Source of the DNA: Allonocardiopsis opalescens
Lineage (GTDB): Bacteria; Actinomycetota; Actinomycetes; Streptosporangiales; Streptosporangiaceae
Direction: 5' to 3'
Length of the DNA stretch: 64,000 nucleotides
Assembly: GCF_003002095.1 (NCBI RefSeq)
Contig: NZ_PVZC01000006.1
Coordinates: forward strand, 434,001-498,000
The notes beneath the pieces are model-generated. The model was not told the origin of the DNA, ran no database searches, and was given only the letters and a program-made list of their open reading frames with translations. This document shows, piece by piece, positions 1-64,000 of the stretch (the stretch's first letter is position 1; every line of letters begins with the position of its first letter). A program made the position numbers and the translations under genes.

Positions 1-18
1 ACCGCGCCGGGCCGCGGC

Positions 19-2196
19 TCAGCGCACGACCCCGAGGGGCAGCGGCAGCACCGCGGCCGCGCCCGCGCGCCGCAGCAGCCGGGCCGCCACGGTCAGCGTC
101 CAGCCGGTGTCGGCGAGGTCGTCGACGAGCAGGACGGGGCCGGGGTGGGCGCGCAGCCCGGCGGCCAGTTCGGGGCCGACCTCGAAGGCGTCCCAGAGCC
201 CCGCCAGCCGCTGCGCGCTGTTGTGGCGGCGCGGTCCGGCGCCGTCGGGGCGGGTGTGGCCGAGGGTGCCGAGCAGCGGCAGCCGGCCGATCTCGGCGAT
301 GCGCGCCGCCAGGCTGCCGACCAGGACGGGGCGGCGGCCGGCCGGCATCGCGACGACGCCGCCGGGCCGGCGGTCCCAGCCCCAGCCGGCCAGCACCGCG
401 ACGACCCCCTGCACGACCTCGTCGGGGACGGCGGTGTCGGGGGCGTCCTCGGCGAGCAGCCGCCGCAGAGTGCCGCCCCAGCCGATGTCGGTGAGCCGGG
501 CCAGCGCCCGCCCTTCGGCGGCCCGCTCGTCGTCGGGGATCTTCCCGCTCAGCGGCACGCCGAGCTCGGCCATGCCGCTGGGCCACTGGCGGCGCGGGGC
601 GACGGAGACACCGGGCCTGGAGATGTGCCGGGCGGCGGCGCCGCGGTGCTCCTCGGCGACCTCGGTGGTCCAGGAGGTGCCGGTGCAGTTGTCGCAGCGG
701 CCGCAGGGCTCGGCGGCGGGGTCGTCGAGCTGGCGGCGCAGGTACTCCATCCGGCAGCCGCCGGTGGCGAGGTAGTCGACCATCGCCTGCTGCTCGGCGC
801 GGCGGGCGGCGGCCACCCCGGCGTAGCGCTCGGCGTCGTAGTCCCACGGCCGCCCGGTGGCGGTCCAGCCGCCCCGCTCCCTGCGCACGGCGCCGTCGAC
901 GTCGAGCACCTTGAGCATCGTCTCCAGCCGGGTCCGGCCGAGGTCGACCTGGGTCTCCAGCCGGGCCAGCGACAGCGGCCGGCCGGCGGCCGACAGCACC
1001 TGGAGGGTCTGGCGCACGGTCGCCTCGGCCGGGAAGGCCAGGCCGGCGAAGTAGGACCAGATGTCGCGGTCCTCGCGGCCGGGCAGCAGCACCGCCTCGG
1101 CGCGCTCCAGCGCGCGCCCGGCCCGGCCGACCTGCTGGTAGTAGGCGATCGGCGAGGGAGGGGCGCCCAGGTGCACCACGAAGCCGAGGTCGCCTTTGTC
1201 GAAGCCCATGCCGAGCGCGCTGGTGGCCACCAGCGCCTTGACCCGGTTGGCCAGCAGGTCGTCCTCGGCGCGCAGCCGCTCCTCGGGGTCGGTCTGGCCG
1301 GTGTAGGGGGCGACGGCGTGGCCGCGGGCGGCCAGGAACTCGGCGGTCTCGGTGGCGGCGGCGACGGTGAGCGTGTAGATGATGCCGGAGCCGGGCAGCT
1401 CGTCGAGCCGGTCGGCCAGCCAGCCCAGCCGCGCCGGGTTGTCGGGCAGCCGCACCACCGACAGCCGCAGCCCGGCGCGGTCGAGGTCGCCGCGGAGCAC
1501 CACGGTGGGCTCGCGGTCGCCCACCTCCAGCTGCTCGGCGACGTCGCGGGTGACGCGGGCGTTCGCGGTGGCGGTGGTGGCCAGCACCGGGACCCCGTCG
1601 GGCAGCTCGCGCAGCAGGGTGCGGATGCGCCGGTAGTCGGGCCGGAAGTCGTGGCCCCAGTCGGAGACGCAGTGCGCCTCGTCGATCACCACCAGGCCGG
1701 CGCCGCCGGCCAGCTCGGGCAGGACGCGGTCGCGGAAGTCGGGGTTGTTCAGCCGCTCCGGGCTGACCAGGAGCACGTCGACCGCGCCGGCGGCGACGTC
1801 GGCGTAGGTGCGCTCCCAGTCGGCGGTGTTGGCGCTGTTGATGGTGCGGGCCCGGATTCCGGCCCGCTCGGCGGCGGCGATCTGGTTGCGCATCAGCGCC
1901 AGCAGCGGCGAGATGATCACGGTGGGGCCGGCGCCCCTGGCGCGCTGCAGGGCGGTGGCGACGAAGTAGACCGCCGACTTGCCCCAGCCGGTGCGCTGCA
2001 CCACCAGGGCGCGGCGCCGCTCGGAGACCAGCGCCCGGATGGCGCGCCACTGGTCCTCGCGCAGCCGCGCGGCGGGCCCGGCCAGCTCGCTCAGCCGCGC
2101 CTGCGCCTCCTCGCGCAGCGCCTCCTCAGTCGGCGCCCCCTCGCCTTGGGCCGCCGTGGGTGCCGAGGATGCCGGTGCGGCCGCAGTCTCACGCAT
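19..2196 (-). CDS. recQ: RecQ-family ATP-dependent DNA helicase with C-terminal phosphoribosyltransferase-like domain
   Basis: 3'-5' SF2 DNA helicase for recombination and repair (family knowledge). Of 725 residues, the first ~510 carry the RecQ core: Walker A GWGKSA near residue 68, DEAH box VIDEAHCVSDWGHDFRPDYR near 170, and motif VI QQVGRAGR near 350. A four-Cys RecQ zinc cluster lies near residue 485-510 (CRMEYL...CGRCDNC). The last ~200 residues have no HRDC domain; they end in VLLVDDLADTGWTLT, which matches the PRPP-binding loop of type I phosphoribosyltransferases. ATG start with AAGG nine bases upstream. It stands alone, 70 bp downstream of the Mrp operon on the same strand. The helicase call is secure; the function of the tail is unknown. 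Confidence 0.93.
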   Translation of the reverse strand: MRETAAAPASSAPTAAQGEGAPTEEALREEAQARLSELAGPAARLREDQWRAIRALVSERRRALVVQRTGWGKSAVYFVATALQRARGAGPTVIISPLLALMRNQIAAAERAGIRARTINSANTADWERTYADVAAGAVDVLLVSPERLNNPDFRDRVLPELAGGAGLVVIDEAHCVSDWGHDFRPDYRRIRTLLRELPDGVPVLATTATANARVTRDVAEQLEVGDREPTVVLRGDLDRAGLRLSVVRLPDNPARLGWLADRLDELPGSGIIYTLTVAAATETAEFLAARGHAVAPYTGQTDPEERLRAEDDLLANRVKALVATSALGMGFDKGDLGFVVHLGAPPSPIAYYQQVGRAGRALERAEAVLLPGREDRDIWSYFAGLAFPAEATVRQTLQVLSAAGRPLSLARLETQVDLGRTRLETMLKVLDVDGAVRRERGGWTATGRPWDYDAERYAGVAAARRAEQQAMVDYLATGGCRMEYLRRQLDDPAAEPCGRCDNCTGTSWTTEVAEEHRGAAARHISRPGVSVAPRRQWPSGMAELGVPLSGKIPDDERAAEGRALARLTDIGWGGTLRRLLAEDAPDTAVPDEVVQGVVAVLAGWGWDRRPGGVVAMPAGRRPVLVGSLAARIAEIGRLPLLGTLGHTRPDGAGPRRHNSAQRLAGLWDAFEVGPELAAGLRAHPGPVLLVDDLADTGWTLTVAARLLRRAGAAAVLPLPLGVVR

Positions 2197-2267
2197 GGTT
2201 ACCTTGCTATCAGGTCCGCCGGCGGTTCCCGACCCGGGCGGGCCGGCCGGCGGTGCCCCGCCCCGGC

Positions 2268-2654
2268 TCAGCGGCGTCCGGCTTCGGCGCCGTCGTCGGA
2301 CTCCTCGTCCCTCGCCGCCACCTCCCGCAGGTCCTCGGCGAGTTCGTCCACGATCATGTTGGACGCGTCGACCTCGCCCCTGCCGTAGGCGACGCGGCCG
2401 AGGGTGGCCGCCACCACCGGCATGGTCATCAGCTGGAACATCGCCACCAGCAGCATCGCCACCATGGCGCCGGGGCTGCGCAGCTGCGGGGCGGCGCCGA
2501 TCAGGATGAAGATCAGGCCGACCGTGTCGGGCTTGGTGGCGGCGTGCAGCCGGCCGTAGAGGTCGGGGAACCTGAGCAGGCCGACGCAGCCGATCAGCGA
2601 GAAGGCGGCGCCGAGCGGGAGGAAGACCGCCGTGATGATGTCACCTGCGCTCAC
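2268..2654 (-). CDS. mrpG: Mrp Na+/H+ antiporter subunit G
   Basis: Small membrane subunit of the multisubunit Mrp (Mnh/Sha) cation/proton antiporter. It has 128 residues and three hydrophobic segments, with the MrpG pattern GCVGLLRFPDLYGRLHAATKPDT in the middle (interrupted here only by my reading). The tail after about residue 105 is acidic and cytoplasmic. The GTG start overlaps the end of mrpF by 14 bp, so translation is probably coupled. It is the last gene of the operon; recQ follows 71 bp later without an obvious T-rich terminator. Confidence 0.93.
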   Translation of the reverse strand: MSAGDIITAVFLPLGAAFSLIGCVGLLRFPDLYGRLHAATKPDTVGLIFILIGAAPQLRSPGAMVAMLLVAMFQLMTMPVVAATLGRVAYGRGEVDASNMIVDELAEDLREVAARDEESDDGAEAGRR

Positions 2655-2913
2655 GGGCCGCCCTCCGCTCCGCGAACCTGGCGGCGGTGAGCGCCCCCAG
2701 GAAGCCGATCAGCGCGACGCTCACCATCACCGCGACGAAGACACTGCCGCCGCGCATCGCCCCCTCGACCGCCACCGCGCTGACCAGCACGATCGACATG
2801 GCGTTCAGGGCGACGATGCGGTCCAGCACCGAGGGCCCGCGCACCATCCGGACCAGGGCGGCCAGCCCGGCCAGCGCCAGCATCGCCAGGGTCGCCGCGT
2901 ACACCACGGACAT
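2641..2913 (-). CDS. mrpF: Mrp Na+/H+ antiporter subunit F
   Basis: A 90-residue hydrophobic protein with three predicted membrane helices and the conserved MrpF segment RMVRGPSVLDRIVALNAMS between helices 1 and 2. The ATG at 2911-2913 was chosen because it gives the usual MrpF length and starts 2 bp after the mrpE stop; a longer upstream reading frame has no MrpF similarity. The C-terminus is Arg-rich. It works as part of the Mrp complex in the cytoplasmic membrane, exchanging Na+ for protons. Confidence 0.93.
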   Translation of the reverse strand: MSVVYAATLAMLALAGLAALVRMVRGPSVLDRIVALNAMSIVLVSAVAVEGAMRGGSVFVAVMVSVALIGFLGALTAARFAERRAARERR

Positions 2914-2915
2914 GC

Positions 2916-3590
2916 TCAGCCCTCCCCTCCGTCGGCCCCGCGCCCGCCGGGCGCCGGAACGCGCTCCGGTGTGCCGCCGTTGAGCCCGGCGATGTCGGCG
3001 GCGGTACCGAAGGCGCGCACGAACAGCTCCTCTGTCCTGCGCACGTCGCGGCGCAGCTTCTCCACCGACCGCTCGTCGTGCAGCGGGAAGCCGTGCACGT
3101 AGAGCACGCCCTCGTCGCGGTTGAGCCCTACCACCATGCTGCCGGGCACCATGGTGAGCCCGCCGGCCGTCATCGCCATCAGTAGGTCGGACTCGGTCTG
3201 GAGGGGCACGGCCACCACCGCGCCGCGGGCCCGGCCCGGGCGGTGCAGCACGTGCCAGGCCATGTGCACGCTGGAGACCAGCAGGTCGTAGGCAAGGACC
3301 ACGACCACCCGCACGATCCCGAGCGGGCGCAGCCGCACCCCGATGGGCATCCGGGGCAGCTTGGCCGCCGCGTAGCAGCCCGTCGCGACGATCGCCCCGG
3401 CCACCGTCGCGCCCAGGGTGACATCGCCCCACAGGATCAGCCACATGACGGTCAGCCAGGCCACCATCGGCATCCGGACGCCGATCCTGAGCACCCAGCG
3501 GCGCATCGGCCGCGGCAGCCGGTCGACCAGCCGCGCCAGCCGCTCCCTGACGCCGGAGTCGCGCGGCGCCCGCGGGTGCGGGGCGGTCAC
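2916..3590 (-). CDS. mrpE: Mrp Na+/H+ antiporter subunit E
   Basis: A 224-residue MrpE subunit. After a basic N-terminus come two adjacent helices (MVAWLTVMWLILWGDVTLGA and onward) and then a cytoplasmic domain with the family signature TMVPGSMVV followed by VHGFPLHDE. The GTG start at 3588-3590 overlaps the mrpD stop in a GTGA junction, typical of translational coupling. The last ~25 residues are a Gly/Pro-rich extension. The start rests on the overlap and on length, since the open frame continues upstream inside mrpD in another frame. Confidence 0.92.
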   Translation of the reverse strand: MTAPHPRAPRDSGVRERLARLVDRLPRPMRRWVLRIGVRMPMVAWLTVMWLILWGDVTLGATVAGAIVATGCYAAAKLPRMPIGVRLRPLGIVRVVVVLAYDLLVSSVHMAWHVLHRPGRARGAVVAVPLQTESDLLMAMTAGGLTMVPGSMVVGLNRDEGVLYVHGFPLHDERSVEKLRRDVRRTEELFVRAFGTAADIAGLNGGTPERVPAPGGRGADGGEG

Positions 3591-5146
3591 GGCGCCACCA
3601 CCGAGTCGGACATGACCGCCGTCCGGTAGGCCTCGCCGGAGATCAGCTCGCGGGCGGCCACCGTGCCGATCTCGGTGAGCGGCCCGGCCAGCAGGGCGAC
3701 GGCGATCCCGGTGGCGACCATCAGGCCGGTCGTCGCCGTCATCCAGCGGATGCCGAAGCGGCCGGTGCCGCTGCTGAGCGCGGACTGCGCCGCGACGATG
3801 GCCTGGCTGGGGGTGCCCCAGAAGCCGCGCACCCAGATCCGGAAGATCGCGATCAGGGTGAGGACGCTGGTCGCGACGCCGGCCGCCACGCCCGCGTAGG
3901 CGAGCGGGCCGCCCTGCTCCAGGCCCGCCTGGAAGAGCGCGAGCTTGGCCACGAAGCCCGACATCGGCGGCAGCCCGGCCAGGCTCATGGCGGGCAGGAA
4001 GAAGAACAGCGCCAGCGCGGGCGAGACCGAGGCCAGGCCCCGGATGGAGCGCAGCGAGGTGTTGCCGACGTACTGCCGGATCAGCCCGGCCACCAGGAAC
4101 AGGGTGGCCTGCACCACGATGTGGTGCACCAGGTAGACGATCACCCCGGTCAGGCCCGCCACCCCGGCGTCGTCGTGCCCCCCGGGCACGCCCACCAGGC
4201 CGAGGCCGAAGATCATGTAGCCGATGTGGCTGACCAGGGCGAAGGACAGCACCCGGTTCACGTCGTCCTGCACCAGGGCGCCGAGGATGCCCACCAGCAT
4301 GGTCACGATCGCGAAGACCAGCAGTACGTCGGTGATGTCGTCGCGGGAGAACAGCAGCGTCTGGGTGCGGATGATCGCGTAGACGGCGACCTTGGTGAGC
4401 AGCGCCGCGAAGATCGCCGAGATGCGGGTGATGGCGATCGGGTAGCTGTCGGGCAGCCAGAAGTGCATCGGCACCACCGCCGCCTTGATGCCGAACACCA
4501 CCAGGAAGAACAGGCCCAGCACATTGCGCAGGTCGCCGGGGACGGTGGCCAGCCGGTCGGCGATGTCGGCCATGTTGACGGTGCCGGTCGCGGCGTAGAC
4601 CAGCGCGATGCCGGTCAGGAACAGGATCGAGGAGATCAGGCTGACGACCGTGTAGATCATCGACGCCCGGGTCCGCTCCCGGGTCGGGGCCTGGGTGATG
4701 AGCGCGTAGCTCGCGGTCAGGGTGACCTCGAAGCCCACGAACAGGTTGAACAGGTCGCCGGCCACGAAGCTGAGCCCGACCCCGGCCGTCAGCACCAGGT
4801 AGACGGGGTGGAACACGTCGGGGTTGCCGCGGCTCAGCCCGCCGACGTCCTGCCCGATCGCGTACAGCAGCACGATCAGCAGCACCACCGACGACACCAG
4901 CACCAGCAGCGCCGACAGCGGGTCGGCGACCAGGGTGATGCCCAGCGGCGCGGGCCAGCCGCCGGCCTGGCTGGAGATGACGGTGCCGTCGGCGGTCTCG
5001 GCCAGCAGCAGGCCGGCGTTGGCGGTGACGGCGGCCAGCGTCAGCAGGCTCGCCGCCCGCTGCACCCGCGGCCAGCGGCTGATCAGCAGGGTGACGGCCG
5101 CGCCGAGCAGCGGCAGCAGGAACGGGAGCGCGACCAGGACCGTCAT
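3587..5146 (-). CDS. mrpD: Mrp Na+/H+ antiporter subunit D
   Basis: A 519-residue proton-pumping-type subunit homologous to NuoM/NuoN of complex I, with about 14 hydrophobic helices. Family residues are visible: the GFEVTLTASYAL segment near residue 137 with the conserved Glu, KAAVVPMHFWLPDSYP near 222 with the conserved Lys, and ALVSHIGYMIFGLGLVG near 308. ATG start. It sits 46 bp downstream of mrpC and overlaps mrpE by 4 bp. Together with MrpA it should carry the ion translocation path. Confidence 0.95.
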   Translation of the reverse strand: MTVLVALPFLLPLLGAAVTLLISRWPRVQRAASLLTLAAVTANAGLLLAETADGTVISSQAGGWPAPLGITLVADPLSALLVLVSSVVLLIVLLYAIGQDVGGLSRGNPDVFHPVYLVLTAGVGLSFVAGDLFNLFVGFEVTLTASYALITQAPTRERTRASMIYTVVSLISSILFLTGIALVYAATGTVNMADIADRLATVPGDLRNVLGLFFLVVFGIKAAVVPMHFWLPDSYPIAITRISAIFAALLTKVAVYAIIRTQTLLFSRDDITDVLLVFAIVTMLVGILGALVQDDVNRVLSFALVSHIGYMIFGLGLVGVPGGHDDAGVAGLTGVIVYLVHHIVVQATLFLVAGLIRQYVGNTSLRSIRGLASVSPALALFFFLPAMSLAGLPPMSGFVAKLALFQAGLEQGGPLAYAGVAAGVATSVLTLIAIFRIWVRGFWGTPSQAIVAAQSALSSGTGRFGIRWMTATTGLMVATGIAVALLAGPLTEIGTVAARELISGEAYRTAVMSDSVVAP

Positions 5147-5192
5147 CGGCCACCGCCCGGCGGGCCGGTGCGGCGGGCGCGCGTGCCGGCGG

Positions 5193-5570
5193 TCATGCGG
5201 AGTCCTCCGGTTCGGCCAGGGCGCCGATGCGGCGGTCCTCGATGTCGTCGGGCACCTCGTCGTTCTCGTCGCCGAGCCAGACGCGGTAGGCCAGCGCCAG
5301 CAGGAAGGTGGTGACGCCGAAGGTGATGACGATGGCGGTCAGGATCATCGCGTGCGGCAGCGGGTCGGCGATCCGGCCCTCGCCCGCGTCGCCGAGCAGC
5401 GGCGGCAGCGCCGCCCCGCCGTCAGTGAGCAGCAGCGCCAGGTTGGAGCCGTGGCCCAGCAGCAGGATGCCGAGCACCACCCGCATCAGCGAGCGCTGCA
5501 CCAGCAGGTAGAAGCCGGTCCCGTACAGGACGCCGACCGTGATCACCAGGACCAGGGCGGGCGTGTTCAT
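5193..5570 (-). CDS. mrpC: Mrp Na+/H+ antiporter subunit C
   Basis: A 125-residue NuoK-like subunit with three helices. The second holds LGILLLGHGSNLALLL, and the third is DPLPHAMILTAIVITFGVTT, the MrpC/NuoK signature with PLPHAMILTAIVI. The C-terminal ~30 residues are acidic and soluble. Its ATG overlaps the mrpB stop as ATGA (5567-5570), supporting both the start and operon membership. Confidence 0.95.
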   Translation of the reverse strand: MNTPALVLVITVGVLYGTGFYLLVQRSLMRVVLGILLLGHGSNLALLLTDGGAALPPLLGDAGEGRIADPLPHAMILTAIVITFGVTTFLLALAYRVWLGDENDEVPDDIEDRRIGALAEPEDSA

Positions 5571-6136
5571 CGCACCTCCCCCTCGCCCCAGGCGCGCGTC
5601 TCCTCTTCCTCGGCCTCCATCCGCGCTCCCAGCGCGGCCACCACCGACAGCACCAGGCCGACGACGATGAGGTAGACGCCGATCTCGAAGAAGAGCGCGC
5701 TCAGCAGGTGCACCTCGCCGAAGACCGGAAGCTCGAAGTGCCAGGTGTGGGTGCGCAGGATCGGCTCGCCGAAGAGCAGCGGCGCGCCGGCGGTGCCGCC
5801 GGACAGCAGCAGGCCGAGCGCCAGGATCACCGGCGGCCGGGCCGGGATGCCGGCGGCAAGTTCGTAGCGGCCGCCGGCGACGTAGCGCAGCACGAAGGCC
5901 ATCGAGGCGACCAGGCCGCCCGCGAAGCCGCCGCCGGGGCGGTTGTGCCCGGCCACCAGCAGGTAGACCGAGAAGACGAGGATGGCCGGGATCAGCATCC
6001 TGGCGACGACCTCCAGCAGCATCGAGCGGGGGCCGAAGGCGGGCCGCACCACCGTGCTGAGCCAGCGCTCGCGCGGCGCCTCCCAGTCGTCGGGCGGTCC
6101 GGGGACCGCCGGTACGCGCTCGTCATCCTGAGCCAT
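5567..6136 (-). CDS. mrpB: Mrp Na+/H+ antiporter subunit B
   Basis: MnhB-domain membrane subunit, 189 residues with about four helices and the MrpB hallmark SVYLLVAGHNRPGGGFAGGL near residue 60. An upstream in-frame GTG at 6140-6142 is possible, but the ATG at 6134-6136 is preferred because GGAGG lies five bases before it. It overlaps the end of mrpA by 14 bp. The N-terminal ~40 residues are hydrophilic and the C-terminus is Glu-rich. Confidence 0.93.
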   Translation of the reverse strand: MAQDDERVPAVPGPPDDWEAPRERWLSTVVRPAFGPRSMLLEVVARMLIPAILVFSVYLLVAGHNRPGGGFAGGLVASMAFVLRYVAGGRYELAAGIPARPPVILALGLLLSGGTAGAPLLFGEPILRTHTWHFELPVFGEVHLLSALFFEIGVYLIVVGLVLSVVAALGARMEAEEEETRAWGEGEVR

Positions 6137-8570
6137 GCCCACCTCCCGTCGACGTCTCGTGCCCCTCCCGGCCGATGACGGGCTCGTTGCGCGCCATGAC
6201 CGGCTTGGCGGCCCCGTTCCCCTCGTCGCCGCCGTTCTCGCCGCCGGTCCTGCGGTTGGCCACCACCAGCGAGGCCACCGCGACGGCGGCGGTGACCAGG
6301 ACGGTGATCTCGCCGATGGTGTCCATCGCGCGGAAGTCGGCGAGGATCAGGTTCACCAGGTTCGCGCTGCCGGCGTGCTCGGCCTCCTCCCAGTAGCCCA
6401 CCGAGGCGGGCGGGAGGCTGCGGGCGTAGGTGCTCGCGGCCAGCACCCCCGCCACGAAGATCCCGGCCAGCGCGCAGACGACGGCGGTGAGCCGCCGCGG
6501 CCAGCCCACCCGCCGGGCGCCCGACGCGAAGCGGGCGGGCAGCCGGCGGAGCACGAAGATCAGGATGATCATGGTCAGCGTCTCGACCAGGATGAGGGTC
6601 AGCGCCAGGTCGGGGGCGCCGTGCACCACGAAGATCCCGCACATGCCGAAGCCGGTGGCGCCCAGCAGCAGCAGCGCGGGGAAGCGGCGCTCCTCGCGCA
6701 CGGCGGCGATGGCGCTGACGCCGACCACCAGTGCCAGCACCAGCTGGACCGGGGTGTCCCACAGCCGCCAGTCGCCGCCGCTCATCGGGACGTGCAGGCC
6801 GGACGAGGCCAGCGACCACACGAACCAACCGCCCGGGACCACCAGCAGGGTGCCGAGGATGACGGTCAGGTACAGCGGCAGCGAACCGGTCTGCAGCCGC
6901 CGGGTCACCCCCAGGGCGGTGGAGTACACGGCGTGCACGAACAGGTGGTAGGCGACCTCGGCGTCGGGCCAGCGCGGCGCGGCGCTCTGCAGCCGGTAGA
7001 AGCGCTCGCGGTTGGCGAACAGCACCAGCCCGGCCGCGGTGACGGCCACCGACAGCAGCAGCGGCAGGCTGAAGCCGTGCCACAGCGCCAGGTGGTAATC
7101 GGGTGCGGCGGCGTGCGGCATGGTGGCGGCATGCGCCTGGGCGAGCGGGTCCACCAGCGACGGCGCCAGGCCCGGCAGCAGGCAGGCCGCGGCGAGCAGT
7201 ACGACGGGGGCGAGGAAGGCCGGGCCGGCGCTCGGGTATCGGCGCTCGGCCACCTCGGCCTTGGTGGTGAACGAGCCCCACCACAGCCGGGCGCTGTAGC
7301 CGAAGGTGAGCACGGAGCCCAGCGCGAGCACGAGCAGCACCGCACTCGATCCGGCGACGCTCAGCGCGGGGTGGTGGCCGGGGAGGTAGACCTCGAAGTC
7401 GGCCTCCTTGGCGACGAAGCCCAGCAGCGGCGGGAGCCCGGCCATGGAGCCGGCGGCCACCGCCGCGGCGGTGGCCAGCACCGGCATCCGGCGGCCGACC
7501 CCCGACAGCCGACTCATGGTCCGGGTGCCGACCTGGTGGTCGATGACGCCGACGGCGAGGAAGAGCGTGGACTTGAAGAAACCGTGCGCCAGCAGCATCG
7601 CCACCACCGCGATGCCGGAGATGGGCGTGCCGGCGCCGGCCAGCACGGTCAGGAAGCCCAGCTGGCTCACGGTGCCGTAGGCCAGCAGCAGCTTGCCGTC
7701 GTCCTGCCGCATCGCCCGCCAGGCGCCCACCACCATGGTGGCCAGCCCGAAGGACAGCACCAGCGGCAGCCACGGCCCGGTGTCGGCGAAGCCGGGGGCG
7801 AGCCGGGCCACCAGGTAGACGCCGCCCTTGACCATCGTGGCGGCGTGCAGGTACGCGCTGACGGGGGTGGGCGCGACCATCGCGGCCGGCAGCCAGTAGT
7901 GCAGCGGCACCTGCGCCGACTTGGCGAAGGCGCCGGCCAGCACCAGCACCACCGCCAGCGGGACCAGCGGGCCGGTGGGCGGGTCGGCCACCAGTTCCGA
8001 GATCCGGTAGGTGCCGGCCGCCTGGCCCAGCAGCAGGAAGCCGATCAGCATCAGCAGCCCGAAGCCCGCGGTGGTGATCAGGGCCTGGATGGCGGCCCGG
8101 CGGCTGTTCTCGCGGTGGTCGGAGTGGCCGATCAGCACGAAGGAGCAGACGGTGGTCAGCTCCCAGAACACGTACAGCGCGAGCAGGTTGTCGGTGACGA
8201 CGACGCCGAGCATGGAGGCGGAGAACAGCACCATCATCGCGGCCAGCCGGCCCAGGGCGCGCTCGCTCGCGGAGAAGTACCAGGCGGCGTAGACGAAGAT
8301 CAGCGAGCCGATCCCGGAGATCAGCGCGACCATGGTGAGCGCGAGCGCGTCGAGCCGGAAGTCCAGCACGAGCCCGAGTTCGGGGGCCCAGGGGACGGAG
8401 GCGGTGGCCGGCCGCCCGTCCAGGATGCCGGGCAGCTGGAGCAGCGCCCACCCGGCGGTGGCCAGCAGCGGCACGGCCGCCACCAGGAAGACGCGGGGTC
8501 CCAGGCGGACGGCCAGCGGCGGCAGCACGACGGCCACCGCGACATGCAGGGCGATCAGGGCAGGCAGCAT
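6123..8570 (-). CDS. mrpA: Mrp Na+/H+ antiporter subunit A
   Basis: The largest Mrp subunit, 815 residues. The first ~500 are the NuoL-like antiporter module, with FWELTTVCSFVLIGH near residue 135, a Lys-bearing segment KSAQVPLHYWLPAAM near 217 and histidines in LLAHGFFKSTLF near 328. The C-terminal third carries the MbhD-like segment (GAPDLALTLILVETLTMIIL near 680) and an MbhE-like stretch ending FRAMDTIGEITVLV. It is the first gene of a seven-gene overlapping operon and is divergent from parC. No strong Shine-Dalgarno precedes the ATG. Confidence 0.95.
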   Translation of the reverse strand: MLPALIALHVAVAVVLPPLAVRLGPRVFLVAAVPLLATAGWALLQLPGILDGRPATASVPWAPELGLVLDFRLDALALTMVALISGIGSLIFVYAAWYFSASERALGRLAAMMVLFSASMLGVVVTDNLLALYVFWELTTVCSFVLIGHSDHRENSRRAAIQALITTAGFGLLMLIGFLLLGQAAGTYRISELVADPPTGPLVPLAVVLVLAGAFAKSAQVPLHYWLPAAMVAPTPVSAYLHAATMVKGGVYLVARLAPGFADTGPWLPLVLSFGLATMVVGAWRAMRQDDGKLLLAYGTVSQLGFLTVLAGAGTPISGIAVVAMLLAHGFFKSTLFLAVGVIDHQVGTRTMSRLSGVGRRMPVLATAAAVAAGSMAGLPPLLGFVAKEADFEVYLPGHHPALSVAGSSAVLLVLALGSVLTFGYSARLWWGSFTTKAEVAERRYPSAGPAFLAPVVLLAAACLLPGLAPSLVDPLAQAHAATMPHAAAPDYHLALWHGFSLPLLLSVAVTAAGLVLFANRERFYRLQSAAPRWPDAEVAYHLFVHAVYSTALGVTRRLQTGSLPLYLTVILGTLLVVPGGWFVWSLASSGLHVPMSGGDWRLWDTPVQLVLALVVGVSAIAAVREERRFPALLLLGATGFGMCGIFVVHGAPDLALTLILVETLTMIILIFVLRRLPARFASGARRVGWPRRLTAVVCALAGIFVAGVLAASTYARSLPPASVGYWEEAEHAGSANLVNLILADFRAMDTIGEITVLVTAAVAVASLVVANRRTGGENGGDEGNGAAKPVMARNEPVIGREGHETSTGGGHGSG

Positions 8571-8917
8571 CAGTCCGTGACGTTATCGGTGGGTCGGTCC
8601 GGCCAGGCGCAGGACACCCCGCACAAGCCGAGTCGGGTCTTATTAACGAATTTTTAGCACTCCTTATCGAATCACAGGTTTTCGGCCCCCTGTCACTGAA
8701 GAGACGGCTCTCGCCGCCATCCTCCGCCCGCGAGGGCCGCACCCGCAGGGCGACGCTCCGTAGTACATCCCGGTTCCGCCTGCTCACAGCGGTGCGGCCG
8801 ACCGCTTGCGACCGCTTATTCCGAATCGGCCGGTGGTTGTTCTCACCGTCGCCCGCCCCGCCGTACCCGGCACCCGCCGTGGTGCGAGTGACGTCGGCAG
8901 GCGCCACAATGGCGGGC
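8571..8917. other. Divergent intergenic region mrpA / parC
   Basis: This 347 bp gap separates two divergent transcription units. Bases about 8640-8690 are clearly AT-richer than the surroundings (runs such as attaacgaatttttagc), which is where a promoter for the mrp operon would be expected, but I could not fix a convincing -35/-10 pair with correct spacing. The right half, towards parC, is GC-rich with no recognisable element. Confidence 0.5.
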
Positions 8918-11407
8918 ATGGCCCGAACGACGCCCCCACCCGAGGATCTCGACGAGAAGATCATCGACATCGACGTCTCCGAGGAGATGCGCGGCAGCTT
9001 CCTGGAGTACGCCTACTCGGTCATCTACCAGCGCGCCCTGCCCGACGCCCGCGACGGCATGAAGCCGGTGCAGCGCCGCATCCTCTACCAGATGAGCGAG
9101 ATGGGCCTGCGTCCCGACCGCGCGCACGTCAAGTGCGCCCGCGTGGTCGGCGAGGTGATGGGCAAGCTGCACCCCCACGGCGACGGCGCCATCTACGACG
9201 CCCTCGTCCGCATCGCCCAGCCCTTCGCGATGCGGCTGCCGCTGGTCGACGGCCACGGCAACTTCGGCTCGCTCGGCGGCGACGACGCCCCCGCCGCCAT
9301 GCGCTACACCGAGTCCCGGCTGGCGCCCGCCGCGATGCTGATGGTGAACTCCATCGACGAGGACGTCGTCGACTTCCGGCCCAACTACGACGGCCAGGAG
9401 CTCGAACCCGAGGTGCTGCCGGCCGCGTACCCGAACCTGCTGGTGAACGGCGCCTCGGGCATCGCGGTCGGGATGGCCACCAACATGGCGCCGCACAACC
9501 TGGGCGAGGTGATCGCGGCCGCCCGGTACCTGATCGACCACCCCGGCGCCTCGCTCGAGAAGCTGATGGACTTCGTGCCCGGGCCCGACCTCCCCACCGG
9601 CGGCCGGATCGTCGGCCTCGACGGCGTCCGCGACGCCTACCGGACCGGCCGGGGCACCTTCCGCACCCGCGCCACCGTGTCGGTGGAGAAGGTCAGCGCC
9701 CGCCGCACCGGCATCGTCGTCACCCAGCTGCCCTACAACGTCGGCCCGGAGAAGGTCGTCGCCCGGATCAAGGAGCTGGTGCAGGCCAAGAAGCTCCAGG
9801 GCATCTCCGACCTGCGCGACCTCACCGACCGCACCAACGGCCTGCGGCTGGTGGTGGAGCTGAAGAACGGCTTCAACCCCGAGGCGGTGCTGGAGGACCT
9901 CTACCGGCTCACCCCGATGGAGGAGACCTTCGGCATCAACAACGTCGCGCTGGTCGACGGCCAGCCGCAGACCCTCGGCCTCAAGGAGCTGCTCCAGGTC
10001 TACGTCGACCACCGCGTCGAGGTGGTCAGGCGGCGCTCCACCTACCGCAGGAAGCGCAGGCAGGACCGGCTGCACCTGGTCGACGGCCTGCTGGTGGCGC
10101 TGCTCAACATCGACGAGGTCATCCAGGTCATCCGGGAGAGCGACGACTCCGCGTCGGCCCGGCAGCGGCTGATGACCATCTTCGACCTCTCCGACATCCA
10201 GGCCAACTACATCCTGGACACCCCGCTGCGCCGCCTCACCCGCTACGACCGGCTGGAGCTGGAGAGCGAGCGCGACCGCCTGCGCGCCGAGATCGCCGAA
10301 CTGACCGCGATCCTGGACTCCCCCGAGCGGCTGCGCGGCGTGGTCTCCGCCGAGCTGGCCGAGGTCGCCAAGGAGTACGGCACCCGGCGCCGCACCGAGC
10401 TGCTGGAGAGCTCCGGCGAGAAGCGCACCGCCGCCGTCCCGCTCGAACTGCCCGACGACCCCTGTCACGTCCTGCTCTCCTCCACCGGCCTGCTGGCCAG
10501 GACCGCCACCGGCGCGGCGCCGTCCGGTGAGGGCTCGCGCGCCAAGCACGACGCGGTGGTGTCCTCGGTGCCGGCCACCGCGCGCGGCGAGGTCGCGGTC
10601 GTCACCGACCTCGGCCGGATGGTGCGGCTGTCCGTCCTCGAACTGCCCGTCCTGCCCGAGGGCGGCGGCGCCCCGAACCTCCAGGGCGGCGCCCCCGTGG
10701 CGGAGTTCGTGGAGCTGGACCCAGAGGAGCGGGTGGTCGCGCTGGCCGCCCTCGACGGCGTCGGCCCCGGGCTGGTGCTGGGCACCCGCACCGGCGTGGT
10801 CAAGCGGGTCACCCCCGACTACCCCGCCAACAAGGACGAGTTCGACGTCATCGCGCTCAAGCCCGGCGACCGGGTGATCGGCGCCGCCCAGCTCACCGGC
10901 GGCGCCGAGGACCTGGTGTTCATCACCTCCGACGCCCAGCTGCTGCGCTTCGCCGTCGACGGCGTGCGCCCGCAGGGCCGTCCGGCGGGCGGTGTGACCG
11001 GGGTGCGGCTGGCCGACGGCGCCCACGCCGTGTGGTTCGGCGCGGTGCCGGCCGACCCCGACGAGTTCGACGCCGTGGTCGTCACGGTCGCGGGCTCTTC
11101 CGCCGCCCTGCCGGGCACCCAGACGGGCACCGCCAAGGTCACCCCGTTCTCGCTCTTCCCGTCGAAGGGCCGCGCCACCGGCGGGGTGCGCTGCCACCGC
11201 TTCCTCAAGGGCGAGGACGTCCTGCTGTTCGGCTGGGCCGGCGCCGCCCCCGCCAGGGCCGCGCGTGCCGACGGCGGCCCGATCCGGCTGCCCGACCTCA
11301 ACGACCGCCGCGACGGCTCCGGCGACCTGCTGCCCCGGCCGCTGGCCGCCGTCGGCGGCACCGTGGTGGGCCGGGCCGAGCCCGACGACGAGGCGGCGGA
11401 CGCCTGA
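8918..11407 (+). CDS. parC: DNA topoisomerase IV subunit A
   Basis: Type IIA topoisomerase A subunit, 829 residues from the ATG at 8918 (ATG 8909 is an alternative). It breaks and rejoins DNA with ParE to decatenate chromosomes. Visible features: the [20 protein letters not shown] start of the breakage domain, the catalytic Tyr in [10 protein letters not shown] near residue 130, [19 protein letters not shown], and a C-terminal beta-pinwheel with repeated GxRxxTxTG-like blades. Actinobacterial ParC proteins share the layout around [20 protein letters not shown]. Gyrase A is less likely because the partner parE is about 3 kb away and oriented towards it. Confidence 0.9.
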
Positions 11408-11420
11408 TCCGCGGGCGCGA

Positions 11421-11450
11421 AGGGGAGTGGGCACTCCGGTCCGCTCCCCT
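11421..11450 (+). terminator. Possible terminator after parC
   Basis: AGGGGAG (11421-11427) can pair with CTCCCCT (11444-11450) across a 16 nt loop, 14 bp past the parC stop. There is no T-tract, which is common in high-GC actinobacteria. The stem is short and the call is tentative. Confidence 0.4.
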
Positions 11451-11515
11451 CGTGTCACGTCCGCACCACGGGGAATGCTAGGCGTGGAGGCCGTTATGGC
11501 CCTGAGGGAGGTCAC

Positions 11516-11842
11516 ATGCCCGAGACGTCCTACGACGCCTTCACCCGGGGCCGGCGCCGGTTCGCCCAGGGCGACCCCATCGGCGCGGCCCGCGTGCTCG
11601 AGCCGGTCGCCGAGGCCGAGCCCAACAACCGCACCGTGCTGGAGCTGCTGGGACGCGCCTACTTCCACTCCGCGCAGCTGCGCAAGGCCGAGGCGACCTT
11701 CCGGACGCTCGTCGAGCTGGACCCCTGCGACTCCTGGGCCTGCATCGCGCTGGCGCGCACCCTGGAACGGCAGAGCCGCACCAGCGAGGCGTCCCGGTAC
11801 CGCAGGCTGCACGCGGCGATGAGCGGCGGCAGCCTGGACTGA
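11516..11842 (+). CDS. Small tetratricopeptide-repeat protein
   Basis: A 108-residue soluble protein made of about two and a half TPR motifs: one unit around FTRGRRRFAQGDPIGAARVL, a second around NRTVLELLGRAYFHSAQLRK and a third around CDSWACIALARTLERQ. TPRs bind protein partners; no enzymatic motif is present. The ATG is preceded by GGGAGG at good spacing. It lies between parC and a methyltransferase on the same strand, with 108 bp before and 183 bp after, so it may be an independent unit. Partner unknown. Confidence 0.85.
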   Translation: MPETSYDAFTRGRRRFAQGDPIGAARVLEPVAEAEPNNRTVLELLGRAYFHSAQLRKAEATFRTLVELDPCDSWACIALARTLERQSRTSEASRYRRLHAAMSGGSLD

Positions 11843-12025
11843 CCCAAACCGGCGAATCCGCCGAGAACGCCCCTGGAACCCCGCTCCTGCGGGATAAGGT
11901 GCCAGCAGGACGGGTACCGCTCGGACGGGTCGGCGCCCCCGCGCCGCTCCCCCGAACCGCCCGCCGGGTCCCCCTGCGCGCCGTGCCGGCCGCCCCGCTC
12001 GCGCAAGCTGAGAGAGCCCAACGCC

Positions 12026-12868
12026 ATGACCGACTACGGAACCCTCGACCCCGACGAGTCCTTCGCCCCGGACGCCCGGCCCCCCAGCGGCATCGACACC
12101 TCCACGGCCAGCGTCGCGCGCCTCTACGACTACTTCCTCGGCGGCAAGGACAACTACGCCGTCGACCGGGCCGCCGCGGCCAAGGTGCGCGAGGTCGCGC
12201 CCGAGGTGCCGGCGATGGCGCGCGCCATGCGGGCCTGGCTGGTGCGGGTGGTGCGCTTCCTGTCCCAGGAGGCCGGCATCCGGCAGTACCTCGACCTCGG
12301 CGCCGGGCTGCCCACCCAGGACAATGTGCACCAGGTGGCCAAGCGGCACCAGCCCGACGCCCGGGTGGTGTACGTCGACAACGACCCCATCGTGCTGGCG
12401 CACGGCCGCGCGCTGCTGGAGGACGACGAGAGCACCACCGTCATCCAGGCCGACATGATGGAGCCCGAGACGATCCTCGGCCACCCCGAGACCCGGCGGC
12501 TGCTGGACTTCGAGGAGCCGATGGCGCTGCTGCTGTCGGGGGTGCTGCACTTCATCCCGGACGAGCTCGAACCCGACCGCTTCGTGGCCGAGCTGCGCGA
12601 GCGGCTGGCGCCCGGCAGCTACCTGGCCATCGCCTCCGTCGTCGGCGACACCGACCCCGACGCCGCCGACCGGCTGCTGGCCGTCTACCGCTCGCAGACC
12701 GGCACCGGCGCGCACCGGCGCAGCGGCGAACTCGAGCGCTTCTTCGGCGACTTCAAGCTGGTCGACCCCGGCCTGACCTTCGTGAACGCCTGGCGCCCCG
12801 AGCGCCCCGAGGACGCCATCGGGGCCGAGCGCTTCTGGGTGGCCGGCGGGGTCGCCCTCAAGGGCTGA
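12026..12868 (+). CDS. SAM-dependent methyltransferase, SAV2177 (DUF574) family
   Basis: A 280-residue protein of the actinomycete-specific SAV2177 family. It shows the family N-terminal block SVARLYDYFLGGKDNYAVDR, a motif I-like glycine loop QYLDLGAGLP near residue 90, an acidic motif II in VVYVDNDPIVL near 117, and the later LLSGVLHFIPDE segment. These genes occur in many copies in Streptomyces and Streptosporangiales. The substrate is unknown here and for the family generally. ATG start; the upstream 183 bp holds no certain promoter. A strong hairpin follows at 12876. Confidence 0.9.
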   Translation: MTDYGTLDPDESFAPDARPPSGIDTSTASVARLYDYFLGGKDNYAVDRAAAAKVREVAPEVPAMARAMRAWLVRVVRFLSQEAGIRQYLDLGAGLPTQDNVHQVAKRHQPDARVVYVDNDPIVLAHGRALLEDDESTTVIQADMMEPETILGHPETRRLLDFEEPMALLLSGVLHFIPDELEPDRFVAELRERLAPGSYLAIASVVGDTDPDAADRLLAVYRSQTGTGAHRRSGELERFFGDFKLVDPGLTFVNAWRPERPEDAIGAERFWVAGGVALKG

Positions 12869-12875
12869 GCCGTCC

Positions 12876-12917
12876 CGCGCCGGACGCGGCGGCGGGCGCC
12901 CCGCCGCGTCCGGCGCG
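12876..12917 (+). terminator. Hairpin terminator after the SAV2177-type methyltransferase
   Basis: A perfect 17 bp inverted repeat: left arm 12876-12892 (begins CGCGCCGGACG), right arm 12901-12917, with an 8 nt loop. It starts 7 bp after the methyltransferase stop and ends 37 bp before the next start. There is no T-tract. It most likely terminates transcription or protects the 3' end. Confidence 0.7.
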
Positions 12918-12953
12918 GCGCCCGCTGTCCGCCGCCCCCGCTAGCCTGCCGGT

Positions 12954-14072
12954 ATGGACGACCCATCCCCGGCCGCCGGCTGCCACGACCGCTACGACGC
13001 CAAGGCTCGCGCCTGGGTCGACGAGGCGATCCGCCGGGTCGAGGCCGACGCCAACCGCTCGGCAGACACCCACCTGCACGTCTTCCCGCTGCCGGCCGAG
13101 TGGGGCATCGACCTCTACCTCAAGGACGAGTCCGTCCACCCCACCGGCAGCCTCAAGCACCGGCTGGCGCGCTCCTTGTTCCTCTACGGGCTGGCCAACG
13201 GCTGGATCACCGAGGGCACCACCATCGTGGAGGCCAGCTCCGGCTCCACCGCCGTGTCCGAGGCGTACTTCGCCCGGCTGCTGGACCTCCCGTTCGTCAC
13301 GGTGCTGCCCAGGCGCACCAGCCCGGAGAAGATCGCGCTGATCGAGCGGTACGGCGGCCGCTGCCACTTCGTCGACGTGCCCGCCGCGATGTACACCGAG
13401 GCCGAGCGGCTGGCCGCCGAGGCGCGCGGCCACTACATGGACCAGTTCACCTATGCCGAGCGGGCGACCGACTGGCGCGGCAACAACAACATCGCCGAGT
13501 CGATCTTCGGGCAGCTGGCCCTGGAGCGGCACCCCGTGCCGGAGTGGATCGTGGTGGGCGCGGGCACCGGCGGCACCTCGGCCACCATCGGCCGCTACCT
13601 GCGCTACCGCAGGCACGCCACCCGGCTGGCCGTGGTCGACCCGGAGAACTCCGCCTTCTTCCCCGGCTGGGCCACCGACACCCCCGACTACGGCACCGGC
13701 ATGCCCTCGCGGATCGAGGGCATCGGCCGCCCCCGGATGGAGCCCAGCTTCGTCGGCTCCGTCATCGACCTGATGATCCCGGTGCCCGACGCCGCCAGCC
13801 TGGCCGCCATGCGCCACCTGCGCGCCGCCACCGGCATCGCGGCCGGCGGCTCCACCGGCACGAACCTGTGGGGCGCCTTCCTGCTCATCGACCGGATGCG
13901 GCGCGCAGGAGTGCGCGGCAGCGTCGTCACCCTCATCTGCGACGGCGGCGAGCGCTACCGCAAGACCTACTACGACGACGGCTGGCTGGCCGAGCGCGGC
14001 CTCGACCTCGCCCCGCACACCGCCGTCCTGGAGCGCTTCCTCACCGAGGGGGTGTGGGAGCCGGGCCGGTGA
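12954..14072 (+). CDS. cds1: PLP-dependent cysteine synthase-family enzyme, Cds1-like (L-cysteine desulfhydrase)
   Basis: Fold-type II PLP enzyme of 372 residues. Lys68 in [10 protein letters not shown] fits the Schiff-base lysine, [17 protein letters not shown] near 98 is the substrate-binding loop, and [12 protein letters not shown] near 205 is the phosphate-binding glycine loop. The overall arrangement resembles actinobacterial Cds1 (Rv3684 type), which releases sulfide and pyruvate from cysteine, rather than CysK or CysM (inference from remembered families). ATG start chosen by length and family start. A monocistronic gene is likely, flanked by a terminator upstream. Confidence 0.8.
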
Positions 14073-14188
14073 AAGGTGGTGCCCGCACCAGGGGCGTAGG
14101 AGTGCCCGCGTCCCTGCGGCCGAGGGCCGCCGCGGGCAGAGTCATGGGTGCACGAGCACGCCTCCGCACCGCGAGAGAACGGAATCCC

Positions 14189-14677
14189 ATGACCGCGCAC
14201 AGCACCGCCGCCTCCGCTCCGTCCGCACCGACCGTGCGGCCCGCCCCGCCCGACGCCGTACGCGGCGCGGCCGCCGCCTGGTTCTTCGCCGTCGGCGCCG
14301 GCGTCGCCGAGGCGGCGGTCTTCGCCACGGACGCGCTCGCCGCCGGCGCGCCGGCCGCCGGCCTCGCGATGGGCGCGGGTGTGCGGGCGGTCGTCTACGC
14401 CGCGGTCATCGCGCTCGTGCTCGCCATGCGGGCCGGCCGGAACCCGGCCAGGATCGCGCTCGCCCTGCTGCTCGGGACGGTGGGCACCCTGTCTTTGGTG
14501 CTCGAGCCGATCGGCTGGCTGGCCGCCGGCAACTCCGTGCCGGAGCTGCTCGCGAGCGCCGACGCCGTCTTCTACCTCTCGGCCGCGCTGCGCACCGCGC
14601 ACATCCTGGCGGTGCCGGTCGGGCTCGCCCTCATGTTCACCCCGGCCGCCAACGCGTACTTCCGCCGGCCCCGCTAG
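14189..14677 (+). CDS. Small four-helix membrane protein, unknown function
   Basis: A 162-residue hydrophobic protein with four predicted membrane helices: about 27-50 (AAWFFAVGAGVAEAAV), 55-80, 86-112 (IALALLLGTVGTLSLVLEP) and 130-155. The N-terminal ~20 residues are Ser/Ala/Pro-rich and cytoplasmic. I do not recognise a family. The ATG has a GAGAG stretch upstream. It converges on parE, whose stop lies 2 bp beyond its own, so the two genes leave no room for a separate terminator. Confidence 0.8.
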   Translation: MTAHSTAASAPSAPTVRPAPPDAVRGAAAAWFFAVGAGVAEAAVFATDALAAGAPAAGLAMGAGVRAVVYAAVIALVLAMRAGRNPARIALALLLGTVGTLSLVLEPIGWLAAGNSVPELLASADAVFYLSAALRTAHILAVPVGLALMFTPAANAYFRRPR

Positions 14678-14679
14678 CC

Positions 14680-16773
14680 TCAGGCGTCGATGCGGGAGAG
14701 GTCGAGTTCGGCGGCGCCGCCGACGATGAACTCGCGGCGGGGGGCGACCTCGTTGCCCATCAGCAGGTTGAAGACCTCGGCCGCGCCCTCGGCGTCCTCG
14801 ACGCGGATGCGGCGCAGGGTGCGGTAGCGGGGGTCCATGGTGGTCTCGGCCAGCTGGTCGGCGTCCATCTCGCCGAGGCCCTTGTAGCGCTGCACCGGGT
14901 CCTTCCAGCGCAGGCCCGCCGCGGTCAGCTCGGTCAGCCTGCGGTGCAGCTCGGCGTCGCTGTAGGTGTAGATGAACTTGTCCTGGCGCTTCTTCGGATT
15001 GGTGATCTCGATGCGGTGCAGCGGCGGCACCGCGGCGAAGACCCGGCCCGCCTCCAGCATCGGCCGCATGTAGCGGTAGAACAGGGTGAGCAGCAGGCAG
15101 CGGATGTGCGCGCCGTCGACGTCGGCGTCGGCCATCAGGATGACCCGCTGGTAGCGGGCCGCGTCGATCTCGAAGCTGCGCCCGGAGCCCGCCCCCAGCA
15201 CCTGGATGATGGCGGCGCACTCGGCGTTCTTGAGCATGTCGGCCAGTGACGCCTTCTGCACGTTGAGGATCTTGCCCCGGATCGGCAGCAGCGCCTGGAA
15301 CTCGGAGTCGCGCGCCAGCTTGGCGGTGCCGAGCGCGGAGTCGCCCTCCACGATGAACAGCTCGCTGCGGTCGGTGCCCTCATTGCGGCAGTCGACCAGC
15401 TTGGCGGGGAGCGCGGAGTTCTCCAGGGCGGTCTTGCGGCGCTGGTTCTCGCGGTGCTGGCGGGCGGCCAGCCGCGCCTTGGCGGCGCCGGCCACCTTCT
15501 CCAGCACGGTGCGGGCCTGCTGCTTGGGCACCCGCTTGGTGGAGGTGAGGAAGGCGCGCAGCTCCCGGCCGACCACCTGGGAGACGATCTTGCTGGCCGC
15601 GGCGGTGCCCAGGATCTCCTTGGTCTGCCCCTCGAACTGCGGTTCGGGCAGCCGCACGGTGACCACCGCGGTGAGCCCTTCGAGGGCGTCCTCCTTGGTG
15701 ATCGGCTCGTCGCTGGCCTTGAGGATCTTGGTGGTGCGCAGCAGGTCGTTGAGGGTGCGCACCAGCGCCCGCTCGAAGCCGGCCACGTGGGTGCCGCCCT
15801 TGGGGGTGGCGATGACGTTCACGAACGAGCGCGTGACGGTGTCGTAGCCGGCGCCCCAGCGCAGCGCGATGTCGACGATCAGCTCCCGCTCGACCTCGGC
15901 CGGGGTGAGGTGGCCCTGGTCGTCCAGGACCGGCACCGTCTCGGTGAAGCTGCCGGCGCCCTGCATCCGCAGCACGTCGCAGACCGGCTGGTCGGGCGCC
16001 AGGTGCTCGCAGAACTCGCCGATGCCGCCGTCGAAGCGGAACTCCTCCTCGTAGGGGCCGTCGTCGGAGGGGCGCTCGTCGCGGATGGAGAGGGTGAGGC
16101 CCGGCACCAGGAAGGCGGTCTGCCGCGCCCGGTCGAGCAGGGCGCCGCGCGCGATGGCGGCCTCGGCCAGGAAGATCTGGCGGTCGGGCCAGAACCGGAC
16201 GCGGGTGCCGGTGACGCGCTTGGCCACCCGCTTGCCCTTGGCCAGGCCGGAGCCGGCGGTGAACTGGGCGTCGGGGCCGATGCCGGCGAAGCGGCCGGGG
16301 ATGCCGCGCCGGAAGCTCATCTCGTGGGTGGCGCCGTCGCGGTCGACCTCGACGTCGAGCCGGGCCGACAGCGCGTTCACCACCGAGGCGCCCACGCCGT
16401 GCAGGCCGCCGGAGGCGGTGTAGGAGCCGCCGCCGAACTTGCCGCCGGCGTGCAGCTTGGTCATGACCAGTTCGACGCCGGACAGGCCCGAGCGCGGCTC
16501 GACGTCGATGGGGATGCCCCGGCCGTTGTCGCGGACCTCCACCGAGCCGTCGGCGCGCAGCAGCACCTCGACCCGGTCGCAGTGGCCGCCCAGGGCCTCG
16601 TCCACGGAGTTGTCGACGATCTCCCACAGGCAGTGGGTGAGGCCCCGGCTGTCGGTGGAGCCGATGTACATGCCGGGCCGCTTGCGGACCGCCTCCAGGC
16701 CCTCCAGCACGGAGAGGTGACGCGCGGTGTAGTCGCCGGAGTCGCCGGTGAGCACGTTGGTGAGTGCGGTCAC
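14680..16773 (-). CDS. parE: DNA topoisomerase IV subunit B
   Basis: ATPase subunit of topoisomerase IV, 697 residues. GHKL motifs are present: Asn in EIVDNSVDEAL near residue 45, the DNGRGIPI loop near 75, and GGLHGVGASVVNALS near 115. The Toprim domain has ELFIVEGDSALG near 440 and DADVDGAHIRCL near 520. The GTG at 16771-16773 was chosen because AGGAG lies nine bases upstream and the product begins like other ParE proteins; an upstream extension to 16911 is probably not translated. It faces parC across four small genes. Confidence 0.92.
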   Translation of the reverse strand: MTALTNVLTGDSGDYTARHLSVLEGLEAVRKRPGMYIGSTDSRGLTHCLWEIVDNSVDEALGGHCDRVEVLLRADGSVEVRDNGRGIPIDVEPRSGLSGVELVMTKLHAGGKFGGGSYTASGGLHGVGASVVNALSARLDVEVDRDGATHEMSFRRGIPGRFAGIGPDAQFTAGSGLAKGKRVAKRVTGTRVRFWPDRQIFLAEAAIARGALLDRARQTAFLVPGLTLSIRDERPSDDGPYEEEFRFDGGIGEFCEHLAPDQPVCDVLRMQGAGSFTETVPVLDDQGHLTPAEVERELIVDIALRWGAGYDTVTRSFVNVIATPKGGTHVAGFERALVRTLNDLLRTTKILKASDEPITKEDALEGLTAVVTVRLPEPQFEGQTKEILGTAAASKIVSQVVGRELRAFLTSTKRVPKQQARTVLEKVAGAAKARLAARQHRENQRRKTALENSALPAKLVDCRNEGTDRSELFIVEGDSALGTAKLARDSEFQALLPIRGKILNVQKASLADMLKNAECAAIIQVLGAGSGRSFEIDAARYQRVILMADADVDGAHIRCLLLTLFYRYMRPMLEAGRVFAAVPPLHRIEITNPKKRQDKFIYTYSDAELHRRLTELTAAGLRWKDPVQRYKGLGEMDADQLAETTMDPRYRTLRRIRVEDAEGAAEVFNLLMGNEVAPRREFIVGGAAELDLSRIDA

Positions 16774-16967
16774 GGTGTGCGGTCTCCTGTCGTGCGGAGG
16801 GTCTGCTGCGGCGGGCGCGCATTCGAACGTCCCTTCGGAAGGGTAGCGTCCGCGGCCGACGGAGCGAACCGGGCCGCCGGGCGCGCCGCCCGCCGGGACA
16901 GAACGCCGCAATGAGCTAGATCACAGCCCAGTCGGGCGATTCCGCTATCGGCGTACACCCTCCCAGG

Positions 16968-16996
16968 TTGGGAACGCGCAGGTGGGGTCATATGTT
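16968..16996 (+). promoter_or_regulatory. Sigma70-type promoter for the DUF7455 gene
   Basis: TTGGGA (16968-16973), a 17 bp spacer, then TATGTT (16991-16996). This lies about 70 bp before the GTG of the downstream small gene, in an AT-richer patch. Spacing and hexamers fit the principal sigma factor consensus well. Confidence 0.6.
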
Positions 16997-17064
16997 GTTC
17001 TAAGTGCTCGCCCCCGGCACTGCGGGGTGAGCATGAACCTGACGCCGAGCCCGAGGAAGGCGAA

Positions 17065-17295
17065 GTGACTGGAGCTCTTGCCCCTACCAAGCCGCTCACG
17101 GCCGCTGATCGCTGCGACCGCTGTGGGGCCCAGGCTTACGTACGCGTGCGGCTCAGCGCCGGTGGAGAGCTGCTGTTCTGCGGCCATCACATGCGCCAGC
17201 ACGGCGACTCCCTGCGTAAGCTCGCTGTTGAAGTCCAGGACGAGACGGCGCGACTCCGGGAGACCCCCGCCGTCGCCTCCAACGACGAGCGTTAG
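17065..17295 (+). CDS. DUF7455 family zinc-ribbon-like protein
   Basis: A 76-residue soluble protein. CDRCGAQAYVRV (CxxC) near residue 17 and FCGHHMRQH (CxHH) near 38 make a probable four-ligand zinc site, and the C-terminal half is a charged helix. This family is conserved in actinobacteria, often near the principal sigma factor or DNA metabolism genes; its function is not established. GTG start at 17065, with a good promoter at 16968. Its stop overlaps the stop of the convergent GNAT gene. Confidence 0.85.
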   Translation: MTGALAPTKPLTAADRCDRCGAQAYVRVRLSAGGELLFCGHHMRQHGDSLRKLAVEVQDETARLRETPAVASNDER

Positions 17296-18086
17296 ACGGA
17301 AGGCTTCGGACGGCGGCCGCCCCGCGGGGCGGCCGCCGTCTGCGCTCCCGCTCCCCCGGCCGGCCCGACCCGGTAGTGGTAGCGGCCGCGCGGCTCGAAC
17401 CCGGCCGAGCGGTACAGCCGGATCGCCGCGGAATTGCTCTCGGTGACCATCAGATAGGCCTCACGGCACCCGTGCGCCGCGCCCCGGTCGAGCGCGGCCG
17501 CCAGCAACTCCCGCGCGTACCCGCGGCCGCGCCGCTCGGGCGCGACCGCGAGGCAGTAGATCCCGAGCCGGTCCGCCTGCGGCACCGCCCGGACCACGGC
17601 CGCCTCGTCCAGAGCGCCGTACCAGGCCGGGCACCCGGTGAGGATCGCCCGCGCCGCCGCGCGCTGAGCGGGCGCGCCGCGGCCGTCGACGGCCCACCAC
17701 AGCTCGAACCAGTCCGGACCCGGCCGTGCGCCGAAGGCGGCGCCGCCGCCGCTCGGCGGCGCGGCGGGCAGCCCGGCCGACATCGCCACCGTGGCGCGCT
17801 CCGCCCGGTAGCCGCGCGCGGCCAGCGCGGCGTCCAGCTCGGGCTGCGCCTCCGGGAAGATCTGGAAGCGGGGCGCGGCGCCGTGGCGGGCGTAGAAGTC
17901 CTCGGCCGCCGCGATGGCGGCGCCCGGGTCGGCGGGCTCGCCGCGCGGCCACACGGAGTTCGCCCGGGACGAGAAGCCGTCGGCGTGGCGCAGCAGCCAG
18001 CCGTGGCGCTCCTCGACCCGCACGGCGGGCCAGGCCGCGTCCAGCAGCCGCGCCCAGGTCTCGTGTCCTGCCTCCGGTTCAGCCAT
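17292..18086 (-). CDS. GNAT family N-acetyltransferase
   Basis: A 264-residue acetyltransferase. The C-terminal ~90 residues hold the acetyl-CoA site: YCLAVAPERRGRGYARELL (RxxGxA loop near residue 180) followed by AYLMVTESNSAAIRLYRSAGF. The N-terminal ~140 residues are a second, divergent GNAT-like half. The start was set at the ATG 18084-18086, because further upstream the frame runs into the divergent yaaA promoter region. The substrate cannot be told. The 3' end contains the palindrome at 17309-17340. Confidence 0.85.
   Translation of the reverse strand: MAEPEAGHETWARLLDAAWPAVRVEERHGWLLRHADGFSSRANSVWPRGEPADPGAAIAAAEDFYARHGAAPRFQIFPEAQPELDAALAARGYRAERATVAMSAGLPAAPPSGGGAAFGARPGPDWFELWWAVDGRGAPAQRAAARAILTGCPAWYGALDEAAVVRAVPQADRLGIYCLAVAPERRGRGYARELLAAALDRGAAHGCREAYLMVTESNSAAIRLYRSAGFEPRGRYHYRVGPAGGAGAQTAAAPRGGRRPKPSV
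17309..17340. terminator. 32 bp perfect palindrome between convergent genes
   Basis: Bases 17309-17340 read the same on both strands (arms begin GACGGCGGCCGCCCC, centre GC). It starts 14 bp after the DUF7455 stop and lies inside the last codons of the convergent GNAT gene. It probably terminates transcripts from the left, while also encoding part of the Arg/Gly-rich GNAT C-terminus. Confidence 0.65.
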
Positions 18087-18153
18087 CGGTCGGCGAAAAT
18101 ACCAGCCGCGGCGGTGTCCGACCGGCGCCGCCCCACCCGTACCGAGGAGACCC

Positions 18154-18942
18154 ATGCTGATCCTGCTGCCGCCGTCCGAGAGCAAGGCCGAGGGCGGCGG
18201 CGGAGCGCCCGCCGACCCGGCGGCGCTCGGCCTGCCCGAGCTGGCGGAGGCCCGCGCCCGGGTGGCGGCCGCGCTGGGCGAGCTGTGCTCCGGGGACGCC
18301 GAGGCGGCCCGCGCGGCCCTGGGCCTGTCGGTGGGCCAGGCGGCGGAGCTGCCCAGGAACACCCGGCTGCGCACCGCCGCCGCGCTGCCGGCGGCCGAGC
18401 TGTACACCGGGGTGCTCTACGACGCCCTGCGGCTGCCCGCGCTGCTGGCCGGGCCGCACGCCGGCACCGTACGCGACTCCGTGCTGATCGCCTCGGCGCT
18501 GTGGGGCGCGCTGCGCCCGGCCGACCGGGTGCCGCCCTACCGGCTGTCGATGGCGGCGTCCCTGCCGCCGCTGGGGCCGCTGGCCGCGTTCTGGCGGCCC
18601 CTACTGGCCGGGCCGCTCACCGCGCTGGCCGAGGGGCGGCTGGTCGTGGACGCCAGGTCCGGCACCTACGCGGCGGCCTGGCGCCCGCGCGGGCGCACCG
18701 CCGAGCACACCGTGGGGCTGCGGGTGCTGCGCGAGGACGCCGCGGGCGGGCGCACCGTGGTGAGCCACATGGCCAAGGCCACCCGGGGCGAGGTGGCGCA
18801 CGCCCTGCTCGCCGCGGGCGCCCGCCCGCAGACCCCCAAGGAGCTGGCCGTCGCCGTCGAGGACCTGGGCCACCGCGCCGAGCTGCGCGCACCCACGGGC
18901 CCGGGCCGGCCGTGGGTGCTCGACATCGTGCTGTCCGGCTGA
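18154..18942 (+). CDS. yaaA: YaaA family protein (UPF0246, peroxide stress)
   Basis: A 262-residue member of the YaaA/UPF0246 family. E. coli YaaA limits intracellular iron and oxidative DNA damage during peroxide stress. Family blocks seen: the start MLILLPPSESKAEGG, then LYDALRLP, a DSVLIASALWGALRPAD segment near residue 110, YRLSMAASLPPLGPL near 130, and VVSHMAKATRGEVAHALL near 205. ATG with GAGGAGA three bases upstream. Divergent from the GNAT gene and convergent with the next gene, 9 bp apart. Confidence 0.9.
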   Translation: MLILLPPSESKAEGGGGAPADPAALGLPELAEARARVAAALGELCSGDAEAARAALGLSVGQAAELPRNTRLRTAAALPAAELYTGVLYDALRLPALLAGPHAGTVRDSVLIASALWGALRPADRVPPYRLSMAASLPPLGPLAAFWRPLLAGPLTALAEGRLVVDARSGTYAAAWRPRGRTAEHTVGLRVLREDAAGGRTVVSHMAKATRGEVAHALLAAGARPQTPKELAVAVEDLGHRAELRAPTGPGRPWVLDIVLSG

Positions 18943-18951
18943 CGGGCGCCT

Positions 18952-19971
18952 TCAGCGGGCGCCCACCCGGCGGGCGGTCTTGAGGAACTGCTTGACCGGG
19001 TCGTTGCCCCGGTAGCCCCATGGGAGGCCGTGAACGCGGTCGCCGATCCGGCCGAGGTGCCAGCGCGCCGCCTCCCGGTCGCCGGCGGAGGCGAGCGCGG
19101 CGCCGAACAGGTGGTGCGCCTCGATCGCACGCGGGTGCGGCGGCGGTTCCGCCGCGCACCACCGGTCCGAGGCGCCGCGCAGCTCGCTGCGGACCGCCTC
19201 GGTGTAGTACGTGGCGAGGAACTTCACCGTCGCCACCGCGCCGCCGCCCTCGTCGGCGATCGCGCCCTTGCGGCGGAGCACGTACTCCTCGTGCGCCAGC
19301 GGCAGCATCGCGGTGACGGGGTGGCCCGACGGCGCCGACCGCACGGTCTCGCGGGCGAAGGCGAACATCTCGTCGTGGGAGCCGTGCCACTTCTCCGCGA
19401 GGATCTGGAGTCTGACCCAGTGCGCGGGGTACAGGTGCGGCGACCGCCGGGTGATCTCCTGCCACACCAGGTCGAACTGCTCGCGCGGCACCCCCAGTCC
19501 CATGGCCATGGTCTGGAGCGCGGCCCAGGGCGCCGGGTCGTCGGGACGCAGCTCGGTGGCGGCGAGCAGCGGCTGGTGGGCCTTGTGCAGGGTGGTGTGG
19601 AACAGCTTGAAGCGCTCCGCGCCGACGGTGGAGGCGTAGCCGCTGCCGCGGATGCTCCACGCCTCGGAGATCAGGGTCCGGCCCAGCCACAGCAGCAGAT
19701 CGGCGACCTCGTCGTCGGGCAGGTGCTCGCTGATCAGGGCGGCGATCCGCTCGCTGCCGCCGACGGCCGCGTCCGCCAGCGCCTCGGTGCGCAGTACGCG
19801 GAGTTCGGGATCCGCGCGGGTCTCGCGGAGCAGTGCGACGCCGGCGGCGAGGTGCCCCTCGGCGACGGCGTCGACCCCGGCGTCCAGGGCCGGGTCCTGC
19901 CAGGTGCGGTCGACGATCAGCGCCGCGATATCGGGATCGGGTGGAGCGGCCTTGCGCCGGAAAAGTCCCAT
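18952..19971 (-). CDS. Unknown helical-repeat protein (paralogue of the gene at 20603)
   Basis: A 339-residue soluble protein, probably an all-helical TPR-like fold, with no catalytic motif I recognise. It is clearly paralogous to the protein encoded at 20603-21613. Shared blocks are VDRTWQDPALDAGVDAVAEGH near residue 20 (shown in part), LLLWLGRTLI near 92, MFAFARETV near 215, and EAHHLFGAALASAGDREAAR followed by PWGYRG near 300. ATG start. It is the last gene of a minus-strand cluster behind the sigma factor, with a DUF1877 gene between the two paralogues. Confidence 0.75.
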   Translation of the reverse strand: MGLFRRKAAPPDPDIAALIVDRTWQDPALDAGVDAVAEGHLAAGVALLRETRADPELRVLRTEALADAAVGGSERIAALISEHLPDDEVADLLLWLGRTLISEAWSIRGSGYASTVGAERFKLFHTTLHKAHQPLLAATELRPDDPAPWAALQTMAMGLGVPREQFDLVWQEITRRSPHLYPAHWVRLQILAEKWHGSHDEMFAFARETVRSAPSGHPVTAMLPLAHEEYVLRRKGAIADEGGGAVATVKFLATYYTEAVRSELRGASDRWCAAEPPPHPRAIEAHHLFGAALASAGDREAARWHLGRIGDRVHGLPWGYRGNDPVKQFLKTARRVGAR

Positions 19972-20079
19972 AATGCGGGGAACTCTAGCGAAGCCGGGAC
20001 GGCGTTAGGCCGGATTCGGACGGTTTTGTATCTGAGATCGTTTCGCCGGTCGATCCCGTGCGGCGGGCGGAGCGTCCGC

Positions 20080-20580
20080 TCAGTCCACCCAGAGCAGCAC
20101 CGCGTCGCCGGCGCCCGCGGCGCCGGCGAACAGGGTGGTGACCGCCTGGTAGTTGGGCCGCAGGTACCCGTCCTGGTCGCCCTCGTGCCAGCTGCGCGGG
20201 TAGATGCCCTCGGCGTTGAGGTCGTCGGCGTCGAAGTGCTCGGCGAGCCGGGCGAAGGGCAGCCCGGCCAGCGTCGCGGCCGCCTCCGCCGTCGACGCCG
20301 GGCTCAGGAAGCGGGCCGGGCCCTGGCCCCAGTCCAAATCGCCGAGGACCTCGCCGCCGAGGAAGGGGTTGGCCGGGGTCTCGCCGGCCGCGCGGTCGAG
20401 CAGGACGCCCAGCGCCCACCAGGACTTGTCGATGTCCAGGTACCAGGGCTCGCCGCCCGCGCCGACCGCCCCTTCTCCCTCGGCCAGCCGGTAGGCGTGC
20501 TCCAGCGCCCACACGGGCTCGCCCAGCGCGCGGTCCAGCTGGGTGGGCGTCACCCGCGCGTACTTGCCGATCATGCCCAT
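20080..20580 (-). CDS. DUF1877 (YfbM-like) family protein
   Basis: A 166-residue protein opening with MGMIGKYARVTPTQLDRAL, the recognisable start of the DUF1877/YfbM family. SWWALGVLLD near residue 55 and a LARFLSPASTAEAA-like helix follow. The family has no proven function; some members occur near toxin-immunity genes (remembered, not shown here). ATG start, 22 bp downstream of the paralogue gene at 20603, so probably co-transcribed with it. Confidence 0.8.
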   Translation of the reverse strand: MGMIGKYARVTPTQLDRALGEPVWALEHAYRLAEGEGAVGAGGEPWYLDIDKSWWALGVLLDRAAGETPANPFLGGEVLGDLDWGQGPARFLSPASTAEAAATLAGLPFARLAEHFDADDLNAEGIYPRSWHEGDQDGYLRPNYQAVTTLFAGAAGAGDAVLLWVD

Positions 20581-20602
20581 CGGGGGTGGTCCTCCGTCGG
20601 TG

Positions 20603-21613
20603 TCAGCCGAAGCCGGGGGCGTTGAGCACCGCGTCGCGTGCGACGGCGTAGTGCGCCGCCGGATCGCCCTCGTAGCCCCACGGCACCGTCGCCGCCCGCT
20701 CCCCCGGCCACCGCATGTGCCAGCGCGCGGCGTGGATGTTGCCGGCGCGGATGAAGGCCCAGGCGAAGAGGTGGTGCGCCTCCAGGTAGCGGGGGTGCGG
20801 CCGCGCGTTCAGCCGCCACTTGCGGTCGGCCGTCTCCAGCTCGCGGATCATCCTGGCGTTGAAGTAGGTGGAGGCGAAGCGCTGCGCCCGCCGGGCCTTG
20901 CCCGCCGCGAGCAGCGCCGCGCGCTGGCTGAGCAGGTGGTCGGCGTGCGCGAGCGGGAGCACCGCGGGCAGGGGGTCGCCCTCGGGCGCCTGCTGCACGG
21001 TCTCCCAGGCGAAGGCGAACATCCGCTCGGGCGAGCCGCCGTACCGCGGGCTCAGGGAGTGCAGCCGCGCGACGTGCCCGGCGTACAGCGAGGGGGCGCG
21101 CCGCTGGACCTCCGCCCACAGTTCGTCGCGCACGGAGTCGTCGGCGCCGCTGCCCAGCGCCCACCACAGCAGGCCGACCCACGGCACCGGGTCGTCGGGC
21201 AGCAGCCGCGCGGCGGTGCGCAGCGGCTCCTCGGCCTTGGTCAGCGCATCGCCCAGCTTCGCGAGGTCAAGCGGGGTGCCGCCCCGCTCGGCATCGAGCG
21301 TGCCGTGCCAGGCCGCCGCGATCCGGATCCAGCCCAGCCACAGCAGCAGGTCGGCCCGCTCGGTGTCGTCGTCGGTGTCGACGGCGAGCGCGGTGACCTC
21401 GGTGGCCAGCTCGCGCCCGGCCCGGCCGAGCCCCTCGGCGCGCAGCGCGCGGCGCTCGTGGTCGTCGCGGCCGGCCGCCAGCAGCACCGCGCCGGCGGCC
21501 GGATGGCCGTCGGACACGGTGTCGCAGGCGGCGTCGAGCTCCTGGTCGTACCAGGTGCGGTCGAGGACCAGCCCCCGTGTGGACACGGGCTCGGGTCCGC
21601 TGAACCAGGCCAC
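20603..21613 (-). CDS. Unknown helical-repeat protein (paralogue of the gene at 18952)
   Basis: A 336-residue soluble protein of the same family as the 18952-19971 product. It shares LDRTWYDQELDAACDTVSDG near residue 17, LLLWLGWIRIAAAWHGTLDA near 90, MFAFAWETVQQAPEGD near 215, LPLAHADHLL, and EAHHLFAWAFIRAGNIHAAR plus PWGYEGDP near 305. It has many Trp and Ala and an all-alpha prediction. ATG start. Its start lies 6 bp from the rpoD stop, on the same strand, so it may be read through from the sigma factor gene. Confidence 0.75.
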   Translation of the reverse strand: MAWFSGPEPVSTRGLVLDRTWYDQELDAACDTVSDGHPAAGAVLLAAGRDDHERRALRAEGLGRAGRELATEVTALAVDTDDDTERADLLLWLGWIRIAAAWHGTLDAERGGTPLDLAKLGDALTKAEEPLRTAARLLPDDPVPWVGLLWWALGSGADDSVRDELWAEVQRRAPSLYAGHVARLHSLSPRYGGSPERMFAFAWETVQQAPEGDPLPAVLPLAHADHLLSQRAALLAAGKARRAQRFASTYFNARMIRELETADRKWRLNARPHPRYLEAHHLFAWAFIRAGNIHAARWHMRWPGERAATVPWGYEGDPAAHYAVARDAVLNAPGFG

Positions 21614-21619
21614 GGTCCG

Positions 21620-23386
21620 TCAGTCGAGGTAGTCGCGCAGGACCTGGGAGCGCGAGGGGTGGCGCAGCTTCGACATCGTCTTGCTCTCGATCTGCCGGAT
21701 GCGCTCCCGGGTGACCCCGTAGACCTTGCCGATCTCGTCGAGGGTCTTGGGCTGGCCGTCGGTCAGCCCGAAGCGCATCGAGACCACGCCGGCCTCGCGC
21801 TCGGACAGGGTGTCGAGCACGGAGTGCAGCTGCTCCTGGAGCAGGGTGAAGCTGACGGCCTCGCCCGGCTGGATCGCCTCGGAGTCCTCGATGAGGTCGC
21901 CGAACTCGCTGTCGCCGTCCTCACCGAGCGGGGTGTGCAGCGAGATCGGCTCGCGGCCGTACTTCTGCACCTCCACGACCTTCTCCGGCGACATGTCGAG
22001 CTCCTTGGCGAGCTCTTCCGGAGTGGGCTCCCGGCCGAGGTCCTGCAGCATCTGCCGCTGGACGCGGGCCAGCTTGTTGATGACCTCCACCATGTGCACC
22101 GGGATGCGGATGGTGCGCGCCTGGTCGGCCATGGCGCGGGTGATGGCCTGCCGGATCCACCAGGTGGCGTAGGTGGAGAACTTGTAGCCCTTGGTGTAGT
22201 CGAACTTCTCCACCGCGCGGATCAGGCCGAGGTTGCCCTCCTGGATCAGGTCCAGGAAGAGCATGCCGCGCCCGGTGTAGCGCTTGGCCAGCGAGACCAC
22301 CAGACGCAGGTTCGCCTCGAGCAGGTGGTTCTTGGCCCGGCGGCCGTCGGCGGCGATCCAGTCGAGCTCGTCGCGGAACTCGAAGGCGAGGGTGGTGTAC
22401 TCCTCGGCCAGCTTCTCCTCGGCGAACAGGCCCGCCTCGATCCGCTTGGCCAGTTCGACCTCCTGCTCGGCGTTGAGCAGCGGGACCTTGCCGATCTGCT
22501 TGAGGTAGTCCTTCACCGGGTCGGCGGTGGCGCCGGCGGCGGCGATCTGCGCGGCCGGGGCGTCGTCGTCGTCCTCGATGACGACGAAGGTCTCGTCCTC
22601 GCCCTGCGCGCCCGGCTTGCCCTGGGCGGGCACCGCCGCGCCCGGCTTGGCCGCCGCGGCGGCCCCCTGCGGGGCCTCGGCCTCAGTGTCGTCGGTGTCG
22701 TCGTCGGCGGTGTCGGCCTCGGCGTCCACGACGGTGTCGGTGTCGATCTCGGCCGGGTCGTCGGCGTCGACGTCGTCGGTCAGCTCGATGTCGGCCTCAA
22801 GCTCGATGTCGGCGTCGAGTTCGAGATCGGTGTCCAGCTCGTCGGCGTCTGCGGCCGCCTCGGCGGGTACCGGGGCGGCGGGCTCCTTGGCCGCCTTCTG
22901 GCCCCGCTTGCGGGGTGCGGCCGTGCCGTTGGCGGTGGATGCCGCCGCGGTGCTCGACTTCGTCCGTGGCTGGGTCACGGTCGCCTCCTGGCCGACCGCC
23001 GGGCGGGACGTGGTCTCGGCCGCTCGCTTGCGCTTCTTGGCGGGGGCGCTGGCCGGGGCCGCGGTGGCGTCCACTACGGCGGTCACGGTTTCCGGCTGTT
23101 CCTTCGCCGCGGCTGCCGTCTTGGCCCGCGGTGCTGCCTTGCGCCGGTTGAGCCGGCGCTTGGCGGGAGCGGAGTCGGCGGCGCCCACGGCGACCGTCAC
23201 GCCCTCCTTGCTCAGACTGCGCAGGACTGCCTGGGCCTTCGACATGGGGATCTCGGCCTCCTCGAAGGCTCGGCGCACGTCCTCGGGCTCAAGGTACCCC
23301 TGGGACCGTCCACGCTCGATCAGCTGCTGGATGACAGGCTCAGGCAGCTCGGACTGCTTTGAGCGGGTCGAACTGGCAGGCGACAC
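21620..23386 (-). CDS. rpoD: RNA polymerase principal sigma factor
   Basis: Housekeeping sigma70 (HrdB/SigA type), 588 residues from the GTG at 23384-23386, which has GAGAGG five bases upstream. Regions 1.2 to 4.2 occupy residues ~288-588: [19 protein letters not shown] and [17 protein letters not shown] (2.3-2.4), and [20 protein letters not shown] (4.2 helix-turn-helix). Residues ~75-170 are a Lys/Ala/Arg-rich tail and ~178-240 a very acidic Asp/Glu/Thr stretch, as often seen in actinobacterial principal sigmas. An upstream extension to 23506 is open but starts poorly. Confidence 0.95.
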
Positions 23387-23587
23387 AAACACCTCTCGAA
23401 CGGACGTGTGGCGAGATTGTGGACCCGGCGGCCCTCGCGGGCGCGAGCCCGCAGCAACGTGCAGGCGATGACATGCAATTTTGACACGGCACCGCGGGGA
23501 CGACACGCCCCCCGTGGCGCGAGGGTCGGCTCGACCCGCAGGTCGCTGCTCTCCACCATAGGCGGCTGAGATGAGTTCTTCGTACGG

Positions 23588-25669
23588 TCAGTTGTCCCGG
23601 ATCGGGATGTGGACGGCGAGCAGTGTGACGTCGTCATCCTGCTCATAACCTGCGAGCATGCGCTCCACGAGATATTCGATCAAGCGATCGGGGTCGCCGG
23701 CCTGATCGGCGGGCGCGGCGGCGCCGACCGTCACAAGTGTGTCAAGACCCGTCCCCACCCCTCGCTTGCGATTCTCCACCAGGCCGTCGGAGTACAGCAC
23801 CAGCGTGCTGCCCGGCGGCATCGTGAACCCCCGGCCCTCGTACGGCTCCCCGCCGTTCGGCACGCCCAGCGGAGTGCCCGCCTCCTCGGCGAACAGCTCC
23901 GCCGCGCCGCCCCCGCCCAGCAGCAGCGGCGGCGGATGGCCCGCACTGGCGTACACCCCCTCGCCCGTGGCGGGGTCGAGCACGAAGTACGCCAGCGTCG
24001 CGACCTGGTCCTCCCGCTCGGTGGCGGTGAAGACCCGGTCCAGGCCGCTCAGCACGGCGCCCGGGTCCGGGTCGGCGTACGCCAGCGCGCGAAGCGCGTT
24101 GCGCACCCGGCTCATTCCGGCCGCCGCCTTCAGACCCTTCCCCATCACGTCGCCCACCACACCGGCCAGCCTGCCGTCGGGCAGCACGAACGCGTCGTAC
24201 CAGTCGCCGCCGACCTGCACATGCTGGGTGCCCGAGCGGTACATGCGCCCGAAGCGCAGCCCGGCCACATCCGGCAGCGTGTCGGGCAGCAGGCTCAGCT
24301 GGAGGGTCTCGGCGGCGCTGTGCTCGCGCTCGTACATCTGCGCGCGCTCCACCGCGAGCGCGCACTGCCCGGCCAGCGCCTCCAGGAACACCCGCTCCTC
24401 GTCGGAGATCCGCCGGGTGTGGCCGAAGGAGAACCGCAGCGCCCCGAGCACCGAGCCCGCGGCCAGTAGCGGCAGCCCGACCCACGCCCGCTCGTCGGTG
24501 TGCGCCAGGAAGTCCTCGGCGTCCGGCGAGGACTCCAGCAGCCGCCGAAGCTGCTCGGGATCCTCCACGATCACCGGGCGCCGCTCGTTCACCGCGATCG
24601 TCATCACGCTGGGCACGTCCAGCGCCTGGACGGGCGCCGGGGCGCCCGGCACGTCGGGGACGCCCTCGGGGTTGACCAGCCGCAGCCGCAGCCGCTCCCG
24701 GTCGAGCAGCGCCACCGCGGCGCGGTCGACGCCGACCGAGGCGACGCCGACCTCGCCGATGACGCGCACCACCTCGCTGACGGTGAGCGCCTCGGCCAGC
24801 TGTGAGGTGGCCTGCTGGAGGCGCGCCGTGCGCAGCGCCGCCTCGCTCAGCTGCTGGGTGAGGCGCTGGCGCATCTCGTCGGCCTCGCGCTGCTGGGTGA
24901 CGTCGGTGTTGGCGCCGACCCACTCCACCACCTCGCCGCCGCGGATGATCGGCACGGCGTGCGACTCGAAGCTGCGGTAGCCGCCGTTGCGGGTGCGCAC
25001 GCGGAAGCGGGTGTCGACGCTGGTCCGCGTCGCGACCGCCTGGCGCCACTGGGAGCGGACGCGGTCCAGGTCGTCGGGGTGCAGGGTCTCCATCCAGCCG
25101 TCGCCCAGGTACTCGGGCAGGTCCTGGCCGGTGATGGCCCGCCACTCCGGGGAGTCCTCGCGGATCTGGCCGTCGGGCGCGGCCACCCAGATCACCTGGG
25201 TGCTGGCCTGCACCAGCGAGCGGTACCGCTCCTCGCTGCGGCGGACGTCCTCCTCGGCGGCCCGCTGGTCGGTGACGTCGATGGCGATCATCGCGATGCC
25301 GTCGATGACGCCGTCGTCGTCATGGGAGGGGAACCACGACAGCGACCAGTGCTGGACCGGCTCGCCCGGGGTGCGGTGGCTGCCGTTGGCGGCGCTCTCG
25401 CCGTCCAGGACGCGGCGCAGCGCCGCCTCGTGGGCGGCGCCGGCGCCCGCCGGCAGCACCTCGGAGGGGCGGCGGCCGAGGCAGTCGGCCTCCTCCAGGC
25501 CGTAGACCTGGGCGAGGGTGGCGTTCACGCGCTGGAAGGAGAGGTCGGGAGCGAAGAAGGCGAAACCGACCGGCGCGCGCTTGAGCAGCGCGGACAGCAG
25601 ATTGGTGTCGGCGGCTCCCAGCTTGGCCAGGCCGTTGCGCTGCGAGGGGACGGACGTCTCGGTGCTCAT
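23588..25669 (-). CDS. PAS/PAS/GAF-domain PP2C-type (SpoIIE) serine/threonine phosphatase
   Basis: A 693-residue cytoplasmic sensor phosphatase. PAS 1 is at about 20-135 (APVGFAFFAPDLSFQRVNAT), PAS 2 at ~145-265 (ends WVGANTDVTQQREADE), a GAF domain at ~290-430, and the SpoIIE/PP2C domain at ~445-690 with metal-binding GGDWYDAF and VVGDVMGKG, and a final DDDVTLLAVHIP. Such proteins usually dephosphorylate anti-anti-sigma factors; no partner gene is adjacent. The ATG at 25667-25669 was chosen because GGAGGTG lies six bases upstream. Confidence 0.9.
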   Translation of the reverse strand: MSTETSVPSQRNGLAKLGAADTNLLSALLKRAPVGFAFFAPDLSFQRVNATLAQVYGLEEADCLGRRPSEVLPAGAGAAHEAALRRVLDGESAANGSHRTPGEPVQHWSLSWFPSHDDDGVIDGIAMIAIDVTDQRAAEEDVRRSEERYRSLVQASTQVIWVAAPDGQIREDSPEWRAITGQDLPEYLGDGWMETLHPDDLDRVRSQWRQAVATRTSVDTRFRVRTRNGGYRSFESHAVPIIRGGEVVEWVGANTDVTQQREADEMRQRLTQQLSEAALRTARLQQATSQLAEALTVSEVVRVIGEVGVASVGVDRAAVALLDRERLRLRLVNPEGVPDVPGAPAPVQALDVPSVMTIAVNERRPVIVEDPEQLRRLLESSPDAEDFLAHTDERAWVGLPLLAAGSVLGALRFSFGHTRRISDEERVFLEALAGQCALAVERAQMYEREHSAAETLQLSLLPDTLPDVAGLRFGRMYRSGTQHVQVGGDWYDAFVLPDGRLAGVVGDVMGKGLKAAAGMSRVRNALRALAYADPDPGAVLSGLDRVFTATEREDQVATLAYFVLDPATGEGVYASAGHPPPLLLGGGGAAELFAEEAGTPLGVPNGGEPYEGRGFTMPPGSTLVLYSDGLVENRKRGVGTGLDTLVTVGAAAPADQAGDPDRLIEYLVERMLAGYEQDDDVTLLAVHIPIRDN

Positions 25670-26398
25670 GGTGGACACCTCCGTCACGCGCCGCTCACTA
25701 CCACCGATTGGCCTTCCATCACCGCCGGTGACAGGCTAGCGCTCTGCTTCCCGACACGACACCTCGCGGGTGTCCGGCGATGTCCGAATACCTGCCGCCG
25801 CCCTCGTCCGGGCGCCGACCGCGTCGGCTCCGCGGCCAGGGGGGCGGCGGTGCCGGCACGGTGCGGATCCGCCGCCGCACCGGCCGGACTCCCTGGTCGG
25901 GGGGACGAGGGGGTGCGGCCGCGCGTCGGCGCCGGAGGCTCCGGCCTGTACATGGTATGCGTTCATGCCCTTCCGCGGCGGCGTGAACGGTTCCGTGCCG
26001 GTTGTTTACTCCGGTTTGGCGGCCGTTCGCTCCCGCGGCGGGCGCGGCGGCGGCCCGAAGGCGCGTGGCGGGGCGAAGGCGGCGCCGGGAGCGTATCGGG
26101 CGCGACCGGGCCAACCGACAATGCTGCCACGGCCGGGCCCCGCGGCGACAGGTATCGGCCGCAGCGATTGCGCTGAGTTGACGAAACGATGACCGCACCC
26201 CTTGACGCCTCACGAGAGACGGCCCGGCTCTCTTGACACCCGGCTCACAGCGGGTGGAATGGGATTGCGAGCCGGCCCGTGACATTACCGTGATCACCGG
26301 CCCGGTTCGCCCAATCGCGAGGTCGGCGCCGACACCACGACGGTGGTGGTCGTCGTGCGGTCGGCGGCAGCGCACATCCGGTCGAGGGGGGCTGGCCC
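25670..26398. other. 729 bp gene-free region
   Basis: No convincing gene lies here; short frames on both strands lack conserved features. Composition varies, with AT-richer patches near 25960-26020 and 26160-26290. Three TTGAC elements run in the plus direction: TTGACG at 26178 and 26202, and TTGACA at 26233. TTGACA has a weak GAATGG 18 bp downstream and could drive the small gene at 26399. Nothing else is recognisable. Confidence 0.5.
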
Positions 26399-26671
26399 AT
26401 GACGGTGGACATGCTCGGAGTGTCGGACTACGAACGGGTGACGGCGGAGCTCTCATGCGAGTTCAGCGGCCTCCCCGAGACGGCGGTGCACCGCTGCGTG
26501 TCGAACGCGCGGGCGTGCGCGCGGCACCTGGGCATCGCGGTGACCCCTGACCTGGTGGCGGGGATCGCCCGCGAGCACCTCCAGGGCATCGCCAAGTCGC
26601 AACCCCCCTCGGGCCCGCCCACCATCGTGGGGCCCGGCCGGCCGAGCGAGTCGGCCGGCGACGTCGGCTAG
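26399..26671 (+). CDS. Small three-helix protein, unknown
   Basis: A 90-residue protein: ATG with a GGGGG stretch ten bases upstream. Residues ~9-60 predict three helices (YERVTAELSCEFSGL, then VHRCVSNARACARHLGI, then PDLVAGIAREHL), and the Pro/Gly-rich tail is probably disordered. The pattern recalls the three-helix dimerisation domain family (DUF3562-like), but this is only resemblance. It contains two Cys. The following gene starts 97 bp later on the same strand, so the two may be related. Confidence 0.6.
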   Translation: MTVDMLGVSDYERVTAELSCEFSGLPETAVHRCVSNARACARHLGIAVTPDLVAGIAREHLQGIAKSQPPSGPPTIVGPGRPSESAGDVG

Positions 26672-26767
26672 CGGACCCGATCGCCTTTTTGGGCGGACCG
26701 GTCGGTCCGAACACCGATAATGTGCGCAGCGCCCCTGCCCACATGGATATCGGGAGGACCGTCCGCC

Positions 26768-28414
26768 GTGAGTCCCAGCCACCGCCGCCAGCCTGATGAG
26801 GACTCCTGGCGCCCGGACGGCTCGGGCGCGGGCGGCTCCGGTCCGGGCGGCGGCTCGGGCCCGCACCCCGCCGGCACCGCGACCGACCCGGTGGCGCCGC
26901 CGCCGGACGAACTCTTCGCCGAGATGCTGCGCGCCGCCCGCAGCCTGCTGGCGATCCGCTCCCCGCTCGAAGCCGAACTGGTGGTCAGCAAGCTGCTCGG
27001 TTCGTGGTGGGGCAACCGTCTGATCAGCGGCGACGCCGAGCAGCTGTTCGGTGAGGGCCTGGTGGGCCACGCCGCCCGTGCCGGCACCCCGGCGGCGCTG
27101 GCCCTGCTCACCGGCATCGCCTCGCTCGGCACGGTGCGCCAGTCGGCCGCCGCCGAGCACGCCGCGCTCCGGCTGATCCGCGACGGCGTGCCCCGGCCCG
27201 GCTGGGCCGAGAGCCTGGGCGCGGTCGAGGCGCACGAGTGCCACGTCTCGCGCACCCTGTACGGCGACTCCGACGAGCTGATCTGCACCTTCAGCTACCG
27301 GGGCGAGGCGGCGCACGCGCTGATCGCCGTGATCGACTACAACTCCGGCGGGATGCTGCGCGACGCCTGGGTCACCTCCAAGCTGGACCGCCTGTTCGCA
27401 CACGTCCGCGCGCAGGCGGCCAGCGACCCCATGGCGCGCTTCGAGCCGATGGACCCGGTGCGGGCGCGCGGCCTGCTGGAGGAGGCGCTGGCCGAGACCA
27501 ACGCCGCCGCGGTGCCGAAGGTGAGCGAGGGCTTCGCCGGGTACCACGCCCTGGTGCGCTCGCGGATCCGGGCGCTGCCGCCCAACCGGCGGCGCCGTCC
27601 GCTGCACCCGGTGTACGGCCGCGACCGGCGGGCCACCCTGGCGGCGCGGTTCCTCGCCTCGGCGGAGGCGGCCGAGCTCTCCGACAGCTACACCGCCGGG
27701 CGCTGCGTCGACCAGATCATCGACTACGGCTGCGACGCCGACTTCGGCCGCCCGCTGCGGATCAGCCCGGTCAAGACGGAGCTGTTCCTGCTCACCTGGC
27801 TGCCGCGCAAGGTCATCCTGACCCCGGCCGAGCAGGAGGCGATGCCGCACGTCCTGGCGGCGTGGACCCGGTGGGCCGGGCGGGTGGGCGAGCTGCCGGC
27901 CGAGGCGATCCGGGCGGTGCTGGACACCCTGTGGGAGTCCACCGAGCCCTTCAGCGCCGCCTACCGCGACCCGGCGTCCTACGGGGTCGACTGGTCGGTG
28001 CTGCCGCGGCTGCTGCCCGACGGCGATCTTGAGGCGCTGCCGCGCCGGATGTTCGCCTTCCCGCTGCTCACCGGCGTGCACGGCGATCTCGACCTGGACG
28101 AGCTCGACCCGTGCGAGCCCGCCGACCGCCGCCGGCTGCTCCGCCTGGACCACATGGACCTGCCCGAGCCGCCGGCTCCGGGCGCGGACGCGGCGGCTGA
28201 GGGCGCCGCGGCCGAGGCCGAGCGGCACCTCGACCGCCACGACGAACTGGCCACCCGGCTGTGGGACGGCGATCCGCCGCAGCTGTGGGAGGCGGCCGAG
28301 CGGCTGCTCGACCAGGGCGAGCAGCGGCTCGACGTGCTGCACCGGCTGATCGACGCCCTCACCGCCGCGGCCGGCGACGACGCCGCCCTGGTGCGGGCGC
28401 TCGACGAGCTCTAG
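26768..28414 (+). CDS. Unknown actinobacterial protein, 548 residues
   Basis: I do not recognise this family. The first ~45 residues are Gly/Pro/Ser-rich and probably disordered. The rest is an Ala/Leu/Arg-rich, mostly helical soluble protein with conserved-looking aromatic blocks such as SKLLGSWWGNRLI near 75 and ALIAVIDYNSGGMLRDAWV near 195, and a run of Asp/Glu near 430. There is no transmembrane segment and no Walker or zinc motif. The GTG at 26768 follows GGGAGGA by nine bases, which is better than the upstream ATG at 26720. Convergent with the AraC gene. Confidence 0.8.
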   Translation: MSPSHRRQPDEDSWRPDGSGAGGSGPGGGSGPHPAGTATDPVAPPPDELFAEMLRAARSLLAIRSPLEAELVVSKLLGSWWGNRLISGDAEQLFGEGLVGHAARAGTPAALALLTGIASLGTVRQSAAAEHAALRLIRDGVPRPGWAESLGAVEAHECHVSRTLYGDSDELICTFSYRGEAAHALIAVIDYNSGGMLRDAWVTSKLDRLFAHVRAQAASDPMARFEPMDPVRARGLLEEALAETNAAAVPKVSEGFAGYHALVRSRIRALPPNRRRRPLHPVYGRDRRATLAARFLASAEAAELSDSYTAGRCVDQIIDYGCDADFGRPLRISPVKTELFLLTWLPRKVILTPAEQEAMPHVLAAWTRWAGRVGELPAEAIRAVLDTLWESTEPFSAAYRDPASYGVDWSVLPRLLPDGDLEALPRRMFAFPLLTGVHGDLDLDELDPCEPADRRRLLRLDHMDLPEPPAPGADAAAEGAAAEAERHLDRHDELATRLWDGDPPQLWEAAERLLDQGEQRLDVLHRLIDALTAAAGDDAALVRALDEL

Positions 28415-28433
28415 GCCGGGCGCGCCGCCCCGC

Positions 28434-29444
28434 TCATCGGCCCGGCACGGCCTCGGCCGCGGCGCCCAGCGCGGATCTGCGGTAGGCGCTCGGCGCCATG
28501 CCGTAGGCGTCGCGGAACAGGCGGCTGAAGGCGGCGGCGTGCGCGAAGCCCCAGCTCGCGGCGATGCGGTGCACCGCCGTCCCCGACAGGGCCGGGTCGG
28601 CGAGGTCGCGGCGGGCCCGTTCGAGCCGCCGGCCGCGGATCCAGCTGGAGACGGTGGTGCCCTGCGCCTGGAACAGACGGTGCAGGTAGCTGAGCGAGAT
28701 GTGGTGGGCGGCCGCGATCGCGGCCGGGGCGAGGTCGGGTTCGCGCAGGTGCCGCAGGATGAACGCCTGGATGCGCAGGGTCAGCGAGCGGGTATGGGCC
28801 TCGGGTTCGAGTGCGCCCTCGGCCTCGAGTTCGTGGGCGAAGACGCTGCTCACGAGGTCGAGCACGATGGAGCCCAGCCGCCGGGCGTCGGCGGGGCTGT
28901 AGTTGTCGGCCTCGCCGCGGGTCACCAGCCGGGTGGCGAGGCCGGCCAGCAGGCCGCCGACACCGTCGCTCGCCGGTATCCGCCGCCCGAGCAGCCGCCG
29001 GAGCTGCCGCTCCGGCAGCGGCAGCAGCTCCTGGGGGACGGCGACGGCGCACATCTGGACGGAGCGCCGCCCGCCGGGCGCGGCGAGCACGGCGCTGTCC
29101 ACCTGTTCCAGGGCGTGGATCTGGAGTTCGCCCACGCCCACGGCGCTCTCGCGGCCGGCCCAGGCGGTGTGGAAGCTCCCTTGCAGCGGCATGACGACCT
29201 GGTACACGCGCGCCCACTCGGGCGGTGGGGGCGCCGTCCGGCGCAGCCGCAGCGGCGGCAGCGACTTCCAGCCCGCGTGCACGGCGCCGAGCCGCAGATC
29301 GCGCTCGTAGGCGGTGAAGCCGGACGCGCGGGAGGGGTCGTCGGGGAACTCCGCCCGGAACGGGGTGTCGCGCAGCCGCGCCCGCCAGCGGCCCAGCCGC
29401 TCGGGTTCGGGCAGGTCGTCGGTTTCGAAGACGGTCTCGATCAC
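28434..29444 (-). CDS. AraC family transcriptional regulator
   Basis: A 336-residue regulator with an N-terminal AraC-binding-like cupin (starts VIETVFETDDLPEPERLGRW, including the conserved aspartate-rich opening) and a C-terminal double helix-turn-helix: HISLSYLHRLFQAQGTT near 245 and GFAHAAAFSRLFRDAYGMAP near 295. The effector is unknown. The start was set at GTG 29442-29444 by comparison with family N-termini; the ribosome site there is weak and ATG at 29528 remains possible. It lies 193 bp downstream of the nucleotidyltransferase gene, whose regulation by it is unproven. Confidence 0.85.
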   Translation of the reverse strand: MIETVFETDDLPEPERLGRWRARLRDTPFRAEFPDDPSRASGFTAYERDLRLGAVHAGWKSLPPLRLRRTAPPPPEWARVYQVVMPLQGSFHTAWAGRESAVGVGELQIHALEQVDSAVLAAPGGRRSVQMCAVAVPQELLPLPERQLRRLLGRRIPASDGVGGLLAGLATRLVTRGEADNYSPADARRLGSIVLDLVSSVFAHELEAEGALEPEAHTRSLTLRIQAFILRHLREPDLAPAAIAAAHHISLSYLHRLFQAQGTTVSSWIRGRRLERARRDLADPALSGTAVHRIAASWGFAHAAAFSRLFRDAYGMAPSAYRRSALGAAAEAVPGR

Positions 29445-29637
29445 CCTGGCCCCCGTTTCCGTACGCCGAACGCGGGCGCGCGGCTCACGGCACCCGGTTG
29501 GAAGGACGAACCGGTCCGCCGGAATCATTCCGGCGCGGACGGCCGGAACCGGCCGCAGGGGGCGAGAGAGCGGGCGCGCCGCGCCTCCGCCGGGACCGCC
29601 GCCGCGCCCGCGGACGAAGGGCGCGGCGGCGGACGCC

Positions 29638-30378
29638 TCAGCGCGGGGCGGGCACCGGCGGCTCGGCGGCGAGCAGCGCGGGCACCTGCTCGCTGGCCTC
29701 CTTCACGTCCTTGACCGTGTCGACACCGCGCCAGAAGCCGTTGATGCGGTACCCGGCCAGCTCGCGGCGGGCGGCGAGCTCGGGGAAGGTGGTGGACTCG
29801 TGGTCGCCCTTGTCGGGCAGCAGCGGGGTGACGTGCGGCTCGAACAGGTAGACGCCGGCGTTGATCCAGAACGGCAGCAGCGGGCTCTGGGTGAAGCCCT
29901 CGATGACGCCGTCGTCGTCGACGTCGACGATGCCCCAGCTGGTGCGGTACTGGGCCAGCGCGAGGGTGACCGCGCCGCCGCGGGCGAGGTGGAAGTCGGT
30001 GAACTCCTCCAGCGGGAACCAGGTCAGGATGTCGCCGTTGAGGGCGAAGTAGCGGTCGTCTCGGTCGGGCAGCCCGGAGGCGGCGTACTTGAGCGCGCCG
30101 CCCCGGCCCAGCGGCTCGTCCTCCACCAGCAGGGTGATCCCGAGCCCGCGCTCGCGGTCGCCCAGGTACTCGCGCAGCACCTCGGCCTTGTAGCCGCAGG
30201 AGATGACGACCTGCTCCACACCGTGGCGCTCCAGCCAGTCCAGCTGGTAGTCGATGATCGGCCGGTCGGCCACCTCGACCATCGCCTTGGGCCGGGTGTC
30301 GGTGTAGGGACGCAGCCGCGTCGCCTGGCCGCCCGCGAGGATCACAGCCTGCTTTACCTGGGTGGATGAACCGCTCAT
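29638..30378 (-). CDS. Nucleotidyltransferase for NDP-sugar synthesis
   Basis: A 246-residue nucleotide-sugar pyrophosphorylase of the GT-A-like NTP-transferase family. The nucleotide loop LAGGQATRLRPYTDTRPKAM near residue 14 and the metal-binding ALNGDILT near 113 are clear, as is FWINAGVYLFEP near 165. It would make an NDP-sugar (glucose-1-phosphate or mannose-1-phosphate as substrate) for cell wall or glycan assembly; which sugar cannot be told. ATG start. No glycosyltransferase is adjacent. Confidence 0.85.
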   Translation of the reverse strand: MSGSSTQVKQAVILAGGQATRLRPYTDTRPKAMVEVADRPIIDYQLDWLERHGVEQVVISCGYKAEVLREYLGDRERGLGITLLVEDEPLGRGGALKYAASGLPDRDDRYFALNGDILTWFPLEEFTDFHLARGGAVTLALAQYRTSWGIVDVDDDGVIEGFTQSPLLPFWINAGVYLFEPHVTPLLPDKGDHESTTFPELAARRELAGYRINGFWRGVDTVKDVKEASEQVPALLAAEPPVPAPR

Positions 30379-30451
30379 GAGCGGGACACTAGCAAGACCG
30401 GCCCCCTGCCGGATCGGGGTTCACCCTGATTTCATCCCCGGCGGGGCGGGC

Positions 30452-32890
30452 TCAGTTCCGGGTGATCTCGCGGTAGGCGTCGCGGAGGTCCTCGCCGGTG
30501 ACGGTGGTGAGGTCGTCGGCCGTCGCCGCCTCGCCGAGTTCGTTGGTGACGCGCAGGTCGCGGAAGGAGCACGCCTTCTCGAACAGCGAGCGCGCGAAGC
30601 GCCCGTTGCCGAGTTCGTCGATCCAGCCCTCGGCGCAGACGTAGCCGAAGATCTGGTCGAGGTCCTCGGCCGCCGCCTCATCGAAGCGGTCGCCCGCGGC
30701 GGCGGCCAGGTGCTCGGCGATGGCGCGCAGCTCGCGCGGCGAGTAGCTGGGGAAGGTCACCCGCACGTTGAAGCGCGAGGCCAGCCCGGCATTGCTGGCC
30801 AGGAAGCGGTCCATCTCGCTCGAGTAGCCGGCCAGCACGATCACCAGCCGGGAGCGGTCGTCCTCGGCCCGCTTGAGCAGGGTCTGGATGGCTTCGGAGC
30901 CGAAGGCGTCGCCGCCGCTGTAGCCGGGGTTGGCCAGCGCGTAGGCCTCGTCCACGAAGAGCACGCCGCCCATCGCGGAGTCGATCAGCTTGTTGGTCTT
31001 CACCGCCGTGGAGCCAAGGTGCTCGCCGACCAGGTCGGCGCGCTGCGCCTCCACCACCTCCGGCCGGGAGAGCAGGCCGAGTGCGGCGAAGACCCGCCCC
31101 AGGATGCGGGCCACGGTGGTCTTGCCGGTGCCGGGCGGACCGGTGAACACGAAGTGCCGCATCGGCGGGTGGGAGCGCAGGCCCTGGGCCTGGCGGAGCC
31201 GGGCCGCCTGCAGCTGGGCGACGATCGACCTGACCTGCTGCTTGACCGGGTCGAGCCCGATCATGCCGTCCAGCTCGGCCAGCGCCTCCTCCACCGACGG
31301 GGTCTCGGCGTAGCCGCGGAAGCGGGCGGTGAGCTGCGCGTAGGCGGCGTCGACGTCCTCGCCCCTGATGGTGACCAGCTGCTCGGGCGTCGGCGCGCCG
31401 CCGGCCCCCACCACCCGCACGTCGCGCGCCTGGGCGGCCTGGGCCACCAGCGAGCGGACGAAGCGGCCGTTGCCCAGCTCGTCCACGATGCCGCGCTCGA
31501 CGGCCTCCTCCAGGCGCCGCCACAGCACCGGGCGGGCGTCGGGGTCGAGCTGGTCGCCGCGGGCCTCGGTGCGCGACTCCGCGATCTGCAGCAGCTCGGC
31601 CGGGCTGTAGCTGGGGAAGTGCACCCGGGTGCCGAAGCGCGAGCTGAGGCCGGGGTTGGAGCCGAGGAAGGACTCCATCTCCTTCTCGTAGCCCGCCAGC
31701 ACGATGACGAGGTTGTCGCGGTCGTCCTCGGCCCGCTTGAGCAGGGTCTGCACCGCCTCGTTGCCGAAGCGGTCGGGCTGGCCGTCGCCGGCGTTCACCA
31801 GGGAGTACGCCTCGTCGATGAACAGCACCCCGCCCAGGGCGCGGTCGACCGCCTCGTTGGTCTTCAGCGCGGTGGCGCCCAGGAACTCCCCGACCAGGTC
31901 GGCGCGCTGCGCCTCGACCACGTAGGGGGTGGGCAGCAGCTCGAAGGAGTAGAAGATGTTGGCGATGATGCGGGCCACGCTGGTCTTGCCGGTACCGGGC
32001 GGGCCGACGAAGACGAAGTGGCGCAGCGGCTTCTCGGTGCTGTAGCCGGCCTCGGCCCGCATCCTGGCCGCCTCGATGGAGGCGGCGATGGACCGGATCT
32101 GCTGCTTGACCGGCTCCAGGCCGATCATGTTCTCCAGCTCGGCCAGCGCCTCCTGCACCGACATCCGCGGCGGCGGCGCGTCGTGCCCAGCGCCCGAGGG
32201 AGCCGGCAGGTAGGGCGCCGCGCCGGCCGGCGCCTGCTGGCGCTGCTGGACGGGCTGTCCCTGCGTCTGCTGCGGGCCGCCCGGCGCCGCGGCGGCCGGG
32301 CGGCCGCCGGGCCGCTGCGGCTGCTGCCTGCGGGCGGCCTGGCGGGCGGCCGAGGCGCGGACCAGCAGCACGGCCGCGGCCGCCACCGCCGCGGCGACGG
32401 CGCCGGCCACCGCGCCGAGGAACATGTGGGTGGCGGCGAGCACCGCGGTGCCGAGCACCAGGGCGGCGCCGAGGCTGAGCCCGGTGGTCTGCCAGGCGGG
32501 GAAGGCGCGCAGCCGGGACGCGACCAGCGCGACCGGCAGCGGGAGCAGCATCAGCAGCACGACGGAGATGTCGGCCCGGTTGGCGGCCGAGAGTCCGAAC
32601 AGGCCGAACACCTGGAAGGCGGCCGCCGACCAGACCGCGCAGATGAGCAGGGTGGCGGCGGCATCGGCCGAGCGCATCAGCGCCACCACCAGCAGTACCG
32701 CCACGAGCGCGAGCGGGAAGATCAGCCCGATGTCGGTGAGCGCCCCCGCCACCAGGGCGGCCAGCAGCACGGCGCCGCCGGCGATCAGCCGGGTGCGCAG
32801 CGGCACCGCGCGGTAGGCGGCACGGACGCGTTCGAGCAGAGGAGTCCCCGAGGCCCCACCCGCCGGCCGGGGTCTGTCGTTGTACCGCAT
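30452..32890 (-). CDS. Membrane-anchored double AAA+ ATPase, CbxX/CfqX type
   Basis: An 812-residue protein with about six membrane helices in residues 30-180, a Gln/Pro-rich linker to ~240, then two AAA+ modules of the CbxX/CfqX (EccA-like) class. Module 1 has Walker A GPPGTGKTSVARI near 296 and Walker B LFIDEAYSL near 356; module 2 has GPPGTGKTTVARI near 575 and LFVDEAYALANPG. Each module begins EEALAELxxMIGLxPVKQQ. Role unknown; such ATPases remodel proteins (Rubisco activase, ESX chaperones). No ESX genes are nearby, so an EccA assignment is not supported. ATG start. Confidence 0.8.
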   Translation of the reverse strand: MRYNDRPRPAGGASGTPLLERVRAAYRAVPLRTRLIAGGAVLLAALVAGALTDIGLIFPLALVAVLLVVALMRSADAAATLLICAVWSAAAFQVFGLFGLSAANRADISVVLLMLLPLPVALVASRLRAFPAWQTTGLSLGAALVLGTAVLAATHMFLGAVAGAVAAAVAAAAVLLVRASAARQAARRQQPQRPGGRPAAAAPGGPQQTQGQPVQQRQQAPAGAAPYLPAPSGAGHDAPPPRMSVQEALAELENMIGLEPVKQQIRSIAASIEAARMRAEAGYSTEKPLRHFVFVGPPGTGKTSVARIIANIFYSFELLPTPYVVEAQRADLVGEFLGATALKTNEAVDRALGGVLFIDEAYSLVNAGDGQPDRFGNEAVQTLLKRAEDDRDNLVIVLAGYEKEMESFLGSNPGLSSRFGTRVHFPSYSPAELLQIAESRTEARGDQLDPDARPVLWRRLEEAVERGIVDELGNGRFVRSLVAQAAQARDVRVVGAGGAPTPEQLVTIRGEDVDAAYAQLTARFRGYAETPSVEEALAELDGMIGLDPVKQQVRSIVAQLQAARLRQAQGLRSHPPMRHFVFTGPPGTGKTTVARILGRVFAALGLLSRPEVVEAQRADLVGEHLGSTAVKTNKLIDSAMGGVLFVDEAYALANPGYSGGDAFGSEAIQTLLKRAEDDRSRLVIVLAGYSSEMDRFLASNAGLASRFNVRVTFPSYSPRELRAIAEHLAAAAGDRFDEAAAEDLDQIFGYVCAEGWIDELGNGRFARSLFEKACSFRDLRVTNELGEAATADDLTTVTGEDLRDAYREITRN

Positions 32891-33034
32891 CGCGCCTCTC
32901 CGCCCGTGTCCGTCGCCCCCAACCTAGGGCGCCCGCCGCGCTCGCGCGAGCCTCACCCGAGGTGTCGGCCACCCTACGGGGCGTCGGCGACGGCCGTCGA
33001 TGATCTCCGCGGCACGGGACGGCGCCGCCGGGCG

Positions 33035-33733
33035 TCACAGGAGTTCGAGCTGGTTCCCTCCGGCGGCGCCCTCCTGCCCGGGCCGCCGCACCCGCAGGTG
33101 GCGCCACCTGGGGAGGTCGTCCAGGTAGGCCCAGCTCATCCGGTGGTGCGGGGTGGGTCCGTGCAGGTCGAGGGCTGCCCGGTGCACCGGCGAGGGGTAG
33201 CCCACGGCGGTGTCGAAGGCGTACTCGGGGTGGTCGGCGGCCAGCGCCGCCATCAGGCCGTCCCTGCGCACCTTGGCCAGCACGGAGGCGGCGGCCACCG
33301 AGACGCTGGTGAGGTCGGCCTTGATCTGGGTGCGCACCCGCCAGGGGCGGCCGAGGTAGTCGTGCTTGCCGTCCAGGATGACCGCGTCCGGCCGCACCGG
33401 CAGCAGCCGCAGCGCCCGCTGGGCGGCGGTGCGCAGGGCCGCGGTCATGCCCAGTTCGTCGATCTCGGCGGGGCTGGCCGAGCCGTAGGCGTGCGCGCTG
33501 ACCCAGCCCTCCAGCAGCCCGGCCAGCTCGGTGCGGCGCTTGGGCGCCAGCAGCTTGGAGTCGGTGAGGCCCTCGGGCGGCGGCGAGAGGTCGGTGACGG
33601 CGGCGCACACCATGACGGGCCCCGCCCAGGCGCCGCGCCCCACCTCGTCGACGCCCGCGACGACCCGGGCGCCGGCCCGGCGCAGCTCGGTCTCGATCGC
33701 GTAGTCGGGCGGTTCCACGGCCATGCCCCCCAT
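33035..33733 (-). CDS. rnhB: Ribonuclease HII
   Basis: Cleaves RNA in RNA-DNA hybrids, including single ribonucleotides left in DNA. It has 232 residues, with active-site acids in [15 protein letters not shown] near 27, [11 protein letters not shown] near 118 and VLAKVRRDG near 148. The family motif VGYPSPVH is present near 180. The frame starts [11 protein letters not shown]; the second Met (33724) is an alternative. Divergent from maf (116 bp gap). Confidence 0.93.
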
Positions 33734-33849
33734 TGTGCCGGTCTCCGGCCGGCCCCGGGCCCGGAACGGGCGTCCGGGGCGCTCGCGGCGGGGCGGCGGC
33801 GCCGGGCGGTCGGTGCCGCGGCGGCCGCGGCCCGCTAACCTCTGGTGCC

Positions 33850-34449
33850 GTGACCCGCCTGATCCTCGCCTCCGCGTCCCCTACCCGGCTCAGTGTGCTG
33901 CGCGCCGCGGGCCTGGACCCGGAAGTGCTGGTCAGCGGGGTGGACGAGTCCGCCGTGCGGGCCGACTCCCCCGCGCACCTGTGCCTGGCGCTGGCCACTG
34001 CCAAGGCCGAGGCGGCCGCGGAGCGCGCGGGCGCGGGCGACGCGGTGCTGCTGGGCTGCGACTCCGTGCTGGAACTTGACGGAGTCGCCTACGGCAAGCC
34101 CGCCTCCGCTGAGGAGGCGGTGCGGCGCTGGGAGGCGATGGCGGGCCGCACCGGCGTGCTGCGCACCGGCCACCAGGTCATCCACCTCGGCACCGGCGCC
34201 CGGGCGGGCGCGGTGGGCTCCACCTCGGTGCGCTTCGGCCGGCCGGGTGCGGCCGACATCCGCCGCTACGCCGCCAGCGGCGAGCCCGAGCGGGTGGCCG
34301 GCGCGTTCACCCTCGACGGGCTCGGCGGCTGGTTCGTGGACGGCATCGACGGCGACCACGGCAATGTGCTCGGCGTCTCGCTGCCGCTGCTGCGCCGGCT
34401 GCTGGCCGACGTGGGCGTCAACGTCACCGCGCTGTGGCGGGCGCCCTGA
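33850..34449 (+). CDS. maf: Maf family nucleoside triphosphate pyrophosphatase
   Basis: A 199-residue Maf protein, hydrolysing non-canonical or pyrimidine nucleoside triphosphates to monophosphates. It shows [17 protein letters not shown] at the start, [13 protein letters not shown] near 75 with the catalytic Asp, [11 protein letters not shown], and a C-terminal [20 protein letters not shown] with conserved Asp. GTG at 33850, chosen because upstream sequence in the frame lacks family similarity. Followed by corA 35 bp downstream; separate or shared transcription is unclear. Confidence 0.9.
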
Positions 34450-34483
34450 GCCTGCCGGGAGCCGTCAACTGGAGGTGGGGCCG

Positions 34484-35638
34484 ATGTCGGAGACGCGCGG
34501 CGGCTGGGTCAGACGCGGGGTGCGCCGGGCGCGGGACGCGTCCGGGCGCGGGCGCCCGCCGTCGGATCCCGAGCCGTCGATGGCCGAGCGGCCGCTGCCC
34601 GACGAGGTGACACCCGAGGACAGCGTCGTGGACGCGGCCATCTACCGCGACGGCGAGCGGGTGGAGTCCCCGCCCACACTGGCCGACACCTACCGGCGGA
34701 TGCGCGAGGCGCCCGACACCCTGGCGTGGATCGGGCTGTTCCAGCCCGGCGAGGCGCGGCTGCACGCGGTGGCGCAGGAGTTCGACCTGCATCCGCTGGC
34801 CGTCGAGGACGCGGTGGTGGCGCACCAGCGGCCCAAGCTGGAGCGCTACGGCGACACCCTCTTCGTGGTGCTGCGCGCCGCCCGCTACCTCGACGACGCC
34901 GAGGAGGTCGAGTTCGGCGAGCTGCACCTGTTCGTGGGCCCCCGCTTCGTGCTTACCGTGCGGCACGGCCGCGCCCCCGACCTGGGCGCGGTGCGGCGCC
35001 GGATGGAGGAGAACCCCGAGCTGCTGCGGCTGGGCCCCGAGGCGGTGCTGTACGCGGTGGTGGACTGGGTGGTCGACGGGTACGCGCCGGTGGTCGCCGG
35101 GCTGCAGAACGACATCGACGAGATCGAGACCGAGGTCTTCGGCGGCGACCCCAACGTGTCGCGGCGCATCTACGAGCTGTCGCGCGAGGTGATCGAGTTC
35201 CAGCGCGCCACCCGTCCGCTGCTGGACATGCTGGCCGGGCTCGCGGCCGGCTTCGACAAGTACGGCACCGACTCCGAGCTCCAGCGCTACCTGCGCGACG
35301 TCGCCGACCACGCCACCACGGTGGCCGAGCGGGTCGACGGCTTCCGGATGATGCTGTCCGACATCCTCACCGTCAACGCCACCCTGGTCGCGCAGGCGCA
35401 GAACGAGGAGATCAAGCACCTCACCGAGGCGAGCTTCACCCAGAGCGAGGAGGTCAAGAAGATCTCCTCCTGGGCGGCCATCCTGTTCGCGCCGACCCTC
35501 ATCGGCACGGTGTACGGCATGAACTTCACCCATATGCCCGAGACGGAGTGGCCGCTGGGGTACCCCTTCGCGGTCCTGCTGATGCTGCTGGTCTGCCTGA
35601 GCCTGTACGTCGTCTTCAAACGGCGCGACTGGCTGTGA
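34484..35638 (+). CDS. corA: CorA family magnesium/divalent cation transporter
   Basis: A 384-residue CorA channel subunit. After a ~40-residue basic, Ser/Arg-rich N-terminus comes the soluble alpha/beta domain and long stalk helix, then two C-terminal helices. The signature TVYGMNFTHMPE near residue 343 (GMN) lies at the end of helix 1, and the chain ends YVVFKRRDWL. Moves Mg2+ down its gradient into the cell as a pentamer. ATG with GGAGGTGGGG upstream. Its stop overlaps the start of the next gene (GTGA). Confidence 0.95.
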   Translation: MSETRGGWVRRGVRRARDASGRGRPPSDPEPSMAERPLPDEVTPEDSVVDAAIYRDGERVESPPTLADTYRRMREAPDTLAWIGLFQPGEARLHAVAQEFDLHPLAVEDAVVAHQRPKLERYGDTLFVVLRAARYLDDAEEVEFGELHLFVGPRFVLTVRHGRAPDLGAVRRRMEENPELLRLGPEAVLYAVVDWVVDGYAPVVAGLQNDIDEIETEVFGGDPNVSRRIYELSREVIEFQRATRPLLDMLAGLAAGFDKYGTDSELQRYLRDVADHATTVAERVDGFRMMLSDILTVNATLVAQAQNEEIKHLTEASFTQSEEVKKISSWAAILFAPTLIGTVYGMNFTHMPETEWPLGYPFAVLLMLLVCLSLYVVFKRRDWL

Positions 35639-38607
35639 GCGCGTCCGGGGCCGCCGGGGGCTTCGCCGGGTGCGCCTGGCCGGGCGAGCTGCGCGACTAC
35701 CAGGCGGCGGCCCTCGACCGGCTGGCCGAGCGCTGGGCCGGCGGGCACCGGCGGGCCTGGATCGTGCTGCCGCCGGGCGCGGGCAAGACCCTGGTCGGGC
35801 TGGAGGCGGCCAGGCGGCTGGGCCGGCGCACGGTGGTGCTGGTGCCCAACACCGCCATCCAGGGCCAGTGGCTGCGGCAGTGGGGCGCGTTCACCCCGGC
35901 GACGGTGCGGGCCGGCACCTCGCGCGAGCTGGACGCCGAGGTGACCGTGCTGACCTACCAGGCCCTGGCCGTGTTCGAGCCCGAGGAGGAGGTCTCGGAG
36001 GAAGGGGCCGAGGACGGCCCGGTCCGGCCGGCGCGGCGCAGCGGGCTGCTGCACCGGCTGCACCCCAACGGCGCCGAGTTGGTCGCCGCGCTGCGCGGCG
36101 CCGGGCCGATCACCCTGCTGCTGGACGAGTGCCACCACCTGCTCCAGGTGTGGGGGCGGCTGGTCAGCGAGGTGGTGCGCGGGCTGCCCGACGCGCACGT
36201 GGTGGGCCTGACCGGCACGCCGCCGCCCAGCCTCAGCACCGAGCAGGCCGCGCTGGTGCGCTCGCTGTTCGGCACGCCGATCGTGGGCGCGTCCATCCCG
36301 GCGCTGGTCCGCGACGGCCATCTGGCGCCCTTCGCGGAGCTGGCCTGGCTGGCGAGCCCCACCCCGGTCGAGCGCGACTACATCGCGGCCGAGGCCACCC
36401 GCTTCGCCGAGCTGCGCACCGACCTGATGCGCCCCGACTTCGCCACCACCCCGTTCCCGCAGTGGCTGGACCGCCGCTTCGTGGACCGGCCCGTCGGGTC
36501 CGGCGACGACGACGGCTCCGGCGGCCGGCGGCTGGACTGGGACCGCTTCGCGCACGCCGAACCCGAGCTGAGCGACGCGGCGCTGCGGCTGCACCACGCC
36601 GGGCTGCTGGCGCTGCCGCCGGGCGCGCGCCTGCGCGAGCAGCACCGACACCCGCCCGACGCGGCCGACTGGGTGCGGCTGCTGGACGACTACGTGCGCC
36701 ACGCGCTGCGCCCCAGCGGCGAGCCGCGCGACGAGGAGGCGCTGGCGGCGATCCGGCGGGCGCTGCCCTCCATCGGCCACAACCTCACCCGGCGCGGCGT
36801 GCGGCCCGGCCCCAGCCCGGTGGACCGGGTGCTGGCGCGCAGCGCGTCCAAGGCGCACGGCGCGGTCGAGATCGCGGCCGCCGAGTCGGCGGCGCTGGGC
36901 GACCGGCTGCGCTGCCTGGTGCTGTGCGACCACGAGCGGGCGACGGCGCGGCTGCCGGCCCGGCTGGACGGCGTGCTGGCGCAGGAGGCGGGCTCGGCCT
37001 GGCTGCTGCTGGAGACGCTGGCCGAGGACGCCCGCACCGCCGACCTGGACCCGGTGCTGGTCACCGGGCGCAGCGTCGCGGCCGCCACCGCGGCGGCGGA
37101 GCGCTTCACCGCCTGGCTGGCCGAGCGCCGCCCCGAGCTGCGCCTGGCGGTGGAGCCGGCCGAGCGGCCCGGGCTGGCGCGGGTGGAGGGCGCCTGGTCG
37201 TCGCGCACCTGGGTGCGGCTGGTCACCGAGTACTTCGAGCAGGGCGGCACCCGGCTGCTGGTGGGCACCCGCGGGCTGCTCGGCGAGGGCTGGGACGCGG
37301 CCCGGGTGAACACCCTGGTCGACCTGACCACGGTCACCACCCTGACCTCGGTGGTGCAGACCCGGGGCCGGGCGCTGCGGCTGGATCCGGAGTGGCCGGA
37401 GAAGTCGGCGAACGTCTGGACGGTGGTGTGCGTCACCGACGAGCACCCCAAGGGCGCAGCCGACTGGGACCGCTTCGTACGCAAGCACGACGGCTACTTC
37501 GCGCCGGGCCCCGACGGAACCGTCGCGGCCGGGGTGGCGCACGTCGACGCGGCGCTGTCGCCCTTCGCGCCGCCGCTGCCGGCCGGCTTCGACGCCTTCA
37601 ACGCGCGGATGCTGGTCCGGGCCGGCGACCGCGACGCGGTCCGCGAGCAGTGGCGGATCGGCACCGGCTACGCCGACGAGCCGGTGCGCACGCTGCGGAT
37701 CAGGGTCCGCCGCGCCGCGCCCGCGGCGCCGGCCGTGCCGGCCGTGCGCGCCGGGGCGCCGGCCCTGCCCGCGGCGGTGCTGACGCCGCACGGCGTGCGG
37801 GTGGGGCCGGCCCTGTTCGACCCGCGCCGCCCGGCCGCCATCGAGCACTACCGGCACACCCCGGTGCCGCCGCCGATGATGCTGCCGTGGCTGCTCGCCA
37901 TGGCGGCCATCGCCGCCGTGCTGGCCGGGGTGGCCGGCGGCAGCGCCGTGCTCGCGCCGGCGCTGGGGGCGCCGCTGGCGGCGGGCGCCTGCGCCTGGCA
38001 GCTGGACCAGCGACGGCGGTACCGGGCGCGGGTGCGCCGGGTCGACGAACTGCGCCGGCGGGCCCGCGCCGAGCGGCGGGCGCGGGCCGCCGAACTGCTC
38101 GACCTGGCCGCCGAACCGGGGCTGGCCCGCTTCGCCTACGCCGTCGCCGACGCGCTCAAGGCCGCCGGGCACTCCTCGGCCGGCGCCGAGGGCGTGCGGC
38201 TGCGGCTGGACGCCGACGGCACCTACCAGCTGTCGCTGGCGGGCGCGGGGCCGGAGTCCTCGCAGGTCTTCGCCGAGGCGCTCGACGAGGTGGTCTCGCC
38301 GATGGCGGCACCGCGCTATGTGATGCCCCGCCATGTGCTGACCGGCACGGACGAGGCGCGCCGGGCGGCGCTGGCCGCCTGGCTGGCCGGGCGGCCGCTG
38401 CCGGTCGGCGTCGTGTACCACGCGGTGCCGACGGTGCTGGGCCGCAACCGCGCGGGCGCCGGCGCCTTCGCCGACGCCTGGCGGCGCTGGGTCTCCGACG
38501 GCGAGCCGCTGTACACCGGCTCGCCCGAGGGCGAGGGCGTGCTGGTCACCCACCGGGGCGAGGACCCCCTCCAAGCGGAGACCATGCTCCGCCTGTCGTG
38601 GTCGTGA
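35635..38607 (+). CDS. SF2 DEAD/DEAH-type helicase with C-terminal membrane hairpin
   Basis: A 990-residue protein. The SF2 core runs from residue ~20: Walker A LPPGAGKTLVGLEAAR near 45, motif II LLLDECHHLL near 163, motif III LTGTPP near 192, GTRGLLGEGWD near 543 and arginine-finger motif VI QTRGRALRLDPEWPEK near 580. After the helicase, residues ~745-790 are two hydrophobic helices (MLPWLLAMAAIAAVLAG and ALGAPLAAGACAW), followed by a ~200-residue soluble domain. A membrane-inserted helicase of this kind is unusual. The GTG start overlaps the corA stop by 4 bp, suggesting coupling. Function unknown. Confidence 0.8.
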   Translation: MSASGAAGGFAGCAWPGELRDYQAAALDRLAERWAGGHRRAWIVLPPGAGKTLVGLEAARRLGRRTVVLVPNTAIQGQWLRQWGAFTPATVRAGTSRELDAEVTVLTYQALAVFEPEEEVSEEGAEDGPVRPARRSGLLHRLHPNGAELVAALRGAGPITLLLDECHHLLQVWGRLVSEVVRGLPDAHVVGLTGTPPPSLSTEQAALVRSLFGTPIVGASIPALVRDGHLAPFAELAWLASPTPVERDYIAAEATRFAELRTDLMRPDFATTPFPQWLDRRFVDRPVGSGDDDGSGGRRLDWDRFAHAEPELSDAALRLHHAGLLALPPGARLREQHRHPPDAADWVRLLDDYVRHALRPSGEPRDEEALAAIRRALPSIGHNLTRRGVRPGPSPVDRVLARSASKAHGAVEIAAAESAALGDRLRCLVLCDHERATARLPARLDGVLAQEAGSAWLLLETLAEDARTADLDPVLVTGRSVAAATAAAERFTAWLAERRPELRLAVEPAERPGLARVEGAWSSRTWVRLVTEYFEQGGTRLLVGTRGLLGEGWDAARVNTLVDLTTVTTLTSVVQTRGRALRLDPEWPEKSANVWTVVCVTDEHPKGAADWDRFVRKHDGYFAPGPDGTVAAGVAHVDAALSPFAPPLPAGFDAFNARMLVRAGDRDAVREQWRIGTGYADEPVRTLRIRVRRAAPAAPAVPAVRAGAPALPAAVLTPHGVRVGPALFDPRRPAAIEHYRHTPVPPPMMLPWLLAMAAIAAVLAGVAGGSAVLAPALGAPLAAGACAWQLDQRRRYRARVRRVDELRRRARAERRARAAELLDLAAEPGLARFAYAVADALKAAGHSSAGAEGVRLRLDADGTYQLSLAGAGPESSQVFAEALDEVVSPMAAPRYVMPRHVLTGTDEARRAALAAWLAGRPLPVGVVYHAVPTVLGRNRAGAGAFADAWRRWVSDGEPLYTGSPEGEGVLVTHRGEDPLQAETMLRLSWS

Positions 38608-38635
38608 CGGCGGCGGGAGGGGCCCGGGACCGGGC

Positions 38636-39037
38636 TCAGACCTTGGTGGCGCCCATCAGGGCGGCGGAGAGGTCGCCGTAGCGGTAGACGCCGGTGATGC
38701 GGCCGTCGCGCAGGGTGAAGAGGGTGGCGGTCTCCTCGGGCTCGCCGAGCGCGCCGCCGTCCTCGACCGGCACCCGCGCCGTCTGCTCGGCGATGATCTT
38801 GTCGCCGAACTGGAAGACCTGCTCGGCGTGGAGCTGGATCCCCGAGGCGCCCACCCAGTCGCGCAGCAGGGCGCGGCCGCCGCCGGCGGCGGCCTGCGGG
38901 CCGGCCACCGCGACGTCCTCGACGGCGAGGGCGGCGGCCCGGTCGGGATCGGCGGCGTTCACGGCGGCCTCGAACTCGGCCACCAGTTCGCGCGCCTCCA
39001 TGGTGCGTACCGGCTGGTCTGTCGGTGCGTCGGCCAT
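38636..39037 (-). CDS. NTF2-like (SnoaL) superfamily protein
   Basis: A 133-residue protein with the NTF2-like cone fold pattern: helix ELVAEFEAAVNAADPDRAAA at residue ~17, then strands, and GGGRALLRDWVGASG and ETATLFTLRDGRITGVYRY in the second half. Members bind small hydrophobic ligands or catalyse isomerisations; no catalytic residue set allows a specific call. ATG start after GGGAAAG. Convergent with the helicase gene; the ECF41 sigma gene further right carries a similar fold at its C-terminus. Confidence 0.8.
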   Translation of the reverse strand: MADAPTDQPVRTMEARELVAEFEAAVNAADPDRAAALAVEDVAVAGPQAAAGGGRALLRDWVGASGIQLHAEQVFQFGDKIIAEQTARVPVEDGGALGEPEETATLFTLRDGRITGVYRYGDLSAALMGATKV

Positions 39038-39276
39038 CGGCTTTCCCTTCCCCTCGCGGTTGCGCTCGGCATCGCTCCGGCGGCGTCCTGCCGCGGCGGA
39101 GGCGTCGAGCGGCACCCCGAACCGTCCCGCACTCACGTACGGGGACCGCGACCTTACCGTCCGCACAGCCGATACGACGAATTCCATCACACCGAGTGAT
39201 CGTACGCGCGCATGGAGCGACGGTGTGTGCACACGCGTCGGAGAGTCGGGGCCTGCGGCCCGCCGGGCGCCGCTGC

Positions 39277-39714
39277 TCAGCCCCCGGTGATGTACGCCTC
39301 GAGCTGCTGGTGGTCGTGTTCGAGCTGGCTGATCCGGCTCTTGACCACGTCGCCGATGCTGACGATCCCGACCAGCCGCCCGCCGTCGAGGACGGGCAGG
39401 TGCCGGAAGCGCCCCTCGGTCATCGTGATGGTCAGGCTGTCGACGGTGTCGTCGGGGCCGCAGGTGACGACCGAGGTCGTCATGATCTCCGAGACCGGCC
39501 GGTCCAGCAGGCCGGCGCCCTGCTCGTGCAGCCGCCTGACCACGTCCCGCTCCGAGACGATCCCGGCCGGCGGCGCCTCGGTGCCCTCCTCGACCACGAC
39601 GACGGCGCCGATGTTGTGCTCGGCCAGCCGGGCCAGCAGCTGCCGCACCGTCGTCTCCGGGGCCACCGTGGCCACCGCCGATCCCTTGCTCCGCAACACG
39701 TCCGCGATGCGCAT
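39277..39714 (-). CDS. CBS-pair domain protein
   Basis: A 145-residue protein consisting of two CBS motifs (a Bateman module): residues ~8-66 and ~75-130 (GRFRHLPVLDGGRLVGIVSIGD). Such modules bind adenosine nucleotides (AMP, ATP, SAM) and usually regulate a partner; here no partner domain is attached. The second half ends SRISQLEHDHQQLEAYITGG, a possible helix. ATG start, preceded by GGAGGCACC. Monocistronic by spacing. Confidence 0.9.
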   Translation of the reverse strand: MRIADVLRSKGSAVATVAPETTVRQLLARLAEHNIGAVVVVEEGTEAPPAGIVSERDVVRRLHEQGAGLLDRPVSEIMTTSVVTCGPDDTVDSLTITMTEGRFRHLPVLDGGRLVGIVSIGDVVKSRISQLEHDHQQLEAYITGG

Positions 39715-39821
39715 GGTGGTGCCTCCGATCCGCGCGTGCCACCCGCATTCCCAGCGGCCCCGCCGGCAAACCGTCCGAAGCGGACCTTCCGGGCACCGGG
39801 CCGGACGGCCGCGGCTCCCGG

Positions 39822-40739
39822 CTACGGCCAGGCCAGGTCGCGCGGGGTCACGCCGCCGAGCCGCCGGGCCAGGTGCTCCAGCTTGTCGGGGTTGGCCACC
39901 AGCCGCAGATCGCTGACCGCGGTGCCGTCGTCGGTCAGGTCGGGGACGAGGACCATGCGCAGCTCGTCACCGGTCCAGAACAGCAGCGCGGACCCGCCGT
40001 TGATCTCGGCGCGCTCCACGCGCATCCGGACGAAGTGCCGGGCGACGCCCTCCAGCAGGCGGAGCACCTTGTCGCGGCCGGTGATCGGGCGGCGCGCCGC
40101 GGAGACCTTGCCGCCGCCGTCGGACCAGATGGTGACGTCGGCGGCGAGCAGCTCCTCCAGGCCGCGCAGCTCGCCGTCCTGGGCCGCGTCGAGGAAGCGT
40201 TCGACCAGCTCGCGGCGCTTGCCGTCGTCGGCGCCGAAGCGGGCGCGCCCCTCGCGCACCCGCTCCCCGGCCCGGTGGTAGAGCTGGCGGCAGTTGGGCT
40301 CGGACAGGTCCAGGGTCCGCGCGATGTCGCCGTAGCCGTAGCCGAAGGCCTCGCGCAGCACGAACACGGCGCGCTCGGCGGGGGTGAGCCGTTCCAGCAG
40401 CACCAGCAGCGCGAAGGAGACGGAGTCGCGCCGCTCCACCGTGTCGAGCGGGCCGAGCGCGTCGCCGGAGGTCTCCACCGGCTCGGGCAGCCACGGCCCG
40501 ACGTAGCGCTCGCGCCGCGCCCGCGCGGAGGTGAGCGCGGTGAGGCAGAGATTGGTGACGACCTTGGTCAGCCAGGCCGGCGGTGAGGCGATCTGCTCCT
40601 GGTCCGCCCCGTTCCAGCGCAGGAAGGCCTCCTGCACCGCGTCCTCGGCCTCCGCGGCCGAGCCGAGCAGCCGGTACGCGAGCCCGAACAGCCGTCCGCG
40701 CTGCCCTTCGAAGGTCTCGACGGCATCCGTGGTGGTCAC
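39822..40739 (-). CDS. ECF41-type (SigJ-like) RNA polymerase sigma factor
   Basis: A 305-residue sigma factor with region 2 (LFGLAYRLLGSAAEAEDAVQ) and region 4 (YGYGDIARTLDLSEPNCRQL), followed by a SnoaL-like C-terminal domain. That domain carries DGGGKV (in IWSDGGGKVSAARR) and NPDKLEHL near the end, both signatures of group ECF41. In this group the C-terminal domain replaces an anti-sigma factor. GTG at 40737-40739 was chosen because it gives the family length. The usual partner (a carboxymuconolactone decarboxylase/oxidoreductase 'COE' gene) is not adjacent. Confidence 0.9.
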   Translation of the reverse strand: MTTTDAVETFEGQRGRLFGLAYRLLGSAAEAEDAVQEAFLRWNGADQEQIASPPAWLTKVVTNLCLTALTSARARRERYVGPWLPEPVETSGDALGPLDTVERRDSVSFALLVLLERLTPAERAVFVLREAFGYGYGDIARTLDLSEPNCRQLYHRAGERVREGRARFGADDGKRRELVERFLDAAQDGELRGLEELLAADVTIWSDGGGKVSAARRPITGRDKVLRLLEGVARHFVRMRVERAEINGGSALLFWTGDELRMVLVPDLTDDGTAVSDLRLVANPDKLEHLARRLGGVTPRDLAWP

Positions 40740-40840
40740 GTTCCCAGTCTGCCAGCGAGCCTCAGCGAGGCGGAGTCGGGGCCGCGGCAAGCGCCGCGGC
40801 CCCGACCCGGACCCGACCCGGCCTCAGCGGCCGGATCCGG

Positions 40841-43717
<2,877 letters not shown>

Positions 43718-43840
43718 GTGGTCCCCCTAGTCGTACGGACGATCGACGCCGCGGGCGCGCGCCGGCACGGCGCGCTCCGCGTGATTGCTTTGTGCCGCGA
43801 GGGCGGGGTCGGGCCGGCCGGGACGGGCCGACCCTGGGGC

Positions 43841-44308
43841 TCAGGGGCCGGCGTCCTGCGGTTCCCGGCCGGCCCGCAGTACCTGGATCTCGTTCTCGAA
43901 GTCGGCCAGGGACTCGAAGCCCCGGTAGACCGACGCGAACATCAGGTACGCGACCTCGTCCAGCTCGCGCAGCGGCCCCAGGATGGCGAGGCCGATGTCG
44001 TGGGCGGGGATCTCGGCGCTGCCGCGCGAGCGGAGGTCGGCCTCGACCCGCTGGCCGAGCATGGCGAGGTCGTCCTCGCCGACCGGCCGCCCCTGGCAGG
44101 CCCGGCGCACGCCGGCGATGATCTTGTCCCGGGAGAACGGCTCGGTGACCCCGCTCCGCTTGGCCACCATCATCAGCACCGTCTCCTGGGTGGAGAACCG
44201 CCGGCCGCACGCCTGGCACTGGCGCCGCCGCCGGATCGCGGTTCCGTCGTCGGAGGCGCGGCTGTCGATCACCCGGCTGTCGGGGTGCCGGCAGAACGGG
44301 CAGTGCAT
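43841..44308 (-). CDS. nrdR: Transcriptional repressor NrdR
   Basis: A 155-residue ATP-cone repressor of ribonucleotide reductase genes. The zinc ribbon has [17 protein letters not shown] and [10 protein letters not shown]; the ATP-cone domain begins at about residue 48 ([16 protein letters not shown]). It senses dNTP level and represses by binding paired NrdR boxes. ATG start with GGAGG upstream. Autoregulation is likely because the two boxes lie upstream of this gene. Confidence 0.97.
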
Positions 44309-44403
44309 GCGCCGCGCCTCCTCAGTTGGTCCCTAGCCCCGTACGGGATCTCGGCGCCCGGCGCAGCGCGCGCGCCGAAAAACACCGGAGCCCCCCGCCC
44401 GGA

Positions 44404-44419
44404 TCACAATCTGTAGGCT
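44404..44419. promoter_or_regulatory. NrdR box (distal)
   Basis: TCACAATCTGTAGGCT fits the NrdR consensus ACAC-wATATw-GTGT at about 10 of 16 positions. It lies 95 bp upstream of the nrdR start, with its centre 32 bp (three helical turns) from the second box, the usual spacing for a NrdR operator pair. Confidence 0.6.
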
Positions 44420-44435
44420 CTCAACACGAATAAGT

Positions 44436-44451
44436 CTACTAGATGTTGTGG
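44436..44451. promoter_or_regulatory. NrdR box (proximal)
   Basis: On the minus strand it reads CCACAACATCTAGTAG, the better of the two NrdR-box matches (CCACAACATCTAGT). It is centred 32 bp from the other box, a spacing typical of functional NrdR operators. Confidence 0.65.
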
Positions 44452-44550
44452 TCCCAACCTATGACGGTCACCAGTGATCGCGCAAGTCGGCCGCGCCCGG
44501 CGCGGCGGGCGCGCGGTGCCGCGAACGGGCCCGGCGGCGAGGGCCGCGGC

Positions 44551-45021
44551 TCAGCGGGGGCAGTCGGCCGCGGGGCCGCCGACCGGCACCTCCAGCTGCT
44601 GCCCGGCCCGCAGGAAAGAGGTGGAGAGCCCGTTGAGCGCCATGATGCAGCGGATCACCGGAGCGGGGTCGGCGCCGGGCGCGGCCTCGGCGGCGATCCA
44701 CCATAGTGTGTCGCCGTCGCCGACCACGACGGTCCGGCTCGGCGGGTCGGCCGACGGTGCGGCGGCGGTTCCCCCGCCGGCGCTGGCCGCTCCCGCGCCG
44801 AGGGCGACGACCAGCAGGGCGCAGGCCATGAGCAGCAGCACCACCCGCCCCCTGCGGGTGAGCCTGAGATCGCCCCGGCGCGGCGCCCCGGCGCCGGCCG
44901 ACCGCTTGTGGCCGGTGGGGCGCCACTCGGGGACATCGCGGGCCCAGTCGTAGAGGTCCCACGGATGCGATCGCGGCGCGGCGGCGGGCGGACAGGACGC
45001 GGTGTCGTCAGTTCTTCGCAC
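44551..45021 (-). CDS. SOS-controlled LysM membrane protein (Rv2719c/ChiZ-, DivS-like position)
   Basis: A 156-residue protein: a cytoplasmic N-terminus (~60 residues with PWDLYDWARDVPEW), one membrane helix (RVVLLLMACALLVVALGAGA near 77), and an extracytoplasmic LysM domain (VVGDGDTLWWIAAEAAPGAD and onward). Between lexA and nrdR on the opposite strand to lexA, this matches the Mycobacterium Rv2719c/lexA and Corynebacterium divS/lexA arrangement, where the gene is an SOS-induced inhibitor of cell division. The GTG at 45019-45021 was chosen because AGGGGG lies five bases upstream and because an ATG at 45102 would put both LexA boxes inside the gene. Induction by SOS is inferred. Confidence 0.85.
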   Translation of the reverse strand: MRRTDDTASCPPAAAPRSHPWDLYDWARDVPEWRPTGHKRSAGAGAPRRGDLRLTRRGRVVLLLMACALLVVALGAGAASAGGGTAAAPSADPPSRTVVVGDGDTLWWIAAEAAPGADPAPVIRCIMALNGLSTSFLRAGQQLEVPVGGPAADCPR

Positions 45022-45032
45022 GACGGCCCCCT

Positions 45033-45048
45033 TCGAACGGGAGTTCGA
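45033..45048. promoter_or_regulatory. LexA box 1 (perfect), for the LysM gene
   Basis: TCGAAC-GGGA-GTTCGA, a perfect inverted repeat matching the actinobacterial LexA consensus. It ends about 12 bp upstream of the GTG of the LysM gene. Confidence 0.9.
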
Positions 45049-45049
45049 T

Positions 45050-45065
45050 TCGAACGTCTGTACGA
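45050..45065. promoter_or_regulatory. LexA box 2 (one mismatch), for the LysM gene
   Basis: TCGAAC-GTCT-GTACGA, 17 bp from box 1 centre to centre (one and a half turns). One base differs from the perfect repeat. Tandem boxes suggest tight repression. Confidence 0.8.
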
Positions 45066-45113
45066 TTAGTACCGCATCCGGACCCGGATTCCGGCGCGAC
45101 ACTCCCGGAATTT

Positions 45114-45129
45114 TCGAACATCTGTTTGA
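45114..45129. promoter_or_regulatory. LexA box 3, for lexA
   Basis: TCGAAC-ATCT-GTTTGA, one mismatch from consensus. It overlaps the -35 element of the lexA promoter, as expected for autorepression. On the plus side it is 262 bp from the lexA start. Confidence 0.85.
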
Positions 45130-45154
45130 TCTCTATAGCGCCAGCCGCTAGTGT
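45126..45154 (+). promoter_or_regulatory. lexA promoter
   Basis: TTGATC (45126-45131), 17 bp, TAGTGT (45149-45154). The -35 overlaps LexA box 3. It implies a 5' leader of about 230 nt before lexA. Confidence 0.7.
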
Positions 45155-45390
45155 CGAATTCGGCGTGCACGGACCGCAAAGGCCGCGCCCGCTGGGCGTA
45201 TGGCGTGCAGAGAGGTCCGCTCGCATGTCGGCGGCCGGCCGGGCCGGACCGAGCGGCGGTGTGAGCCGAGCGACAGTGTGAGCCGACAGACAACAGTGAG
45301 CCGACGAAGGCCGTACGAACCCGGTGCCGGCGCCCCGCGCGGGGCGCCCCCGGAGCCGCTGCGCGCCGATTCCGAGCGAGGAGGCCGGCC
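45130..45390 (+). other. Long lexA 5' leader
   Basis: About 230 nt of transcribed leader is predicted. It contains three copies of GTGAGCCGA at 45261, 45278 and 45296. No known riboswitch pattern is visible and no small ORF stands out. Confidence 0.5.
45261..45304 (+). repeat. Three direct repeats of GTGAGCCGA in the lexA leader
   Basis: GTGAGCCGA at 45261-45269, 45278-45286 and 45296-45304, 17 and 18 bp apart (about 1.7 turns). Role unknown; could be a protein-binding array or part of an RNA fold. Confidence 0.8.
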
Positions 45391-46170
45391 GTGCCGGACG
45401 AGAGCAGGGCAGCCCACCGGACGAGCCGCACCCCGGCGGCCTCACGGGTGACCCGCCCGGCGGCCTCAGCCCAGGTGCGCGAGGCGGGAGACGACAACTC
45501 CGGCCTCACCGAGCGCCAGCGCCGCGTGCTGGAGGTCATCCGCGAGTCCGTGGAGCGGCGCGGGTACCCGCCCTCGATGCGCGAGATCGGCGAGGCCGTC
45601 GGCCTGACCAGCACCTCCAGCGTGTCCCACCAGCTCACCACGCTCCAGCGCAAGGGCTTCCTGCGCCGCGACCCCAACCGCCCGCGTGCGGTGGAGGTGC
45701 GGCTGCCGGGCGACTCCGCCGTCACCGGCACCCTGCCGGCCGGCCGCGGCGCCGAGGAGGTGGCTGCCGATGCCGAGGACGGGAGCGCGGCCGAGCACGC
45801 CGCCCAGGTGCCCATCCTGGGCCGGATCGCGGCCGGTGGGCCGATCCTGGCCGAGGAGGCCGTCGAGGACGTACTGACCCTGCCCAAGCAGATCGTGGGC
45901 GAGGGCACCCTGTTCATGCTCAAGGTGGTCGGCGACTCCATGATCGACGCCGCCATCGCCGATGGCGACCTGGTCGTGGTCCGGCAGCAGCCCGACGCCG
46001 AGAACGGCGACATCGTGGCCGCGATGATCGACGGCGAGGCCACGGTCAAGGCGCTCAAGCGCGAGCCCGACCACGTCTGGCTACTGCCGCGCAATGACGC
46101 CTACTCCCCCATCCCGGGCGACGAGGCGACCATCCTGGGCCGGGTGGTGGCGGTGCTGCGGCGGGTGTGA
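45391..46170 (+). CDS. lexA: SOS regulator LexA
   Basis: A 259-residue repressor and self-cleaving protease. DNA-binding winged helix at ~38-105 ([20 protein letters not shown]), then a ~30-residue acidic linker, then the S24 peptidase fold. Cleavage site Ala148-Gly149 in GRIAAGGP, catalytic Ser183 in [10 protein letters not shown] and Lys220 in ATVKALKRE. The GTG at 45391 has GAGGAGG at good spacing. The N-terminal ~37 residues are an extension compared with E. coli LexA, common in actinobacteria. Autoregulated by box 3. Confidence 0.97.
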
Positions 46171-46216
46171 CGCGCGGCGCGCAGGACCCGCTGGAACTGG
46201 GCAGCCGGCTCCGTCC

Positions 46217-46245
46217 TTGACAGCTCTTCGGAAGTGGCGGAATCT
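46217..46245 (+). promoter_or_regulatory. Candidate promoter for lanA-lanM
   Basis: TTGACA (46217-46222), a perfect -35, then 17 bp and GAATCT (46240-46245), a poor -10. It is located 48 bp before the lanA start and downstream of the lexA stop. Confidence 0.5.
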
Positions 46246-46292
46246 CCGTAGGAGTACGGAATGGGTCAGACGCCCTCTGGAGCTGCGCGCCG

Positions 46293-46445
46293 ATGGACCA
46301 CTACACGGCAGATATCGAGACAATCGGTAATTGGCTTGATCTCAACCTGGAGGGCGACGACTGTATTTCCGCAGACGAACTGACCCCCTCGGAGACCGAC
46401 CGGGTCACCCCCAACGACTCCGTCGATTCCCGATGCGGCTGCTGA
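46293..46445 (+). CDS. lanA: Lanthipeptide precursor peptide (class II)
   Basis: A 50-residue peptide immediately upstream of the lanthipeptide synthetase. Its leader is acidic (MDHYTADIETIGNWLDLNLE) and the C-terminal part has Ser/Thr and Cys for lanthionine formation, ending DSVDSRCGC. It has three Cys (24, 48, 50) and nine Ser/Thr. No GG, GA or GS double-glycine cleavage site is present, so the leader end is unclear. The ATG at 46293 has GGAG ten bases upstream. A second reading frame begins at ATG 46261 with a better GGAG and ends at 46386, but its product is Arg/Thr-rich without Cys, so the 46293 frame is preferred. Confidence 0.8.
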   Translation: MDHYTADIETIGNWLDLNLEGDDCISADELTPSETDRVTPNDSVDSRCGC

Positions 46446-46502
46446 GCCCTGGGAACATCGCCTGCGGAGAGCCGACCCGCTGCTGAACCCTGGGCCAGGG
46501 TC

Positions 46503-49160
46503 ATGGACCGCAGAGCCGAGACCCTGGCCCAGGAGATAGTTCGGCTCTCCCCCACAACACTTGCACGCCTGTGCGAACCGCGACTGCTCGAACGAGAACT
46601 GACGGGCATCATCGCAAGGGATCTCACCTTCCTTTTCGGCAGTGCATTCAGAGCGACATGGCAGGCGCTCGTGGAGACCACGGTCCCTCACGACGCATCG
46701 GCAAGCCGGATACGTCGCTTCGGAGACGAGTTCACCGCACGCGAATCGAGCGACGACACGTCCGCCACGATGCAGCTCTTCGCGATCGGACCGTTCCTGA
46801 GGAATCGAGCCGGAAGGCTCAGGTCTTTCTACGGAAGATTCCTCAGAGAACTGGACGCGGCATCGCTGGCGGACCCGCTTCCGGAGTACACCTGGACGTC
46901 GGTCGCGGGGCTCAGCGGAGGGCTGTCCGATTCCCACCGTGGTGGACGCCAGGTACTGATCGTGTCGTTCACGGACGGCACGCGCCTGGTGTACAAGCCG
47001 CGTTCACTCGCGCCTGAGGCCTTCTGGCAACGCTGGTGCCGGGCCGTCAATGCGAAGGCGGACCGGCCCCTGCTCGGATCCGCCCGTGTCTGGGACCGCG
47101 GCTCCCATGGCTGGATGGAGTATGTACCTGACCGTTTCGATGTCCTGCCGCCGTTGGCGCTGGCCGCACAGACCGGCTGCCTGCTCGCCGCCGCCCACCG
47201 CCTGGGGGCCACGGACGTGCACCGAGAGAACGTCCGCTTCTCCGCGCACGGCCCACTGCTCATCGACTGCGAGACGGTCCTGTCCCCCGGACTCGACGCG
47301 ACACGCCCTCGGCAGTGCGCTTCTTTCGTCCCTTGGTGGAATGAGGTCGCCGACACCGTTCTCTCGACTTCCGCGGTGACCGGCTACGTACTCAAGACCG
47401 ATGGGGCTTGGCGCTCCATCGGAGTCGTCAGCGCCCTCCTGGGCCACGCAGGTCCAGGCGAACGCGCTTCGCTGCTGACAGCGCTCAGAGGCGGGTACAT
47501 CGAATGCCATACCGCCATCGACCGGTATGTGAGGTCGAACGGACTCGCGAGGGACCTGAACTGCATAACAGAACTTCGTTTCCTCGCCCGCCGGACGAAC
47601 GCGTACGCGCGACTGCTTTCAGAATCGGTCGCAGCAGCCTCCCTTCGCCGAGAAGGAGACCGCAGGCGATCGATCAGCAAGCTACAGGAATGGCCGAGGC
47701 GAAGCGGGTCTGCCCTGCACAAGAAGATGGCCGACGCCGAAGCCTTTGATATCTCATCGGGAGACATCCCGTACTTCACCATTAACGCGAGAAGCAATGA
47801 ACTGCGCTCGTCGTCCGGCGAAAACCTGGGAACGGCCCCTGGCGAGAGCGCTGTCGCACGAGCCGGCAGGAAGAGTGGAGAGTTCGGCGCCGGTGCGGCC
47901 GAGAAGCAACTCGCAATAATAGAGATGGCGGTCAATCCGCCCGTTGCGGCCACAACAGACGTGGGATCCGTCCTACTCCAACCGCGGCATCAGGGCCGGT
48001 TCGACGAAGAGGTGATCGCACTCGCAGGAAGATACATCGACGATTGCCTTTCTCGGCACATCGTTCACGATGGACGAACGGTCGGATTGCTAGGAGCGTC
48101 CTTCGCCCCGCACAACGACCTTGTGACCGTGGCCCCCTTGAGCCAGGGCCTGTACTCCGGCCTCTCCGGGCTGGCGCTCTGCTACGCCTCCCACTGGAAG
48201 CTCACCGGCGACGAGCGTCTTTTCCGAGCCACGTCCGACATCGCGCGAGCCATATCCCACATGTACAACGCCGATACGACGGACTTGTGGAACGGGTTCA
48301 CCGGCGGGGTCTCCGACCTGTACGCACTGTGGGTCGCGTACCAGTACGTCCCCTCGCCGAACGTGGAGGAGGCTCTGTCCCTTGTCGACCGGTACGTGTC
48401 CCAGGCCCGCTTCGAACCCGAGAGCCTTGGTGCCGACGTCGTCGGAGGTGCCGCGGGAATGGCACTCACCCTCACCGCACTACGCGGATCTGGGCTTTCC
48501 GCTGCTGACGACGGCTTGCTGGCACGCGTGCTACGTCGTCTCGAAGGAGGAATCCTCGGCGGGAGCGGGGCGGAGACACTGTCCGAGATGGGCATGGCCC
48601 ACGGACGGTTGGGTCTGGTCTTCTCGGCGACGCGGGTCGCTCATGCCCTTGGCGCACCTCAAGCCGCATGGCATCAGCGCATGCTGGAAACCGGTGAGAA
48701 GCTCTTCGAGCTCTGTGTGAAAGCCCGGTCCTTCGCGGCCGTCAGTTGGTGCCGGGGACTGGTCGGCGCGGCCGCGGCCCTGCTCGATACCGAGCGGTCC
48801 ACTGGGGAGCGCTGCCCCTTCGCCGACGAGGTGGTCGCCTGGATCCTCGATCACCAGGACCTGGTCCAGGGCCGCTCCCTGTGCTGCGGGCAAGCAGCCG
48901 TCGCCGACGTGTTGGCGAGCCTGCGCGACAGACCGGGCTCAGGACCTCAAGAGCCTGAGCCTGATCTGCCGCCAGCGGGTGCCGCGCTCACCCGACTCCT
49001 CTCACAGCCGCAGAACCCGCGTCTGCCTTCTGCGGTCGCCTACCCCGGGATGATGCAGGGAAGTGCCGGCGTCGCATACACGCTTCTCCGTTCGACGTAC
49101 GCGGGCCGCGGCCTTCCTTCCTTGCTTTCCTGCAGCCCACCCGTTTCCGAAGGACCCTGA
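46503..49160 (+). CDS. lanM: Class II lanthipeptide synthetase LanM
   Basis: A bifunctional enzyme of 885 residues that dehydrates Ser/Thr in the precursor and adds Cys to form (methyl)lanthionine rings. Dehydratase (DUF4135, kinase-like) region: GLSDSHRGGRQVLI, LVYKPRSL near 164, ATDVHRENVRF near 237 and LIDCETVLSP near 255. LanC cyclase: GLYSGLSGLALCYA near 548, MAHGRLGLVFSATR near 696, zinc ligands Cys in SWCRGL near 748 and Cys-Cys in LCCGQAAV near 793, and PGMMQGSAGVAYTLLR near 847. The CCG form (three Cys) replaces the commoner CHG. No clear ribosome site precedes the ATG, which lies 57 bp after the lanA stop in the same frame. Codon use is AT-richer than in neighbouring genes, suggesting transfer. 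Confidence 0.95.
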   Translation: MDRRAETLAQEIVRLSPTTLARLCEPRLLERELTGIIARDLTFLFGSAFRATWQALVETTVPHDASASRIRRFGDEFTARESSDDTSATMQLFAIGPFLRNRAGRLRSFYGRFLRELDAASLADPLPEYTWTSVAGLSGGLSDSHRGGRQVLIVSFTDGTRLVYKPRSLAPEAFWQRWCRAVNAKADRPLLGSARVWDRGSHGWMEYVPDRFDVLPPLALAAQTGCLLAAAHRLGATDVHRENVRFSAHGPLLIDCETVLSPGLDATRPRQCASFVPWWNEVADTVLSTSAVTGYVLKTDGAWRSIGVVSALLGHAGPGERASLLTALRGGYIECHTAIDRYVRSNGLARDLNCITELRFLARRTNAYARLLSESVAAASLRREGDRRRSISKLQEWPRRSGSALHKKMADAEAFDISSGDIPYFTINARSNELRSSSGENLGTAPGESAVARAGRKSGEFGAGAAEKQLAIIEMAVNPPVAATTDVGSVLLQPRHQGRFDEEVIALAGRYIDDCLSRHIVHDGRTVGLLGASFAPHNDLVTVAPLSQGLYSGLSGLALCYASHWKLTGDERLFRATSDIARAISHMYNADTTDLWNGFTGGVSDLYALWVAYQYVPSPNVEEALSLVDRYVSQARFEPESLGADVVGGAAGMALTLTALRGSGLSAADDGLLARVLRRLEGGILGGSGAETLSEMGMAHGRLGLVFSATRVAHALGAPQAAWHQRMLETGEKLFELCVKARSFAAVSWCRGLVGAAAALLDTERSTGERCPFADEVVAWILDHQDLVQGRSLCCGQAAVADVLASLRDRPGSGPQEPEPDLPPAGAALTRLLSQPQNPRLPSAVAYPGMMQGSAGVAYTLLRSTYAGRGLPSLLSCSPPVSEGP

Positions 49161-49191
49161 ACGAGCGCACCCGCCAAGGACAGGAGGAGCG

Positions 49192-51693
<2,502 letters not shown>

Positions 51694-51744
51694 CGCTGGT
51701 CCTCATCGCTTAGCTGGGCAGGGGGTCGGCTGGCCCGGGGGCAC

Positions 51745-51770
51745 AAAAAAGCCCCTCAGGCAGTGAGGGG
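51745..51770 (-). terminator. Attenuator terminator in the leuS leader
   Basis: On the minus strand: CCCCTCA, loop CTGCC, TGAGGGG, then CTTTTTT. The stem spans 51752-51770 and the T-tract 51745-51750. It sits between the leader peptide and leuS, about 50 nt before the leuS start, so termination here would prevent leuS expression. It is one of the few terminators in this window with a T-tract. Confidence 0.85.
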
Positions 51771-51791
51771 TGGCCGCGTCGGGATCTCAGT

Positions 51792-51830
51792 TCACCGGCG
51801 CGGCTGGCTAAGGAGCAGCCGATTCCGCAT
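51792..51830 (-). CDS. leuL: leuS leader peptide (attenuation)
   Basis: A 12-codon ORF MRNRLLLSQPRR with three consecutive Leu codons (CTG CTC CTT), 21 nt upstream of an intrinsic terminator and 98 nt upstream of leuS. This is the architecture of ribosome-mediated transcription attenuation: slow decoding of Leu codons would favour an antiterminator. A TACTCT -10-like hexamer (51837-51842) lies six bases before the ATG, so the leader may start at the A of its ATG (leaderless). The antiterminator pairing was not resolved by eye. Confidence 0.75.
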   Translation of the reverse strand: MRNRLLLSQPRR

Positions 51831-51836
51831 ACACGA

Positions 51837-51842
51837 AGAGTA
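51837..51842 (-). promoter_or_regulatory. -10 element of the leuS leader
   Basis: TACTCT on the minus strand, matching TAnnnT, spaced for a transcript starting at or next to the leader peptide ATG. No good -35 is visible. Confidence 0.5.
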
Positions 51843-52064
51843 CCGCACGGGGGAAGGGCGCGTGCGGATTCGCACCGGAGGGCGGACGTACCCGGTCGAC
51901 CGCGGGGATCGCGTGGTCGTGCGTACGCGTGGCGTTATCAGCGCACTATCGGCGCCTATGTCGCTAAATGTACATATGTCATTACACATGGACACCGGTG
52001 GATCGGGGAATGAGCGGGCCGTGCCGGCGAGCTGCGCCGGCCGTCCCCCGTTAAGGAGTCCCCC

Positions 52065-52904
52065 ATGCCCCATCGGCTCGGTCGCCTGCTCAGACCCGGT
52101 CGTCACGCACTCCTGGCCGCCGCGGCGGCCGCCGCCCTGGTCGTCGGACCGCTCGCCCTGGCCGCCCCCGCCACGGCGACGACCGCCACCGCGACGGCCT
52201 CGGCCACCGCCCTGGCCCGCCCCAACTTCCAGACCCCGCTCGCCTGCGGCGAGACGTGGAACGCCAACACCCGCACCAACCACAACCCGCAGAACTCGGT
52301 GGACTTCCAGCGCTCCGGCGCCCTGGGCCGCGCCACCCTCGCCAGCGCCTCGGGCACGGTCACCACCGTGCGCGACCTGGGCGGCACCAGCTACGGCCGG
52401 TACATCGTCATCGACCACGGCGACGGCTGGACCTCCCTGTACGCGCACCTCGCCTCCTTCAACGTGAGCGTCGGGCAGCGGGTCACCGTCGGGCAGCGGA
52501 TCGGCAGCGTCGGCAGCACCGGCGGGTCCACCGGGCCCCACCTGCACTACGAGCAGCGGTCGGGCGGGAGCGCGGTGCGGGTCATCGTCAACGGCCTCGC
52601 GATCCGCTACTTCGGGAACACCACCGTGACCAGCAGCAACGGCTGCGGAGGCGGCGGCGAGGCGACGGGCACGGTGCGCACCGCGGGCCCGGCGCTGACC
52701 GTGCGCGCCCAGCCGACCACCGCCTCGGCCGCCGTCGGCTCCCGCGCCAACGGCTCGACGGTGACCATCCAGTGCCAGGTCCGCGGCCAGTCGGTCACCG
52801 GCACCTACGGCACCAGCGACCTGTGGGACTACATCGGCAGCGGCTACATCGCCGACGCCTACGTCTACACCGGCTCCGACGGCCAGGTCGCCCCGACCTG
52901 CTGA
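52065..52904 (+). CDS. Secreted M23 family metallopeptidase with SH3 domain
   Basis: A 279-residue exported peptidoglycan hydrolase. N-terminal signal peptide (basic RLLRPGRH, hydrophobic LLAAAAAAALVVGPLALAA, AxA cleavage near residue 40). LytM/M23 domain at ~50-185 with zinc ligands in NSVDF and the GPHLHYE motif near 165. Two Cys in the domain; C-terminal SH3b domain from ~205 (ALTVRAQPTTASAAVGSRA) for wall binding. ATG preceded by AAGGAG. Independent gene divergent from leuS. Confidence 0.9.
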   Translation: MPHRLGRLLRPGRHALLAAAAAAALVVGPLALAAPATATTATATASATALARPNFQTPLACGETWNANTRTNHNPQNSVDFQRSGALGRATLASASGTVTTVRDLGGTSYGRYIVIDHGDGWTSLYAHLASFNVSVGQRVTVGQRIGSVGSTGGSTGPHLHYEQRSGGSAVRVIVNGLAIRYFGNTTVTSSNGCGGGGEATGTVRTAGPALTVRAQPTTASAAVGSRANGSTVTIQCQVRGQSVTGTYGTSDLWDYIGSGYIADAYVYTGSDGQVAPTC

Positions 52905-53092
52905 CCGAAGCCGCTCGCACACGGCGTGCCGGGAGGCGGAAGCGCGCCTCCCGGCACGCCCGGGGTCGGGGACGGCCGCAAGCCCTGCGGCCGCGGGGCG
53001 ATCGCGCGGCAGACGGCGGGGACGGCAACGGGCACCCCGCCAAGATGCAACAATCTGGTCGCGAGACTGTCAGCGACGCCATCGGGGGGACC

Positions 53093-53515
53093 ATGCACAG
53101 CAAGCACGCGAAGCGCACGCGCCTCGGCCTCGGGTCCGCCGGCCGGCCGTTCACCCTGGCCGCCGCGGCCGCCGTTTGCGCCGCCGGCCTGGCGGGCTGC
53201 GGCACGCCGCCCGAGGACGTGGACGAGAGCAGCGCGCAGGTGGAGCCGGTGCCGCGGATGAGCGACGACGGCTTCATCCGGCTCGACTCCGAGCTGCCCC
53301 ACACCCTCGACGGCGGCGGCACTGTGGAGATCACCGGTGCCTCGGGCGGCTCCGAGGCCGAGATCGAGGTCACCGAGAACGGCTCGACCACCGAGCACAC
53401 CCTCGCCTTCGGCGACACCGTCGAGATCGGCGGCGCGCAGTGGCGGGTCTCCGAGCTGGCCATCGACGAGTCCGAGCCGCCGGTCGTCTCGATCGTCCTC
53501 ACCCCGGCGGGCTGA
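53093..53515 (+). CDS. Small lipoprotein, unknown function
   Basis: A 140-residue protein with an N-terminal signal ending in the lipobox LAGC (Cys36), so membrane-anchored on the outer face. Residues 37-55 are acidic; the rest is beta-rich (TVEITGASGGSEAEIEV, VEIGGAQWRVSEL). No family recognised. ATG with a GGGGGGA ribosome site. Upstream 188 bp is empty; fadD-like gene begins 76 bp downstream. Confidence 0.8.
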   Translation: MHSKHAKRTRLGLGSAGRPFTLAAAAAVCAAGLAGCGTPPEDVDESSAQVEPVPRMSDDGFIRLDSELPHTLDGGGTVEITGASGGSEAEIEVTENGSTTEHTLAFGDTVEIGGAQWRVSELAIDESEPPVVSIVLTPAG

Positions 53516-53591
53516 TCGCGGGCAGCGTGACGTACGTCTCCCGATGGAGTAGAAACGGGGCAAGTACCCGTCGGTAACTCCAGGAGGCGCG

Positions 53592-55139
53592 ATGACCAAC
53601 CTCGCCGTCGTTCTCGAAGACAGCGCCCGGCAGGAACCCGACCGCGAGGCGGTGGTCTTCGGCGAACTCCGCCTCAGCTACGCGCTGGTGGACGCGCTCG
53701 CCAACCAGGTGGCGAACCTGCTGGTCTCCCGGGGCGTCCGGCGCGGCGACAAGGTGGCGCTGGCCTGCCCGAACCTGCCCTACTTCCCCTTCGTCTACTT
53801 CGGCGCGCTGAAGATCGGCGCCACGGTGGTGCCGCTGAACGTGCTGCTCACCGCCAGGGAGATCGCCTACCATCTGGACGACTCCGACGCGGTCGCGCTG
53901 TTCTGCTTCGAGGGCACCCCCGAGCTGCCGCTGGGGCAGCGCGGCTGGGAGGGCTTCCAGCAGGCCGAGCGGTGCGAGCACTTCATCGCGCTGCCCGCGT
54001 CGGCGGGCGCAAGGGAGTCGGCGATCGAGGGCGCGGAGAGCCTGTGGGCGGCGCTGGACGGCCAGAGCCCGGTCTTCGCGACCGTCGAGACGGAGCCGCA
54101 GGACACCGCGGTGATCCTGTACACCAGCGGCACCACCGGCAGACCCAAGGGCGCGGAGCTGTCGCACCTGAACATGCTGATGAACGCCATGGTCTCCGAC
54201 ACCATGTTCGAGCGGAAGACCGACGGCGGCCAGGACGTCTACCTCGCGGTGCTGCCGCTGTTCCACTCCTTCGGCCAGACCGTGGTGCTCAACGCCGGCT
54301 TCCTGCGGCGCGGGCGGCTGGTGCTGCTGCCGCGCTTCGACGCCTCGGCCGCGCTGGACCTGATGGAGCGCGAGGGCGTCACCCTCTTCGCCGGCGTGCC
54401 GACGATGTTCTGGGGGCTGCTCAACGCCGCCGAGGGGCGCGACGCGGCGGCGGCCGCCAAGGAGCTGGCCACCGCGGTGTCCGGCGGCTCGCCGATGCCG
54501 CTGGAGGTGCTGCGCGCCTTCGAGGCGGCCTTCGGCGTGACCGTCCTGGAGGGCTACGGCCTCTCGGAGACCAGCCCGGTCGCCTCGTTCAACCAGTACA
54601 CCCGCCCCACCAAGCCCGGCACGATCGGCTTCCCGATCTGGGGTGTCCAGATGAAGCTGGTCGGGCCCGACGGCGAGGAGGTCACCGAGGGGCCGGGCGA
54701 GATCGCGGTGCGCGGCCACAACGTGATGAAGGGCTACTACAAGCGCCCCGAGGCGACCGCCGAGGTGCTGCGGGACGGCTGGCTGCGCACCGGCGACATC
54801 GCCACCCGCGACGCCGACGGCTACTACACGATCGTGGACCGCGCCAAGGACCTGATCATCCGCGGCGGCTTCAACGTGTACCCGCGCGAGGTCGAGGAGG
54901 TGCTGATGACCCACCCCGGGGTCAGCCTCGCCGCCGTCGTCGGCGTACCGCACGAACAGCACGGCGAGGAGGTCAAGGCCTTCGTGATCCGCACCGCGGA
55001 CTCCGGCCTCACCGAGGAGGAGCTGATCGCCTGGGCCAGGGAGAACATGGCCGCCTTCAAGTACCCGCGCACGGTGGAGTTCCGCGACGCGCTGCCGATG
55101 ACGGCGACCGGCAAGATCCTCAAGCGCGAGCTGCGCTGA
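53592..55139 (+). CDS. Fatty acyl-CoA ligase (AMP-binding, FadD-like)
   Basis: Activates a carboxylic acid with ATP and CoA. It has 515 residues, with P-loop-like LYTSGTTGRPKGAELSH near 180, adenine-binding EGYGLSETSP near 320, GWLRTGDIA near 400, and catalytic Lys in TGKILKREL at the C-terminus. Overall similarity is to medium/long-chain acyl-CoA synthetases; the exact substrate is unknown. ATG with AGGAGG. Followed by a strong hairpin at 55149. No fatty acid genes adjoin it, though 10-methyl fatty acid genes lie 3 kb downstream. Confidence 0.88.
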   Translation: MTNLAVVLEDSARQEPDREAVVFGELRLSYALVDALANQVANLLVSRGVRRGDKVALACPNLPYFPFVYFGALKIGATVVPLNVLLTAREIAYHLDDSDAVALFCFEGTPELPLGQRGWEGFQQAERCEHFIALPASAGARESAIEGAESLWAALDGQSPVFATVETEPQDTAVILYTSGTTGRPKGAELSHLNMLMNAMVSDTMFERKTDGGQDVYLAVLPLFHSFGQTVVLNAGFLRRGRLVLLPRFDASAALDLMEREGVTLFAGVPTMFWGLLNAAEGRDAAAAAKELATAVSGGSPMPLEVLRAFEAAFGVTVLEGYGLSETSPVASFNQYTRPTKPGTIGFPIWGVQMKLVGPDGEEVTEGPGEIAVRGHNVMKGYYKRPEATAEVLRDGWLRTGDIATRDADGYYTIVDRAKDLIIRGGFNVYPREVEEVLMTHPGVSLAAVVGVPHEQHGEEVKAFVIRTADSGLTEEELIAWARENMAAFKYPRTVEFRDALPMTATGKILKRELR

Positions 55140-55148
55140 GGATCCGCG

Positions 55149-55200
55149 CGTCCGCCGGGCGCCGCCGCGGGCCTGCCCCCGCGGCGGCGCCCGGCGGACG
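55149..55200. terminator. Perfect 23 bp hairpin, bidirectional terminator
   Basis: Arms 55149-55171 (starts CGTCCGCCGGGCGCC) and 55178-55200 are exact inverse complements with a 6 nt loop (CCTGCC). It lies between the convergent acyl-CoA ligase and gamma-glutamyltransferase genes, 10 bp from each stop. No T-tract. Confidence 0.85.
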
Positions 55201-55210
55201 GACGCGGCCG

Positions 55211-57016
55211 CTAGCTGCGCGGGCTGGGCACCCGCACGGCGGCGTGGCCGCCGCCGCGCCGCTCCGGCTCGGCCACCGCCCGCACCCGGTGCCGGGAGAG
55301 GAACTCCAGCGCGGCTGCGGCGCCGATCTCGGCGGTGGGGTTGAAGCTGTGGCCGAGTCCGGCGAGCCGCTGGCCGGCCGGGCTCGCCACGAAGGCGGGC
55401 TCGGCGTCGGTGCGGGCGCCGTTGCGCTGGGAGGCGCGCGGCGCGGCGACCGCCTCGGGCAGCGAGTGGCCGAGGTCCACCCGGTTGACCAGGGTCTGCG
55501 CCACGGTGGTGATGATGGTGGCGCCGCCGGGGCTGCCCAGGGCCAGCCAGGGGCGCCCGTCGTCGACCACGATGGTCGGCGCCATGCTGGAGCGCGGCCG
55601 CTTGCCCGGGGCGGGCAGGTTGGGGTCGCCGGCCACGGCCGGGGCGAAGTTGAAGTCGGTCAGCTCGTTGTTGAGCAGGAAGCCGCGGCCCGGCACGGTG
55701 ATGCCCGAGCCGCCGGTCTGCTCGATGGTGAAGGTGTAGGAGACGACATTGCCCCACACGTCGCTGGTCACCAGGTGCGTGGTGGAGGTGCCCTCGGCGC
55801 CCTCGGGCGCGATGGCGCCGGCCGGCTCGGGGCAGCCGCCGCCGGCGCCGGCGGGGTCGCCGGCCGGGACGGGGGCGGGCAGCGGCGCGGCCGGGTCGAT
55901 CAGGCAGGCGCGCTCGGCGGCGAACTCGTCGGACAGCAGCCCCTGCACCGGCACGTCGACGTAGGCGGGGTCGCCCACGTACGCGTTGCGGTCGGCGAAG
56001 GCCAGCTTGGTCGCCTCCAGGTAGCGGTGCAGGGCGTCGGCGTCGGACAGCTCGCCGAGCTCGAAGGTCTCCAGGATGTTCAGCGTCTCGGCGACGGCGA
56101 TGCCGCCCGAGGACGGCGGCGCCATGCCGTACACGTCCAGCCCCCGGTACTCGCTGTGCACCGGCTCGCGGTCGACGGCCTCGTACCCGGCCAGGTCCTC
56201 GGTGGTCAGCAGGCCCGGGCGGGCGTTGCGGTCGGAGGCGGGGTCCAGCGGCGGCTCCTGGACGGTGGCGGCGATGTCCTCGGCGATGGGGCCGGAGTAG
56301 ACCGCCTCGGCGCCGTGCCGGGCGAAGGCGCGGTAGGTGTCGGCCAGGTCGGGGTTGCGCAGCACCGTACCGGGCTCGGGCGGCGCGCCCTCGGGCATGA
56401 ACAGCTCGCGGGTGGCCGGGAAGTCGGCGAAGCGCTCGGCGTTGGCGGCGGTCTGCTGCTGGAAGGTGGCGTCGACGGTGAAGCCCTCCTCGGCCAGCCG
56501 GATGGCCGGGCGCATCACCTCGTCCAGGTCCGAGCGGCCCCAGCGCTCGACGGCGCGCTCCCAGGTGTCGGGGGTGCCGGGCGCGCCGACGCTGAGGCCG
56601 GAGGTGACGGCCTCGGCGAAGGGGATCGGGGTGCCGTCCTCCAGGAAGGCGTCCTCCTCCATGGCGGCCGGGGCGGTCTCGCGGCCGTCGATGGTGTGCA
56701 CCTCGCCGCTGCGGGCGTCGTAGTAGACGAAGAAGCCGCCGCCGCCGATCCCGCCGGAGTAGGGCTCGGTCACCCCGAGAGCGGCCGCCGCCGCGACCGC
56801 GGCGTCCACCGCGTTCCCGCCGCGGCGCAGCAGCTCGATGCCGGCCCGGGTGGCGTCGGGGTCCACGGTCGCGACCGCCCCGCCGTAGCCGGTGGCCACC
56901 GGCGCCCGGTCCGGCGGCGCCGGCGCGGGATCGGCCGCGGCGCCGGGCGCCGTGCCGACCGCCGAGAGCAGTAGGGTGCCGACCGCCAGGGCGGCGAGCC
57001 GTCTTGATGCGCGCAC
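55211..57016 (-). CDS. ggt: Gamma-glutamyltransferase (secreted)
   Basis: A 601-residue Ntn-hydrolase that cleaves or transfers the gamma-glutamyl group of glutathione and similar peptides. A signal peptide (residues ~1-28) precedes the mature part. The autoprocessing and catalytic Thr is in EGTSTTHLV near 400, with later GSPGGATIITTV and LLNNELTDFNF motifs. The C-terminal small subunit follows. ATG start; the upstream 132 bp holds no identified promoter. In actinobacteria lacking glutathione the natural substrate is uncertain. Confidence 0.9.
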   Translation of the reverse strand: MRASRRLAALAVGTLLLSAVGTAPGAAADPAPAPPDRAPVATGYGGAVATVDPDATRAGIELLRRGGNAVDAAVAAAAALGVTEPYSGGIGGGGFFVYYDARSGEVHTIDGRETAPAAMEEDAFLEDGTPIPFAEAVTSGLSVGAPGTPDTWERAVERWGRSDLDEVMRPAIRLAEEGFTVDATFQQQTAANAERFADFPATRELFMPEGAPPEPGTVLRNPDLADTYRAFARHGAEAVYSGPIAEDIAATVQEPPLDPASDRNARPGLLTTEDLAGYEAVDREPVHSEYRGLDVYGMAPPSSGGIAVAETLNILETFELGELSDADALHRYLEATKLAFADRNAYVGDPAYVDVPVQGLLSDEFAAERACLIDPAAPLPAPVPAGDPAGAGGGCPEPAGAIAPEGAEGTSTTHLVTSDVWGNVVSYTFTIEQTGGSGITVPGRGFLLNNELTDFNFAPAVAGDPNLPAPGKRPRSSMAPTIVVDDGRPWLALGSPGGATIITTVAQTLVNRVDLGHSLPEAVAAPRASQRNGARTDAEPAFVASPAGQRLAGLGHSFNPTAEIGAAAALEFLSRHRVRAVAEPERRGGGHAAVRVPSPRS

Positions 57017-57148
57017 TGCGACCTCCCGTCGAAGAGCGCCGTCCGCGGGTGCGGAGTCTCGCGCTCGGATAGATCCTCTGATGCGGCGGGAGACTACTCA
57101 AGCTCGCGCGGCGGCGGGCTTCGCGGCGCCGGGGCGCCCGTGGCCGGG

Positions 57149-57670
57149 CTACTCCCGGTCCGCGTCCGGCGGCTCGTCGACGATGCCGGTGGCGATGCGC
57201 AGTGTGGCGAGCAGCTCGGCCGGGCGGTACACCTCCCCGCCCAGGCCGGCCGCGTAGGCGGCCAGCATGTGCAGCAGGATGGTGTCGTCGCCGTTGGTCA
57301 GCTTCGTCGCCTCCTCGACGTCGCCGTCGGCGAAGGCCGCCATCGACGCCACCACGGCGAACTCGTGCTCGGGCTCCAGGATGCCGGCGATGGTGGAGCC
57401 CACCGCGGTGCGCGCGTCCTCCGGGCCCCAGACCACCCCGGCCTCGCGGGCCCGCAGGGTCAGGAAGGACGCCAGGATCTTCAGCTCCGAGCCCACCCCC
57501 GGGGACGCGGTGGGCTCGATCCGGCCGACCACCGCGCGCACCGCGCCGGGGTCGCGGCTGGTGTAGGCGGCGATCAGCTCGATCGCGAGCCGCTTGTCGG
57601 CCTCCTTGCCGTCGGCGTGCGCGCCGCCGGTGTTCCGTCCCGCGTCGCCGCTTCCGCTGCCCTCTGCCAT
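57149..57670 (-). CDS. Unknown actinobacterial protein downstream of tmsB
   Basis: A 173-residue soluble protein. Residues 1-25 are Gly/Ser/Asp-rich and disordered; the rest predicts helices (KRLAIELIAAYTSRDPGAVR, AVVASMAAFADGDVEEATKL, TILLHMLAAYAAGLG). No catalytic motif. The ATG at 57668-57670 follows GGAGGAGG, better than 57775. It follows the tmsB-like gene by 118 bp on the same strand; membership of that operon is possible. Confidence 0.75.
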   Translation of the reverse strand: MAEGSGSGDAGRNTGGAHADGKEADKRLAIELIAAYTSRDPGAVRAVVGRIEPTASPGVGSELKILASFLTLRAREAGVVWGPEDARTAVGSTIAGILEPEHEFAVVASMAAFADGDVEEATKLTNGDDTILLHMLAAYAAGLGGEVYRPAELLATLRIATGIVDEPPDADRE

Positions 57671-57788
57671 GCCCTGCCTCCTCCGGTGCCGCCCGTGCGG
57701 ATGCCGCCGGCGCGCGGGCCGCCGGGTGCGCGCCCCGGGCGCACCCGGCGCCGCGCACACCGGCAATGTTCCCACGCGGAGCGGACGA

Positions 57789-59066
57789 TCACCCGCCGGT
57801 GTCCGGCTCGAAGCGCGGCCGCAGCTCGAAGCCGGACGCGGCCCGCTCGCCGAGCTTCACGCCCAGGATCTGGTGCAGCTGCACGACGTTGCGCTCGAAG
57901 CCCAGCCGGCTGCCCGCCATGTACAGCCGCCACACCCGGGCGGTGCCCCGGCCGACCTCGGCGACCGCGTCGTCCCAGCGCTCGTCCAGGTTCGCGCACC
58001 AGTGGGTGAGGGTCTTGGCGTAGTGCTCGCGCAGGTTCTCCAGGTGGCGCACCTCGAAGCCCGCGTCGGTCATCCGGCTGACCAGGTAGCCGGGCGCCTC
58101 CAGCTCGCCGTCGGGGAAGACGTAGCGGTTGATGACGCCGTCGGCGTTCATGCTGGGTTCGTCGTCGCGGGCGCGGGTGATGCAGTGGTTGAGCAGCCGC
58201 CCGCCCGGGCGCAGCTTGGCGTAGAGCGAGGAGAAGTAGGCGGGCAGGTTGGCCTTGCCGATGTGCTCGGTGAGCCCGATGGAGCTGACGGCGTCGAAGT
58301 TCCCCTCCGGCACGTCGCGGTAGTCCAGGTGGCGCACCTCGGCGAGTTCGCCCAGCCCGCGCTCGGCGATGGTCTTCTGCGCCCACTCGGCCTGCTGCTT
58401 GGACAGGGTGACGCCGATCGCGCGCACGCCGTAGTGCTCGGCCGCGTGCATCACCATGCCGCCCCAGCCGCAGCCCACGTCCAGCAGGCGCATGCCCTCG
58501 GTGAGCCCGAGCTTCCTGGCCACCAGGTCGTGCTTGTGGAACTGCGCCTGCTCCAGGGTGGCGTCCTCGGCCGGGTAGGCGGCGCAGGTGTAGGCCATGG
58601 ACGGGCCCAGCACCATCTCGTAGAAGGCGTTGGAGACGTCGTAGTGGTGGGAGATGGCCTCGGCGTCGCGCCCCTTGGTGTGGCGGCGCAGCCCGCGGCC
58701 GAGCAGCCGGGTCCTGCGCATCTCCTGGGGCGGCGGCGGGACGCGGTTCACCAGCTTCACCCAGCCGACCGCGCGCAGCATTTTCAGCCGCTGCGACAGC
58801 GGGATCTCGTCGGACGACGCCATGTCCCACATGGACGCCAGCGCCGTGTACATGTCGCCCTCGAGGTCGAGGTGGCCGGACACGTAGGCCCGCGCCAGGC
58901 CGAGGGCGCCCGGCGCCTGCGCCAGGTAGTTCACCGCGACCGGCGTGCGCACCACCATCGTGATCTCGGCGTCGGGCCTGCCCGCGCTACTGCCGTCGTA
59001 GGCGCGGAACCGGACCGGCGCCTCCGATCCGGCTACCTGTTCGAATACATCAGCGAGTCGCACCAT
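57789..59066 (-). CDS. tmsB: Fatty acid SAM methyltransferase, cyclopropane-synthase family, TmsB-like
   Basis: A 425-residue SAM-dependent enzyme of the CFA synthase family. SAM motif LLDVGCGWGGMVMHAAE near residue 200, HYDVSNAFYEMVLGPSMAYT near 145, and CITRARDDEPSM later. The ATG at 59064-59066 was chosen because AAAGGAA precedes it and the product begins as in relatives. With the neighbouring FAD oxidoreductase upstream, the pair resembles tmsB/tmsA, which methylates oleoyl chains and reduces the methylene to a 10-methyl branch (tuberculostearic acid). Assigned by pairing and family memory. Confidence 0.8.
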   Translation of the reverse strand: MVRLADVFEQVAGSEAPVRFRAYDGSSAGRPDAEITMVVRTPVAVNYLAQAPGALGLARAYVSGHLDLEGDMYTALASMWDMASSDEIPLSQRLKMLRAVGWVKLVNRVPPPPQEMRRTRLLGRGLRRHTKGRDAEAISHHYDVSNAFYEMVLGPSMAYTCAAYPAEDATLEQAQFHKHDLVARKLGLTEGMRLLDVGCGWGGMVMHAAEHYGVRAIGVTLSKQQAEWAQKTIAERGLGELAEVRHLDYRDVPEGNFDAVSSIGLTEHIGKANLPAYFSSLYAKLRPGGRLLNHCITRARDDEPSMNADGVINRYVFPDGELEAPGYLVSRMTDAGFEVRHLENLREHYAKTLTHWCANLDERWDDAVAEVGRGTARVWRLYMAGSRLGFERNVVQLHQILGVKLGERAASGFELRPRFEPDTGG

Positions 59067-59154
59067 CGTTCCTTTCCCGTCGGCCCGCGCCCGGCGCCCC
59101 CACGCCGGGTGCCGGCCCGCGCCCCCTCGCGGGGCACGGGCCGGGGCGGCGCGG

Positions 59155-60606
59155 CTACCGGTCCTGCACGCACTTGGCGTAGAGGTCCAGCAGCCGTTCG
59201 TCCGGGTCATAAGCGCGCTTGAGCCGCCAGTAGGCGTCTCCGTTGTAGAGGCGCCAGAATTCCTCGGCGTCGTAGAACGCCTCGGAGTACAGGGACTTGT
59301 GCCCGCCCAGCCTGCTCACCTCGGCCTCGACCAGGCGGTTGTGGTGGCCCTCCGGCCGGTCGGGGCGGCTCGGCACCCCGCCCCAGAAGCCGAAGTTCAC
59401 GTACAGCCGGTCGTACTCCAGCGGGTAGAGCGGCCACGGTTCGGGCTCGCGCAGCCGCAGCGGGCACATCCAGATCGGGGCCATCCCGATCTCGCGGTGG
59501 AAGAAGTCCAGGAACTCGGCGCCGCGGTCGGCCGTCACCTCGATGTCCTGGATGACGGGCTCGGGCGGCGCCTGACCGCGCAGCCGCGCCACCCGGGCGC
59601 TCAGGCCGTACCTGCGGTCGAGGGCGACCGCCTTGCGGTAGACGTCGCTGCGCAGGTAGCGGCGCGGCACCACTGAGCGCACCAGCGGGTTCTGCACGCC
59701 CAGCGCCTTGGAGCACCAGAACCAGTCGGTGTCCCAGCGCCACAGGTAGTCGTGCACGGTGAGGTAGTCGTCGGCCGCGGCGGCGCCGTTGTTGGCGATG
59801 GAGCGGTAGTAGATGCGGCGGCCGGTGTAGTCGCTGGTCCAGGGCGCCTCGTCGGTGAACGCGGCCAGGGTGATGTACAGCTCGCCGGGGGCGAAGACCG
59901 TGCCGTCGATGAAGTCGACGGGCTCGCCGTCGTACCGGCGGTCGGCGCAGATCCGCTCGAAGGCGGCCATGGCCTCGTCGGCGCCGGTGAACCGCAGGTG
60001 GCGCAGGTGCACGTAGGGCTTGACCGGCTCCAGGTCGATGGTGAGCCGCACGGCGTAGCCGAGGGTGCCGTAGGAGTTGGGAAAGCCGCGGAACAGCTCG
60101 CGGTGCTCATTGTCCGGGCGGGCGGTGACGACCTCGCCGGCGCCGGTGAGAACGTCGATCTCGCGGACGGACTCGTGCGGGAGGCCGTTGCGGAAGGAGC
60201 TGGACTCGATGCCCAGGCCGGTGACGGCGCCGCCGAGGGTGATGGTCTTCAGCTGCGGCACCACCAGCGGCATCAGGCCGTGCGGCAGGGTGGCCGCGAC
60301 CAGGTCCTCATAGGTGGTCATGCCCTGGACCTCGGCGGTGCGGGCGTCCGGGTCGACGCCGAGCACGCGGTTCAGGGCGCCGACGTCGAGGCCGGCCGGG
60401 CGCCTGGCTCGGTCGCGCGCGCCGGCGTCGCGGAAGCGGAACAGGTTGGAGGTGCGCTTGGCGAGCCGCACGGGGGCACCCGGCGGGATCGCGGCGTAGG
60501 AGGCCAGCAGGGTGTCGACGGCGCGGCGGTGCGCGGCCGCCGACGGCGGTGGGGCCGCTCCTCCGGTGCTGGTCGCCGGCTCTCCGTTCGTGGCTCGATC
60601 GACCAC
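59155..60606 (-). CDS. tmsA: FAD-binding oxidoreductase, TmsA-like
   Basis: A 483-residue flavoprotein of the VAO/DprE1-like type. The N-terminal FAD region includes VDPDARTAEVQGMTTYEDLV near residue 85 and LKTITLGGAVTGLGIESSSF near 120, the C-terminal cap GVPSRPDRPEGHHN near 420. In the 10-methyl fatty acid pathway the reductase TmsA is encoded next to tmsB as here (88 bp apart, tmsA first). ATG start. Confidence 0.78.
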   Translation of the reverse strand: MVDRATNGEPATSTGGAAPPPSAAAHRRAVDTLLASYAAIPPGAPVRLAKRTSNLFRFRDAGARDRARRPAGLDVGALNRVLGVDPDARTAEVQGMTTYEDLVAATLPHGLMPLVVPQLKTITLGGAVTGLGIESSSFRNGLPHESVREIDVLTGAGEVVTARPDNEHRELFRGFPNSYGTLGYAVRLTIDLEPVKPYVHLRHLRFTGADEAMAAFERICADRRYDGEPVDFIDGTVFAPGELYITLAAFTDEAPWTSDYTGRRIYYRSIANNGAAAADDYLTVHDYLWRWDTDWFWCSKALGVQNPLVRSVVPRRYLRSDVYRKAVALDRRYGLSARVARLRGQAPPEPVIQDIEVTADRGAEFLDFFHREIGMAPIWMCPLRLREPEPWPLYPLEYDRLYVNFGFWGGVPSRPDRPEGHHNRLVEAEVSRLGGHKSLYSEAFYDAEEFWRLYNGDAYWRLKRAYDPDERLLDLYAKCVQDR

Positions 60607-60971
60607 CGTGCCCGCCTCCGCTCGCCCGGCCCGCCAGGATCTGCTGCGCTCCAGCCCGAATCAGCTGTCACCGTATCGCCGGTAATGACCGAAATCCAGC
60701 TGCTTTTCGGGCGGACTGCCTGCGGACTATACGCTCCGCCGCACCCTCCTTACCCACGGCGCGCCGTCCAGGCACCCGTCCGCCGAGTGGGGCGCGTCAC
60801 CTGGTCAGAGCCCTGATCCGCCCGCGGCGGCACCTGTGCGGGCGGCGCCGGCGGGGGCGCGCCCGCCGCGCCGGGCGGCGCGTACCCCGTCAACTCGCCG
60901 CACCGGCGGCCCGGACCCTGCGGGCGCGCCGGAATCCGCGGCGGCGGGCGGCGAAGGTGCACAATGGTCCG
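60607..60971. other. Divergent gap tmsA / murI
   Basis: 365 bp between the divergent genes. A TATACG element near 60727 and an AT-richer patch near 60670-60730 could hold a promoter for either gene, but no complete -35/-10 pair was found. The part from 60830 on is GC-rich and featureless. Confidence 0.5.
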
Positions 60972-61769
60972 GTGCGCATCGCTCTGATCGACTCGGGACT
61001 CGGCCTGCTGTCGACCGCCGCCGCGCTGCGGCGGGCCCGGCCCGACGCCGACCTGGTGCTGTCGATGGACCCCGACCACATGCCCTGGGGGCCGCGCACC
61101 CCGGCCGACGTCGCCGAGCGGGCCCTCGCCGGCGCCCGCGCCGCGCTGCCGTACCGGCCCGACGCGCTCGTGGTGGCCTGCAACACCGCGTCGGTGCACG
61201 CGCTGGACCGGCTGCGGGCGGAGTTCGAGCCCGGCGTCCCGGTGATCGGCACGGTGCCGGCCGTCAAGCCGGCCGCCGCCACCGGCGGGCCGGTCGCCGT
61301 CTGGGCCACCCCGGCCACCACCGGCAGCGCCTACCAGCGCGAGCTGATCGAGCGCTTCGCCGCCGGCGTGCCGGTGGCCGCCGTCGCCTGCCCGGGGCTG
61401 GCCGAGGCGGTGGAGTCGGCCGACTCCGAGCGGATCGACGCGGCCGTGGCCGACGCGGCGGGGCGCAGCCCGGCCGACACCGCCGTGGTCGTGCTCGGCT
61501 GCACCCACTACGACCTGGTCCAGGACCGCATCGTCTCCGCCTTCGCCCGGCCGGTGGCGCTGATGACGGCGGCGGGCGCCGTGGCCGCCCAGACCCTGCG
61601 CCGCCTCGGCGCGCGGCCCGAGCCCGACGCCGCGCCGACCGGCGCCCTCACCGTCCTGGCCAGCGGCCGGGCCGCCGGCTTCCCCGAGCGGGCCGCCGGC
61701 TACCCGGCCGCCTGCGCGCTCACCACCGCCCAGCCGCTGAGCCGGTCCGCCGCCCGCCCGTCGCACTGA
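60972..61769 (+). CDS. murI: Glutamate racemase family protein (Asp/Glu racemase)
   Basis: A 265-residue Asp/Glu racemase superfamily protein. The two catalytic Cys are present in VVACNTASVHAL near residue 75 and VVLGCTHYDLVQ near 178, and DSGLGLLS opens the chain. MurI makes D-Glu for peptidoglycan; an equivalent racemase function is likely but a second murI elsewhere cannot be excluded. GTG start; ribosome site weak. Divergent from tmsA. Confidence 0.8.
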   Translation: MRIALIDSGLGLLSTAAALRRARPDADLVLSMDPDHMPWGPRTPADVAERALAGARAALPYRPDALVVACNTASVHALDRLRAEFEPGVPVIGTVPAVKPAAATGGPVAVWATPATTGSAYQRELIERFAAGVPVAAVACPGLAEAVESADSERIDAAVADAAGRSPADTAVVVLGCTHYDLVQDRIVSAFARPVALMTAAGAVAAQTLRRLGARPEPDAAPTGALTVLASGRAAGFPERAAGYPAACALTTAQPLSRSAARPSH

Positions 61770-61788
61770 GACACGCGTGCCATGGCGT

Positions 61789-62622
61789 TCACATGAGCTC
61801 GTCGATCACCCTGCGGGCGGCGTCGAGTTCGGCGTTGTTGACGTCCAGGAAGTGCTCGAAGTCCTCGGGGTGAGCGGCGATGAGCGCGCGCTGGATCCGC
61901 GCCTCCGCCGCGGACCACACCGTGACCAGGCCGGTCTCGTGCTTGCAGCTCACGTCGGCCTGGGCGACGGCGATCTCCTGCGGCGACGGTCGAGGCCCCT
62001 CCGCCCAGGCGGGGTCGTCCGATGCGTCGAACGGATGCGAGTAGCGGAAGCCGGCGTCCCGCATGCAGGCGCTCCAGTCCGCGAAGACCTCCACGACGGC
62101 GGGGGCACGCTCGGACTCGTCGAACGTGGCGCTGGAGTAGTCGTTCATGTCCGGTCCGCCGGCCGGCTCGGGCACATCCTCGCGAAGCCGTTCGTATGCC
62201 TGGTCGAGACAGCCGTTGTTGTCGTGCTCAGTGCCCAGGGCCGCGCGCCGCTCGGCGGCCGGGAGCCGCTCGCGGCGCTCCCACACCTCGTCACGGGCGA
62301 CCAGCTCCGGCGGCCGCACGAAGACGTAGCCGTGGCTGGCGGCGAGCCGCGGTTCGAAGAGTCCGTAGCGGCGGTGGTTGAGCGGGGCGACATCCTCATC
62401 CGGGAGCGGCGGCAGCAGCTCCCAGTCGAAGCCGAGATCACGCATGCACTCGGCGGCGAGGAGGTCCGCGGCGTACTCGATCGTGTGGTGGTCGAGCCGA
62501 GAGAGCTCGTAATCGTCGAAGGGCAGGGACGGGACTTCGGTGAGCTGAGCGGGCGGTGCGCAGCCCACGACGCCCACGACACAGGCCACCGAGAGCAGCT
62601 TCAGGGAACGTGACAGCGACAC
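61789..62622 (-). CDS. Lipoprotein, unknown function
   Basis: A 277-residue exported protein; signal ends in lipobox VVGC (Cys21). The mature part has several Cys (AAECMRDLGFDW near 58, NNGCLDQAY near 130, WSACMRDAGFRY near 175, VSCKHETGL), with the repeated pattern CMRDxGF that suggests disulfides. No family name recognised. ATG start. 72 bp downstream of the I36-like gene on the same strand. Confidence 0.8.
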   Translation of the reverse strand: MSLSRSLKLLSVACVVGVVGCAPPAQLTEVPSLPFDDYELSRLDHHTIEYAADLLAAECMRDLGFDWELLPPLPDEDVAPLNHRRYGLFEPRLAASHGYVFVRPPELVARDEVWERRERLPAAERRAALGTEHDNNGCLDQAYERLREDVPEPAGGPDMNDYSSATFDESERAPAVVEVFADWSACMRDAGFRYSHPFDASDDPAWAEGPRPSPQEIAVAQADVSCKHETGLVTVWSAAEARIQRALIAAHPEDFEHFLDVNNAELDAARRVIDELM

Positions 62623-62694
62623 GGCCGGCGATCCTCCACGAACTGAGCGGCCGGTGGGCGACGCCGACGAGTTCGGCGCCGCCCGTTCAATCCG

Positions 62695-63042
62695 CTATGA
62701 GAAATCGATGGAACTGGCGATGTTGTCGAAACCATTGTTGGTCAGGTCATCGTCTTCGGAGTTGGGCCGCGCGTAGTAGTCATCGCCTGCATAGTTGGCG
62801 TGCTCGTACATCGTGACCCCGCGGTTCTCGTTGTTCCTCATCGAGCTGATGTTGTCGTTAACGTTGCCTCCGGAGTCGTTCCAGACGTTGTTGAACAGGT
62901 TCGAATCGTCGCCGGTGAAGTTTTCGCTCCTGCCGCCCTGGTCGTCGTGTTCATAGACCCAGAAGTCGGCGGACGCGGGGCCGACCAGCCCGGCGAAGCC
63001 CAGCGCCACGACTCCGACGACCACACTCAACCTGCGCCACAT
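62695..63042 (-). CDS. Secreted peptidase inhibitor I36 / beta-gamma-crystallin-like protein
   Basis: A 115-residue exported protein: signal peptide with AxA near residue 25, then crystallin-like repeats DFWVYEHDDQGGRSENFTGD and GVTMYEHANYAGDDYYARPN with Asn/Asp-rich, Ca2+-binding-like loops (NDNISSMRNNENRG, IASSIDFS). Looks like the I36 (SMI-type) inhibitor family of Streptomyces. ATG at 63040-63042 with GGAGGGAG upstream. Codon use is AT-richer than average. Function inferred only from family. Confidence 0.75.
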   Translation of the reverse strand: MWRRLSVVVGVVALGFAGLVGPASADFWVYEHDDQGGRSENFTGDDSNLFNNVWNDSGGNVNDNISSMRNNENRGVTMYEHANYAGDDYYARPNSEDDDLTNNGFDNIASSIDFS

Positions 63043-63431
63043 ACGAGCAGCTCCCTCCGTGGGCAAGGGGTCCGGCCGCCTCGAGACCGAGGCGACTTCA
63101 CGGGCCCCCACAGCATCAAGAAAAGCGCGATAACACGCCAGAAAATGATCAACCAATATGATCACGGACGCGCCGGCAATCATGCCCGACCGCCCAAGTA
63201 GACATTAGGGCAATCATTCTCGGAATACAGCCCTTGACTTCTCTTGCCCACTATGGTGCCGGAACCCCGGACGCCGCCCCCCGGGTCTGCGAAGAATGAT
63301 CAATTCCGGGATTTCGATCAGTTCATTTGGGCCGGATCGACATATTTACGAAAAACCGCATTCGACCCATGGCCACCAGCCGGCCACCTCGTGGCTTCCG
63401 GACGCGTCCTACCAGCGCGCGGCGGCGCGGC
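63043..63431. other. AT-rich intergenic region
   Basis: 389 bp between the I36-like gene and the aminotransferase. Bases 63120-63380 are much AT-richer than the rest of the window. Apart from the candidate promoter at 63128-63156, I see no gene, terminator or repeat. Confidence 0.5.
63128..63156 (-). promoter_or_regulatory. Candidate promoter for the I36-like gene
   Basis: On the minus strand TTGGTT (63151-63156), 17 bp, TTATCG (63128-63133), about 86 bp before the ATG. Spacing is ideal; the -10 is imperfect. Confidence 0.5.
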
Positions 63432-64000
63432 CTAGCGGCCCACCGGGGCCGGACGGCCGCTGTCGTCGGGCGCGTAGGTCCAGGCGGGGCCGTCGGCGGC
63501 CAGGGTGCGGACGGCGGCCACCAGGCGGTCGACGTGCTCGGCGGTGGTGCCCAGGCCGATGCTGGCGCGCACGGCGGTGGCGGCGCCGGGCGGCAGCAGG
63601 CGGCGGGTGAGCGGGTGGGCGCAGAACAGGCCGTCGCGCACGCCGATGCCGTGCTCGGCCGAGAGGGCGGCGGCGAGCAGGTCGGCGGGCAGGCCGTCGA
63701 CGCTGAAGGCGGCGATGCCGACCCGGTCGCGCTCAGGCGCCCACAGGCTCAGTTCCGTTACCCCGGGCACCGCGGCCAGGCCGCGCCGCAGCCGGTCGAG
63801 CAGCTCGCGCTCACGGGCGGCGATCCGCTCGCGGCCGGTGCGCACCAGGGCGGCGCAGGCGGCGGCGAGGGCGTGCGCGCCGATGACGTTGGGGCTGCCG
63901 GCCTCGTGCCGCTCGGGGCCCTCGTGCCACTCGGTGCGCGCCCCGACGGAGCGGGTGGCCCCGCCGCCGCGCAGGTACGGCGGTGCGGCGCGCAGCCAGT
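63432..64000 (-). CDS. Class V aminotransferase (cysteine desulfurase-like), partial
   Basis: C-terminal ~189 residues of a PLP enzyme; the N-terminus, with the PLP-binding Lys, lies beyond the window edge. Visible: YLRGGGATRSVGARTEWHEG (in part), ERHEAGSPNVIGAHALAAAC, and the C-terminal domain GIGVRDGLFCAHPLTRRLL then VRASIGLGTTAEHVDRLV, as in SufS/NifS-like class V enzymes. The substrate cannot be fixed without the missing part. Confidence 0.8.
   Translation of the reverse strand, partial: WLRAAPPYLRGGGATRSVGARTEWHEGPERHEAGSPNVIGAHALAAACAALVRTGRERIAARERELLDRLRRGLAAVPGVTELSLWAPERDRVGIAAFSVDGLPADLLAAALSAEHGIGVRDGLFCAHPLTRRLLPPGAATAVRASIGLGTTAEHVDRLVAAVRTLAADGPAWTYAPDDSGRPAPVGR

Follow-up and report, generated by a model that had tools for sequence, protein, structure and literature searches.

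Control of leuS by a leader peptide has precedents in Streptomyces. Classical attenuators upstream of this gene were predicted for S. avermitilis and S. coelicolor in 2005 (PMC1262725), and a report from 2021 describes leader-peptide control at four synthetase genes of S. lividans (PMC8079986). According to that report, the peptide LeuL2, MRAVRLLLSEPR, lies before leuS, is transcribed leaderless and is followed by a hairpin with a uridine stretch (PMC8079986). Leaders of ilvB were also already known (PMC1262725, PMC10272879). As outlined in PMC10272879, actinobacterial ilvB leaders and Corynebacterium ilvB-II carry a short uORF with branched-chain codons, a hairpin P1 and then a terminator stem P2, a layout like that of the leuS leader analysed here, which differs from ilvB-II in gene and codons.

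This leader lies on the minus strand of a 64,000-nucleotide stretch of the Allonocardiopsis opalescens genome, hereafter the window. Read from the sequence, it consists of a promoter, six bases, a 12-codon ORF, a hairpin (P1) and a terminator (T), followed by leuS (Table 1). The codons of the ORF are ATG CGG AAT CGG CTG CTC CTT AGC CAG CCG CGC CGG TGA. P1 begins 5 nt past the last Leu codon, and its 5' arm overlaps the end of the ORF. T follows 2 nt after P1, with a gap of 21 nt between ORF and terminator, and the leuS ATG at 51693 stands 51 bases past the terminator. The leuS gene is the sole match to TIGR00396 above the cut-off in the whole genome. Scanning positions 51600-52100 found only one terminator, T, against a mean of 0.1 in shuffled sequences. 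The folding energy of the leader is -35.2 kcal/mol (z -2.19, matched by 6 of 200 shuffles), and the naked RNA forms a small hairpin over the Leu codons together with P1 and the terminator. An earlier, sequence-only reading had placed the Leu-codon ORF, the terminator and leuS at coordinates that prove exact to the base, and the TAnnnT -10 that it saw six bases before the leader ATG is present at that spacing as TACTCT; P1, the second hairpin between the Leu codons and the terminator, was absent from it. Convergent with leuS, a gene at 46503-49160 on the plus strand encodes a lanthipeptide synthetase-like protein (TIGR03897, 279.2 bits, below the cut-off of 304). Divergent from the leader, a peptidoglycan hydrolase-like gene occupies 52065-52904 (+), its best NCBIfam match, NF052336, falling far below the cut-off.

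Table 1. Features of the leuS leader in the window and of related leaders elsewhere in the same genome (G000)
Feature	Position	Strand	Details and basis
Promoter TGCGGTACTCT	51847-51837	-	TGCG 51847-51844, G, -10 hexamer TACTCT 51842-51837
Leader ORF MRNRLLLSQPRR, probably leaderless	51830-51792	-	start codon 6 nt past -10; stop TGA 51794-51792
Regulatory Leu codons CTG CTC CTT, rare CTT last	51818-51810	-	codon comparison across 70 leaders
Hairpin P1	51804-51773	-	arms GCCGCG 51804-51799 and CGCGGC 51778-51773; fold, covariation, geometry
Terminator T, intrinsic	51770-51745	-	CCCCTCA 51770-51764, CTGCC loop, TGAGGGG 51758-51752, C, T6 51750-51745
Probable leuS ribosome-binding site GAGGA	51704-51700	-	inferred from sequence
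leuS, leucyl-tRNA synthetase, 833 aa	51693-49192	-	TIGR00396 915.9 bits, cut-off 548.4
cimA leader VPLQVIIIHRRAG, three Ile codons (locus L190)	G000:C9:271297-271403	-	model match
ilvB leader VHGKLFILVLGRRAAS (locus L260)	G000:C1, upstream of 914113		hairpin-terminator pair of similar layout

Comparison with other genomes indicates that this arrangement is not a chance one. A survey of 133 loci upstream of leuS, with some species present twice, yielded a leader at 70 by a simple rule that demands the -10 hexamer at 5-9 bases before the start codon. From 51 of these 70, with long-insert, near-duplicate and odd leaders left out, a covariance model (R1) was built; a second model (R2) was rebuilt from 50 leaders with the window sequence excluded. 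Run against the 7-Mb genome of the window, R2 returns the window leader as its top match (69.7 bits, E 4.5e-17, E-values being rough), and in a search of the window alone the leader scores E 4.1e-19; as the best match of a leave-one-out model in its own genome, the leader is not a product of chance. Across 72 sources, R1 gave 27 matches, eight of them outside the 70 loci and two of those eight weak (L025, L026). The first DNA search had also returned three weaker matches, at E of about 5e-4 to 1e-3.

Both hairpins show covariation. Over the 51 leaders, including that of the window, 94.1% of cells in P1 and T are paired, and two-sided changes occur in 13 of 19 pairs (8 of 11 in P1, 5 of 8 in T). 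In 500 shuffles, four of the five covariation measures are never attained, and the remaining one, further pair types, is attained 9 times, although the P1/T structure was set from the same alignment, which somewhat favours this result. When the partner is slid by 1-3 columns, pairing falls to 39-55%. The leaders have common ancestry, so counts of leaders are not counts of independent events.

The same models tie the window to the Streptomyces leader. R1, which was built without those loci, finds MRAVRLLLSEPR before leuS at 10 loci (L159, L161-L166, L168-L170), all in one family of 6-11-Mb genomes. Since R1 recovers the LeuL2 peptide and R2 recovers the window, the window leader is a further member of the LeuL2 kind: it has a Leu-run ORF directly upstream of leuS, an intrinsic terminator between the two and a shared covariance model. 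A 12-residue, Leu-rich ORF, a terminator and leuS are common to both, and the leaderless start reported for LeuL2 is probable in the window. The LeuS proteins themselves are of different types, that of the window being 52-54% identical over residues 159-591 to those of the LeuL2 loci, and its host belongs to another family.

R1 also reaches beyond leuS, including to ilvB leaders. Reading of 89 model-match loci gave a start codon at 87 (none at L152 and L194; L147 was not used further). By motif, these 87 comprise 29 cimA leaders with Ile codons, 27 leuS leaders with Leu codons, 24 ilvB leaders with Ile/Leu/Val codons and 7 unplaced loci, the last being two leuA leaders with Leu codons, L215 and four of leuS type (including L147). 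The codon run thus tracks the downstream gene, with Leu codons ahead of leuS and leuA, Ile codons ahead of cimA and Ile/Leu/Val codons ahead of ilvB. In the genome of the window, the module precedes cimA, whose citramalate synthase scores 609.4 bits against TIGR00977 (cut-off 450). The leuA leaders, MTNLLLT and MKHLLLIESARH (L206 and L227; two genomes, one genus), come with the same hairpin-terminator pair. For leuA of other Actinobacteria, PMC1262725 describes a LEU element of another form, a pseudoknot in which Leu codons pair with the leuA Shine-Dalgarno sequence, with no terminator. At L215, the module with Ile codons (MFTPRIII) precedes the gene of a small protein which, judged by eye, resembles an ACT-domain protein and has no NCBIfam match at E 1e-20.

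Within the codon runs, rare codons are strongly preferred. The Leu run ends in CTT in 64 of 70 leuS leaders (62 of 68 distinct ones), where 1.6 of 70 would be expected from the leuS genes at these loci, in which CTT accounts for 2.05% of 4586 Leu codons. The second Leu codon is CTC or CTT in 51 of 70. ATT stands within the last two regulatory codons of all 29 cimA leaders, against a background of 2.97% of Ile codons, and GTA is present in all 24 ilvB leaders, against 1.7% of Val codons, both backgrounds being taken from the leuS genes of the 70 leuS loci and not from the cimA or ilvB genomes. Such rare codons may sharpen the sensitivity of the stall.

We consider it likely, with good confidence from comparative sequence analysis, that leuS is under Leu-codon-specific, ribosome-mediated transcription attenuation by a leaderless leader; this claim leaves the step involving P1 aside. 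We infer the start site, the translation of the leader and the starvation response. Transcription would start at the leader ATG, or one to two bases from it, and a 70S ribosome would begin translating the leader right at the 5' end of the transcript. When Leu-tRNA is plentiful, this ribosome would pass the Leu codons to the stop codon and cover the 5' arm of P1; T would then fold freely, and transcription would end before leuS. With scarce Leu-tRNA, the ribosome would stall on CTG CTC CTT, its leading edge resting at the base of P1; P1 would then fold, and transcription would read through into leuS. Very probably, more leucyl-tRNA synthetase would be made when charged leucine is low.

The position of P1 is consistent with these steps. 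In 93 of 93 leuS, 28 of 28 cimA, 2 of 2 leuA and 19 of 22 ilvB leaders (duplicate leaders removed), a ribosome that has arrived at the stop codon overlies 6 nt or more of P1 yet stays clear of T, and in those leaders no more than 3 nt of P1 is hidden by a ribosome stalled at the penultimate regulatory codon. For leuS, all 93 distinct leaders have at least 7 nt of P1 covered by the ribosome at stop, which ends at least 8 nt before the terminator. P1 starts 4-5 nt past the last Leu codon in 82 of 93. This geometry is partly set by construction: the search for P1 at the first 70 loci was confined to 1-12 nt past the Leu run, and at the other loci the last regulatory codon was defined as the last before P1; only ORF length constrained where the stop could lie. 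The gap from P1 to T is 0, 1 and 2 nt in 71, 18 and 4 of the 93, counted with P1 cut at T, T extended as far as its pairing runs and gaps of up to 6 allowed. Competition between P1 and T for shared bases was rejected as a general feature, an overlap of at least 1 nt occurring in only 22 of 93 leuS leaders.

How P1 would act is a more tentative matter. Because its foot lies 0-2 nt from T and the two cannot share the RNA exit channel, P1 may itself antagonise T sterically, a reading that we put forward with reserve. If starvation is to raise expression, as would serve homeostasis, P1 should oppose termination, being a hairpin that would form only in the stalled or ribosome-free state. Against this steric step, the ribosome-free folds of E. 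coli trpL, pheM, pheL and hisL also place a helix just 2-3 nt from the terminator, and leaders of this type terminate without translation. In the other controls, the helix-to-terminator distance is 16 nt (thrL) and 7 nt (leuL). Somewhat more doubtful still, though possible, is the general form of the idea: that Actinomycetes use one modular leaderless attenuator that needs no pairing antiterminator, whose codon run is swapped by gene and whose hairpin, flush between stall site and terminator, arises only with a stalled or absent ribosome and blocks by position.

Alternatively, P1 could be an RNA-polymerase pause hairpin that gives the leaderless ribosome time to catch up, with the stalled ribosome, or its contact with the polymerase, keeping T from folding. 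Pause hairpins occur in the trp and his leaders, and P1 both covaries and directly adjoins T; the polymerase would presumably then pause within the terminator loop. A pause alone gives no reason for the 4-5 nt spacing between the last Leu codon and the start of P1 that 82 of 93 leuS leaders show, and we regard this account as unlikely.

A further alternative is attenuation of the classical E. coli trp type, in which an upstream strand, set free by ribosome stalling, forms an antiterminator with the terminator's 5' arm. E. coli attenuators also carry regulatory codons, and the position of the ribosome sets termination or readthrough, as proposed for the leuS leader, which differs from them in being probably leaderless. 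To test for it, a stalled ribosome was placed with the last regulatory codon in its A site, and the RNA that it leaves uncovered was folded up to the terminator loop, with the ribosome front edge set at P-site +15 and truncated folds used; 68 of the 70 leuS leaders entered, two with more than 90 nt between Leu run and terminator being excluded. In six E. coli controls (thrL, trpL, pheM, leuL, pheL and hisL), 0.64-0.80 of the terminator 5' arm pairs upstream, against 0.40-0.53 in shuffles, with duplex z of -1.4 to -3.8 (-1.6 to -3.6 against the arm alone). In the 68 leuS leaders with the last Leu codon in the A site, by contrast, only 0.17 of the arm is paired upstream (shuffles 0.43), and the duplex z averages +0.48 at e+9. 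With earlier stalls the paired fraction is 0.02-0.05, and with the edge moved 3 or 6 nt further it is 0.36 or 0.41, against 0.45 or 0.41 in shuffles. An antiterminator is therefore found in 6 of 6 controls and not detected in the leuS leaders.

The same test gave no excess upstream pairing in 29 cimA, 23 ilvB and 11 Streptomyces-type leuS leaders, no terminator being found for L234 and L192. The 'classical' antiterminator label published for the Streptomyces leuS leader is thus unsupported by folding. For ilvB-II, the P1 loop is proposed to pair with P2 (PMC10272879), whereas the leuS segment has no excess complementarity to either terminator arm. The classical model has the support of PMC1262725, where leuS in both S. 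avermitilis and S. coelicolor is given antiterminator hairpins. Within the window, the segment CGGTGA (51797-51792) could also pair with TCACTG (51766-51761) at about -6 kcal/mol if the edge were 12 nt past the Leu run, and half or more of the arm is paired in 9, 26 and 32 of the 68 leaders at e+9, e+12 and e+15. Upstream pairing that does not exceed shuffles in 68 leaders, when all six controls exceed them, nevertheless makes this model quite unlikely. The mutually exclusive structures that the sequence-only reading called for were accordingly not detected in classical form among the 68 leaders, and attenuation here is not classical by the measure of folding. The results also indicate that the terminator arm is shielded from other pairings while P1 stands.

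Other pairings were considered and set aside. By eye, pairing of the Leu codons with the 3' arm of the terminator is not kept in relatives, and that of CTTAGC with a GCTAAG before leuS is confined to the window. The equilibrium probability of the terminator is high in most ribosome states of the leuS leaders and, being high in the E. coli controls too, does not discriminate.

On a more sceptical view, the ORF would be an untranslated decoration, and T would either stop part of transcription constitutively or mark where a small RNA ends. Changes to the regulatory codons of the S. coelicolor ilvB leader are reported to be without effect, which suits this view, and changes to the leuA leader of that species had effects inconsistent with classical attenuation (PMC1262725). 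Both reports weigh against the attenuation proposed here for leuS. Codon identity that follows gene function across leuS, leuA, cimA and ilvB, and a rare CTT kept in 64 of 70 leaders, speak against decoration, which we hold to be very improbable.

The leaderless start bears on one more alternative, namely that transcription begins further upstream and the ORF is initiated internally. The gap from TANNNT to the start codon is 6 in 66 of 70 leaders. Since the first rule already required the hexamer at 5-9 bases, the count was repeated without the -10 filter: TANNNT stands at gap 6 in 49 of 60 short LLL ORFs, and each of the other gaps between 0 and 39 accounts for three at most. No Shine-Dalgarno-like sequence stands directly 5' of the leader ATG (tcgtgt), and the LeuL2 transcript of S. 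lividans is reported to be leaderless (PMC8079986). A -35 element, in contrast, was not found, which would suit an upstream start: among 67 distinct leuS-leader promoters, the TTGACA match is no better than in shuffles, and none is seen in the window. A scan of the window leader region likewise gave no sigma-70-type promoter. Taken together, an upstream start is highly unlikely, and the leader ORF of this organism is probably leaderless, as judged from its sequence context. The proposal of a leaderless, translated Leu leader with an attenuator, made before any comparison, thus fits the comparative data: the gap of 6, the recurring Leu run with T, codons that match the gene and the S. lividans leader.

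The promoters share further sequence. At positions -5 to -2 before TANNNT, the 67 distinct promoters have T at 0.93, G at 0.93, C at 0.87 and G at 0.97. TGCG(C/G)TANNNT, lacking a -35, is common to them and to the window (51847-51837, minus strand). Compared with the usual extended -10, its TG stands two bases further away from the hexamer.

T-boxes are a common control of synthetase genes in Firmicutes. PMC1262725 also names them as the usual one there. Neither the window nor any of 20 leader loci contains an Rfam family, T-box aptamer included, that attains its gathering score, and only 86 nt separate the putative start from the end of T; control of leuS by a T-box or ligand riboswitch is exceedingly improbable.

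The module is widespread, with a distinct gap near the window. In a class sample, 122 of 197 genomes have an R1 match at E 0.01; in a family sample, all 150 do at E 0.001, with any downstream gene; and in a phylum sample, 19 of 197 do, 6 of them outside the class. One of these six (G404) has a leuS leader, MAAALLLSPPR, and the other five lie near leuA (one) or ilvB (four). Within the family, leuS could be placed in 144 genomes, of which at least 95 have, among the matches listed, a strong one no more than 600 nt upstream of the gene, and two of the 49 counted as lacking a leader (G015 and G026) carry long-insert leaders (L043 and L033). Five genomes (G002, G011, G035, G052 and G088) have two leuS genes, each with a leader match, the second leuS being divergent.

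On a FastTree of LeuS proteins (110 of 133 rows; local SH-like support), the window genome is sister, with support 99, to 36 rows that include Nocardiopsis and Thermobifida, none of which has a leader by the rule. The hexamer GCTAACCT is still upstream of leuS in 34 of the 36, and cimA leader matches also occur in genomes of this clade (L176-L178, L180 and L181). The simplest reading is a single loss of the leuS leader right after the lineage of the window split off. A Microbispora-like clade also has no leader by the rule, with at most weak matches of 28.2 and 22.8 bits at two loci; by eye, its leader looks decayed. That the sister clade does without the leader counts against attenuation. The sequence-only reading had made its idea depend on conservation in related leuS leaders; the Leu run and the terminator do recur across the class, and the leader is absent from the sister clade. 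Had the closest relatives alone been examined, that rule would have rejected the attenuation idea.

These results place the leuS leader among several described systems without equating it with any. The mycobacterial polycysteine leaders that Canestrari reportedly described in 2020 are said to be leaderless and to sense a codon run, as the leuS leader would, upstream of other genes, and are said not to be built on an intrinsic terminator. A comparative survey by the Lyubetsky group from 2010 reportedly may include more leuS leaders. Among the matches listed for that group, judged by title, only PMC1262725 bears on leuS leaders. For the cimA leader, no report was found among the matches listed in a search of open papers, and this is weak evidence of novelty, as subscription papers lay outside the search. 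The present comparison adds an anatomy shared across the class, a rule on rare codons, leaders of the same build before cimA and leuA, the loss in a whole clade and the failure to detect an antiterminator; the last sets the leader apart, as a variant, from plain classical attenuation.

The module shows natural codon swaps between genes, and its layout is one that the standard antiterminator model does not explain. The cimA leader points toward isoleucine control of the citramalate route. If a modular attenuator that blocks by position is indeed at work, loss of translation should raise, not lower, readthrough. Leader-peptide control of synthetases has been described in few bacteria, and here a conserved, probably leaderless version of it extends across a bacterial class.
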